A stretch of DNA of 44,952 nucleotides from Sphingobacteriales bacterium (lineage in GTDB: Bacteria > Bacteroidota > Bacteroidia > Sphingobacteriales > Sphingobacteriaceae). The position numbers were made by a program, and so were the translations under genes. Location of the stretch: positions 1 to 44,952 of the forward strand of contig RDXP01000121.1 of assembly GCA_004292865.1 (NCBI GenBank). Direction: 5' to 3'. Under the pieces are notes generated by a model. It did not search any database, was not told the origin of the DNA, and saw only the letters and a list, made by a program, of their open reading frames with translations. Of this stretch, positions 1 through 44,952 are shown piece by piece. Numbering within the stretch: position 1 is the first letter of the stretch; every line of letters starts with the position of its first letter.

Positions 1-923
1 ACATATTTAAACGAAATATTGGCCGTATGTGGCAAGCGGTGGTTTACGTTACCGTTTACGTACGATTCTTCTAACTCACTTAAACTGCTTTCTAATTTAT
101 CGCGTAAAGCTGTTAAACGTATGGCTTCGGTTTCCATTTCATCAAAACACAACTCGCAGGCTTTACCCAAACCCACAATGCCAGGTACGTTTAAAGTGCC
201 CGAGCGCATGCCGCGTTCGTGGCCACCACCATCCATTTGCGAGGTTACTTTTACTCTTGGATTTTTACGCCTTACATACAATGCACCTACACCTTTGGGT
301 CCATACATTTTATGGCCCGATAGGGCAAGCAAATCAATCCCATCATCAATTACATTTACAGGTATTTTGCCTACCGCTTGTACGGCATCGGTAAAAAACA
401 ATGCACCAAATTTATGGGCTATGGCCGATATTTGCTTAACAGGTTGTATTACACCAATTTCGTTATTGGCATACATAATGGCTACCAAAATGGTTTCGGG
501 CGTCATGGCGGCTTCTAGTTTTTGTAAATCAACTAAGCCATCGCTTTCAACATCTAAATAAGTAATATGTGCGCCCAGTTTTTCTAAATGTTTACAAGCA
601 TCAAGTACGGCTTTATGCTCGGTAGTAAGGGTAATTATGTGGTTACCTTTATCTTTATACATTTCGTAAACGCCTTTGATGGCTAAGTTATCCGATTCGG
701 TTGCACCCGAAGTAAAAATAATTTCTTTTTCGTTTGCACCAATTAATTTAGCTACTTGCTCTCGGGCGTAATCAACCCCTTCTTCGGCTACCCAGCCATA
801 AGGGTGGTTACGGCTTGCTGCATTGCCAAATTTTTCGGTAAAATAAGGTAACATGGCCTCCAATACACGTGGATCCATTTGTGTAGTAGCGTTGTTATCT
901 AAATATATGGGGGTTTTAATCAT
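1..923 (-). CDS. iscS: Cysteine desulfurase (IscS/NifS family), C-terminus truncated by the window edge
   Basis: Reverse-strand translation from ATG at 923: MIKTPIYLDNNATTQMDPRVLEAMLPYF...SGHKMYGPKGVGALYVRRKNPRVKV...GGGHERGMRSGTLNVPGIVGLGKACE. PLP-lysine SGHK motif and RSGTLNVP are typical of IscS. Absent from the supplied ORF track. Confidence 0.93.
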   Translation of the reverse strand, partial: MIKTPIYLDNNATTQMDPRVLEAMLPYFTEKFGNAASRNHPYGWVAEEGVDYAREQVAKLIGANEKEIIFTSGATESDNLAIKGVYEMYKDKGNHIITLTTEHKAVLDACKHLEKLGAHITYLDVESDGLVDLQKLEAAMTPETILVAIMYANNEIGVIQPVKQISAIAHKFGALFFTDAVQAVGKIPVNVIDDGIDLLALSGHKMYGPKGVGALYVRRKNPRVKVTSQMDGGGHERGMRSGTLNVPGIVGLGKACELCFDEMETEAIRLTALRDKLESSLSELEESYVNGNVNHRLPHTANISFKY

Positions 924-1197
924 CTTATTTTGGATTGTAATAATTGTGAACAAATGTACATAAACTTATAACAATTGATATAATAAACGGTTTTTTATCG
1001 GTCATTATATTGCAATTTATACTCAAAAACTTTTTTTTAAAGTTTATGTATCTGCTTTTTGGGATTGTTACTTGATTTTTTTTTATCAACTATCGTGTTT
1101 AGCTAAATAGATTATTATTGCCTGTTTTTTATTGTTAATTTTATTTGGTAATTGATAAATTTTAAAAGATAATTGTGCTAAAAAAGAGAAAAATTCA

Positions 1198-2064
1198 TCA
1201 ATCAATCATTCTATTTACTATAGGCTGGTAGCTATCAATTCTTCTGTCTCTTAAAAACGGCCAATGTATGCGGTAGCTATCTGTTTTATTAAGGTTGATT
1301 GGGTGTACAATTATTTCTTCGTTGTTGTGGGCCGCTTGGTACAATATGGTACCAAAAGGGTTGGAGATAAATGAACCACCCCAAAATTGTACACCAGCCT
1401 CAACCCCTACCCTATTTACGCTTACTACATGCACACCATTGGCAATAGCGTGTGAGCGTTGAATGGTTTGCCAAGCGTTGTATTGCTCGGTATTGGTGGC
1501 TTCGTCTTGTGTAGTTGCCCAGCCAATGGCGGTGGGGTAAAACAATATTTCGGCTCCCATTAGTGCTGTAATTCGGGCAGCTTCGGGGTACCATTGGTCC
1601 CAGCAAATAAGTACGCCTACGGTAGCAAATTTGGTTTTAAATACTTTGTAACCTAAATCGCCAGGGGTGAAATAAAATTTTTCGTAAAAGCCGGGGTCGT
1701 CGGGTATGTGCATTTTTCGGTACTTGCCCAAGTAGGTACCATCAGCATCTAGTACTGCGGTGGTATTGTGGTATAAGCCTTGGGCTCGTTTTTCGAAAAG
1801 CGAGGCTATAATTACCACACCTAGTTCGGCAGCTACAATTTGCAAGGCATCTGTGGATAAACCGGGGATGCTTTCGGCTAATAAAAAATTGTCATAATCC
1901 TCAACATCACAAAAATAAAGCGAGGTAAACAACTCTTGCAAGCAAATTATTTGTGCTCCTTTTGCGGCAGCTTCTCTTATTTTTGTAATTGCTTTTTGTA
2001 AGTTTTCTTCTTTATTGGCTGTACAGCTAGCTTGTATTAAGCCAACGTTTACTTCTTTGCTCAT
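1198..2064 (-). CDS. aguB: Carbon-nitrogen hydrolase, N-carbamoylputrescine amidase type
   Basis: 288 aa; nitrilase-fold motifs LQELF, YRKMHIPDDPGFYEKFYF, GVLICWDQWYPEAAR. Confidence 0.88.
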   Translation of the reverse strand: MSKEVNVGLIQASCTANKEENLQKAITKIREAAAKGAQIICLQELFTSLYFCDVEDYDNFLLAESIPGLSTDALQIVAAELGVVIIASLFEKRAQGLYHNTTAVLDADGTYLGKYRKMHIPDDPGFYEKFYFTPGDLGYKVFKTKFATVGVLICWDQWYPEAARITALMGAEILFYPTAIGWATTQDEATNTEQYNAWQTIQRSHAIANGVHVVSVNRVGVEAGVQFWGGSFISNPFGTILYQAAHNNEEIIVHPINLNKTDSYRIHWPFLRDRRIDSYQPIVNRMID

Positions 2065-2103
2065 AATTTATTATTGTTTGGGGCGAAAATATTTACGGTT
2101 TTT

Positions 2104-2712
2104 TTATACACTTTTCATCTTTTTTAACAACGTTTCTATTATGCGTGGGTAATGTAAGTGTTCTAATTGATGGCCTTTAAATTTTATCATTTCTAGGTCG
2201 TCTTTTTTATCGATTTTAAAATGTGATTGGTGTATTATTTCTCCTTCGTCAAATTGTTCGTTTACAAAATGTATGGTAATGCCCGATTCGGGTTCTTTGT
2301 TTTTTAAGATTTCTGCATGAACTTTATCGCCATACATACCCTTACCGCCATATTTGGGCAAAAGCGAAGGATGAATATTTACTATTTTATTGGGGTATGT
2401 TTTTAATAAGTAACTGGGTATTAACCATAAAAAACCAGCTAAAACGATAAAATCAATTTGCATATTATACAGTAGAGTCAACATTTTATCGGCCTGCATA
2501 AACTCTGGTTTATCAAAAATATGGGTAGGTACTTCAAAGTTATCGGCCCGTTGTAACACAAAAGCATCGGGATTATTGGTTAATACTAAAGCAACTTCGA
2601 TGCTGTCGTTTTTTTTAAAATGTTCCATTATTTTTTGTGCATTGGAACCCGAGCCCGAAGCAAAAATGGCTATTCGTTTTTTCAAAATATTTTTATTACG
2701 CTTGATTTTCAA
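2104..2712 (-). CDS. purN: Phosphoribosylglycinamide formyltransferase
   Basis: RIAIFASGSGSNAQKI, LAGFLWLIPSYLL, NIHPSLLPKYGGKGMYG, ESGITIHFVNEQFDEG motifs. Confidence 0.93.
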   Translation of the reverse strand: MKIKRNKNILKKRIAIFASGSGSNAQKIMEHFKKNDSIEVALVLTNNPDAFVLQRADNFEVPTHIFDKPEFMQADKMLTLLYNMQIDFIVLAGFLWLIPSYLLKTYPNKIVNIHPSLLPKYGGKGMYGDKVHAEILKNKEPESGITIHFVNEQFDEGEIIHQSHFKIDKKDDLEMIKFKGHQLEHLHYPRIIETLLKKMKSV

Positions 2713-2837
2713 AGATAAAGTTTAGAATGTTTTTAGGAAATCAATTGTAGGATATTTTTTAATAAAAATTTTAAAAATAAAATCATGCTTCATACAGTAT
2801 TAAATACGATATTCGTTATGGCTAAAAAAAAAGAATA

Positions 2838-3608
2838 ATGAAAAAAACCTACCTATTTTTAATAATAATGCTACTGGGCTGTGCTGTACTTAACTCCGCC
2901 CCAGCGAAAATATTAATATACGAACAGCAAATATTCGCACAAATAAACCCTAAACTCCCAATACATACCGCCTACAATTTGCTGTTACAAAAACACGTTA
3001 ATAGCAATGGTAAAGTTAATTACAAAGGTTTTAAAAAAGATATTTTAAAGCTACAAAGCTACCTTAACTCGCTTAAAAGTATAAATGTAAACGCATTGCC
3101 ACAAAACGAACAATTGGCTTTTTGGATAAATGTTTACAATGCCAGCACTATTGATCAGGTTTTAAGAAATTATCCTTGCGCATCTATCAAAGAAATTGAA
3201 AATGGCAAAGTGTGGGATAAGCCCTTGCCTTATCCATTTTATGGAGAAAAAATATCGTTAAACGATATTGAACACCAAAAACTGCTACAACAATTTAACG
3301 ATCCTCGCATTCATTTTGCCATTAATTGCGCTGCTGTATCATGCCCAAAGCTAAGCAATATTGCTTTTACAGGGCAAAATGTGCAACAATTACTAAACAG
3401 CCAAACCATTTTATTTATCAATAACCCAATTTACAACAACTTTGACGACAAAAAAATTATGCTTTCCCAAATTTTTAATTGGTATAAAACCGATTTTGTA
3501 AAATCAGACGGTAGTGTGCTTGCTTTTGTAAATAAATATGCAAAAACCAAAATCAACGAAAGTGTAACCCTTATGTACATGAATTATAATTGGAACTTAA
3601 ACGATTAA
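2838..3608 (+). CDS. DUF547 domain-containing secreted protein
   Basis: Signal peptide; FWINVYNASTIDQVLRNYP and FAINCAAVSCPKL are DUF547-like motifs. Confidence 0.8.
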   Translation: MKKTYLFLIIMLLGCAVLNSAPAKILIYEQQIFAQINPKLPIHTAYNLLLQKHVNSNGKVNYKGFKKDILKLQSYLNSLKSINVNALPQNEQLAFWINVYNASTIDQVLRNYPCASIKEIENGKVWDKPLPYPFYGEKISLNDIEHQKLLQQFNDPRIHFAINCAAVSCPKLSNIAFTGQNVQQLLNSQTILFINNPIYNNFDDKKIMLSQIFNWYKTDFVKSDGSVLAFVNKYAKTKINESVTLMYMNYNWNLND

Positions 3609-3668
3609 TGTTTTTTAGCGCACCAATATATTTTAAACATTATATTTATCCGAAACAACCACGCAAAA

Positions 3669-5801
3669 ATGTCCGACAATAAAAATAAAAATATAAAACA
3701 GGCTTTAGTACAGCGCATTGCCGATATTTTCGACAAAAGCCAAAACAAACCGCTAAACTATAAACAATTAGCAGCTAAATTAAACATTAGCGATACTATA
3801 GGCAAAAGTGTGTTACAAAACACGCTAAACGACGAATTATTTAAAGGCCTAATTGTAGAAATAGAAAAAGGTAAATACCAATTACACGAAGTAAAGGCTT
3901 TTATGTTTGGTAAAATAGATATGGCGGCCAATGGGTCGGCGTTTTTATTGCCCGAAGACGAGTTTGAAAAAGATATATTTATTGCCCCCCGAAAGCTAAG
4001 AAATGCCCTACATGGCGACCGTGTAAAACTTCATGTATATGCCAATAGCCGAGGCGGCCGCAAAGAAGGCGAAGTAGTTGAAATTGTTACCCGAGCAAAA
4101 ATGGAGTTTACTGGCATTGTAAAATTGGCGCAACACTTTGCTTTTTTTATACCCGACGACCGTAAAATGTTACACGATATTTTTATCCCTTTGGGGGATT
4201 TAAACGGGGCTAAAAACGGTGATAAAGCCTTAGCCAAAATTGTAGATTGGCCGGCTGGCGCAAAAAACCCAGTAGGTGTTATAAAAGATGTGCTGGGCAA
4301 ACAAGGCGAAAACAATACCGAAATGAACGCTATACTGGCCGAATACGGCTTTCCGCTTTCGTTTCCGATAGAAGTAGAGCAAGAAGCCGCACAAATAAGT
4401 ACCGAAATTACTGCCGATGAAATTGCCAAACGAAAAGATTTTAGGCAGGTGCTTACCTTTACCATCGACCCTTTTGATGCCAAAGATTTTGATGATGCCA
4501 TATCGTACAAAATATTAGAAAACGGCAATACCGAAGTGGGCGTACACATTGCCGATGTTTCGCATTATGTAATCCCCGAGTCGGATTTAGATAAAGAAGC
4601 CTTTGAGCGTAGTACTTCGGTTTATTTGGTAGATAGGGTAATACCTATGCTGCCCGAAACTTTGTCCAATGGTTTATGCTCGCTTAGGCCAAACGAAGAA
4701 AAATTATGTTTTTCGGCGGTTTTTGAGTTAGATAGCGAAGCACAAATTAAAAACGAATGGTTTGGCCGTACGGTAATATATTCGGATAAACGCTTTGCCT
4801 ACGAAGATGTGCAAGAAATTATTGAAAACAAAGCAGGCCAGTTTTGCGAGGAAATTTTAAACCTTAACGCCTTGGCTTACAAGCTACGTGAACGAAAATT
4901 TAACGATGGTGCCATAAGTTTTGAAACCGCCGAAGTAAAATTTAAGCTCGATGGAAACGGAAAACCCATTGGCGTATATACCAAAGAACGTAAAGATGCC
5001 CATAAACTGATTGAAGATTTTATGTTGCTGGCCAACCGCCGTGTGGCCGAGTTTGTAGCAAAAAAAGAAAAAGGCAAAGCCAAATTAACTTTTGTTTACC
5101 GGGCACACGATGTGCCTAAGGAAGCCAGTTTAGAAAGTTTTTCGAAGTTTGCCGCCAACTTTGGCTATAAAATTTCTACCAAATCGGGTAAAGACACCGC
5201 AAAATCGTTAAACAAATTAATGTTTGATATTGAGGGACATAAAGAACAAAACGTATTAACCCAACTGGCCATACGCAGTATGGCCAAAGCCATTTACACT
5301 ACCAAGATGAGCAGCCATTATGGTTTAGCATTTGATTATTATACCCATTTTACTTCGCCTATTAGGCGCTATCCTGATGTGATGGTGCATAGGTTATTGC
5401 AGTATTATTTAGATGGTAACAAATCGGTAAATGCCGAGCATTACGAAAAAATGTGTGCCCACACATCGCAAATGGAGAAAAAAGCCGCCGATGCCGAACG
5501 AGCATCTGTAAAATATAAACAAGCCGAATACCTGCAAGACAATGTGGGCGAAAATTTTATAGGCGTAATTTCGGGCGTTACCGAGTGGGGAATGTATGTA
5601 GAAATTATAGAAAACAAATGCGAAGGGATGATACGCCTACGCGATATTTCGGATGATTTTTACACCCTCGACGAAAAAAATTATTGCATTATTGGCCAAA
5701 AGAAAAAGAAAGTTTATCAATTAGGAGATGAAGTAAAAATTAAAGTAAAACGGGTTGATTTGGCTAAAAGACAGATTGATTTTACGTTGATAACGGGGTA
5801 A
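3669..5801 (+). CDS. rnr: Ribonuclease R
   Basis: 710 aa; RNB catalytic motif TFTIDPFDAKDFDDAISY, FTSPIRRYPDVMVHRLL, C-terminal S1 domain. Confidence 0.95.
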   Translation: MSDNKNKNIKQALVQRIADIFDKSQNKPLNYKQLAAKLNISDTIGKSVLQNTLNDELFKGLIVEIEKGKYQLHEVKAFMFGKIDMAANGSAFLLPEDEFEKDIFIAPRKLRNALHGDRVKLHVYANSRGGRKEGEVVEIVTRAKMEFTGIVKLAQHFAFFIPDDRKMLHDIFIPLGDLNGAKNGDKALAKIVDWPAGAKNPVGVIKDVLGKQGENNTEMNAILAEYGFPLSFPIEVEQEAAQISTEITADEIAKRKDFRQVLTFTIDPFDAKDFDDAISYKILENGNTEVGVHIADVSHYVIPESDLDKEAFERSTSVYLVDRVIPMLPETLSNGLCSLRPNEEKLCFSAVFELDSEAQIKNEWFGRTVIYSDKRFAYEDVQEIIENKAGQFCEEILNLNALAYKLRERKFNDGAISFETAEVKFKLDGNGKPIGVYTKERKDAHKLIEDFMLLANRRVAEFVAKKEKGKAKLTFVYRAHDVPKEASLESFSKFAANFGYKISTKSGKDTAKSLNKLMFDIEGHKEQNVLTQLAIRSMAKAIYTTKMSSHYGLAFDYYTHFTSPIRRYPDVMVHRLLQYYLDGNKSVNAEHYEKMCAHTSQMEKKAADAERASVKYKQAEYLQDNVGENFIGVISGVTEWGMYVEIIENKCEGMIRLRDISDDFYTLDEKNYCIIGQKKKKVYQLGDEVKIKVKRVDLAKRQIDFTLITG

Positions 5802-5898
5802 AATAATTTTTATGTTTTTAAGTTCAGAATAAAATTGATAAAAATTACCGTTACTTATGTTAGAAAAAATTAAATAGAATTCTAAAAATAATTATAAA

Positions 5899-6597
5899 AT
5901 GAAAAACATTATCACTTTCACTATCTGCTCCTTTATTTTGTTATCATTTTCTTGTAAAAAAAACACGCCAGAACCAATATCCCCACCACCAGCACCAGTG
6001 GTAGATAGTTTAGAAACGAACAATTTTGATTACATATCTTTTAAATTTGAAGATAAAATTTATATATGTAATCAAACACATAGTTCGGGTAATAGCAATC
6101 AAGATGCGAATAGAAAAGTTACCATAAGTAGCGATGGGGCTAGAAATTGGGCTGGAAATATAGATTCCGTTTTATATGCTCAGAGCTACGGAATTTCCAG
6201 CAAAGACAGAAAAATATATTTTGATTTTATAATTTTTAAAAAGTATGCAAAAAAAGACTGTACTTATAATCTTTTTTATGTTCCCCAAAAAATTAGTGAC
6301 TTATTTAATACAGGAGAGTATAAATTCCCAGTTGATTTCGGCAGTCAAAATACATTAGATGGCGTTGTAATAAAACTTAGAGATGGTAACCAATTTTACT
6401 CAACTACAAACGAGGATTTTACTTGGCCAGAGCTTAAATTCAAACAAGAAACCCAAAATAATTCTAAATTAAATATTCTAAAAATAGAAAAAAACCTAAA
6501 ACATGGTTTTCATTATATTGAAGTAACTTTTAATTGCCAAATGTTTGATAATAATGGAGTATCTACACCGTTAGAAAATGGACAATTAGAAATTTGA
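5899..6597 (+). CDS. Hypothetical lipoprotein
   Basis: Lipobox LLSFSCKK; no recognised domain. Confidence 0.6.
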   Translation: MKNIITFTICSFILLSFSCKKNTPEPISPPPAPVVDSLETNNFDYISFKFEDKIYICNQTHSSGNSNQDANRKVTISSDGARNWAGNIDSVLYAQSYGISSKDRKIYFDFIIFKKYAKKDCTYNLFYVPQKISDLFNTGEYKFPVDFGSQNTLDGVVIKLRDGNQFYSTTNEDFTWPELKFKQETQNNSKLNILKIEKNLKHGFHYIEVTFNCQMFDNNGVSTPLENGQLEI

Positions 6598-6640
6598 ATC
6601 TCTCTCATCCTCGGGTTAAAACCCTACCCGATTAAACAAA

Positions 6641-6660
6641 CCCACGGTTGAAACCGTGGG
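6641..6660. repeat. Small palindrome CCCACGG-TTGAAA-CCGTGGG between convergent genes
   Basis: Perfect 7-bp inverted repeat read directly. Confidence 0.6.
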
Positions 6661-6681
6661 CTCAATTAAACCCATTGCCTG

Positions 6682-8586
6682 TTACACATACGCCCTAGCA
6701 TTTTTACCTTCCATCCAGTTAATGTAGGCTTTATTAACCACTTTGTTGCCTCCTGGTGTGGGGTAATTGCCCGAAAAATACCAATCGCCCAAATGATTAG
6801 GGCAAGCTGTATGCAGGTTTTCGAGGCTTTGGTAAATTACCTCTACTTTGGCTTGTACTTCTTTTGGCGTAATAATTTGGGCAATTTTTGCGGATATTTC
6901 TTCGGGGCTAAATGGTGCGTAAATTTCTTTTACATAATTGATAACGTTTTCTTTGGCTGTATTTGCTTGGGCTTTGCATTTATCATATACATCAAACAAT
7001 ATGTTTTCTCGGCCAGTTTCTTTAAGCAATTGTACGGCAGCTTCAAAGGCAACAAATTCGCCCATTTTACTCATATCAATACCATAACAATCGGGGTAAC
7101 GTATTTGCGGAGCCGATGAAACAATGATAATTTTTACTGGGCCTAGCCTATCGAAAATCCGTAAAATACTTTGTTTAAGGGTGGTACCTCGCACAATCGA
7201 ATCGTCCATAGCTACCAAGGTATCTACATCTCGTTTTATTAAACCGTAAGTGGTATCGTAAACATGGGCTACCATATCGCTGCGTTCGGCATCTTGGGTA
7301 ATAAAAGTGCGCATTTTTGCATCTTTTATAGCTAGTTTTTCTACACGTGGCGTTAGGTTTAATATTTTATCTAGCTCTTCGTTGGTTAAAATACTGCTAT
7401 GGTTTAGTAAAGCTTCACGCTGCGTTTGCTTGGTATAGGCGTGTAAACCTTCCACAAGGCCATAAAAAGAAACTTCGGCGGTATTGGGTATATAGGTAAA
7501 AACGGTGTTTTCTATATCGTGGTTTACGGCTTGTAATATTTTGGGGCACAGCAGCCTACCCAGTTTTTTGCGTTCGCGGTATATATCAGCATCGCTACCT
7601 CTCGAAAAATAAATGCGCTCGAACGAGCATGATTTTTGTACGGTAGGTTTTCTAAACATTTCTTCCGAAAAAGTACCGTCTTTTTTGATAATTAAAGCGT
7701 GGCCTGGTTTTATTTCTTTTACCTGCCCTATTTTAATATTAAAGGCAGTTTGCAGGGCTGGCCTTTCTGATGCGGCAACCACAATCTCATCATCGTGGTA
7801 ATAATAAGCTGGCCTTATGCCTGCTGGGTCGCGTAACACAAAAGCATCGCCATGCCCAAAAATACCGCTAATGGTATAACCGCCATCCCACGATTTTGCC
7901 GATTTTTTTAAAATTTTAATCACATCCAAATTGTTGGCTATCAAATCCGAAATCTCGATATTATCGTAACCTTCTTTTTTAAAATAATCGAACAGTAATT
8001 GGTTTTCATCGTCGAGAAAATGGCCTATTTTTTCGAGTACGGTAACGGTATCGGCCCGTTCTTTCGGGTGCTGGCCTAAGTCGTACAGTTGTTGTAGTAA
8101 CTCATCAACGTTAGTCATATTAAAATTACCGGCAATTACTAGGTTACGGCTCATCCAGTTATTTTGCCGTAAAAACGGATGGCAGGCCTCAATACTGTTT
8201 TTTCCATGTGTGCCATAGCGCAAATGGCCAAGCAATACTTCGCCTGTAAAACTTATATTTTCTTTAAGCCATTCGGCATCAGCAAGTAAATGTGGGCTTT
8301 CTTTTTCCACAGCGGCAAAGCGTTTCATCACGTACGAAAAAATATCTTGTACCGCATTTTTTTCCATCGAGCGGTGCCTACTTATGTAGCGATTGCCTGG
8401 TTTCACATCTAACTTTATGGTAGCTATGCCCGCCCCATCTTGCCCTCGGTTATGCTGTTTTTCCATCAATAAATACAGTTTATTTAGCCCGTAAAGAGCT
8501 GTGCCGTATTTTTCTTGATAAAAAGAGAGAGGTTTTAAAAGGCGGATAAATGCTATACCACATTCGTGTTTAATAGAATCGCTCAT
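6682..8586 (-). CDS. purF: Amidophosphoribosyltransferase, long (634 aa) form
   Basis: N-terminal CGIAFI Ntn-glutaminase start, GHLRYGTHG, PRTase motif VAMDDSIVRGTTLKQ. Confidence 0.88.
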   Translation of the reverse strand: MSDSIKHECGIAFIRLLKPLSFYQEKYGTALYGLNKLYLLMEKQHNRGQDGAGIATIKLDVKPGNRYISRHRSMEKNAVQDIFSYVMKRFAAVEKESPHLLADAEWLKENISFTGEVLLGHLRYGTHGKNSIEACHPFLRQNNWMSRNLVIAGNFNMTNVDELLQQLYDLGQHPKERADTVTVLEKIGHFLDDENQLLFDYFKKEGYDNIEISDLIANNLDVIKILKKSAKSWDGGYTISGIFGHGDAFVLRDPAGIRPAYYYHDDEIVVAASERPALQTAFNIKIGQVKEIKPGHALIIKKDGTFSEEMFRKPTVQKSCSFERIYFSRGSDADIYRERKKLGRLLCPKILQAVNHDIENTVFTYIPNTAEVSFYGLVEGLHAYTKQTQREALLNHSSILTNEELDKILNLTPRVEKLAIKDAKMRTFITQDAERSDMVAHVYDTTYGLIKRDVDTLVAMDDSIVRGTTLKQSILRIFDRLGPVKIIIVSSAPQIRYPDCYGIDMSKMGEFVAFEAAVQLLKETGRENILFDVYDKCKAQANTAKENVINYVKEIYAPFSPEEISAKIAQIITPKEVQAKVEVIYQSLENLHTACPNHLGDWYFSGNYPTPGGNKVVNKAYINWMEGKNARAYV

Positions 8587-8726
8587 GTACTGCTTTAATA
8601 AGCTAACAAATTTAAGATTTTATTATGAACTGAAAAGTTTAAACTATCGAAATATAAAATTTTAATTTAAAAGATTTTGCTTGGTTAAATTTTGTTAAAC
8701 CTAAAGAGATAGCCTGCCAAAAATTA

Positions 8727-8734
8727 TATATTTG
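8727..8734 (+). promoter_or_regulatory. Possible Bacteroidota -7 element (TATATTTG) upstream of the OmpH gene
   Basis: Matches TAnnTTTG; no good -33 TTG at the expected spacing. Confidence 0.4.
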
Positions 8735-8751
8735 CGTAAAATTTAATATAT

Positions 8752-9345
8752 ATGACTATCCGATTACGCTTATTACCCCAAACAGCTTTTTTAACTGCTT
8801 TTGCTTTCTTGTTTTTTGCTTGTAAAGAACAACCAAAAAATACTGAAAACACAAAAACTACCACAACCGTAAAAGATGTAAATGCAACTATTGTTTATGT
8901 AAACTCGGATTCTCTTCTAAATAATTATACCTATTTTAAAGAAATAAAAGCAAAATTTGAGGCGAAATCAGAAAAAGCACAAAGCGATTTAAAACAAAAA
9001 GGTACAGCTTTTCAGCGTGAGGTAGCTGCTTACCAACAAGGTGCTGCCGCCATGAGTGCCGACCAAAGAGCCGAAACAGAAAAACGCCTAGCCCGTAAAC
9101 AACAAGAATTACAAGGTTACCAGCAAAATGCAGGTGCTGCTTTACAAAACGAAGAGGCCGCCGAAAACGAAAAATTATACAATAAAGTAGCCGAGTATTT
9201 AAAAAAACACGCCAAAATAAAAGGATATAAATTGGTACTTACCTACTCTAAAACCAATAGTGCATTATTATTTGCCGATGAAAGCCTAGATGTTACCAAA
9301 GAGGTAATTAAAGGATTGAATGAGGAATATACGCCAGCTAAATAA
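8752..9345 (+). CDS. OmpH/Skp family periplasmic chaperone-like lipoprotein
   Basis: Lipobox LFFACKE; IVYVNSDSLLNNYTYFKEIKAKFEAK...; coiled-coil with a lysine/glutamine-rich middle. Confidence 0.85.
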   Translation: MTIRLRLLPQTAFLTAFAFLFFACKEQPKNTENTKTTTTVKDVNATIVYVNSDSLLNNYTYFKEIKAKFEAKSEKAQSDLKQKGTAFQREVAAYQQGAAAMSADQRAETEKRLARKQQELQGYQQNAGAALQNEEAAENEKLYNKVAEYLKKHAKIKGYKLVLTYSKTNSALLFADESLDVTKEVIKGLNEEYTPAK

Positions 9346-9364
9346 AACTTTATCGCATTTTATT

Positions 9365-9403
9365 AAAAACACTATTTTAGATTTAAGTTAAAATAGTGTT
9401 TTT
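9365..9403 (+). terminator. Rho-independent terminator after the OmpH gene
   Basis: AAAAACACTATTTTA ... TAAAATAGTGTTTTT inverted repeat followed by T-run. Confidence 0.8.
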
Positions 9404-9507
9404 TTTGTTTAGGATTTTTTTGGGGATGAGATTTTTTGCGTATGTGAAATAAAGTTTATGGCCTTGGTAGAAGGATTATACACCGATGCAAAATTTTAAA
9501 ACGTTGT

Positions 9508-9542
9508 TTAGCAAGCCTTAGCCCCATGCGAAGGCTTGCTAA
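9508..9542. repeat. Perfect 12-bp stem hairpin in the upstream region of the deaminase gene
   Basis: TTAGCAAGCCTT - agccccatgcg - AAGGCTTGCTAA; followed by A-run rather than T-run on + strand. Confidence 0.7.
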
Positions 9543-9585
9543 CAAAAAAAATTAATAAAAAAATAAGCCTTATCTAAAAAACAAC

Positions 9586-10065
9586 ATGCAACAAAACCAA
9601 CACCAAAAATTTATGCAAATAGCCATTGCGCTATCCGAAAACAATGTTAAAAACGGGTTGGGTGGCCCTTTTGGAGCAGTAATTACAAAAGATGGCGTAT
9701 TGATTGCACAAAGTGCCAATACCGTAGTACCCAGCAACGACCCTACCGCACATGCCGAAATTGCCGCCATACGATTGGCCTGCACCGCCTTAAAAACCTT
9801 TGACTTAACAGGATGCACCATTTATACCAGTTGCGAACCCTGCCCTATGTGCTTAGGCGCAATTTATTGGGCACATATTGATACCATGTACTATGCCAAT
9901 AGTAAAGATGATGCTGCAAAAATAGGTTTCGATGATGCTTTTATTTACGCCGAAATTGATTTGAAATTAGAAAACCGAAAGTTACAATCAACTAGATTAT
10001 TAGCCCAAGAGGCTTTAAGCGTATTTACATTGTGGGAAAAATCGGAAAGTAAAACGAGGTATTAA
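9586..10065 (+). CDS. guaD: Nucleoside deaminase, guanine deaminase (GuaD) type
   Basis: GGPFGAVITKDG, DPTAHAEIAAIR, YTSCEPCPMCLGAIYWA zinc-deaminase motifs; overall similarity to the B. subtilis GuaD layout. Confidence 0.83.
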   Translation: MQQNQHQKFMQIAIALSENNVKNGLGGPFGAVITKDGVLIAQSANTVVPSNDPTAHAEIAAIRLACTALKTFDLTGCTIYTSCEPCPMCLGAIYWAHIDTMYYANSKDDAAKIGFDDAFIYAEIDLKLENRKLQSTRLLAQEALSVFTLWEKSESKTRY

Positions 10066-10082
10066 ATTGGTTATATCATGTT

Positions 10083-10218
10083 GTGCTATTATTTTGCGTT
10101 TTTAAACACCAGCCCTGCGTTAAATAAACGGGATAGAAACGGAAAGCCCACAGCCCCGATTTTTCATCGGGGGCGAGGACTTGTAGTGGATAGCCCGGCT
10201 AGCGGCCGCCAATAGCAC
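10083..10218. repeat. Putative structured intergenic element with terminal inverted repeats GTGCTATT/AATAGCAC and internal CCCCGAT/ATCGGGG hairpin
   Basis: Inverted repeats at 10083-10090/10211-10218 and 10154-10160/10166-10172; no ORF; GC-rich relative to flanks. Confidence 0.55.
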
Positions 10219-10268
10219 TACCCGTACTTTTTCAAAAAAAAAACGAAATTATTTTTTTTATATACACA

Positions 10269-10300
10269 AAAAGGCTGCCTTAATTAAAAGACAGCCTTTT
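10269..10300 (-). terminator. Terminator of enolase gene
   Basis: AAAAGGCTG...CAGCCTTTT stem immediately 3' of the eno stop codon, T-run on minus strand. Confidence 0.75.
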
Positions 10301-10323
10301 ATGTTTTTGGGGTATTAGACTAT

Positions 10324-11667
<1,344 letters not shown>

Positions 11668-11940
11668 CTAAGATAGTGTTTTTATGTTTAGTGGGCAAAT
11701 ATAAAAAATATAATACGGTGTGTGCTTAATAAATGCGTTAAATCAATGTTACCAAATAAGCCTTATATCTAATTTTTATTACGCCAAAACTTTAGTGTGT
11801 AATTAGGTTTAAAAAACTATTGCTGTAATTAATTGTGTATATGTAACAAAAAAAGGTAACCTTGTAATTGTTAACTGTATTATTTAATTGTATTAATATC
11901 CAAAAAATTAATTCTAAACCAGTATTTTATCTATCTATTA

Positions 11941-13041
11941 ATGTCGCAAAAACTTAAATTTATCAACACCAATAAATGCACTTTTTATGCCACAGTTCGC
12001 CTTCGTGTAGATAGTTACTTTATTGATAATCAAATTTCTACCCATGCCAATAGTGCTATGTGGATAAAGGCTTGCTTTTTTTTGGGTGGTTTTGTGGGTT
12101 TATATTTATGCTTGCTTTTGGGCAATTTAAGTATGGGTGCTATGCTGGTATTGGCTGTACTGTTGGGTATATTTGGGGCCTTTATTGGTTTTAATGTTTG
12201 CCATGATGCTATACATAAAGCTTTTTCGCACAATAAATATGTAAATAATGTATTGGGTTTTATGTTTAATTTAATAGGTGCAAGTACTTATGTATGGAAT
12301 ATTTGCCACAATGTAGTACACCATACTTATACCAATATAGCTGGCCACGATGAAGATATTGATATTGCCCCCGGTTTAATCCGTTTTTCGCCCCTAGAAA
12401 GTGTAAATAAACTGCAAAAATTTCAGCATTATTATGCTTTTGTTTTGTATAGTTTTGCTATGGTTACTTGGGCTTTTAGAAAAGATTTTAAAAAGTTTTT
12501 TCAATTAAAAATTGGGGAACAAAAATCTAACCATCCCAAAATTGAGTATTTTAACCTTTTCTTTTACAAAGCAATTTATTACTTTTTATTTATTGGGTTG
12601 CCTTTGTGGGTAATGCCTATAAACGGTTGGCAATTTATAATTGGGTTTTTAACTTATTTATTTGCACAGGGCTTGGTATTGGGTTTGATATTTCAATTGG
12701 CACACGTGGTGGAGGGTACGCAATTTCCCTTGCCTAATAACGAGGGCAACGTACAAGAAGCATGGGCAGCGCACCAAATGCGTACTACGGCAAATTTTTC
12801 GGGTAAAAGTAAAATTGCTGCTTTTTTATGTGGTGGCTTAAATCAACAAATTGAGCATCACTTGTTTCCTAAAATATGCCATATACACTACCCTGCTATT
12901 GCTGGTATTGTAAAACAAACTGCTTTAGAATTTAACCTTCCTTATATCGAAAACCTAACGTTTTGGAGTGCCTTACAATCGCATTACCGTATGTTGCGCA
13001 AGCTAGGGAAAGAATCGTATGGGGTAGTGGTTAGTGGATAG
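11941..13041 (+). CDS. Membrane fatty acid desaturase, front-end (linoleoyl-CoA desaturase-like)
   Basis: His boxes HDAIH, HNVVHH and QQIEHH (QxxHH front-end type); no cytochrome b5 domain at the N-terminus. Confidence 0.87.
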   Translation: MSQKLKFINTNKCTFYATVRLRVDSYFIDNQISTHANSAMWIKACFFLGGFVGLYLCLLLGNLSMGAMLVLAVLLGIFGAFIGFNVCHDAIHKAFSHNKYVNNVLGFMFNLIGASTYVWNICHNVVHHTYTNIAGHDEDIDIAPGLIRFSPLESVNKLQKFQHYYAFVLYSFAMVTWAFRKDFKKFFQLKIGEQKSNHPKIEYFNLFFYKAIYYFLFIGLPLWVMPINGWQFIIGFLTYLFAQGLVLGLIFQLAHVVEGTQFPLPNNEGNVQEAWAAHQMRTTANFSGKSKIAAFLCGGLNQQIEHHLFPKICHIHYPAIAGIVKQTALEFNLPYIENLTFWSALQSHYRMLRKLGKESYGVVVSG

Positions 13042-13092
13042 TTGTTAGTTGTTAGTGGGTAGTGGTTAGTTGTTAGTTGTTAGTTGTTAGTG
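13023..13092. repeat. Degenerate heptanucleotide tandem repeat (consensus GTTAGTK), about 10 units, overlapping the desaturase stop codon
   Basis: ggtagtg gttagtg gatagtt gttagtt gttagtg ggtagtg gttagtt gttagtt gttagtt gttagtg. Confidence 0.9.
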
Positions 13093-13290
13093 GGCTTGGG
13101 GATTAACTATAACACATTCTAAAGTTTCGGGGTAAAGGTATTTCTTGTTTTGGCTACTTAAAAGAATTTATATACATTGATATCATTGTTTTTTATTGAT
13201 TTTTAATCGGTAAATTTTTTAAGTACTATTTTGTATTTTTAGCTGCGTTTATACGGTGCAAGATAAACCTGCATTAAAAAGTACAAAGTT

Positions 13291-13444
13291 GCGTTAATAA
13301 ACCCGACAGTAGCGGATACCTGCCTGCCTGCTGGCCGCAGGTAGGCAGGCGGCTAAGGCCTGTGGGCGTATGAGCGAACCTGCCTGCTTACCGCAGGTAG
13401 GCAGGTGGCGGGGCTAGCCTTGGTTATGAAATGGTAGCCTTGGT
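13291..13444. repeat. Intergenic element with two CCTGCCTGC...GCAGGTAGGCAGG palindromes
   Basis: Palindromes at 13319-13349 and 13378-13406; TAGCCTTGGTT direct repeat at the 3' side. Confidence 0.7.
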
Positions 13445-13602
13445 TTTTCAAAATATTCTTGAAAAATTACGGCAAATAATGTTAATATTTACAAATTTTA
13501 TTAGTTTTATAAGTAGTTAATTATTTAAAAAATTATATGCTGTTTAGGTTAAATGTTTCAAATATTTATTGATTCAGAAACCTTATTACATTTAAAATTA
13601 AT

Positions 13603-14097
13603 ATGTTAAAAAAGTGGTGTTTTATTTTTGTTTTTATTTTTCCGATAATAGGAAAATGCCAAATAAAAAACCCGGCTTACAAAGCTATGGTAGATAGTTT
13701 GTGTGGTTTTAACACGCCAATAATCACTATTGATTCGTTTAAGCATCTTAAAAATGTATATGTTTTAGATACCCGAGAAAGCAACGAGTACGAGGTAAGC
13801 CATATTAAAAGTGCCCGAAATGTAGGGTATATTTGGTTTGATATGCGTAAAATTTATGATATTCCTAAAAATGCAACGGTTATAGTTTACTGTTCGGTAG
13901 GTTTGCGTAGCCAAAAAATTTGCCAAAAACTTATTACCACAGGTTACCTGCATGTGTATAATTTATACGGTAGTATTTTTGAATGGTTTAACGAAGGAAA
14001 TCCTGTGTATAAAACCAATGGCATACAAACATCCGAAATACACACCTATACCAAAGAATGGGCTAAATGGGTAAATAAAGGAACTAAAGTATATTAA
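13603..14097 (+). CDS. Rhodanese-like domain protein
   Basis: Signal peptide; VLDTRESNEYEVSHIKSARNVG and active-site loop VIVYCSVGLRSQK. Confidence 0.88.
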   Translation: MLKKWCFIFVFIFPIIGKCQIKNPAYKAMVDSLCGFNTPIITIDSFKHLKNVYVLDTRESNEYEVSHIKSARNVGYIWFDMRKIYDIPKNATVIVYCSVGLRSQKICQKLITTGYLHVYNLYGSIFEWFNEGNPVYKTNGIQTSEIHTYTKEWAKWVNKGTKVY

Positions 14098-14100
14098 TTT

Positions 14101-14724
14101 TTAAATAATATGCTGGTGCTTTGCCGCCTTAATAGCTTCAGATTTATTGGTTGCAAATAGCTTAACGTAAATATTTTTTATATGCGAGCGTACCGTATTA
14201 GGTGCTATAAAAAGTGTGGTGGCAATTTGGGTATAAGTTTGCCCTTCGCTTAATAATTTAATCACATCTGTTTCTCTGTCCGATAAATTAGAACTTACAT
14301 TTTGTTTAAACGATGTGGCTACCATTCGGGCAATACTTGTGCTCATAGGTGCGCCACCATCTATACATTGTATAATTGAAGGGATAATACAATTTTGTAT
14401 ATCGTTTTTTATAATATAACCCACAGCACCCGCTTTTAACGACTCAAATACGGCTTCGGCACTGTCCGATGAGCTTATCATAATAATATCAACTTTTGGA
14501 AACTTGCTTTTTATTTTCTTAGTAGCTTCAATACCATTTATACCGGGTAGCTGTATATCCATTAAAACTATACATTCGTTACTAAGGACTTTTTTACTCG
14601 TTAATGCAAGCTCCGCATTAAAAAAATGAATAGGCTTATACACGCTATTGTTTTGAATTATAAACAATAAGGCTTTTGCCATAAGGGCATCATCTTCGAT
14701 AAGTACTATTTGTGTATTAATCAT
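14101..14724 (-). CDS. Response regulator, NarL/LuxR family
   Basis: Receiver IVLIEDD..IVLMDIQLPGINGIEATK..; HTH LSDRETDVIKLLSEGQTYTQIATTLFIAPNTVRSHIKNIYVKL. Confidence 0.92.
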   Translation of the reverse strand: MINTQIVLIEDDALMAKALLFIIQNNSVYKPIHFFNAELALTSKKVLSNECIVLMDIQLPGINGIEATKKIKSKFPKVDIIMISSSDSAEAVFESLKAGAVGYIIKNDIQNCIIPSIIQCIDGGAPMSTSIARMVATSFKQNVSSNLSDRETDVIKLLSEGQTYTQIATTLFIAPNTVRSHIKNIYVKLFATNKSEAIKAAKHQHII

Positions 14725-14923
14725 ATAATAGTAGAAATAAAAAATTTACCCCGAATGTATTACTATTTTATGATTATTTGGTAATAAATAATGAAATACA
14801 ATTTTTGATTTATTAAATTATGGCTCAAATCTAATTAGATTCGTTCTTAATAGTTAACATTCTTTGTATATTTACGGCTTCAGCATAAGTTTTGTATTTT
14901 TGCGTTCAAAATCAATTTTAATT

Positions 14924-15331
14924 ATGAAAAGAGGTTCGATTATAGGCATAATAATTATTGCCATTGCCATAGGTGTAATTATTAGCACATATGCCGATAG
15001 CAGTACTTACGGCTCGTTTGCCGAAGCCAAAGAAGCACAAAAAGAGCTACACGTAGTAGGTAAATTAAACAAAGCAAAAGAACTATTTTACAATCCACAA
15101 AAAGATGCCAATTACTTTTCGTTTTATATGGTTGATAATAAAGGCACCGAATGCAAAGTGATATTTAACGGCACAAAACCGCAAGATTTTGAACGGTCGG
15201 AGCAGATAGTTTTAACTGGCGAAATGAAAAATAACAGTTTTTATGCCACTAAAATATTGATGAAATGCCCATCAAAATACACCCAAGATAAGGTAGAAGT
15301 TACCGAAACCAAGGCACAACCCAACATATAA
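14924..15331 (+). CDS. ccmE: Cytochrome c maturation protein CcmE (heme chaperone-like)
   Basis: Single TM; FSFYMVDNKGTECKVIFNGTKPQDFERSEQIVLTGEMKNNSFYATKILMKCPSKY. Start at internal ATG 14924. Confidence 0.85.
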   Translation: MKRGSIIGIIIIAIAIGVIISTYADSSTYGSFAEAKEAQKELHVVGKLNKAKELFYNPQKDANYFSFYMVDNKGTECKVIFNGTKPQDFERSEQIVLTGEMKNNSFYATKILMKCPSKYTQDKVEVTETKAQPNI

Positions 15332-15340
15332 ACCTAATTA

Positions 15341-17776
15341 ATGGATACAGTTTTTGCAGGCGAACACCTGCTGCCTGGCAAAATAGGCCAGTTTTTTGTA
15401 GTACTTTCTTTTGGCTCGGCCTTGCTATCGCTTATAAGTTATTATTTTGCCAGTACCAATAAATTAGATACCGCATGGCGTAATTTAGGTAGGATAGCTT
15501 ATTCGCTTAATTTAGCCAGCGTAGTGGCCACAGGTTGCTGCCTTTTTTATATTATTTACAATCATTATTTCGAGTATCATTACGCTTGGGCGCACTCTAG
15601 CACCACATTACCAGTATATTATATTATTTCTTGCTTTTGGGAAGGGCAAGAAGGAAGTTTTTGGTTATGGACTTTTTGGCAAGGAGTTTTAGGTATGATT
15701 TTAATTTTTACCGCCCGCAGTTGGGAACGTTCGGTAATGGTAACCATATCGCTATCGCAAGTTTTTTTAGCTTCGATGCTTTTAGGAGTAGAGATTTGGG
15801 GCATAAAAATTGGTTCATCGCCATTTATTTTATTGCGAAATGCCATAGAAGCACCCATATTTTCACGAGCCAATTATTTAAGTTTAATACCCGATGGTAA
15901 CGGCTTAAACCCACTATTACAAAACTATTGGATGGTCATTCATCCGCCAACTTTGTTTTTAGGTTTTGCATCGATGGTAGTACCATTTGCTTATGGCATA
16001 GCGGGTTTATACACCAAGCGCTACGCCGAAATGGTAAAGCCAGCCATAGCGTGGAGTTTGTTTGCCGTAATGATATTAGGCACAGGCATTATTATGGGTT
16101 CGTTTTGGGCTTACGAAGCCTTAAACTTTGGCGGTTTTTGGGCTTGGGACCCGGTAGAAAACGCATCTATTATTCCTTGGATAACTTTAATAGCGGGCGT
16201 ACATGTTTTAATAGCGTATAAAAACAGTGGTCATTCGTATTTTACAGCACTATTTCTCATCATTATAAGTTTTATATTGGTGCTGTACGCATCGTTTTTA
16301 ACCCGTAGTGGTATATTGGGCGAAACATCGGTACACGCCTTTACCGATTTAGGCATGAGCGGCCAATTGTTATTTTATATGCTAGCATTTGTGGTTTTGG
16401 CAACTTATTTAATTGTAATAAACTGGAAAAACTTACCTATTACCAAAAAAGATGAAGACACGTATAGCCGCGAATTTTGGTTGTTTATTGGTGCCATAAC
16501 ACTAACCATATCTTGCATACAAATTATTGTAACAACATCAATCCCTGTATTTAACGCTGTTTTTGGGTCTAAGTTAGCACCACCCACTAACCCTATTGCA
16601 CATTACAACAAATGGCAAATTGCCATTGCCGTAGTAATTGCGTTTGTATCGGCGTTTTCGCAATTTTTAAAATACAAAAAAAACGATATGCGCAAATTTT
16701 ATATTAGCGTAGCGGTTTGTATGGTAGTTGCCGCATTGTTAACTAGCGTAGCTGTTTATTTAACAGGCATTTACACCAATTTTATGTACATTTTGTTAAC
16801 CTTTGCCGCCTTGTTTTCTATTATAGCTAATGGTAAATTATTGGGCGATGCTGTAAAAGGAAAATGGAAATTGGCAGGCTCGGCGGTGGCACATATTGGC
16901 TTTGCGCTGATTTTGGTAGGCGCATTAATAGCCGCAGCCACCAATAAAGTAATATCTATAAACAATACAGGCGTGGGCTTTGGCGATGAGTTTGCAAAAT
17001 CAAACAACCCACAAGAAAACATTATTTTATACAAAAACACACCCGTAAAAATGAACGAGTATATGGTTACCTATAAAGGCGATTCTACTTCGGGTGTAAA
17101 CACATATTATAAAGTTAATTACCAAGTTTTAGATGCTAAAGGAGCTTTAAAAGAGGATTTTAATTTGTATCCCAATGCACAACAAAACCTAAAAATGAAG
17201 CAAATTGTAGCTTCGCCCGATACCAAACATTACCTACTACACGATATTTATACCCACGTAAGCAGCGTACCCTTAAAAGAAGAAGAGCATAACCACGATG
17301 GCCACTCCGACGATGAAAATTACGACGAACCTATTACCCACCAAGTAGTTATAGGCGATACCGTAAGATATAAAGAAGGATTTATTGTAGTAAAGGGTAT
17401 AAACAAAAACGTTAAAATACAAAACTTACCATTAACCGCCAGCGATGTAGCCATAGGGTTACAGCTAGAAGTGGTTACGCCGCAAGGCAAAACACAAGCC
17501 GAACCTATATTTTTAATTAAAGGAAATAACAAACTTGATTTTGGTAAAAAGCTAGACGAACAAGGCTTAAAACTACGTTTTTCAAATATTTTACCCAATA
17601 AAAATAAATTAGAACTTACCGTTTACCAAAAGCAAAAAACCGAACGTAAAGATTGGATAGTAATGAAAGCCATTGTTTTCCCTTACATAAATTTGCTGTG
17701 GGGCGGTACTATTATTATGGTAATTGGGTTTTTGCTATCTATTTTTAGGCGAGCTAAGGAGTTGAAGGTGGGGTAA
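15341..17776 (+). CDS. ccmF: Cytochrome c biogenesis protein CcmF/CcsA (heme lyase)
   Basis: 811 aa polytopic; WGGFWAWDPVENAS-type motif (FGGFWAWDPVENASIIPWI), ENYWMVIHPPTLFLGF-like segment. Confidence 0.92.
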   Translation: MDTVFAGEHLLPGKIGQFFVVLSFGSALLSLISYYFASTNKLDTAWRNLGRIAYSLNLASVVATGCCLFYIIYNHYFEYHYAWAHSSTTLPVYYIISCFWEGQEGSFWLWTFWQGVLGMILIFTARSWERSVMVTISLSQVFLASMLLGVEIWGIKIGSSPFILLRNAIEAPIFSRANYLSLIPDGNGLNPLLQNYWMVIHPPTLFLGFASMVVPFAYGIAGLYTKRYAEMVKPAIAWSLFAVMILGTGIIMGSFWAYEALNFGGFWAWDPVENASIIPWITLIAGVHVLIAYKNSGHSYFTALFLIIISFILVLYASFLTRSGILGETSVHAFTDLGMSGQLLFYMLAFVVLATYLIVINWKNLPITKKDEDTYSREFWLFIGAITLTISCIQIIVTTSIPVFNAVFGSKLAPPTNPIAHYNKWQIAIAVVIAFVSAFSQFLKYKKNDMRKFYISVAVCMVVAALLTSVAVYLTGIYTNFMYILLTFAALFSIIANGKLLGDAVKGKWKLAGSAVAHIGFALILVGALIAAATNKVISINNTGVGFGDEFAKSNNPQENIILYKNTPVKMNEYMVTYKGDSTSGVNTYYKVNYQVLDAKGALKEDFNLYPNAQQNLKMKQIVASPDTKHYLLHDIYTHVSSVPLKEEEHNHDGHSDDENYDEPITHQVVIGDTVRYKEGFIVVKGINKNVKIQNLPLTASDVAIGLQLEVVTPQGKTQAEPIFLIKGNNKLDFGKKLDEQGLKLRFSNILPNKNKLELTVYQKQKTERKDWIVMKAIVFPYINLLWGGTIIMVIGFLLSIFRRAKELKVG

Positions 17777-17906
17777 ATGATAGCAAATTATAATAAATAA
17801 AATTTGACTTAAAAATTTGATTAAGCAGTAAGCGTTTTTTTCATAACAGATGACGGTGAAACTTACCATAATTTTAACACTTTGTACAGGCACCTATGCT
17901 TCGAAC

Positions 17907-18093
17907 CCGATGCCTTCGCTCCAAGCGAAGGCATCGGTTGACCCATTAAAATAAAAATTTATACGTTGAAGGCCTCGATAAATAAAAAAGATAATTGTAA
18001 ATTATTAAAAATCAATATATTTACTCACGCCCTTCGCAAACCGATGCCTTCGCTTAGAGCGAAGGCATCGGAAAGTGGGCAATAAAAATATGG
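17907..18093 (+). repeat. RAYT-flanking composite module, copy 1 (palindrome A, linker, palindrome B, leader, ATGG)
   Basis: Palindrome A 17907-17937 (14-bp stem, loop cca); palindrome B 18041-18071 (14-bp stem, loop tag); linker and leader repeated at 18787-18970. Confidence 0.93.
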
Positions 18094-18704
18094 AAACCAG
18101 AAAAGCACAATTACATCCTGACAAGTATTATCATATTTACAACCGTGGTATTAATGGGCAAAATATATTTTTGGAAGAGAAAAACTATGCTTATTTCTTA
18201 CAAAAATATGCGCAATATATTTTCCCATTTTTTGATACTTACGCATACTGTTTGTTAAAAAATCACTTCCATTTACTAGTACAAGCAAAACCAGAGAATG
18301 ATATTAGATTATTTTTAAACGGTAAACATAAAGAAAAAAGCATTTCTTGGATTTTAAGTAATTCGTTTTCAAGTTTATTTAAAAGCTACGCACAAGCAAT
18401 AAACAAACAGTATGGAAGAACAGGTGGTTTATTTGAAGAACCTTTCCACAGAATAGAAGTAAATTCTGACTCTTATTTTTTGCGTTTGATATATTATATA
18501 CACACAAACCCACAAAAACACGGCTTTGTATTAGATTTTAGAGACTATAAACATTCGAGTTATCATAGCCATTTACTAACCAAAACAACCAAATTAAAAA
18601 AAGAAAATGTTTTAGAATGGTTTGGAGGTAAAGAAGGTTTTATAGAATTTCATAGTCAAAACCAAGATATGGGTCATATTTTAAACTTAATTGTTGAGTT
18701 TTAA
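18090..18704 (+). mobile_element. REP-associated tyrosine transposase (RAYT, IS200-like Y1 transposase superfamily)
   Basis: HIYNRGINGQNIF, HUH motif NHFHLLVQ, LIYYIHTNPQKHGF; start ATG at 18090 lies at the end of module copy 1 (ORF track start 18075 is GTG). Confidence 0.93.
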
Positions 18705-18730
18705 AGAGCAGTATTTATTGGTGTTTCTAG

Positions 18731-18800
18731 TGCCTTCGCTTCCGATGCCTTCGCTTCCGATGCCTTCGCTTCCGATGCCTTCGCTTCCGATGCCTTCGCT
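18731..18800. repeat. Tandem 15-bp repeat TGCCTTCGCTTCCGA x 4 plus partial unit
   Basis: Units at 18731, 18746, 18761, 18776, partial 18791; unit equals a palindrome-A arm plus TC. Confidence 0.95.
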
Positions 18801-18970
18801 CCAAGCGAAGGCATCGGTTGACCCATTAAAATAAAAATTTATACGTTGAAGGCCTCGATAAATAAAAAAGATATTTGTAAATTATTAAAAATCAATATAT
18901 TTACTTACGCCCACTTTCCGCTGCCTTCGCTTAGAGCGAAGGCAGCGGAAAGTGGGCAATAAAAATATGG
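18787..18970 (+). repeat. RAYT-flanking composite module, copy 2
   Basis: Palindrome A' 18787-18817; linker differs from copy 1 by about two bases; palindrome B' 18910-18956 is a 22-bp perfect stem with loop tag. Confidence 0.93.
18874..18903 (+). promoter_or_regulatory. Candidate promoter in module linker (TTTG-N18-TATATTTA)
   Basis: Near match to the Bacteroidota TTTG / TAnnTTTG pattern; same arrangement in copy 1 at 17995-18023. Confidence 0.45.
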
Positions 18971-19013
18971 TAACCCCAAAAACATAGCTAAAAAATCATC
19001 TTAAAAAACAAAC

Positions 19014-19802
19014 ATGACATTCACCATTATAGGTTCGGGCAATGTTGCCACACATTTATCATTAGCATTAAGCCAAAATGGGCATAGCATTTTGCAAGTG
19101 TATAGCCGTAATTTTAATAATGCACAAACGCTTGCAAATAAAGTTGCGGCAACAGCCATTAAAAGTTTAGCCGAAATTAACCCAATTGTTGAAACTATTA
19201 TTTTAGCAGTAAGCGATGATGCGGTTAAGGTGGTTTTAAAAGAATTAAGTTTTATACACTCGCACAATCCCATCATCATACACACCTCTGGCACCTTGCC
19301 TATCACGGTTTTATCGGCCATAGCCAAAAATTACGGCGTTTTATACCCGCTACAAACCTTTTCAAAAAACGTAGGAATAAATTTTTTAAACGTTCCGCTT
19401 TGCGTAGAAGCCAATAACGAAAAAACCCAGCAAGCACTATTACAAATAGCAAATAGCATAAGCAATTTGGTATATACCATAAACTCCCACCAACGTAAAG
19501 CCCTGCACATAGCCGCCGTTTTTGCCTGTAATTTTACCAATTATTTTTACGCTATTGCGGATAATTTGCTGCAGCAAAACCAGCTAAGTTTTGATATGCT
19601 AAAACCATTAATTAACGAAACCGCCAATAAAATACAAATAAACGCACCCGAAAATGTACAAACCGGCCCAGCAAAAAGAAATGATAAAAAAGTGATGGAA
19701 GCACATTTATCGGCTTTAAGCCAACAACCTAACTACCAATTATTGTACAGGTTAATTAGTGATGAAATTGTGACCAAGTATAAAAACCAAACTGATTGTT
19801 AA
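19014..19802 (+). CDS. DUF2520 / Rossmann-like NADP-binding protein
   Basis: FTIIGSGNVATHLSLAL N-terminus, VLYPLQTFSKN, HIAAVFACNFTNYFYAIAD. Confidence 0.85.
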   Translation: MTFTIIGSGNVATHLSLALSQNGHSILQVYSRNFNNAQTLANKVAATAIKSLAEINPIVETIILAVSDDAVKVVLKELSFIHSHNPIIIHTSGTLPITVLSAIAKNYGVLYPLQTFSKNVGINFLNVPLCVEANNEKTQQALLQIANSISNLVYTINSHQRKALHIAAVFACNFTNYFYAIADNLLQQNQLSFDMLKPLINETANKIQINAPENVQTGPAKRNDKKVMEAHLSALSQQPNYQLLYRLISDEIVTKYKNQTDC

Positions 19803-19944
19803 TTAAATACTCGCCCAATTTTTAACATAAATATTTATGTTTTTTAAGGCTATTTACGGTATAAAAACTGCTTTATGTGCCGCAAGCATAAAAAAAAATA
19901 TCCTTTTTGCCATAGCGCAATAAAAACCGTTTATTTGCACCATA

Positions 19945-20277
19945 ATGAGTTTACATAAAATCACAATTAACTTTGAGGAGAAAGGAAAGCCTCAGGCGCA
20001 GTTTGATATTGCCGTGGGCGAAAACGTTTTAGATGTTTGCCTCGATAATGGTATTGATTTACAGCACAATTGCGGTGGCGTATGCGGTTGTAGCACATGC
20101 CACGTTTACATTAACAAAGGCGAAAATCATGTTCAAGAGATTTCGGATAAAGAAGAAGATTTTATTGATAGGGCCATAAGCCCACGCATAAATTCACGAT
20201 TAGCCTGCCAATGTATCATGATTGATGGCGATATTGAAGTTACCATACCCGACCAATCGCAGTTTTTAGGGCATTAA
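19945..20277 (+). CDS. fdx: 2Fe-2S ferredoxin, adrenodoxin/Isc type
   Basis: CDNGIDLQHNCGGVCGCSTCHVYINKG and RLACQC cluster ligands. Confidence 0.92.
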   Translation: MSLHKITINFEEKGKPQAQFDIAVGENVLDVCLDNGIDLQHNCGGVCGCSTCHVYINKGENHVQEISDKEEDFIDRAISPRINSRLACQCIMIDGDIEVTIPDQSQFLGH

Positions 20278-20286
20278 AAAATAAAA

Positions 20287-20526
20287 ATGAATACTAAATT
20301 TGAATTACCCATACACTGGGCCGACCACGAAGATATTGCCATGGGATTGTACGAAAAATTTGGCGATGAATATAACGAATCTAAAATTTATAGGGTACGA
20401 TTTACCGATATGTTGCAATGGATATTAGACCTGCCTAATTTTAAAGGCACCAAAGAAGAAAGTAACGAAGGGCATCTGGAACAAATACAATCGGCTTGGG
20501 TGTACGAATGGCGTGATAACCAATAG
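20287..20526 (+). CDS. iscX: Fe-S cluster assembly protein IscX
   Basis: IHWADHEDIAMGLYEKFGDEYNESKIYRVRFTDMLQWILDLPNF, 79 aa. Confidence 0.9.
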   Translation: MNTKFELPIHWADHEDIAMGLYEKFGDEYNESKIYRVRFTDMLQWILDLPNFKGTKEESNEGHLEQIQSAWVYEWRDNQ

Positions 20527-20537
20527 CATTTGTACCC

Positions 20538-21065
20538 ATGCTGGATAAACTAAAACAAATAACCACTTTTATTTTTGATGTTGATGGTGTGTTAACCGAT
20601 GGCAACATTTTGCTTACCGAAACGGGCGAACAACTTAGAAATTTTAATACCAAAGATGGTTATGCTTTACAATTGGCCGTTAAAAAGGGGTACAAAGTTT
20701 GCGTTATTAGTGGTGGCACATCGCAGGGGATATTAAAACGGTTAAACGGTTTAGGCATTACCGATGTTTTTTTAGGCATACATCACAAGCTAGAGGTTTT
20801 TGATACCTATTTAAAAAACAATAATTTACAGCCTAAAGAAATTATTTATGTGGGCGATGATATGCCCGATATACCGCCAATGCAACATGTAGCACTAGCC
20901 GTGTGCCCGGCCGATGGTGTTTACGAGGTAAAATCAATTAGCCATTATATATCGCCGTATAAAGGTGGTGCTGGCGTAGCCCGAGATATTATCGAAAAGG
21001 TTTTAAAAATACAGGGGAAATGGCTGGTTGATAGCCCCGATGCTAGCGATGGCGGAAAATTTTGA
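20538..21065 (+). CDS. kdsC: 3-deoxy-D-manno-octulosonate 8-phosphate phosphatase, KdsC-type HAD
   Basis: FIFDVDGVLTDGNILL, VISGG, YVGDDMPDIPPM. Confidence 0.9.
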   Translation: MLDKLKQITTFIFDVDGVLTDGNILLTETGEQLRNFNTKDGYALQLAVKKGYKVCVISGGTSQGILKRLNGLGITDVFLGIHHKLEVFDTYLKNNNLQPKEIIYVGDDMPDIPPMQHVALAVCPADGVYEVKSISHYISPYKGGAGVARDIIEKVLKIQGKWLVDSPDASDGGKF

Positions 21066-21070
21066 TAAAT

Positions 21071-21634
21071 ATGACAAAAATTTACCTTGCTTCAAAATCG
21101 CCACGCCGGCAAGAGTTATTAAGCCTTATGGGTTTACCTTTTGAGTTATTTTTAAAAGAAGTGGATGAATCGTACCCTCCTAATTTGGCATTAAACGAGG
21201 TAGCCGCTTTTATATCAGCCGCTAAGGCAAAAGCCTATAAACCACAACCCGATGGCATTATTTTAACCGCCGATACCGTAGTAATTATTGATAACCAAAT
21301 ATTAGGAAAACCCTTAAATGCCCAACATGCTTTTGAAATGCTAAAAAAACTTAGTGGCAATATGCACCAAGTAATTACCGCTTTTAGTATCGTACAGCAA
21401 AACCAAATTACTACCTTTAGCGATACCACCGAAGTGTATTTTAAAACACTTAGCAACCAGCAAATTTTACATTACGTAAACACCTATAAGCCGTTTGACA
21501 AAGCAGGTGCCTACGGCATACAAGAATGGATGGGCTTGGTAGCGATAGAAAAAATTATAGGTTCGTACAGCAATGTAATGGGTTTACCTACCGAAAAACT
21601 GTATGGCGTATTACAGCAATTAGGCATCGTATAA
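21071..21634 (+). CDS. maf: Maf-family nucleotide pyrophosphatase
   Basis: YLASKSPRRQELL, ILTADTVVIIDNQILGKP, KAGAYGIQEW; ATG at 21071. Confidence 0.93.
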   Translation: MTKIYLASKSPRRQELLSLMGLPFELFLKEVDESYPPNLALNEVAAFISAAKAKAYKPQPDGIILTADTVVIIDNQILGKPLNAQHAFEMLKKLSGNMHQVITAFSIVQQNQITTFSDTTEVYFKTLSNQQILHYVNTYKPFDKAGAYGIQEWMGLVAIEKIIGSYSNVMGLPTEKLYGVLQQLGIV

Positions 21635-21772
21635 TCCCCCCACCGGGTTATAATGCCTTGCATATATTGTATTTGTTGCATTTATAACTTGATTGCGCCA
21701 CTTAAAAAAATAACAAATTTTTAAACCTTTGATAATGTAAATCGGGTTTTTTGGCGGTTACTTTTAAAAACA

Positions 21773-21811
21773 AAAATCCCTGCCAAAGAAAAAAAAACTG
21801 GCAGGGATTTT
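21773..21811. terminator. Bidirectional terminator between maf and asd
   Basis: AAAATCCCTGCCA...TGGCAGGGATTTT, 13-bp perfect stem between convergent genes. Confidence 0.85.
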
Positions 21812-21827
21812 AAAATTAGGTTTAAAC

Positions 21828-22817
21828 TTATATTAAATTAACCGATAATAAATATTCGGCAATTTGTACCGCATTTGTAGCTGCACCTTTGCGTAAATTA
21901 TCGGCAACGCACCACATATTAAGGGTTTTAGGTTGCGAAAAATCTCGGCGAATACGGCCTACAAAAACTTCATCTTTTTCATGCGCATCCATTGGCATAG
22001 GGTATTTTGCGTTGGCGGGGTCATCTACCACTATTAATCCGCTTTGCGCTGATAGCAATCGGGTAACTTCGGCTAAATCAAACTCGTTTTCAAACTCAAT
22101 GTTTAACGCTTCACTGTGGCCGCCCATAACGGGTATGCGTACCGTGGTAGCGGTAACTTGTATGCTATCGTCGCCCATTATTTTTTTGGTTTCCAATATC
22201 ATTTTCATCTCCTCTTTGGTGTAACCATTATCGGTAAAAACATCAATCTGCGGGATAACGTTTAAATCAATAGGGTAAGCATAAGCCATTTCGCCCACAA
22301 TACCTTTGCGTTCGTTCATCAGTTGCGCTACGGCTTTTACACCTGTACCCGTAACCGATTGGTAGGTTGATACCACCACACGTTTAATTTTATACACATC
22401 GTGTAGCGGTTTTAAAGCTACCACCATTTGTATGGTACTGCAATTGGGGTTGGCAATAATTTTATCGTGTTTAGTTAAAACCGATGCATTAACTTCGGGT
22501 ACTACCAATTTTTTTGTAGAATCCATGCGCCAAGCCGATGAATTATCAATAACCGTAGTGCCAACTGCGGCAAATTTTGGGGCTTCAATAGTTGATGTGG
22601 TGCCACCTGCCGAAAATAAAGCCACATCGGGCACCATCGCAATAGCCTCATCTACTGTTACCACCTTGTACTTTTTTCCTTTAAATTCTATTTCTTTTCC
22701 TTTACTTTTAGCCGACGCAACGGGTATCAACTCTGTAACCGGGAAATTGCGCTCTGCCAATACTTTTAACATTACCGTACCCACTAGGCCGGTTGCGCCT
22801 ACAACTGCAACTTTCAT
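21828..22817 (-). CDS. asd: Aspartate-semialdehyde dehydrogenase
   Basis: VAVVGATGLVGTVML, NPNCSTIQMVVALKPL, STYQSVTGTG. Confidence 0.97.
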   Translation of the reverse strand: MKVAVVGATGLVGTVMLKVLAERNFPVTELIPVASAKSKGKEIEFKGKKYKVVTVDEAIAMVPDVALFSAGGTTSTIEAPKFAAVGTTVIDNSSAWRMDSTKKLVVPEVNASVLTKHDKIIANPNCSTIQMVVALKPLHDVYKIKRVVVSTYQSVTGTGVKAVAQLMNERKGIVGEMAYAYPIDLNVIPQIDVFTDNGYTKEEMKMILETKKIMGDDSIQVTATTVRIPVMGGHSEALNIEFENEFDLAEVTRLLSAQSGLIVVDDPANAKYPMPMDAHEKDEVFVGRIRRDFSQPKTLNMWCVADNLRKGAATNAVQIAEYLLSVNLI

Positions 22818-22882
22818 TTATTATTATTTTAATATTAATTTATTATTGTTTTAGTATTTTTAAAAATTATTAGTTAACAAAT

Positions 22883-25800
22883 ATGAGAAAGTTTTTAGTT
22901 TTTTTGGTTTTTTTAGGAGTTAATTGTGCTAATGCGCAAGTAAACGATAATTTTACAGATGGTGATTTTACCGCTGCGCCAGTATGGCAGGGCAATGTTT
23001 CCGATTATATTGTAAACGCTAACAACCAGTTACAAACCAAATTAAATACTATTGATAAAACAGTAAATTTATGTACAGCTAATACCTTGGCACTAAATAC
23101 CAAATGGAGTTTTTTGGTAAAACTAGCCCTCGACCCATCTACAGGCAATCAAGTTAGGATATATTTAACAGCCGATAAAGCCGATTTATCAGCACCGCTA
23201 AACGGATATTATATTTTAATAGGCGAAACAGGCAGTGCCGATTCGTACGATTTGTTTAAACAAACAGGTACAACATCTGTAAAAATTATTGATGGCCCAG
23301 CAAAAACAAGAACCCCCACCACCCAGTTAACAGCAAATGTTTTAGTTACCCGTACCGATGCCGGTTTATGGACACTAAGCACCGATATTACTGGCGGTAC
23401 AAATTATACACAAGAAGGTACCGTAACCGATAATACCTTTACCACATCGGCATTTTTTGGTGTACAATGTAAATACACAAAAACACAATCGGATAAATTT
23501 GCCTTCGACGATTTTGTAGTTACTACTTTAGTTAACGATGTTACCCCGCCCATATTAAATAGTTTATTGGTAATTAACGATACTAAAATAGAACTTACTT
23601 TTAACGAAACCCTAGGTGTTACCGAAGCATCAAACCTAAATAATTATAAAATTACACCAGGTAATATTTTACCGAAAACAGTTACCGTAAATGGTGCAGT
23701 AGTTACTTTAGATTATGCAAGCCCAATAAATTTAGGTGATTATACTTTAAACATTACCAATATAAAAGATACCAAAGGCAATACCATTACCCAGCCAATT
23801 ACAAGGGCATTTTCGCTAGCCGATGTTACCCCACCCACATTAAGCACTTTAACATTAATAGGTAACAATAAAATAGAATTGGTTTTTAGCGAAGCATTGG
23901 GTATTACCGAAGCATCGGATTTAAACAATTATAAAATCGGTACTATTTTACCACAATCTGTAACCTTAAATGCCGATAAGGTTACTTTAAATTATGCAAC
24001 AGGTTTTATTACAGGTAATTTTACTTTAGTTATTGATAAAATAAAAGATACAAAAGGTAATGCCATTTTATTACCCATTAGCAAAGCATTTACAGTTACC
24101 GATATTACGCCACCTACGTTAGCTGATTTTATTTTGGTAGGAGATAATAAAATAGAAATAGCTTTTAACGAAGCCGTAGGAGTAACCGAAGCATCAAACC
24201 TAAATAATTATAAAATTATGCCAGGCAATATATTGCCAAAAACAGCAACAGTAAATGGTGCTAAAGTTACCTTAGATTATGCCTTATCGTTTGATACTGG
24301 AAACTTTACATTAAACATAACCAATATAAAAGATACCAAGGGTAATACAATAACAGCACCCATTACCAAAGCATTCTCTTACAAAAAACCATACATAACA
24401 AAAGCAAACGATATTGTTATTAATGAGATTTACACCGACCAAAATCCGCTAGTTGGTTTACCCGATGCCGAATTTATTGAACTGTGGAACACCACCGCCG
24501 AAGAAATTGCGCTAAAAGATTTTAAATATACTGTTAAAACCACTACATACACCTTTGATAAAGAAATTATAAAACCAAACGAGTATTTAATTTTATGCGA
24601 CAGATTAGATACTAACTTATATAAACCTTATGGCCGTACCATAGGCATTAAATTTACTGAACTAACCAATGCAAGCAGCCAATTAAAATTAGTTAACCCA
24701 TCAGGCACTATTATTAGCAGTGTAAATTATAGCGATACTTGGTATAAAGACCCTATTAAAAAAGGTGGCGGTTATACTTTAGAATTAATAGACCCTAGCT
24801 CAACTTGTAAACCATCGCAAAATTATAGTGCCAGTAATAATGTAGCCGGTGGCACACCAGGCAAAGTAAACTCTATTTATTTGAGTAATAAAACCACCAC
24901 GCCTTTACTGGTAAATAGTGCTGTTTTAAAAGATGGGCTAACCATTACCCTAACATTTAACCGAGGTTTAGATAGCTTACAGGCAACTGTTTTAACACAG
25001 TATATGGTGAATAATGGGGTAGGTAACCCTGCGAGTGTAAACGTTATAGCACCCGATTTTTCGGTAGTAGATTTGGTTTTTAGCCAATTGCTTGCAAAAA
25101 ACAAAAGCTATACAGTAAATGTAAAAAATGTATCGGATTGTGGTGGAAAAACTATCACAAGCCAAGATATTAACTTTTTTTTACCAGGCGAAGTTGCTAA
25201 AAACGATATTTTAATAAACGAAATATTATACGACCCTAAAGGCGATAACGCAGATTTTATAGAACTATATAACAATAGCGATAAGGTGTTAGATTTTAAA
25301 GATTTGTATATCGCATCTATAAGCAGTACAAAAAACGAAATTAGCAGTTTAAAACAAATAAGTACAGCCTCATTACTGTTTCAGCCCAAAACTTATTGGG
25401 TAATAACCCCCGACCCCGATAATGTAAAATCGTTATATACGGTACAAAATCCTACTAATTTTGTGAAACTTACAGGCATGGCAGCTTTTGTAAACACAGC
25501 GGGCAAAGTGGTAGTATTAAACAAAGAAAACCAAATTATAGATTCGTTAAGCTACAACGATAAAATGCACTTTCCGCTAATTAAAGATACCGAAGGAGTA
25601 AGTTTAGAACGTAGCAGTTTTACGCAAGGCACCAATGCGGTGGGTAACTTTAAATCGGCGGCGGCAAGTGTGGGTTTTGCCACGCCCACGTACAAAAACT
25701 CGCAATTTTTAGAAAACATAGAAACCAGCGAAGAATTTACCTTAGCCAGCGAAACTTTTTCGCCCGATAACGATGGCTTTGAAGATGTGCTGCGTATTTT

Positions 25801-26047
25801 ATACAAATTTGATAAGCCCAATTATGTTGCCAATATTAGCGTATATAATAGCCAAGGAGTAATAGTTAAAAAACTTGTTAAAAACCAAACCTTGGCCACC
25901 ACCGGCGAGTTACAATGGGATGGCTTAGATGAAACCGGCACACTGAAACTTAAAACAGGTATTTACATTGTTTATGTAGAACTTTTTAACCTAGATGGTG
26001 ATAGAAAGAAATTTAGAAAAACTGCTGTATTGGCCTCTAAGTTTTAA
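22883..26047 (+). CDS. Large secreted protein with three SwmB/Ig-like repeats, two lamin-tail domains and a FlgD/gliding-type C-terminal domain
   Basis: Signal peptide; repeats DVTPP..KIELTFNE..VTEASNLNNYKI; DIVINEIYTDQ..EFIELWN and DILINEILYDPKGDNADFIELYN lamin-tail starts; FSPDNDGFEDVLRILYKF C-terminal domain. Confidence 0.85.
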   Translation: MRKFLVFLVFLGVNCANAQVNDNFTDGDFTAAPVWQGNVSDYIVNANNQLQTKLNTIDKTVNLCTANTLALNTKWSFLVKLALDPSTGNQVRIYLTADKADLSAPLNGYYILIGETGSADSYDLFKQTGTTSVKIIDGPAKTRTPTTQLTANVLVTRTDAGLWTLSTDITGGTNYTQEGTVTDNTFTTSAFFGVQCKYTKTQSDKFAFDDFVVTTLVNDVTPPILNSLLVINDTKIELTFNETLGVTEASNLNNYKITPGNILPKTVTVNGAVVTLDYASPINLGDYTLNITNIKDTKGNTITQPITRAFSLADVTPPTLSTLTLIGNNKIELVFSEALGITEASDLNNYKIGTILPQSVTLNADKVTLNYATGFITGNFTLVIDKIKDTKGNAILLPISKAFTVTDITPPTLADFILVGDNKIEIAFNEAVGVTEASNLNNYKIMPGNILPKTATVNGAKVTLDYALSFDTGNFTLNITNIKDTKGNTITAPITKAFSYKKPYITKANDIVINEIYTDQNPLVGLPDAEFIELWNTTAEEIALKDFKYTVKTTTYTFDKEIIKPNEYLILCDRLDTNLYKPYGRTIGIKFTELTNASSQLKLVNPSGTIISSVNYSDTWYKDPIKKGGGYTLELIDPSSTCKPSQNYSASNNVAGGTPGKVNSIYLSNKTTTPLLVNSAVLKDGLTITLTFNRGLDSLQATVLTQYMVNNGVGNPASVNVIAPDFSVVDLVFSQLLAKNKSYTVNVKNVSDCGGKTITSQDINFFLPGEVAKNDILINEILYDPKGDNADFIELYNNSDKVLDFKDLYIASISSTKNEISSLKQISTASLLFQPKTYWVITPDPDNVKSLYTVQNPTNFVKLTGMAAFVNTAGKVVVLNKENQIIDSLSYNDKMHFPLIKDTEGVSLERSSFTQGTNAVGNFKSAAASVGFATPTYKNSQFLENIETSEEFTLASETFSPDNDGFEDVLRILYKFDKPNYVANISVYNSQGVIVKKLVKNQTLATTGELQWDGLDETGTLKLKTGIYIVYVELFNLDGDRKKFRKTAVLASKF

Positions 26048-26191
26048 ACAACATAGTTTCGGAATACTTAGGTTAAAGTAAGCGCAATATTTTTTACAAA
26101 AACCTGTTTATAAAACAGATATAGCTATAAAATGGCATAATTGGTGTAAAATATTTAGAAAAACTAAAGATAGTATTTTACTAAAGTTTCG

Positions 26192-26266
26192 GAGGTAAAT
26201 CAGGGCTAACGCATTTAAAAATATTATTCACCAAAATCTTAAATGCGTTAACCCTGAGAGGTAAAT
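26192..26266. mobile_element. MITE-like 57-bp palindromic insertion (26201-26257) with flanking 9-bp direct repeats GAGGTAAAT
   Basis: TCAGGGCTAACGCATTTAA / TTAAATGCGTTAACCCTGA (18/19 inverted match); GAGGTAAAT at 26192-26200 and 26258-26266. Confidence 0.65.
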
Positions 26267-26364
26267 AATGGGGTAGCTTTTTATCTTTTTTATTTAAGAT
26301 GGTGCTTTTTTAAAGCGGGTTTTTCACATCCTATTTACAAAAAGATTTTATAAAAAAAGCCTAT

Positions 26365-27123
26365 CTACCCTAAAAAATGATGAAAGGTATCGCCTCTTAA
26401 TCCTAAACGTATAGTTTCTAGCGGTATAACTTCGGCAGGTGCAATATTGCCTAGGTTTACGTTAGTGCCAATAAGCTCAATAAACCAAACCTGTTGGGCT
26501 TTTTGTGGTGCTTCCCAAATTATGGTTTCTTGGGGTATTTGGGTTAAAATTTCGTCAACCAAGCCTTGGCGCACTTCGCCCGAGTCGCGGTAAATACCTA
26601 CATTTCCGCTTTCACGGGCTTCGGCAATTACTTTCCAGGAGCCCGCTTCGATTTCGGCTTTCATTAGCTCAATCCACTTGTAAGGGGCAAAAACTTTTTT
26701 CTCGTCTTTAGAACCTACTTCAGATATTACGGTTAATTGGCTACTTAGCTTGCGTATATATTCGCATTTTTCGTTGTGTGGTATTTCTATCGACCCATCA
26801 GATACTTCTGCAAAATCCATCCCAAATTGGTCTAACACTTTGCGGTAATCATCGAACTGGTTGCGTATAATAAAGGCTTCAAACAAGGTGCCACCAAAGT
26901 AAACAGGCAAGCCGGCATCTCGGTAAATTTTTAGTTTTTCTTTTAAATTGGGGGTAACATACGATGTAGCCCAGCCAAGTTTAACAATATCGGTATGGCT
27001 ACCAGCAACTTCTATAAAATCTTCTACTTGGCGCAGGCTTAAGCCTTTATCCATTACCATTGTTAAGCCGTTTTGGCGTGGTTTAACTGGGCGACTGGGT
27101 ATGTTATTTAATTTATAATTCAT
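26365..27123 (-). CDS. comA: Phosphosulfolactate synthase (ComA family)
   Basis: GLTMVMDKGLSLRQVEDFIEVAG, DIVKLGWATSYV, PVYFGGTLFEAF, FAEVSDGSIEIP, IWEAPQKAQQVWFIELIG; ATG at 27123. Confidence 0.9.
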   Translation of the reverse strand: MNYKLNNIPSRPVKPRQNGLTMVMDKGLSLRQVEDFIEVAGSHTDIVKLGWATSYVTPNLKEKLKIYRDAGLPVYFGGTLFEAFIIRNQFDDYRKVLDQFGMDFAEVSDGSIEIPHNEKCEYIRKLSSQLTVISEVGSKDEKKVFAPYKWIELMKAEIEAGSWKVIAEARESGNVGIYRDSGEVRQGLVDEILTQIPQETIIWEAPQKAQQVWFIELIGTNVNLGNIAPAEVIPLETIRLGLRGDTFHHFLG

Positions 27124-27189
27124 AATTGAGCGCAAAAATCTTAAAAAAAATCAATTTATTACTATTGATTTTGGCTTTCGAAAATATTT

Positions 27190-28593
27190 TTAAAGGGTAA
27201 AACGGGTAATAATATCTAACATGGTTTGGTTATCTTTTAGCTGTGGCAGATACTCGAATAGCATAAAATATTTTTCGGGGTCGGCTTGCAAAGCAACCTG
27301 TAAATTAGCTAGCGCATCGTTATAATGCCCTTCGGCAAATAGGTAGGCTACCAAGCGGTAATACAAATCGGCCGATTCGGGGTTGTTTTTTATCCCTTCG
27401 GATATAATGCCTGTTGCTCCTTCTATATTATCCTGTTCGAACATTACCGACGAATAATCTAACCAGCCTTCTACATCTAATGGATTAAGTTCTACTACTT
27501 TTTCGTAGGCTTTTTCCGACTCGGGTAATTTTTCGAGTTTGTAATAGGTATCGGCCAAGGCAAACCAAAAATCGGGGTTATTATCTTCAATATTTAAGGC
27601 TTTTTTATAAAAATGGAGGGCTTCAAAATGGCGTTCTTCAAAATCTAAAGTTACGCCAATGCCGTACCAAGCATCGGCCATTTTGGGATCCATTTTTACT
27701 GCTTTTTTGTAATAAGAACGGGCTTCGTCCATTTTTTCTAATTTTTCGTAACACTCGCCCACGGCACAATAGGTATCGGCATTAGGCTGTTCGTACTCAA
27801 AAGTTTGCTTATATACTTCGATGGCCTCGGCATATTTATCTAACTGTACCAAGGCGTTCCCTTTATTAAAATAGGCCGATGCAAAGTTATCTTTTATCAA
27901 AATAGCATAATCATAAGCATCAATTGCTTTCTCAAAAAAGCACAGTTTATGGTAAGCGTTACCTAAGTTATACCAAGCTGCGTAAGAGTAAGGTTCGGTA
28001 TCAATATATTGCTCGTAAAACTTAATGCTTTCGTCTTGTTTTTCGAGTATATCGTAACAAAAAGCCAGTTCGTACAGGGCATCTTGGTTTTCCATATTTT
28101 TTTCGAGGCATAGTTTTAAGTAGGTAATTGCAGCATCGTAATCGCCCATGTTTTCGTGTACGTAGGCAATTTGCATCAATACCTCATCGGGGCTATCTGC
28201 TAGTTCCAATGCTTTTAACAAGTTTTCGAGGGCGTTTTCATGTTGCTCTAGGCTTTCATATACATTGCCACGTATCATAAAAATATCGGCTTCGGAGGGC
28301 TCAAGCAACTCGGCTTTTTCTAGTGCTGCAAATGCTTTGCTTAGCTCGTTAGTAAAAACGTATAGCTGTGCTTGTTTTACAAAAAATACGGCAGCGTAAG
28401 GATGCTGCGATACCGCATAATCAATTACTTGTAAGGCTTTTACAGGATCGTTTTTATCCATATAAAAATCAACAATGTTTTCAAAAGCCTGCGAATCAAA
28501 AAAATATTGATCCTTGTTTCTTATCATTTCCTCGTACCGTTCAACCGAAAGTTTAGGGTCTTCGTTAAAATCAAAATCAAATTCTTCTTCCAT
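27190..28593 (-). CDS. Tetratricopeptide repeat protein
   Basis: 467 aa of successive TPR motifs (AWYNLGNAYHKLCFFEKAIDAYDYAI, etc.). Confidence 0.92.
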   Translation of the reverse strand: MEEEFDFDFNEDPKLSVERYEEMIRNKDQYFFDSQAFENIVDFYMDKNDPVKALQVIDYAVSQHPYAAVFFVKQAQLYVFTNELSKAFAALEKAELLEPSEADIFMIRGNVYESLEQHENALENLLKALELADSPDEVLMQIAYVHENMGDYDAAITYLKLCLEKNMENQDALYELAFCYDILEKQDESIKFYEQYIDTEPYSYAAWYNLGNAYHKLCFFEKAIDAYDYAILIKDNFASAYFNKGNALVQLDKYAEAIEVYKQTFEYEQPNADTYCAVGECYEKLEKMDEARSYYKKAVKMDPKMADAWYGIGVTLDFEERHFEALHFYKKALNIEDNNPDFWFALADTYYKLEKLPESEKAYEKVVELNPLDVEGWLDYSSVMFEQDNIEGATGIISEGIKNNPESADLYYRLVAYLFAEGHYNDALANLQVALQADPEKYFMLFEYLPQLKDNQTMLDIITRFTL

Positions 28594-28983
28594 AGTGTGT
28601 GTTTAAGAAACCGTGTAAAGCAGCAATTATTTTTTAAGGTTGTAGGATATTTTAAACTTCTTAAATTGTGTTAATTTAATTTTTTTTTGCCTTGCTTGCA
28701 TCTTTTTTTATCAACAACTAAACATATTTATTTTTAATATATTGGTTTATAGCAATATAAATAAGCTATTGTGCTAATAACATGTACCGTCTATCCTTTC
28801 TCATTATTTCTTAACTTTGGCAAAAATACAAATTATTATGATAGTTGATACGCAATCGGTTTTAGATAATTTAAGTATTAGTACCTTATAGGCTACAACC
28901 TTGCCCTGTGGCGTAAGTAATTAAATTTGATTTGTAAACCTTGTAGCCTTATTATTGTAACTATTAACAATAGCCCACATTTT

Positions 28984-30591
28984 ATGAACTTTAAAAACGC
29001 CATATCGTTAACCTTTTTTTTGCTGTGTAGCCAAATTATTTTTGCGCAAAGCGATACCACCTCCACGCCAAAAAACTGGCATACGCTAGATTTACAGGCC
29101 AATGGATATTTCGGCGTAAGCCTTGATAAAGCCTACCAACTTGTAAAAAACAAAAAATCTACACCCGTAATTGTGGCCGTTATTGATACCGGCATTGATA
29201 CGGCACAATTGGATTTAAAAAATATTTTATGGGTAAACCCCAAAGAAAAACCTGGCAACGGTATTGATGATGATAAAAATGGCTACATTGATGATGTACA
29301 TGGCTGGAATTTTTTAGGTGCCCGTAATGGTACGCCTATTATTAACGAAGCATCGGAAGAAATTAGGATGTACCCCATTTTGCAACAAAAATTTAGCATT
29401 GCTACAAACCAAAAATCAAACCCGAAGGAGTTTAAAAATTACACTAAATTAAAGGCATTAAGAGATACTACGATAAATCGAGCAAAAAAAGAAACAGAAA
29501 ATTTAAAACCATTTGCCAATGGATTATTAGCAAGTAGTTATTTTATTTACAGAGACTTAAAATTAGATACAGCCAAAGGCTTTGCACTAGCCGATATAGA
29601 AACGGCTACAGTTACAAACGATACAACACAAAGTGCAAAGGCTTTTTGGGTAAATGTTTTAAGCCGCGACCCAAGTGCTAACTCGCAAGCTGTGCTTAAA
29701 GAAATTAATGAATATTTAGAAAAACTCGAACGTGATATAAACCCCGACTTAAATATCCGAAAACGTATAATGGACGATGATTGGCAAAAAAACAAAAACA
29801 AATACTATGGAAACAATTTGCTTAAAGCCAGTAACGCATCGCATGGTACGGGCGTATCGGGCTTAATAGGTGCCAACCGAAACAATAGTTATGGCATACA
29901 AGGCATTGCCGATAATGTTAAAATTATGATGCTGAGGGCTGTACCCGATGGCGATGAGTATGATAAAGATATTGCCAATGCCATTATATATGCTGTAAAA
30001 AATGGAGCAAAAATTATTAATATGAGTTTTGGTAAAAAAATATCACCACAAAAAAAATGGGTAGATGCTGCTTTTAAATACGCTGCCAAAAAAAATGTAT
30101 TGCTGGTACAAGCCGCTGGAAACGAAGGCCAAAGCCTTGATAGTGTTGTAAAATATCCTAATGATACTTTTATAAATGGTTCGGCAAGTGATGCACCTAA
30201 TGTAATAAATGTAGGCGCATCGGCCGCTAATAACGATGAACACTTGGCCGCAAATTTTAGCAATTACAGTAAAACAGAAGTAGATGTATTTGCACCTGGC
30301 GAAAAAGTAACCTCTATAAATTTAGATAAAGAATTTTTAACCGCTAGTGGCACCAGCTTTGCCTCGCCCATTACGGCTGGTGTAGCGGCATTATTGCTAT
30401 CTTATTACCCTTATTTAAGTGCAATACAATTAAAACAGATAATATTAAAATCGTCGATAAAAATGCCTGGCTTAAAGGTTATAAAACCTGGTACAGCTAC
30501 CGATAAAGTTTTATTTAGCGATTTATCAAAAACTGGAGGAGTGGTAAATGCTTATGAGGCATTAAAAATGGCGGAGGAAACTCAAAAATAA
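28984..30591 (+). CDS. S8 family (subtilisin-like) secreted serine peptidase
   Basis: Signal peptide ...IIFAQ; VIVAVIDTGID, SHGTGVSGLIG, LTASGTSFASPITAGVAALL catalytic triad motifs. Confidence 0.94.
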   Translation: MNFKNAISLTFFLLCSQIIFAQSDTTSTPKNWHTLDLQANGYFGVSLDKAYQLVKNKKSTPVIVAVIDTGIDTAQLDLKNILWVNPKEKPGNGIDDDKNGYIDDVHGWNFLGARNGTPIINEASEEIRMYPILQQKFSIATNQKSNPKEFKNYTKLKALRDTTINRAKKETENLKPFANGLLASSYFIYRDLKLDTAKGFALADIETATVTNDTTQSAKAFWVNVLSRDPSANSQAVLKEINEYLEKLERDINPDLNIRKRIMDDDWQKNKNKYYGNNLLKASNASHGTGVSGLIGANRNNSYGIQGIADNVKIMMLRAVPDGDEYDKDIANAIIYAVKNGAKIINMSFGKKISPQKKWVDAAFKYAAKKNVLLVQAAGNEGQSLDSVVKYPNDTFINGSASDAPNVINVGASAANNDEHLAANFSNYSKTEVDVFAPGEKVTSINLDKEFLTASGTSFASPITAGVAALLLSYYPYLSAIQLKQIILKSSIKMPGLKVIKPGTATDKVLFSDLSKTGGVVNAYEALKMAEETQK

Positions 30592-30594
30592 AAC

Positions 30595-31246
30595 TTAAAA
30601 AATGTAGGCTATGTTTAGACCGCAACCACTTAATTTATACCTACCAAAATAAGGCTTCGAGCCGTAATTTACCATGGTATTAGTTACTGGGTCTAACTCC
30701 ATAAAATCTCGATAGTAGGCTCCCCTTACATTTTGTACCTGATTTTGTATCGAAACACCCAACAAATGCTTACTTATTTTGCTCGCAACAAACTGGTAAC
30801 CAAAATTTACACCTCATGATACATTACCGTGAGGTAAAGCATAATCCAAATTACCCAGCACATATAGCGTATTTACTTTTTTTTTAAAATAATTTATTTT
30901 AGGGTGCATACTTAATGGTATGGTTTTAATATGATAGCTAACACTTGTATTTTGGCTGTTAAAACCCAAACTAGTACCTAAATAATATCTACCACTAAAA
31001 TTACGACCGCAGCTTACATTAGAATGAAACCCAACGCCCTGTAATAATAGAATATTGGTTGCAAATAAACTTCCATAAATCGTTAGGTAAATCTTTATAA
31101 AACGATGTATGGCTTAAACCACGGGTTGTGGCACCAATTTCGGCTTTTTAAAACCCATTTTTTAAAACTTCGATATTACCGTTTTGCGTTTTTATACCTA
31201 ATGCTACAAAAGATAGTAAAACTGTGATTAAAAATTTATTTTTCAT
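30595..31246 (-). pseudogene. Degraded outer-membrane beta-barrel-type protein gene
   Basis: Reverse strand: MKNKFLITVLLSFVALGIKTQNGNIEVLKNGF*KAEIGATTRGLSHTSFYKDLPN(frameshift)TIYGSLFATNILLLQGVGFHSNVSCGRNFSGRYYLG...NLDYALPHGNVS*GVNFGYQFVASKISKHLLGVSIQNQ...YKLSGCGLNIAYIF*. Stops at 31148-31150 and 30814-30816. Confidence 0.85.
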
Positions 31247-31248
31247 AA

Positions 31249-31932
31249 TTAAAATATAAAACCTCCCGAAAAAAACAAGGTAGAACTTTTATTTGAGGGA
31301 ATAGTAAAATTTGTATTGTTGCTAAAGTTTGTAGTTGCTTTATCCCAATTGATGTAACTATAGGTTAGACCTAATCGGTAGCCAAATTTTTTCTCTGTTT
31401 TAAAAATGATGGTTATTTCGGGCTGTATTACAACATGGAATTTGCTTTGCGATGTTTTAATTTCCTCTAACTGGTTTTGAGTGTTAACTAAATTTGTAAA
31501 CATTCCTTTACCATATAGTTTTTGGTAATTTATACCCGCACCAAAGGTTAAAAATGTATTATCATCGGCATCAATACTAATTTTATATAGGGGTTTTACT
31601 TGTAGGGCTATGGAACTATTTTGTGCTTTAAATTCGGCAATTTGATTTTTTAAGTCTGGTTTTTCATAAAATTTATTTGTTACCGTACTTCTCACAACAT
31701 AATCAACCCCTATTTCGGTATAAAAATTTTCGGCAAAATTAACCGCATAGCCAACGTTAAAAATTATACCCGCGGTGGTATTATTGGGGTTTATATTATT
31801 TTGGTTGGATAAAACGCCTATATACTCCAATAAAGGCACTTTTAAATGGGTATAAAAATAGTTTTGCGCATAGCTATTACCAGTATGGGCAATACTAAAA
31901 AGTATTGCTAAATATATTTTTAAATATTTCAT
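31249..31932 (-). CDS. Outer-membrane beta-barrel protein, hypothetical
   Basis: Signal peptide MKYLKIYLAILFSIAHTGNSYAQ; alternating strands; C-terminal ...LFFSGGFIF. Confidence 0.75.
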   Translation of the reverse strand: MKYLKIYLAILFSIAHTGNSYAQNYFYTHLKVPLLEYIGVLSNQNNINPNNTTAGIIFNVGYAVNFAENFYTEIGVDYVVRSTVTNKFYEKPDLKNQIAEFKAQNSSIALQVKPLYKISIDADDNTFLTFGAGINYQKLYGKGMFTNLVNTQNQLEEIKTSQSKFHVVIQPEITIIFKTEKKFGYRLGLTYSYINWDKATTNFSNNTNFTIPSNKSSTLFFSGGFIF

Positions 31933-31981
31933 AAAGTTATATATAACCACGATTGTTGCTATCCATCGTGGCTATTTGTTT

Positions 31982-32521
31982 TTAAAAAAGAATACCAATA
32001 CCTAATGAAAATGATTGTAAAGAGGCTTTTTCATCTGTAAAAAAAATCTCCCTATAATTTTGGGTTTTGTAGGCTATCTCGGGCGTTAAGGCAATTTTTT
32101 TACCTATTTTTAGGTTATAGCCCAAGCCAGCTTCATACAATAAACCTCCTTTTAAAAAGCTATCAAACTCAATATTATATCCTATATTGGTAAATACAAA
32201 AGGTGTTTTTATTTGATTAAGAAAATAATAATGAATATTAGTAAACACAGGATAAAAGCTTACCGTAGGGTTTATATATGATGTAACTCCTATGCCTAAG
32301 CCTATAGCCAATTTAGGATTTATGTACCAGCCGTTTATGGTGGAAATTTCGGTTCCGTTACCACTTTTGTTTAACTGGGATGTCGAAATTGGTTCGGGGT
32401 TAGTTTTTGTTCTAATCAGAATACCAATTTTAGTTTTATTAAAAAAACCTTTCCTTGTAAAATCTTGTGAATATCCTAAAAAACAAGTGATTGTTAATAA
32501 TAATGTGATATATCGTTTCAT
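31982..32521 (-). CDS. Outer-membrane beta-barrel protein, hypothetical
   Basis: Signal peptide MKRYITLLLTITCFLGYSQ; C-terminal SLGIGILF; ATG at 32521. Confidence 0.75.
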   Translation of the reverse strand: MKRYITLLLTITCFLGYSQDFTRKGFFNKTKIGILIRTKTNPEPISTSQLNKSGNGTEISTINGWYINPKLAIGLGIGVTSYINPTVSFYPVFTNIHYYFLNQIKTPFVFTNIGYNIEFDSFLKGGLLYEAGLGYNLKIGKKIALTPEIAYKTQNYREIFFTDEKASLQSFSLGIGILF

Positions 32522-32531
32522 AGCTGTATTT

Positions 32532-34081
32532 TTATTGATTAACAATTCTTATCCCTCTCCATTCTGAACCATATTTAGCTAACCCAAAAACAGAAGCCTT
32601 ATTTAAAGTAAATTTCAAAGGGGCGTAACCTAATTTTATATCACTAAAATCGCTAGTTAATTTAATGCCTACTGCCCAATCTAATCTTTTAGATGCTCTA
32701 GATTGGTTATAAACAATAATTTCGTCTCTTTCTTGAATAATCGAAATACTCTTTTTAGTAAAATCGTTCCATACTTTAAAGGCATAGTTTACATCTTGCT
32801 TTTTGGGATATAACCCAAGTGAAGGATTTTTTGCAAAATCATATATTTGCTTTATACTTTTTTGAAGCATTTCGTTTTTTTCAAACTTATAATTGTATCC
32901 TAATAGGTCAACTTCTACATATTGTTTAGTTATTTTGGGTAAATCCAATGGTGTAAATTTTTGGGAACTATAAGGTGCATTTATAAGTGGAGCACCTGGT
33001 AGTTCTCCTGCATAATATTCGAGAGCGTCCCAACCTAATCTTATTTCGCTTGCATCGGTACTAGACCAACCTATCCAATTCTTTTTTTGCATAGTAACAT
33101 TTATACCTATTGCAGAATAAACACCCCACGTGGCATTATAAAAGTTTACCCTAACTCTATTGTTAGACCCAAAACCTTGGGTGTGTACCTCTTCTCTCCC
33201 CCTTAGGCTTTGAAAAAATTTACCTGCCCAAGTTTTTGCGCCAAACTGTACTGTAGGTAAGCTTTCGTAAATCCAATCATCGGAACCAGTACCCATAATT
33301 TTCTTGGATAGAGACTTTTTACTTTGCTGTATTTTTGAATCTGTTTTTGATGAACTTAAATTTTGGCTTTTAAATTCATCATTTATCAAATCAGGTTTTG
33401 CTCTGTTATAGGTATCTAAAAGCATTATACCATCTTCTATTTTATAAAAATCATCATTAGTATTATTCTTATAAAATGAATGGGCTGTAAGATTTTGATT
33501 TTCGACAAAAGGGTTAGCCAAAAGTATAGCATTTACCCTATCAAGTTTTTCGGGTTTAAAAATAAACGTTCCGTAAGGTGTAATCTTATATATTACACCC
33601 TCAACTTTAATCTCTAGCTTATCGTTAATCACAGAGGCAAAAAATGGGTCTGGTACAAGATCTTCAAAAGGCTTTACTTTTGTTGTGTCTTCCTTAGTTT
33701 CATTAGACTCAGTCCCCATAGGTACAATTAGTCTAGTAGCATTTAGATTTTTTTGTTTGGTGTAGAGTGAAATGAATTTAGGCGCATTAAGTATGGTTTC
33801 TATTTTTTGGGGCAATCCAAGTTCAGTACTTTCTGAAATTTGCGACATAACATTTTGGAAATCATTTGTCGTTCTAAAACTTAACATTCCAGTATTATCC
33901 AATGTAACTGGTGTTGGCAAATTTTCATCCAAAACATTTTTCTTACAAGATGAAACCGTAATGACCAAAAAACTTACTAAAACTATTACAGTATTTGTGA
34001 GTATTTGTGAGTGTTTGTGAGTGTTTGTGAGTGTTTGTGAGTGTTTGTGAGTGTTTGTGAGTGTTTTGTGAGTGTTTTCAT
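32532..34081 (-). CDS. Hypothetical lipoprotein; ATG at 34081 is out of frame with the body because of a 10-bp tandem repeat (candidate phase-variable gene). Continuous ORF from TTG: 32532..33968
   Basis: Body frame reads ...TVIVLVSFLVITVSSCKKNVLDENLP (lipoprotein signal peptide). Frame from ATG 34081 reads MKTLTKHSQTLTNTHKHSQTLTNTHKYSQIL* and stops. Confidence 0.75.
33991..34071. repeat. Decanucleotide tandem repeat (GTGTTTGTGA, + strand) in the 5' coding region of the lipoprotein gene
   Basis: 2x gtatttgtga, 5x gtgtttgtga, one 11-bp variant gtgttttgtga. Confidence 0.97.
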
Positions 34082-34400
34082 AAAAATTTTAGGTTAAATT
34101 AAATAATTTATTAATTAGGTGTAAATGTAATTTATGTACTTTTTAAATACAAATTTATTTTTACACAATAGGTGTTTAAACATCTTATTTATATGGCTTT
34201 AGTTTTTAGCCAGGCCCGTTCATCTACCATTTTAAAGCCCTGAATAGAGGATTAAATTCAATAACGCTATAATGTGTAGGTTTTGTGCTAAAGTGTTTAC
34301 ATCATCCACCATAGCATGTAATAAAGGTATGCCGTTTTTTTAACAGTGGTAGCCAAATATTATGTTTTTTGATTGATTTTGGATTGATTTTTTTGATAGT

Positions 34401-35600
34401 CTATAAATTTTGTGCAATTACATAACCACTAGCCCAAGCCCATTGAAAATTATAGCCGCCCAGCCAGCCAGTTACATCCACACACTCGCCTCCAAAATAT
34501 AGGCCTTTAACTTTTTTTGTTTCTAATGTTTTAGACGATAGCTCATTGGTACACACGCCGCCCCGCATTACCTCGGCTTTATCGTAGCCTTTATTGCCTG
34601 CTGGTGTAACTGTAAATTGGTGTATAAAATTATGGATAGCCTCCATATCGGCATTGCTTAACGAAGCTAAGTTTTTTTGGATAGGTAAAATCCCCGTAAG
34701 GGCATCTACAAATTTTCGGGTATAAAACAAGGTAAGGTAATTTGATAATAGCTTTTTACCGTTTGTTTTTCTTTCTTCTTCAATCAATATTTTTATTTGC
34801 TGCTTGGGCAAAAGGTTGATGGTAAATGTTTCGCCGGGTTGTAGGTACGATGATATTTGCAATATAGCTGGCCCACTTAATCCCCAATGGGTAAACAAAA
34901 TGTTTTCTTCGAAACTTATTTTACCATTGCTTACTTGCGCAAAAACCGAGTTGCCCGATAGGTGGGCGTACCAATCCAATGCCTTGCCTGTAATGGTAAG
35001 CGGCACCAGTGCGGGGGCGGTATGGGTAATGGCTAACCCAAATTGTTTAGCTATTTTTAAACCAAAATCGCTAGCTCCCATTTTGGCAATAGGCAAGCCT
35101 CCGCTGGCTATTACTACGTTATTGGTTTGTATTACAGTATTTTGCCCATTGGCGTGGTAGTTTACGTTAAAAATATCTTGCGTTTTGTTTATCCCCGTAA
35201 GGGTAGAATTTAGTACTATGGTTTGTTGCAATTGCTGGCATAAATCAATAAAAACTTGTACAATATCTTTGGCGGTATTGCTGGTGGGAAAAAGCTGGCC
35301 TAGCGTTTTCTCTTGCCCTATAATGCCGTAGGTTTCAAAAAATTGTACGCTATCGTTCACCGTCCAGGCGGCCAAAGCCGATTTTATAAAATGCGGGTTT
35401 TCGGAAATAAAGTTTTCGCTACCGCAATGCAGGTTGGTATAATTACACCTGCCACCACCCGAAATTAAAATTTTGGCCCCCACTTTATCGTTTTTTTCGA
35501 TAAGCAAAACACGCTTACCCAAAAAACCCGCCTGCACAGCACACATTAATCCGCAAGCACCCGCTCCTATAATTACGGCATCGTAATCTAAATTATCCAT
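34401..35600 (-). CDS. NAD(P)/FAD-dependent oxidoreductase, HI0933/YhiN family
   Basis: DAVIIGAGACGLMCAVQAGFLGKRVLLIEKN, GAKILISGGGRCNYTN, GLYFGGECVDVTGWLGGYNFQWAWASG. Confidence 0.92.
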   Translation of the reverse strand: MDNLDYDAVIIGAGACGLMCAVQAGFLGKRVLLIEKNDKVGAKILISGGGRCNYTNLHCGSENFISENPHFIKSALAAWTVNDSVQFFETYGIIGQEKTLGQLFPTSNTAKDIVQVFIDLCQQLQQTIVLNSTLTGINKTQDIFNVNYHANGQNTVIQTNNVVIASGGLPIAKMGASDFGLKIAKQFGLAITHTAPALVPLTITGKALDWYAHLSGNSVFAQVSNGKISFEENILFTHWGLSGPAILQISSYLQPGETFTINLLPKQQIKILIEEERKTNGKKLLSNYLTLFYTRKFVDALTGILPIQKNLASLSNADMEAIHNFIHQFTVTPAGNKGYDKAEVMRGGVCTNELSSKTLETKKVKGLYFGGECVDVTGWLGGYNFQWAWASGYVIAQNL

Positions 35601-35689
35601 GCTTCAAAAATGAGATTTAATTTAAAATATACCGCAATAAAAAACAATTTCATATTTTAGGTAAGATAAAGTATTTTTAGCCTCATAAA

Positions 35690-36826
35690 ATGAAAACCAT
35701 TACACAAACCCGATTGGGGATTTTAGGCGGAGGCCAACTAGGCCGTATGCTTATACAAGAAGCTATAAACTACAATATTAACGTTTCGGTGTTAGACCCC
35801 GATGCCAATGCGCCTTGTAAAAACCTGTGTAATAAATTTATCATTGGTGCTTTAAACGATTACGATACGGTGTATAATTTTGGCAAAAACCTTGATTTAA
35901 TTACCATAGAAATCGAAAAAGTAAATGTAGAAGCCTTAGAACAACTAGAAAAAGAAGGCGTTGCCGTTTATCCGCAACCACGTGTAATTAGGTTAATACA
36001 GGATAAAGGCTTACAAAAACAGTTTTTTAAGCTAAACGATATTCCTACCGCCGATTTTGAGTTGATACAATCTATCGAGCAATTACAAGCCACAGGCTTC
36101 GATTTTCCGCTGATACAAAAAATACGTAAAGATGGTTACGATGGCAAAGGTGTGGTAAAATTACACAGCCGAAACAAGCTCGAAAACGCATTTACCGCTC
36201 CTAGTATTATAGAGCAATGTATTGATTTTGAGAAAGAAGTAGCCGTAATAGTAAGCCGAAACGAGCGTGGCGAAATAGCCACTTTCCCGATGGTGGAAAT
36301 GGATTTTAACCCCGAAGCCAATTTGGTAGAGTTTTTAATTTCGCCCTCGCAATACCCCGAAGCTATACAGCTACAAGCACAACAAATAGCCACCCAAATA
36401 ATTGTAAAATTAAATATGGTAGGCTTGCTTGCCGTAGAAATGTTTTTAACCAAACAGGGTACATTGCTGGTGAACGAGCTGGCACCACGGCCACACAATA
36501 GCGGCCACCAAAGCATAGAGGGCAATTACACCTCGCAGTTTGCACAGCATTTAAGGGCAATTTTTAATTTGCCACTAGGCGATACCAAAACCATAACCCA
36601 CGCTGTAATGATTAATTTACTGGGCGAAAACGGTTACGATGGCATAGCCATATACCAAGGTTTAGAAAAAATATTGCCCTTATCGGGCGTGTATGTACAC
36701 CTATACGGAAAAATATTTACCAAACCGTACCGTAAAATGGGACACGTAACTATTATAGATGAGGATAGAACCCAAGCCATAGCAAAAGCAAAATTTGTAC
36801 AACAAACCTTAAAAGTAATTGCCTAA
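35690..36826 (+). CDS. purK: 5-(carboxyamino)imidazole ribonucleotide synthase
   Basis: LGILGGGQLGRMLIQEA, GYDGKGV, NELAPRPHNSGHQSIE. Confidence 0.96.
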   Translation: MKTITQTRLGILGGGQLGRMLIQEAINYNINVSVLDPDANAPCKNLCNKFIIGALNDYDTVYNFGKNLDLITIEIEKVNVEALEQLEKEGVAVYPQPRVIRLIQDKGLQKQFFKLNDIPTADFELIQSIEQLQATGFDFPLIQKIRKDGYDGKGVVKLHSRNKLENAFTAPSIIEQCIDFEKEVAVIVSRNERGEIATFPMVEMDFNPEANLVEFLISPSQYPEAIQLQAQQIATQIIVKLNMVGLLAVEMFLTKQGTLLVNELAPRPHNSGHQSIEGNYTSQFAQHLRAIFNLPLGDTKTITHAVMINLLGENGYDGIAIYQGLEKILPLSGVYVHLYGKIFTKPYRKMGHVTIIDEDRTQAIAKAKFVQQTLKVIA

Positions 36827-36849
36827 AAAGCACATAAAAAAAACATACA

Positions 36850-37347
36850 ATGGATATTAAAGTAGGAATTATAATGGGCAGCCAATCGGATTTAGGTATT
36901 ATGCAACAAGCCGCCCAGGTGCTTACCCAACTAGGCGTAGGTTTTGAAATAACGGTGGTATCGGCCCACCGCACCCCCGAGCGTATGTTTACTTATGCCC
37001 GTACAGCCACCACCCGAGGCCTAAAAGTAATTATTGCTGGTGCTGGCGGAGCGGCGCATTTGCCCGGTATGGTAGCCTCCATTACGCCATTGCCCGTAAT
37101 AGGTGTTCCCATAAAATCTAGCAATTCTATAGATGGTTGGGATTCGATACTTTCCATATTACAAATGCCCAACGGTGTACCCGTGGCTACGGTAGCCTTA
37201 AATGCGGCAAAAAATGCAGGCATTTTAGCGGCCCAAATTTTGGCTTGCACCGATGCACAACTACTGGCCAATGTGATAGCTTTTAAAGAAGATTTAAGGC
37301 TTAAAGTAGAAGAAAGTGCCGAGGAGATGAAGGGGTTAAAGTTTTAG
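36850..37347 (+). CDS. purE: 5-(carboxyamino)imidazole ribonucleotide mutase
   Basis: VGIIMGSQSDLGIM, VVSAHRTPERM, IIAGAGGAAHLPGMVAS. Confidence 0.97.
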   Translation: MDIKVGIIMGSQSDLGIMQQAAQVLTQLGVGFEITVVSAHRTPERMFTYARTATTRGLKVIIAGAGGAAHLPGMVASITPLPVIGVPIKSSNSIDGWDSILSILQMPNGVPVATVALNAAKNAGILAAQILACTDAQLLANVIAFKEDLRLKVEESAEEMKGLKF

Positions 37348-37388
37348 ATTTTTGTAAAGTTAAAAAAAGTAAAAAAACCTCACCGCTC

Positions 37389-38264
37389 CTACTTTATCAA
37401 ATTATAAAGCTCATCTAGCTTTGGTGAAAGTACAATTTCTATGCGGCGATTTTTGCTGCGGGCCTCGCTGGTATTGGCAATATCTATGGGTTGGTATTGG
37501 CTTTTACCTGTTGCGGTTAAGCGTATGTATGGTATTTTTTGTTGGTCGGTTAAAAACCGTACTACCGATGTTGCCCTTAAAACGCTTAAATCCCAATTGT
37601 CTTTTATTTGGCCTAGGTTAATTACTTTTTGGTTATCGGTATGGCCTTCAACGGCTACATTTATATCGGGCTGGGTTAACAATACTTTTGCTAAGGCTTG
37701 TAGGGCTAATTTTCCTTTTTCATCAATTACAATGCTACCGCTGCTAAATAATAGTTTATCGGTTAACGATACATAAACTTTGCCATTTTTTACTTCAACG
37801 CTTAGGCCGTTTTCGGTAAAGCCTAATAGTGCTTTTTGGAGTTTGTTTTTTAGGGCTTCGGTGGCGGCATCTCGTTTTTTTAGTATTTCTTCTACTTCAC
37901 GCAGGCGTTGTTCTCGTAGTTTAAGGTCGTCGGATAGTTTGCTTAAATCATCGGAAAGCTTGTTTACATTGCCCGATAGCTTGTTTATTTCGCCCGAGCT
38001 GTTGGCTCTTAATTTGGTATAATTGCTATTTAGGTCGTTTAATTTTTCGTCTAAACTGGCAATTTGTTTATGTAAAGCCGAGGTATCGGCTTGTAAGGCT
38101 GCTTTTTCGGTTTCTAAGCCTGCGGTAATGGTTCGGCATTTTTCCCACCCTGTGGCAATCGAATCTTTTTGTGCTAATAATTGTTTGTATTTTTTGTTTG
38201 ATAATACAACGCAAGAGGTTAAAAAAAGTAAGGTAGTAAGTGCAATAAAACTAAATTTTCTCAT
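37389..38264 (-). CDS. OmpA-family lipoprotein with coiled coil
   Basis: Lipobox LFLTSCVVL; heptad-rich linker; C-terminal INVAVEGHTDNQKV...NWDLSVLRATSVVRFL...EARSKNRRIEIVLSP. Confidence 0.92.
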   Translation of the reverse strand: MRKFSFIALTTLLFLTSCVVLSNKKYKQLLAQKDSIATGWEKCRTITAGLETEKAALQADTSALHKQIASLDEKLNDLNSNYTKLRANSSGEINKLSGNVNKLSDDLSKLSDDLKLREQRLREVEEILKKRDAATEALKNKLQKALLGFTENGLSVEVKNGKVYVSLTDKLLFSSGSIVIDEKGKLALQALAKVLLTQPDINVAVEGHTDNQKVINLGQIKDNWDLSVLRATSVVRFLTDQQKIPYIRLTATGKSQYQPIDIANTSEARSKNRRIEIVLSPKLDELYNLIK

Positions 38265-38277
38265 TATTAATATGTGG

Positions 38278-38940
38278 TTATTGTATGGCATTTTTTATAA
38301 AATGGGTTAAAGGCGAAATTAAAGATAATCCTTTTATCATTTTTTCTATGATGGTATGCTGCATCATTTCATCATCGGTAAAGCTATGAAAAACTGTATA
38401 GCTTTTAAGTTTTAATAGTTCAATATTTTCGTTATCGGCGTTGTACCCTTTGGGGCAGGTTTTTAATTTATCAGTTTGGCTTAGTGTTTCAAAAAAATTT
38501 ACAAAACTAGGGGCTTCTATTATTGTCTTAAATTGAGCGGCATTGTAGTCAATCTCTTGTCTTATGGCTTTAAGGTGTGCGGCTTCGGGCATCCAATATC
38601 CGCCTGCAATAAAGCTATTATTGGGCTGTATTTGTATGTAATAGCCTGGGTAATTGCCGTTTTTTCCGTTGGCCGAAAAACCCATTCCGAAGTTGTTTTT
38701 GTAAGGTGCTTTATCTTTACTAAACCTTACATCGCGGTAAATACGCATTACACTTTTTTTCGCCGTTAGGTTATTTGGAATGCTTGTATCAATTTTTTGT
38801 AATTGCGCTAGTACATCATCGGCGAAAGCCAAAACATTTTGTTGCGCTGTTTCGTAAGCCACCTTATTGGCCAAAAACCAATCTCGGTTGTTGTTTTCGG
38901 CTAGGTTTGCTAAAAACTCAAAAGTTTGTTTATTAATCAT
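38278..38940 (-). CDS. DUF2461 (TIGR02453) family protein
   Basis: FEFLANLAENNNRDWFLANKVAYE, MRIYRDVRFSKDKAPYKNNFGMGFS, GYYIQIQPNNSFIAGGYWMPE. Confidence 0.88.
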   Translation of the reverse strand: MINKQTFEFLANLAENNNRDWFLANKVAYETAQQNVLAFADDVLAQLQKIDTSIPNNLTAKKSVMRIYRDVRFSKDKAPYKNNFGMGFSANGKNGNYPGYYIQIQPNNSFIAGGYWMPEAAHLKAIRQEIDYNAAQFKTIIEAPSFVNFFETLSQTDKLKTCPKGYNADNENIELLKLKSYTVFHSFTDDEMMQHTIIEKMIKGLSLISPLTHFIKNAIQ

Positions 38941-39319
38941 GGTCATAATGGGCAACATATTTTACATTGGGCGAAAGCCAATACATTAAAATTACTCGCG
39001 AATACCTAAAATTTATGGGCGAAAACAAAAAACTTGCTAGTAAAATAGCACCTACATATACCCATGGCGAGTGTTCTTCGTGGGTAATTAAATAGGTTAA
39101 CAAGCCAATGGCAACGCTAAGCATTACATTAAGCACATAACTTACATACATTGCCACGTAAAAATATCCTGGCTCTATTTCGTACTTAAAGCTACATTTT
39201 GGGCAGTTTTGATGCATTTTTTGCGATTTGTAACCATACATTGCTGTTGCAAATAAATTGCCTTGCCTACAACGTGGGCATTTGGCATGTAACATTGCGT
39301 AATATTGGGAAGTAGGCAT
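38933..39319 (-). CDS. DUF983 family zinc-ribbon membrane protein
   Basis: KCPRCRQGNLF, CPKCSFKYEIEPGYFYVAMYVSY. Confidence 0.88.
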   Translation of the reverse strand: MPTSQYYAMLHAKCPRCRQGNLFATAMYGYKSQKMHQNCPKCSFKYEIEPGYFYVAMYVSYVLNVMLSVAIGLLTYLITHEEHSPWVYVGAILLASFLFSPINFRYSRVILMYWLSPNVKYVAHYDHD

Positions 39320-39590
39320 GGGCTAAAAGTTTAGTTGTTGATTGTGCAAAATGTATTGGCAATTTAATATTTTTTATCTTAGGCGAAGGTAATAAATGCA
39401 AGTTTTTTGTTGTTTTTTTATACCTGGCATATACTTGATGTGGGGGGGGTAAGAAAGCGAATCGTTTTCTTATATCTTTGTTAATTTGTTAAATAACTTA
39501 TCATTTAATTTTTGGCGCATAAGTATTAAAACATATTTAACCTTTCGGCTTTGGCTATTACAATAAAAACCATTAATTTAATTTGCATTA

Positions 39591-41954
39591 ATGAAAATTA
39601 AAAAGGCATTAAAAAAATATATTTGGCTATTGGTGGGGCTTGTTATACTTGTTGGTTTTTGGTTTTCGCTTCCTGCACCTTTATTTAATGCACCTACTTG
39701 CTTTGTTGTAAAAGCCAGCAATGGGCACTTATTAAGTGCCGCCATAGCCGCCGATGGGCAGTGGCGTTTCCCCATTGCCGATACCGTACCCCATAAATTT
39801 GCAAAATGTATTACCTCTTTTGAAGATAAACGCTTTTACCAGCATTTCGGGGTAGATTTTTGGGCTTTAGCTAGGGCAATAAAAATCAATATCAAAAACC
39901 AAAAAACCAAAAGCGGCGCCAGTACCCTTAGTATGCAGGTAATTCGGCTTAGCCGTAATAAACCCCGAACGATTTGGCAAAAAACAATCGAAATGGTACT
40001 GGCTTTTAGGTTAGAACTTTCGTACTCAAAACCCCAAATATTGGCTCTTTATGCCAGTAATGCCCCTTTTGGGAGTAATGTAGTAGGCCTTGAGGCCGCC
40101 GCATGGCGTTATTATGGCCGCCAAGCCAGCACACTTTCCTGGGCCGAAATGGCTACCTTGGCGGTATTACCCAATGCGCCATCATTAATACACTTGGGCA
40201 AAAACAGGGTGGCCTTATTAAAAAAAAGGAACGCACTTTTAGATAAACTCAGCACCCAAAATACTATTGATAAAAGCACTTGCCAGCTGGCAAAATTAGA
40301 AGCTATACCACAAAGCCCCCTTGCATTGCCACAAAACGCACCCCATTTGCTGGATAGGTTTAAGCAAGATTTTAGCACACTTAAAGCTGATAAAACACTG
40401 CTTATAAGCACTATAAACGAAACCCTACAGCATAACGTTGCCAGCATTATTAAACGCTACCACCAACAATACAAAGCCAACGGAATAAATAATGCGGCAG
40501 CTTTGGTATTGGATATAGAAACAGGAAATACTTTGGCTTACATAGGCAATATTTACGAACCACAAAACCCCGAAATGGAAAGCCATGTGGATATGATAAA
40601 AGCGGTACGTAGCCCAGGCAGTACGCTAAAACCCCTGCTTTATGCCAGCATGTTAACCGATGGAATGCTATTGCCCAACACTTTAATAGCCGATATCCCC
40701 ACCCAAATAGGCGGCTACACACCTCAAAACTACGATTTAGGTTACGATGGTGCCATACCTGCAGCTAAGGCACTAAGCCGGTCGTTAAATATACCAGCGG
40801 TAAAAATGCTGCAGCAATATAAATACGAACGTTTTTACCAACAGCTTAAAAAATTAGGCATTACAAGCCTTAATAACCCTGCCGATTTTTACGGTTTATC
40901 TATAATTTTGGGAGGTTGCGAAACTTCTATGTGGCAATTATCGGGTGTGTATGCCAGCATGGCCCGTACACTAAATCATTATCCAAAACATCCCCAACAA
41001 TACAATTTCAACGATTACCACCAGCCACAATACATTAGCCAAAAAAATCAAAACGAACAATTAAGTACCTCATCGGTATTAGATTATGGTTCCATATATT
41101 ACACCTTTGCAGCCATGCAAGAAGTAATGCGGCCTGGCGAAGAATTATTGTGGGAGCAGTTTTCATCGTCCCAAAAAATAGCCTGGAAAACAGGTACCAG
41201 CTTTGGTTTTAGAGATGGCTGGGCAATAGGTTTAACCTCCAAATACTTGGTATGTGTGTGGGTAGGCAATGCCGATGGCGAAGGCCGCCCCGAGCTAACA
41301 GGCATAAAAACGGCTGCCCCCATGTTGTTCGATATTTTTAATTTACTGCCCGCAAGTGCCCCTTTTGTTATCCCTTACCGTAATATGGCAAAGGTATTGG
41401 TGTGTAAAAAAAGCGGTTATAGGGCCAGTATGTGCGCTGGGGCGGAGGATGTGTATATGCCTAAAAATGCGCTAAAATCGGCTTTATGCCCTTATCACCA
41501 ATTAATACACGTTAATAAAACGAAAACTTATCGGGTAAATTCGGCTTGCGCCACTACTGATAATATGTTGCATATTAATTGGTTTGTATTGCCGCCAGCC
41601 ATGGCTTATTACTATAAAATACGCCATCCCGATTACGAAGCCTTGCCACCTTTATCGCCAACCTGTACCGATGAGCAAGATGCTTACCGCCCTTTAGAAC
41701 TTATTTACCCTAAAAACAATGCGAAAATTTACATCCCTACAGAAATTAATGGCAATAAAGGCAAAGTAATATTTAGTGCCGCCCACCGAAACACCCAAAG
41801 TAAAATTTACTGGTGGCTAGATGATGTATATATAAGCACAACATTTAATTTACACGAGCTAGCATTAAACCCAAGTATTGGTAAACACAGCATTACATTG
41901 GAAGACGATAGGGGAAATAAGTTGATGCAGGTTTTTGAGGTACTAAGAAAGTAG
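39591..41954 (+). CDS. pbpC: Penicillin-binding protein 1C
   Basis: Glycosyltransferase motifs FEDKRFYQHFGVD, GASTLSMQVIRL; transpeptidase SPGSTLKPLLYASML, WKTGTSFGFRDGWAIG; C-terminal BiPBP-like domain. Confidence 0.94.
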   Translation: MKIKKALKKYIWLLVGLVILVGFWFSLPAPLFNAPTCFVVKASNGHLLSAAIAADGQWRFPIADTVPHKFAKCITSFEDKRFYQHFGVDFWALARAIKINIKNQKTKSGASTLSMQVIRLSRNKPRTIWQKTIEMVLAFRLELSYSKPQILALYASNAPFGSNVVGLEAAAWRYYGRQASTLSWAEMATLAVLPNAPSLIHLGKNRVALLKKRNALLDKLSTQNTIDKSTCQLAKLEAIPQSPLALPQNAPHLLDRFKQDFSTLKADKTLLISTINETLQHNVASIIKRYHQQYKANGINNAAALVLDIETGNTLAYIGNIYEPQNPEMESHVDMIKAVRSPGSTLKPLLYASMLTDGMLLPNTLIADIPTQIGGYTPQNYDLGYDGAIPAAKALSRSLNIPAVKMLQQYKYERFYQQLKKLGITSLNNPADFYGLSIILGGCETSMWQLSGVYASMARTLNHYPKHPQQYNFNDYHQPQYISQKNQNEQLSTSSVLDYGSIYYTFAAMQEVMRPGEELLWEQFSSSQKIAWKTGTSFGFRDGWAIGLTSKYLVCVWVGNADGEGRPELTGIKTAAPMLFDIFNLLPASAPFVIPYRNMAKVLVCKKSGYRASMCAGAEDVYMPKNALKSALCPYHQLIHVNKTKTYRVNSACATTDNMLHINWFVLPPAMAYYYKIRHPDYEALPPLSPTCTDEQDAYRPLELIYPKNNAKIYIPTEINGNKGKVIFSAAHRNTQSKIYWWLDDVYISTTFNLHELALNPSIGKHSITLEDDRGNKLMQVFEVLRK

Positions 41955-42016
41955 CGTTACCTAAATAAAAATCGAAAATTAAGTTTTAAATTTACATCCA
42001 CACATAAAAGCCAAAA

Positions 42017-42721
42017 ATGTTAGCCAACCTCGACCTTCAAAATTTATTAGTTTTAGATATCGAAACAGTACCCCAATACAAGTATTTTAGCGAAATGCCC
42101 CCGCATTTTCAAAAACTGTGGGAACAAAAAACAAAGTTTCAGCGCAAAGAAGAACAAGCCCCCGAAGATTTTTACGAACGGGCGGGTATATGGGCCGAGT
42201 TTGGCAAAATAGTGTGCATATCGGTAGGTGTTTTTAGAGGCGAAAATAATTTAAGAATAAAATCTTTTTATGGTGATGATGAAAAAATACTTTTGCAGGA
42301 TTTTATAAACCTATTAAACAAGCAAGCCAAGCAGCTTATTTTGGGAGCGCATAATGGCAAAGAATTTGATTTCCCGTACTTGTGCCGCCGCATGTTGATA
42401 AACGATTTAAAAATACCACAACAGCTAGATATTGCTGGCAAAAAACCTTGGGAAATTAACCATATTGATACCATGGAGTTGTGGAAATTTGGTGATTATA
42501 AAAACTATACTTCGCTAAATTTACTGGCAGCTATATTTAACATACCCACCCCAAAAGATGATATTGATGGTAGCGAGGTGGGTAATGTGTATTGGCAACA
42601 AAATGATTTAGAACGAATTAAAATTTATTGTCAAAAAGATGTAGTAACCACCTGCCGCTTAATACAACGCTTTAAAGGTATAGCCATGCTGGCCGATGAT
42701 AGTATAACCTTTGTAGATTGA
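42017..42721 (+). CDS. PolB-related 3'-5' exonuclease (ribonuclease H-like)
   Basis: LLVLDIETVPQY, GAHNGKEFDFPYLCRRM, KIYCQKDVVTTCRL (DnaQ/PolB exonuclease motifs). Confidence 0.87.
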   Translation: MLANLDLQNLLVLDIETVPQYKYFSEMPPHFQKLWEQKTKFQRKEEQAPEDFYERAGIWAEFGKIVCISVGVFRGENNLRIKSFYGDDEKILLQDFINLLNKQAKQLILGAHNGKEFDFPYLCRRMLINDLKIPQQLDIAGKKPWEINHIDTMELWKFGDYKNYTSLNLLAAIFNIPTPKDDIDGSEVGNVYWQQNDLERIKIYCQKDVVTTCRLIQRFKGIAMLADDSITFVD

Positions 42722-42970
42722 TTAAAATTTTAAGTTACCCTTTTTATTTTAAAACAAAATGATTAAAGCCTTGTTAAAAAAAAACAAATCACTCGTTTAA
42801 GCAGGGTTTAATAATTCAATTAAAAAAAAAAATACATTTTTTATTCGACAGAAACAATACTTTTATTCAAAAAAAAATCAATTTTTAGCCCCCATAAGTA
42901 CATTAAAATTGCACTTATCTACAAAAAAAAAGCACAACAAAAACAAAATGATAAAATAATAAATTACTAT

Positions 42971-43000
42971 TTGCATTTACACTAAAGAATTCTATCTTTG
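42971..43000 (+). promoter_or_regulatory. Bacteroidota-type promoter for tRNA-Lys (TTG-N19-TATCTTTG)
   Basis: TTG 42971-42973, spacer 19 nt, TATCTTTG 42993-43000; 45 nt upstream of the tRNA. Confidence 0.75.
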
Positions 43001-43045
43001 CACAACTTAAAAAAATCGACCTTTAGTTTCTTTTTTTTTAAAATT

Positions 43046-43118
43046 GATTCCGTAGCTCAGCTGGTAGAGCATTACACTTTTAATGTAGTGGTCCTGGGTT
43101 CGAATCCCAGCGGGATCA
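43046..43118 (+). tRNA. tRNA-Lys (anticodon TTT)
   Basis: Acceptor GATTCCG/CGGGATC, D stem GCTC/GAGC, anticodon arm TTACA-CTTTTAA-TGTAG, T arm CTGGG-TTCGAAT-CCCAG, discriminator A. Confidence 0.96.
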
Positions 43119-43130
43119 CACTAAAAAGCA

Positions 43131-43168
43131 AAAAGCCTTCAAATATTAGTATTTGAAGGCTTTTTGTT
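43131..43168 (+). terminator. Terminator of tRNA-Lys
   Basis: AAAAGCCTTCAAATA-TTAG-TATTTGAAGGCTTTT, 15-bp perfect stem, then T-rich. Confidence 0.88.
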
Positions 43169-43374
43169 TTTTACACCATCTCATTTTACGCATATAATTT
43201 TACCTCATTATAAAAAAATTGGCGTATCCAAAAAAACTATAAAAAAAATGGCTGGGTAATGTGTAGCAAAACCCTAAATTTAAAATCTAATTTACATCAA
43301 ATTATAAAATATAAAGGCTAAACCTTAAATTCGCATCGCAATTAAAAATTTTCAACTAAAAAAAATAAAAAAAA

Positions 43375-44952
43375 ATGGCTTTCGATATCAACATGATCAA
43401 AGAAGTTTACGATAACTTGGGTAATAAACTAGCTATTGCCCGTAAAGTTGTGGGTAAACCCTTAACGCTTACCGAAAAAATATTGTATTCGCATTTATGG
43501 GATAACCCAGCGGTACAAACTTACCTACGAGGTGTAGATTATGTTGATTTTGCGCCCGACCGTGTGGCCATGCAAGATGCCACTGCACAAATGGCGCTTT
43601 TGCAATTTATGCAAGCTGGACGCCCAAAAGTGGCGGTGCCTAGTACCGTACATTGCGACCATTTGATACAAGCCGAAATAGGTGCCGATAAAGATTTGGC
43701 CACAGCCAAAATCCAAAATAAAGAAGTTTACGACTTTTTATCCTCGGTATCAAATAAATACGGTTTAGGTTTTTGGAAACCAGGGGCAGGTATTATTCAC
43801 CAAGTGGTGTTAGAAAACTACGCTTTCCCGGGTGGTATGATGATAGGTACCGATAGCCACACGCCCAATGCTGGTGGTTTAGGTATGATTGCTATTGGCG
43901 TTGGCGGTGCCGATGCTTGCGATGTAATGGCTGGTTTAGCTTGGGAACTTAAATTCCCTAAACTAATAGGCGTAAAACTTACAGGCAAACTTTCGGGTTG
44001 GACATCGGCCAAAGATGTGATACTAAAAGTTGCGGGTATTTTAACTGTAAAAGGTGGTACAGGTGCAATTGTAGAATATTTTGGCGAAGGCGCTCGTTCG
44101 CTTTCGGCAACGGGTAAAGGTACCATTTGTAATATGGGTGCCGAAATTGGTGCAACAACATCAATTTTTGGGTACGATGAAAAATCGGAAGCGTATTTAA
44201 GAGTTACCGATAGAAGCGATATTGCCGACCTTGCCAACCAAGTTAAAGCACATTTAACAGGCGATGATGAGGTGTATGCCAACCCAGCTTTATATTTTGA
44301 TGAGGTTATTGAGATTGATTTAAGCACCTTAGAACCACATATTAATGGGCCGTTTACACCCGATTTGGCTTGGCCAATATCTAAATTTGCTGCCGCAGTT
44401 AAAGAAAACGGTTGGCCCGAGAAATTGGAAGTAGGCCTAATAGGGTCTTGCACCAATTCTAGCTACGAAGATATTTCGAGGGCGGCATCGCTGGCGCAAC
44501 AAGCGGTTGATAAACATTTAACGGCAAAATCGGAATTTACCATTACCCCAGGTAGCGAACAGGTACGCTTTACCGTTGACCGCGATGGTTTTTTAAATAC
44601 TTTTGATAAAATGGGTGGCGTAGTTTTGGCAAACGCTTGCGGCCCTTGTATTGGCCAATGGGCTCGCCACGGTGCCGAAAAACAAGAACGTAACTCTATC
44701 ATTACCTCGTTTAACCGCAACTTTGCTAAACGAGCCGATGGTAACCCCAATACGCATTCGTTTGTAGCATCGCCCGAGGTGGTAACCGCCTTAGCCATTG
44801 CTGGAAGTTTAACGTTTAACCCTTTAACCGATACTTTAACCAATAACAACGGCGAGCAAGTAAAACTAGATGAGCCAACAGGCTGGGAATTACCATCTTT
44901 AGGCTTTGCGGTAGAAGATGCAGGTTACCAAGCCCCAGCCGAGGATGGCAGT
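43375..44952 (+). CDS. acn: Aconitate hydratase, truncated by the window edge
   Basis: Translation [41 protein letters not shown]...[14 protein letters not shown]...[13 protein letters not shown]...[14 protein letters not shown]...[11 protein letters not shown]; open to the last base. Not listed in the ORF track. Confidence 0.96.

Follow-up and report, generated by a model that had tools for sequence, protein, structure and literature searches.

A decamer repeat array at the start of a predicted lipoprotein gene in a Sphingobacteriales bacterium, probably a slippage-prone contingency locus captured out of frame

The window, which refers to the whole stretch of DNA that was analysed (44,952 nucleotides, contig RDXP01000121.1 of assembly GCA_004292865.1, with the genome designated G000), carries on its minus strand a predicted lipoprotein gene with a repeat array at its start, a promoter-like element upstream and two genes for outer-membrane-like proteins downstream. 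The features of the locus are as follows:

34122..34152, minus strand: promoter-like element of the Bacteroidota type, TTG-N20-TACATTTA, from a motif scan
34079..34081, minus strand: ATG start codon, 5' of the decamer array and out of frame with the lipoprotein body as assembled
33991..34071, minus strand: decamer array, composed of the 11-mer TCACAAAACAC, 5 x TCACAAACAC and 2 x TCACAAATAC
33983..33988, minus strand: TAA TAG stops that close the ATG frame right 3' of the array (OFF state)
33945..33990, minus strand: hydrophobic stretch of the signal peptide, with its lipobox, read in the body frame, VIVLVSFLVITVSSC
32532..33990, minus strand: lipoprotein body of an unnamed family, with a distant fold match to DUF4848
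31982..32521, minus strand: downstream gene 1, 179 aa, with a signal peptide and outer-membrane-barrel-like, the barrel being inferred from sequence
31249..31932, minus strand: downstream gene 2, outer-membrane-protein-like, with a weak HP_OMP match and kept in the related genome G004

The decamer array consists of eight near-identical 10-base repeats placed directly after the ATG of the lipoprotein gene, and on the minus strand the order is ATG (34081-34079), AAAACAC (34078-34072), TCACAAAACAC (34071-34061), five TCACAAACAC (34060-34011) and two TCACAAATAC (34010-33991), followed by TGTAATAG. An earlier sequence-only reading had described an ATG followed by five and then two decamer units, which was confirmed base by base; its order of units was correct, while the first full unit turned out to be an 11-mer and not a 10-mer. 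TRF reported a period of 10 with 8.7 copies, a 96% match and a score of 153, the highest among the arrays of the window, and the longest perfect period-10 run measures 63 nt. No period-10 arrays appeared in block-shuffled sequence. The RNA strand of the array contains no G, and the number of units is as given by a fragmented draft assembly of 219 contigs.

Read from the ATG, the frame runs for 31 codons as MKTLTKHSQTLTNTHKHSQTLTNTHKYSQIL and then meets TAA TAG, confirming that it stops right after the array. The body frame runs without a stop from 34082 to its stop codon at 32532-32534 (a stop further 5' lies at 34091), gives a reading of 517 residues and passes through the array uninterrupted. 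It holds no ATG, GTG or TTG upstream of or within the array, the first candidate start being TTG 33968, and the earlier description of an open lipoprotein frame devoid of ATG and GTG is therefore correct. The alternative body start at TTG 33968 was rejected, since it would leave the signal peptide too short. The array unit, which has a length indivisible by 3, is located in the 5' coding region of the gene and is stop-free in all three frames; as 10 mod 3 = 1 and no repeat frame contains a stop, the gain or loss of units decides the frame in which the array is left. In silico, changes of +1, +4, -2 or -5 units fused the ATG to the body and the remaining simulated changes did not join them, so that the proposal of fusion by gain of one unit or loss of two holds in simulation. 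The removal of the array, from which its growth by slippage had been argued, takes away 71 nt, which is not a whole number of units, and the slippage origin itself stands.

The OFF state could also be a consensus artefact of a miscounted array, the true dominant form being in frame. The draft comprises 219 contigs and the 63-nt perfect repeat exceeds the k-mer sizes of many assemblers, and a pure run of this length may be mis-sized by short-read assembly. However, reads of 150 nt are long enough to cross the 88-nt array, the contig is unbroken here, and a miscount would alter the ON or OFF state and not the slippage-prone architecture; this explanation is considered quite improbable.

The hydrophobic stretch and a lipobox cysteine that is nearly invariant across 19 homologs indicate that the body-frame product carries a predicted lipoprotein signal peptide. 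Neither Pfam nor NCBIfam returned a family for the lipoprotein, and membership in a known protein family was rejected on this basis. The best PDB match of the predicted body in Foldseek was 4lb8 (BT3222, of the DUF4848 family), with an E-value of 4.4e-4 and a probability of 0.98, together with a low TM-score of 0.30 by target and a mean pLDDT of 65.5 for the model. The predicted body may thus have a distant fold resemblance to DUF4848, from which the low TM-score and the lack of a Pfam match distinguish it; for DUF4848 (PF16140), no Pfam match above the gathering score was obtained for the lipoprotein, and one of the 19 homologs gave a match at E 0.029. The viral fold search with the predicted structure gave no match.

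A TTG-N20-TAnnYTT element, detected by motif scan and regarded as a putative promoter, lies about 70 nt 5' of the ATG both in G000 and in G004, a MAG of the same genus (REAS01000107.1, Sphingobacteriales). Upstream of this element, at window 34170-34185, a near-palindrome around GTTTAAAC was observed, and AGATGTTTAAACAC of the same region is identical in G004. The invertible promoters of Bacteroides are comparable to the locus in phylum and in target class (surface proteins), but no inverted repeats flank the promoter here, only one short palindrome having been found in 33700-34450, and an invertible promoter was rejected for this reason. Downstream gene 1 adjoins the lipoprotein gene in G004 and G014 as well. 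The lipoprotein gene is present in 3 of the 18 genomes of the genus, with a relative in 21 of 401 in the family sample, indicating that the gene is accessory. Relatives of the gene were not found on plasmids or viral contigs, nor was the decamer array found in viral contigs, and a mobile or phage-borne gene was rejected accordingly.

The only close ortholog of the lipoprotein, with about 85% protein identity, is that of G004, which displays at the same place about four decamer units of different sequence, TCACAAATTC and TCACAAACTC, likewise without G on the RNA strand and with an ATG that reads into the signal peptide in frame; the slippage origin proposed earlier holds with this finding. In both G000 and G004 the paired-unit pattern TCACAAAYWC x2 is confined to this locus, and the 16 other congeners lack it altogether. 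With each lineage changed by about 8.6%, the chance that the 63-nt perfect run remained unchanged since the split of G000 and G004 is about 0.004. The run is therefore too homogeneous to be older than the split, which indicates that the array turns over and that its units were regenerated afterwards. Either an ancestral array underwent turnover in the two lineages separately or the arrays grew from a shared seed, and slippage at the site is needed in each case. The difference in repeat number and sequence between related genomes refers to the comparison of G000 with G004 only, which is made at large divergence. The lipoprotein body is under strong purifying selection, with a dN/dS of 0.10 and a dS of 0.87 between G000 and G004 over 454 codons, and the downstream gene shows a dN/dS of 0.17. 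The G004 copy is itself not intact, its body being frameshifted by 2 nt.

Differential states of preservation were observed for the close homologs, where four of the five are broken or truncated (G004, G014, G092 and G425). In G014, a one-contig genome that lacks the array, the body is frameshifted twice and contains internal stops; in G092 the ATG is followed by an A9 tract and misses by one base the frame of a signal peptide that is otherwise good, the C-terminus is shortened and a resolvase-like gene lies downstream, as read from the sequence; and the match in G425 is without the N-terminal part. As only G025 looks intact among the five, recurrent inactivation is a real rival, in which the window gene would be a recent pseudogene with the array as a slippage by-product at a repeat seed, its frame lost and the gene in decay, a course also seen in several related genomes. 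However, the body in the window runs over about 480 codons without a stop or frameshift, its dN/dS to G004 is low, and its sole defect falls where the gene is most mutable; a recent pseudogene is thus considered unlikely, and the relatives support a slippage-built switch over a dead gene.

In G025, of the same family at about 28-32% identity, the corresponding stretch of the signal peptide contains an in-frame (TG)8, a length that TG tracts reach nowhere else in the G025 assembly. Another (TG)8 tract was observed at G092:C11:273921-273937. The poly-A tract of G092 is given little weight, since A8-A9 after the ATG is also present in intact distant homologs; the more distant homologs mostly look intact and have no non-homopolymer repeats at the start. 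Tentatively, and with some doubt, the family might represent a contingency gene in Sphingobacteriales, whose lineages would have independently recruited a decamer, a TG dinucleotide and a poly-A tract at the same signal-peptide position, giving a slippage-based surface switch beside invertible promoters. With distinct repeats at this one position among its members, the family would lend itself to testing whether SSR switches originate repeatedly at a single site.

The locus is probably a slippage-prone SSR contingency locus, captured OFF in this assembly, and the lipoprotein gene would then be switched on and off by repeat slippage. The array would act as an SSR contingency element in the n-region of the lipoprotein signal peptide, where ongoing slipped-strand mispairing would add or remove units and reversibly reset the frame at the array exit; mismatch repair deals poorly with loops of 10 nt. 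With a stop-free unit that shifts the frame by one, a single exit frame in three would enter the lipoprotein (ON), and the ATG frame as assembled runs into TAA TAG (OFF). The product, a predicted surface-type lipoprotein encoded 5' of the two outer-membrane-like proteins, may be costly to display, for instance through phage or predator attack, and such a cost would favour switching. The phase-variable switch put forward in the sequence-only reading is therefore retained in part, with the frame arithmetic, the OFF reading, the G004 array, the confinement of the paired-unit pattern to this locus, the promoter-like element of both G000 and G004, the dN/dS of 0.10 and the (TG)8 of G025 in its favour, and with the frames of most close homologs being broken in other ways against it.

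A C/A-rich, G-free repeat could alternatively serve as an unstructured, translation-enhancing stretch or be a tolerated extension of the n-region, with its effects on frame being incidental. Such a role is consistent with the G-free arrays of both G000 and G004 and with a folded leader that is no more structured than shuffles, and in E. coli translation increases when CA repeats follow the start codon. However, the body as assembled is not translated from ATG 34081, and a fixed enhancer needs no hypermutable unit of a length that is not a multiple of 3, so that this explanation is regarded as very unlikely.

As a slippage-prone switch, the locus is comparable to the SSR contingency loci of Neisseria, Haemophilus and Campylobacter, where the 5' coding region of a surface-type gene likewise holds a tandem repeat with a unit length indivisible by 3, and where the downstream ORF comes into or falls out of frame as units are gained or lost, as seen here in silico. 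It differs from them in its 10-nt unit, its environmental Bacteroidota host, the apparently single locus as against a large set, and its putative switching. No case of SSR-driven phase variation in Bacteroidota was found in the openly accessible literature, of which the coverage was partial, and this absence is weak evidence; it agrees with the earlier view that a slippage switch would be unusual there. A 2025 review mentions Bacteroides in connection with inversions (PMC11868660). If switching is true, the locus would represent an ON/OFF gene driven by repeat slippage, in a phylum whose known phase variation is mainly by DNA inversion, in an uncultured environmental lineage and for a surface-type gene whose display is probably costly, and if there is no switching, it documents how readily this lipoprotein gene is lost by frameshift.

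The repeat background was assessed in a G000 sample of 1.195 Mb, taken in stretches and covering 53% of the genome. Known SSR users tend to have many SSR-switched genes. One period-10 array was found in the sample, and SSRs were present in the first 105 nt of 19 of the 827 sampled ATG ORFs of at least 150 aa (non-homopolymer in 4 of the 827, a rarity that favours the switch reading). In this gene-start scan of 53% of the genome, as judged by eye, a clear OFF state of a credible gene was seen at the window locus alone; a second clear OFF-type SSR gene was not found in the sampled part, and such an apparently single locus counts against the switch reading. Period-7 arrays, on the other hand, reached 40 in the sample versus 1 in shuffles, and these heptamer-word repeats show a general slippage tendency of G000. 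Direct repeats of TAACTGA and related heptamers are described near start codons in some Bacteroidetes, Cyanobacteria and Beggiatoaceae (PMC4679880), and they are similar in being short-word tandem arrays near start codons, and heptamer arrays abound in G000, but their unit is 7 and they lie mostly 5' of start codons, whereas the decamer here lies in the coding region; TAACTGA pairs are absent from the window. The decamer array as a part of the heptamer-word repeats was rejected, since its pattern occurs at this locus only and no further arrays of it exist in G000.

Heptamer arrays are also located within genes, and one of them, (AAAATTC)4.6, stands in frame directly after the ATG of an LptE (lptE) homolog (L053:4311-4343, G000 contig C10), indicating that a gene-start repeat in G000 need not be a switch; a pure switch reading is weakened by these other short-word arrays. 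The LptE homolog with the heptamer array at its start is probably an essential gene. Other arrays were observed, such as (AAATCAC)4.6 within the coding sequence of a polysaccharide deacetylase (L097:8084-8115); GCCCGAA/GCCCGCA heptamer words inside an unnamed ORF (L053:4927-6012); TTAGTGG/TTAGTTG heptamer words at window 13022-13094, at the 3' end of ORF 11941-13041; and the perfect 15-mer TGCCTTCGCTTCCGA in 4.7 copies at window 18731-18800, just after ORF 18075-18704.
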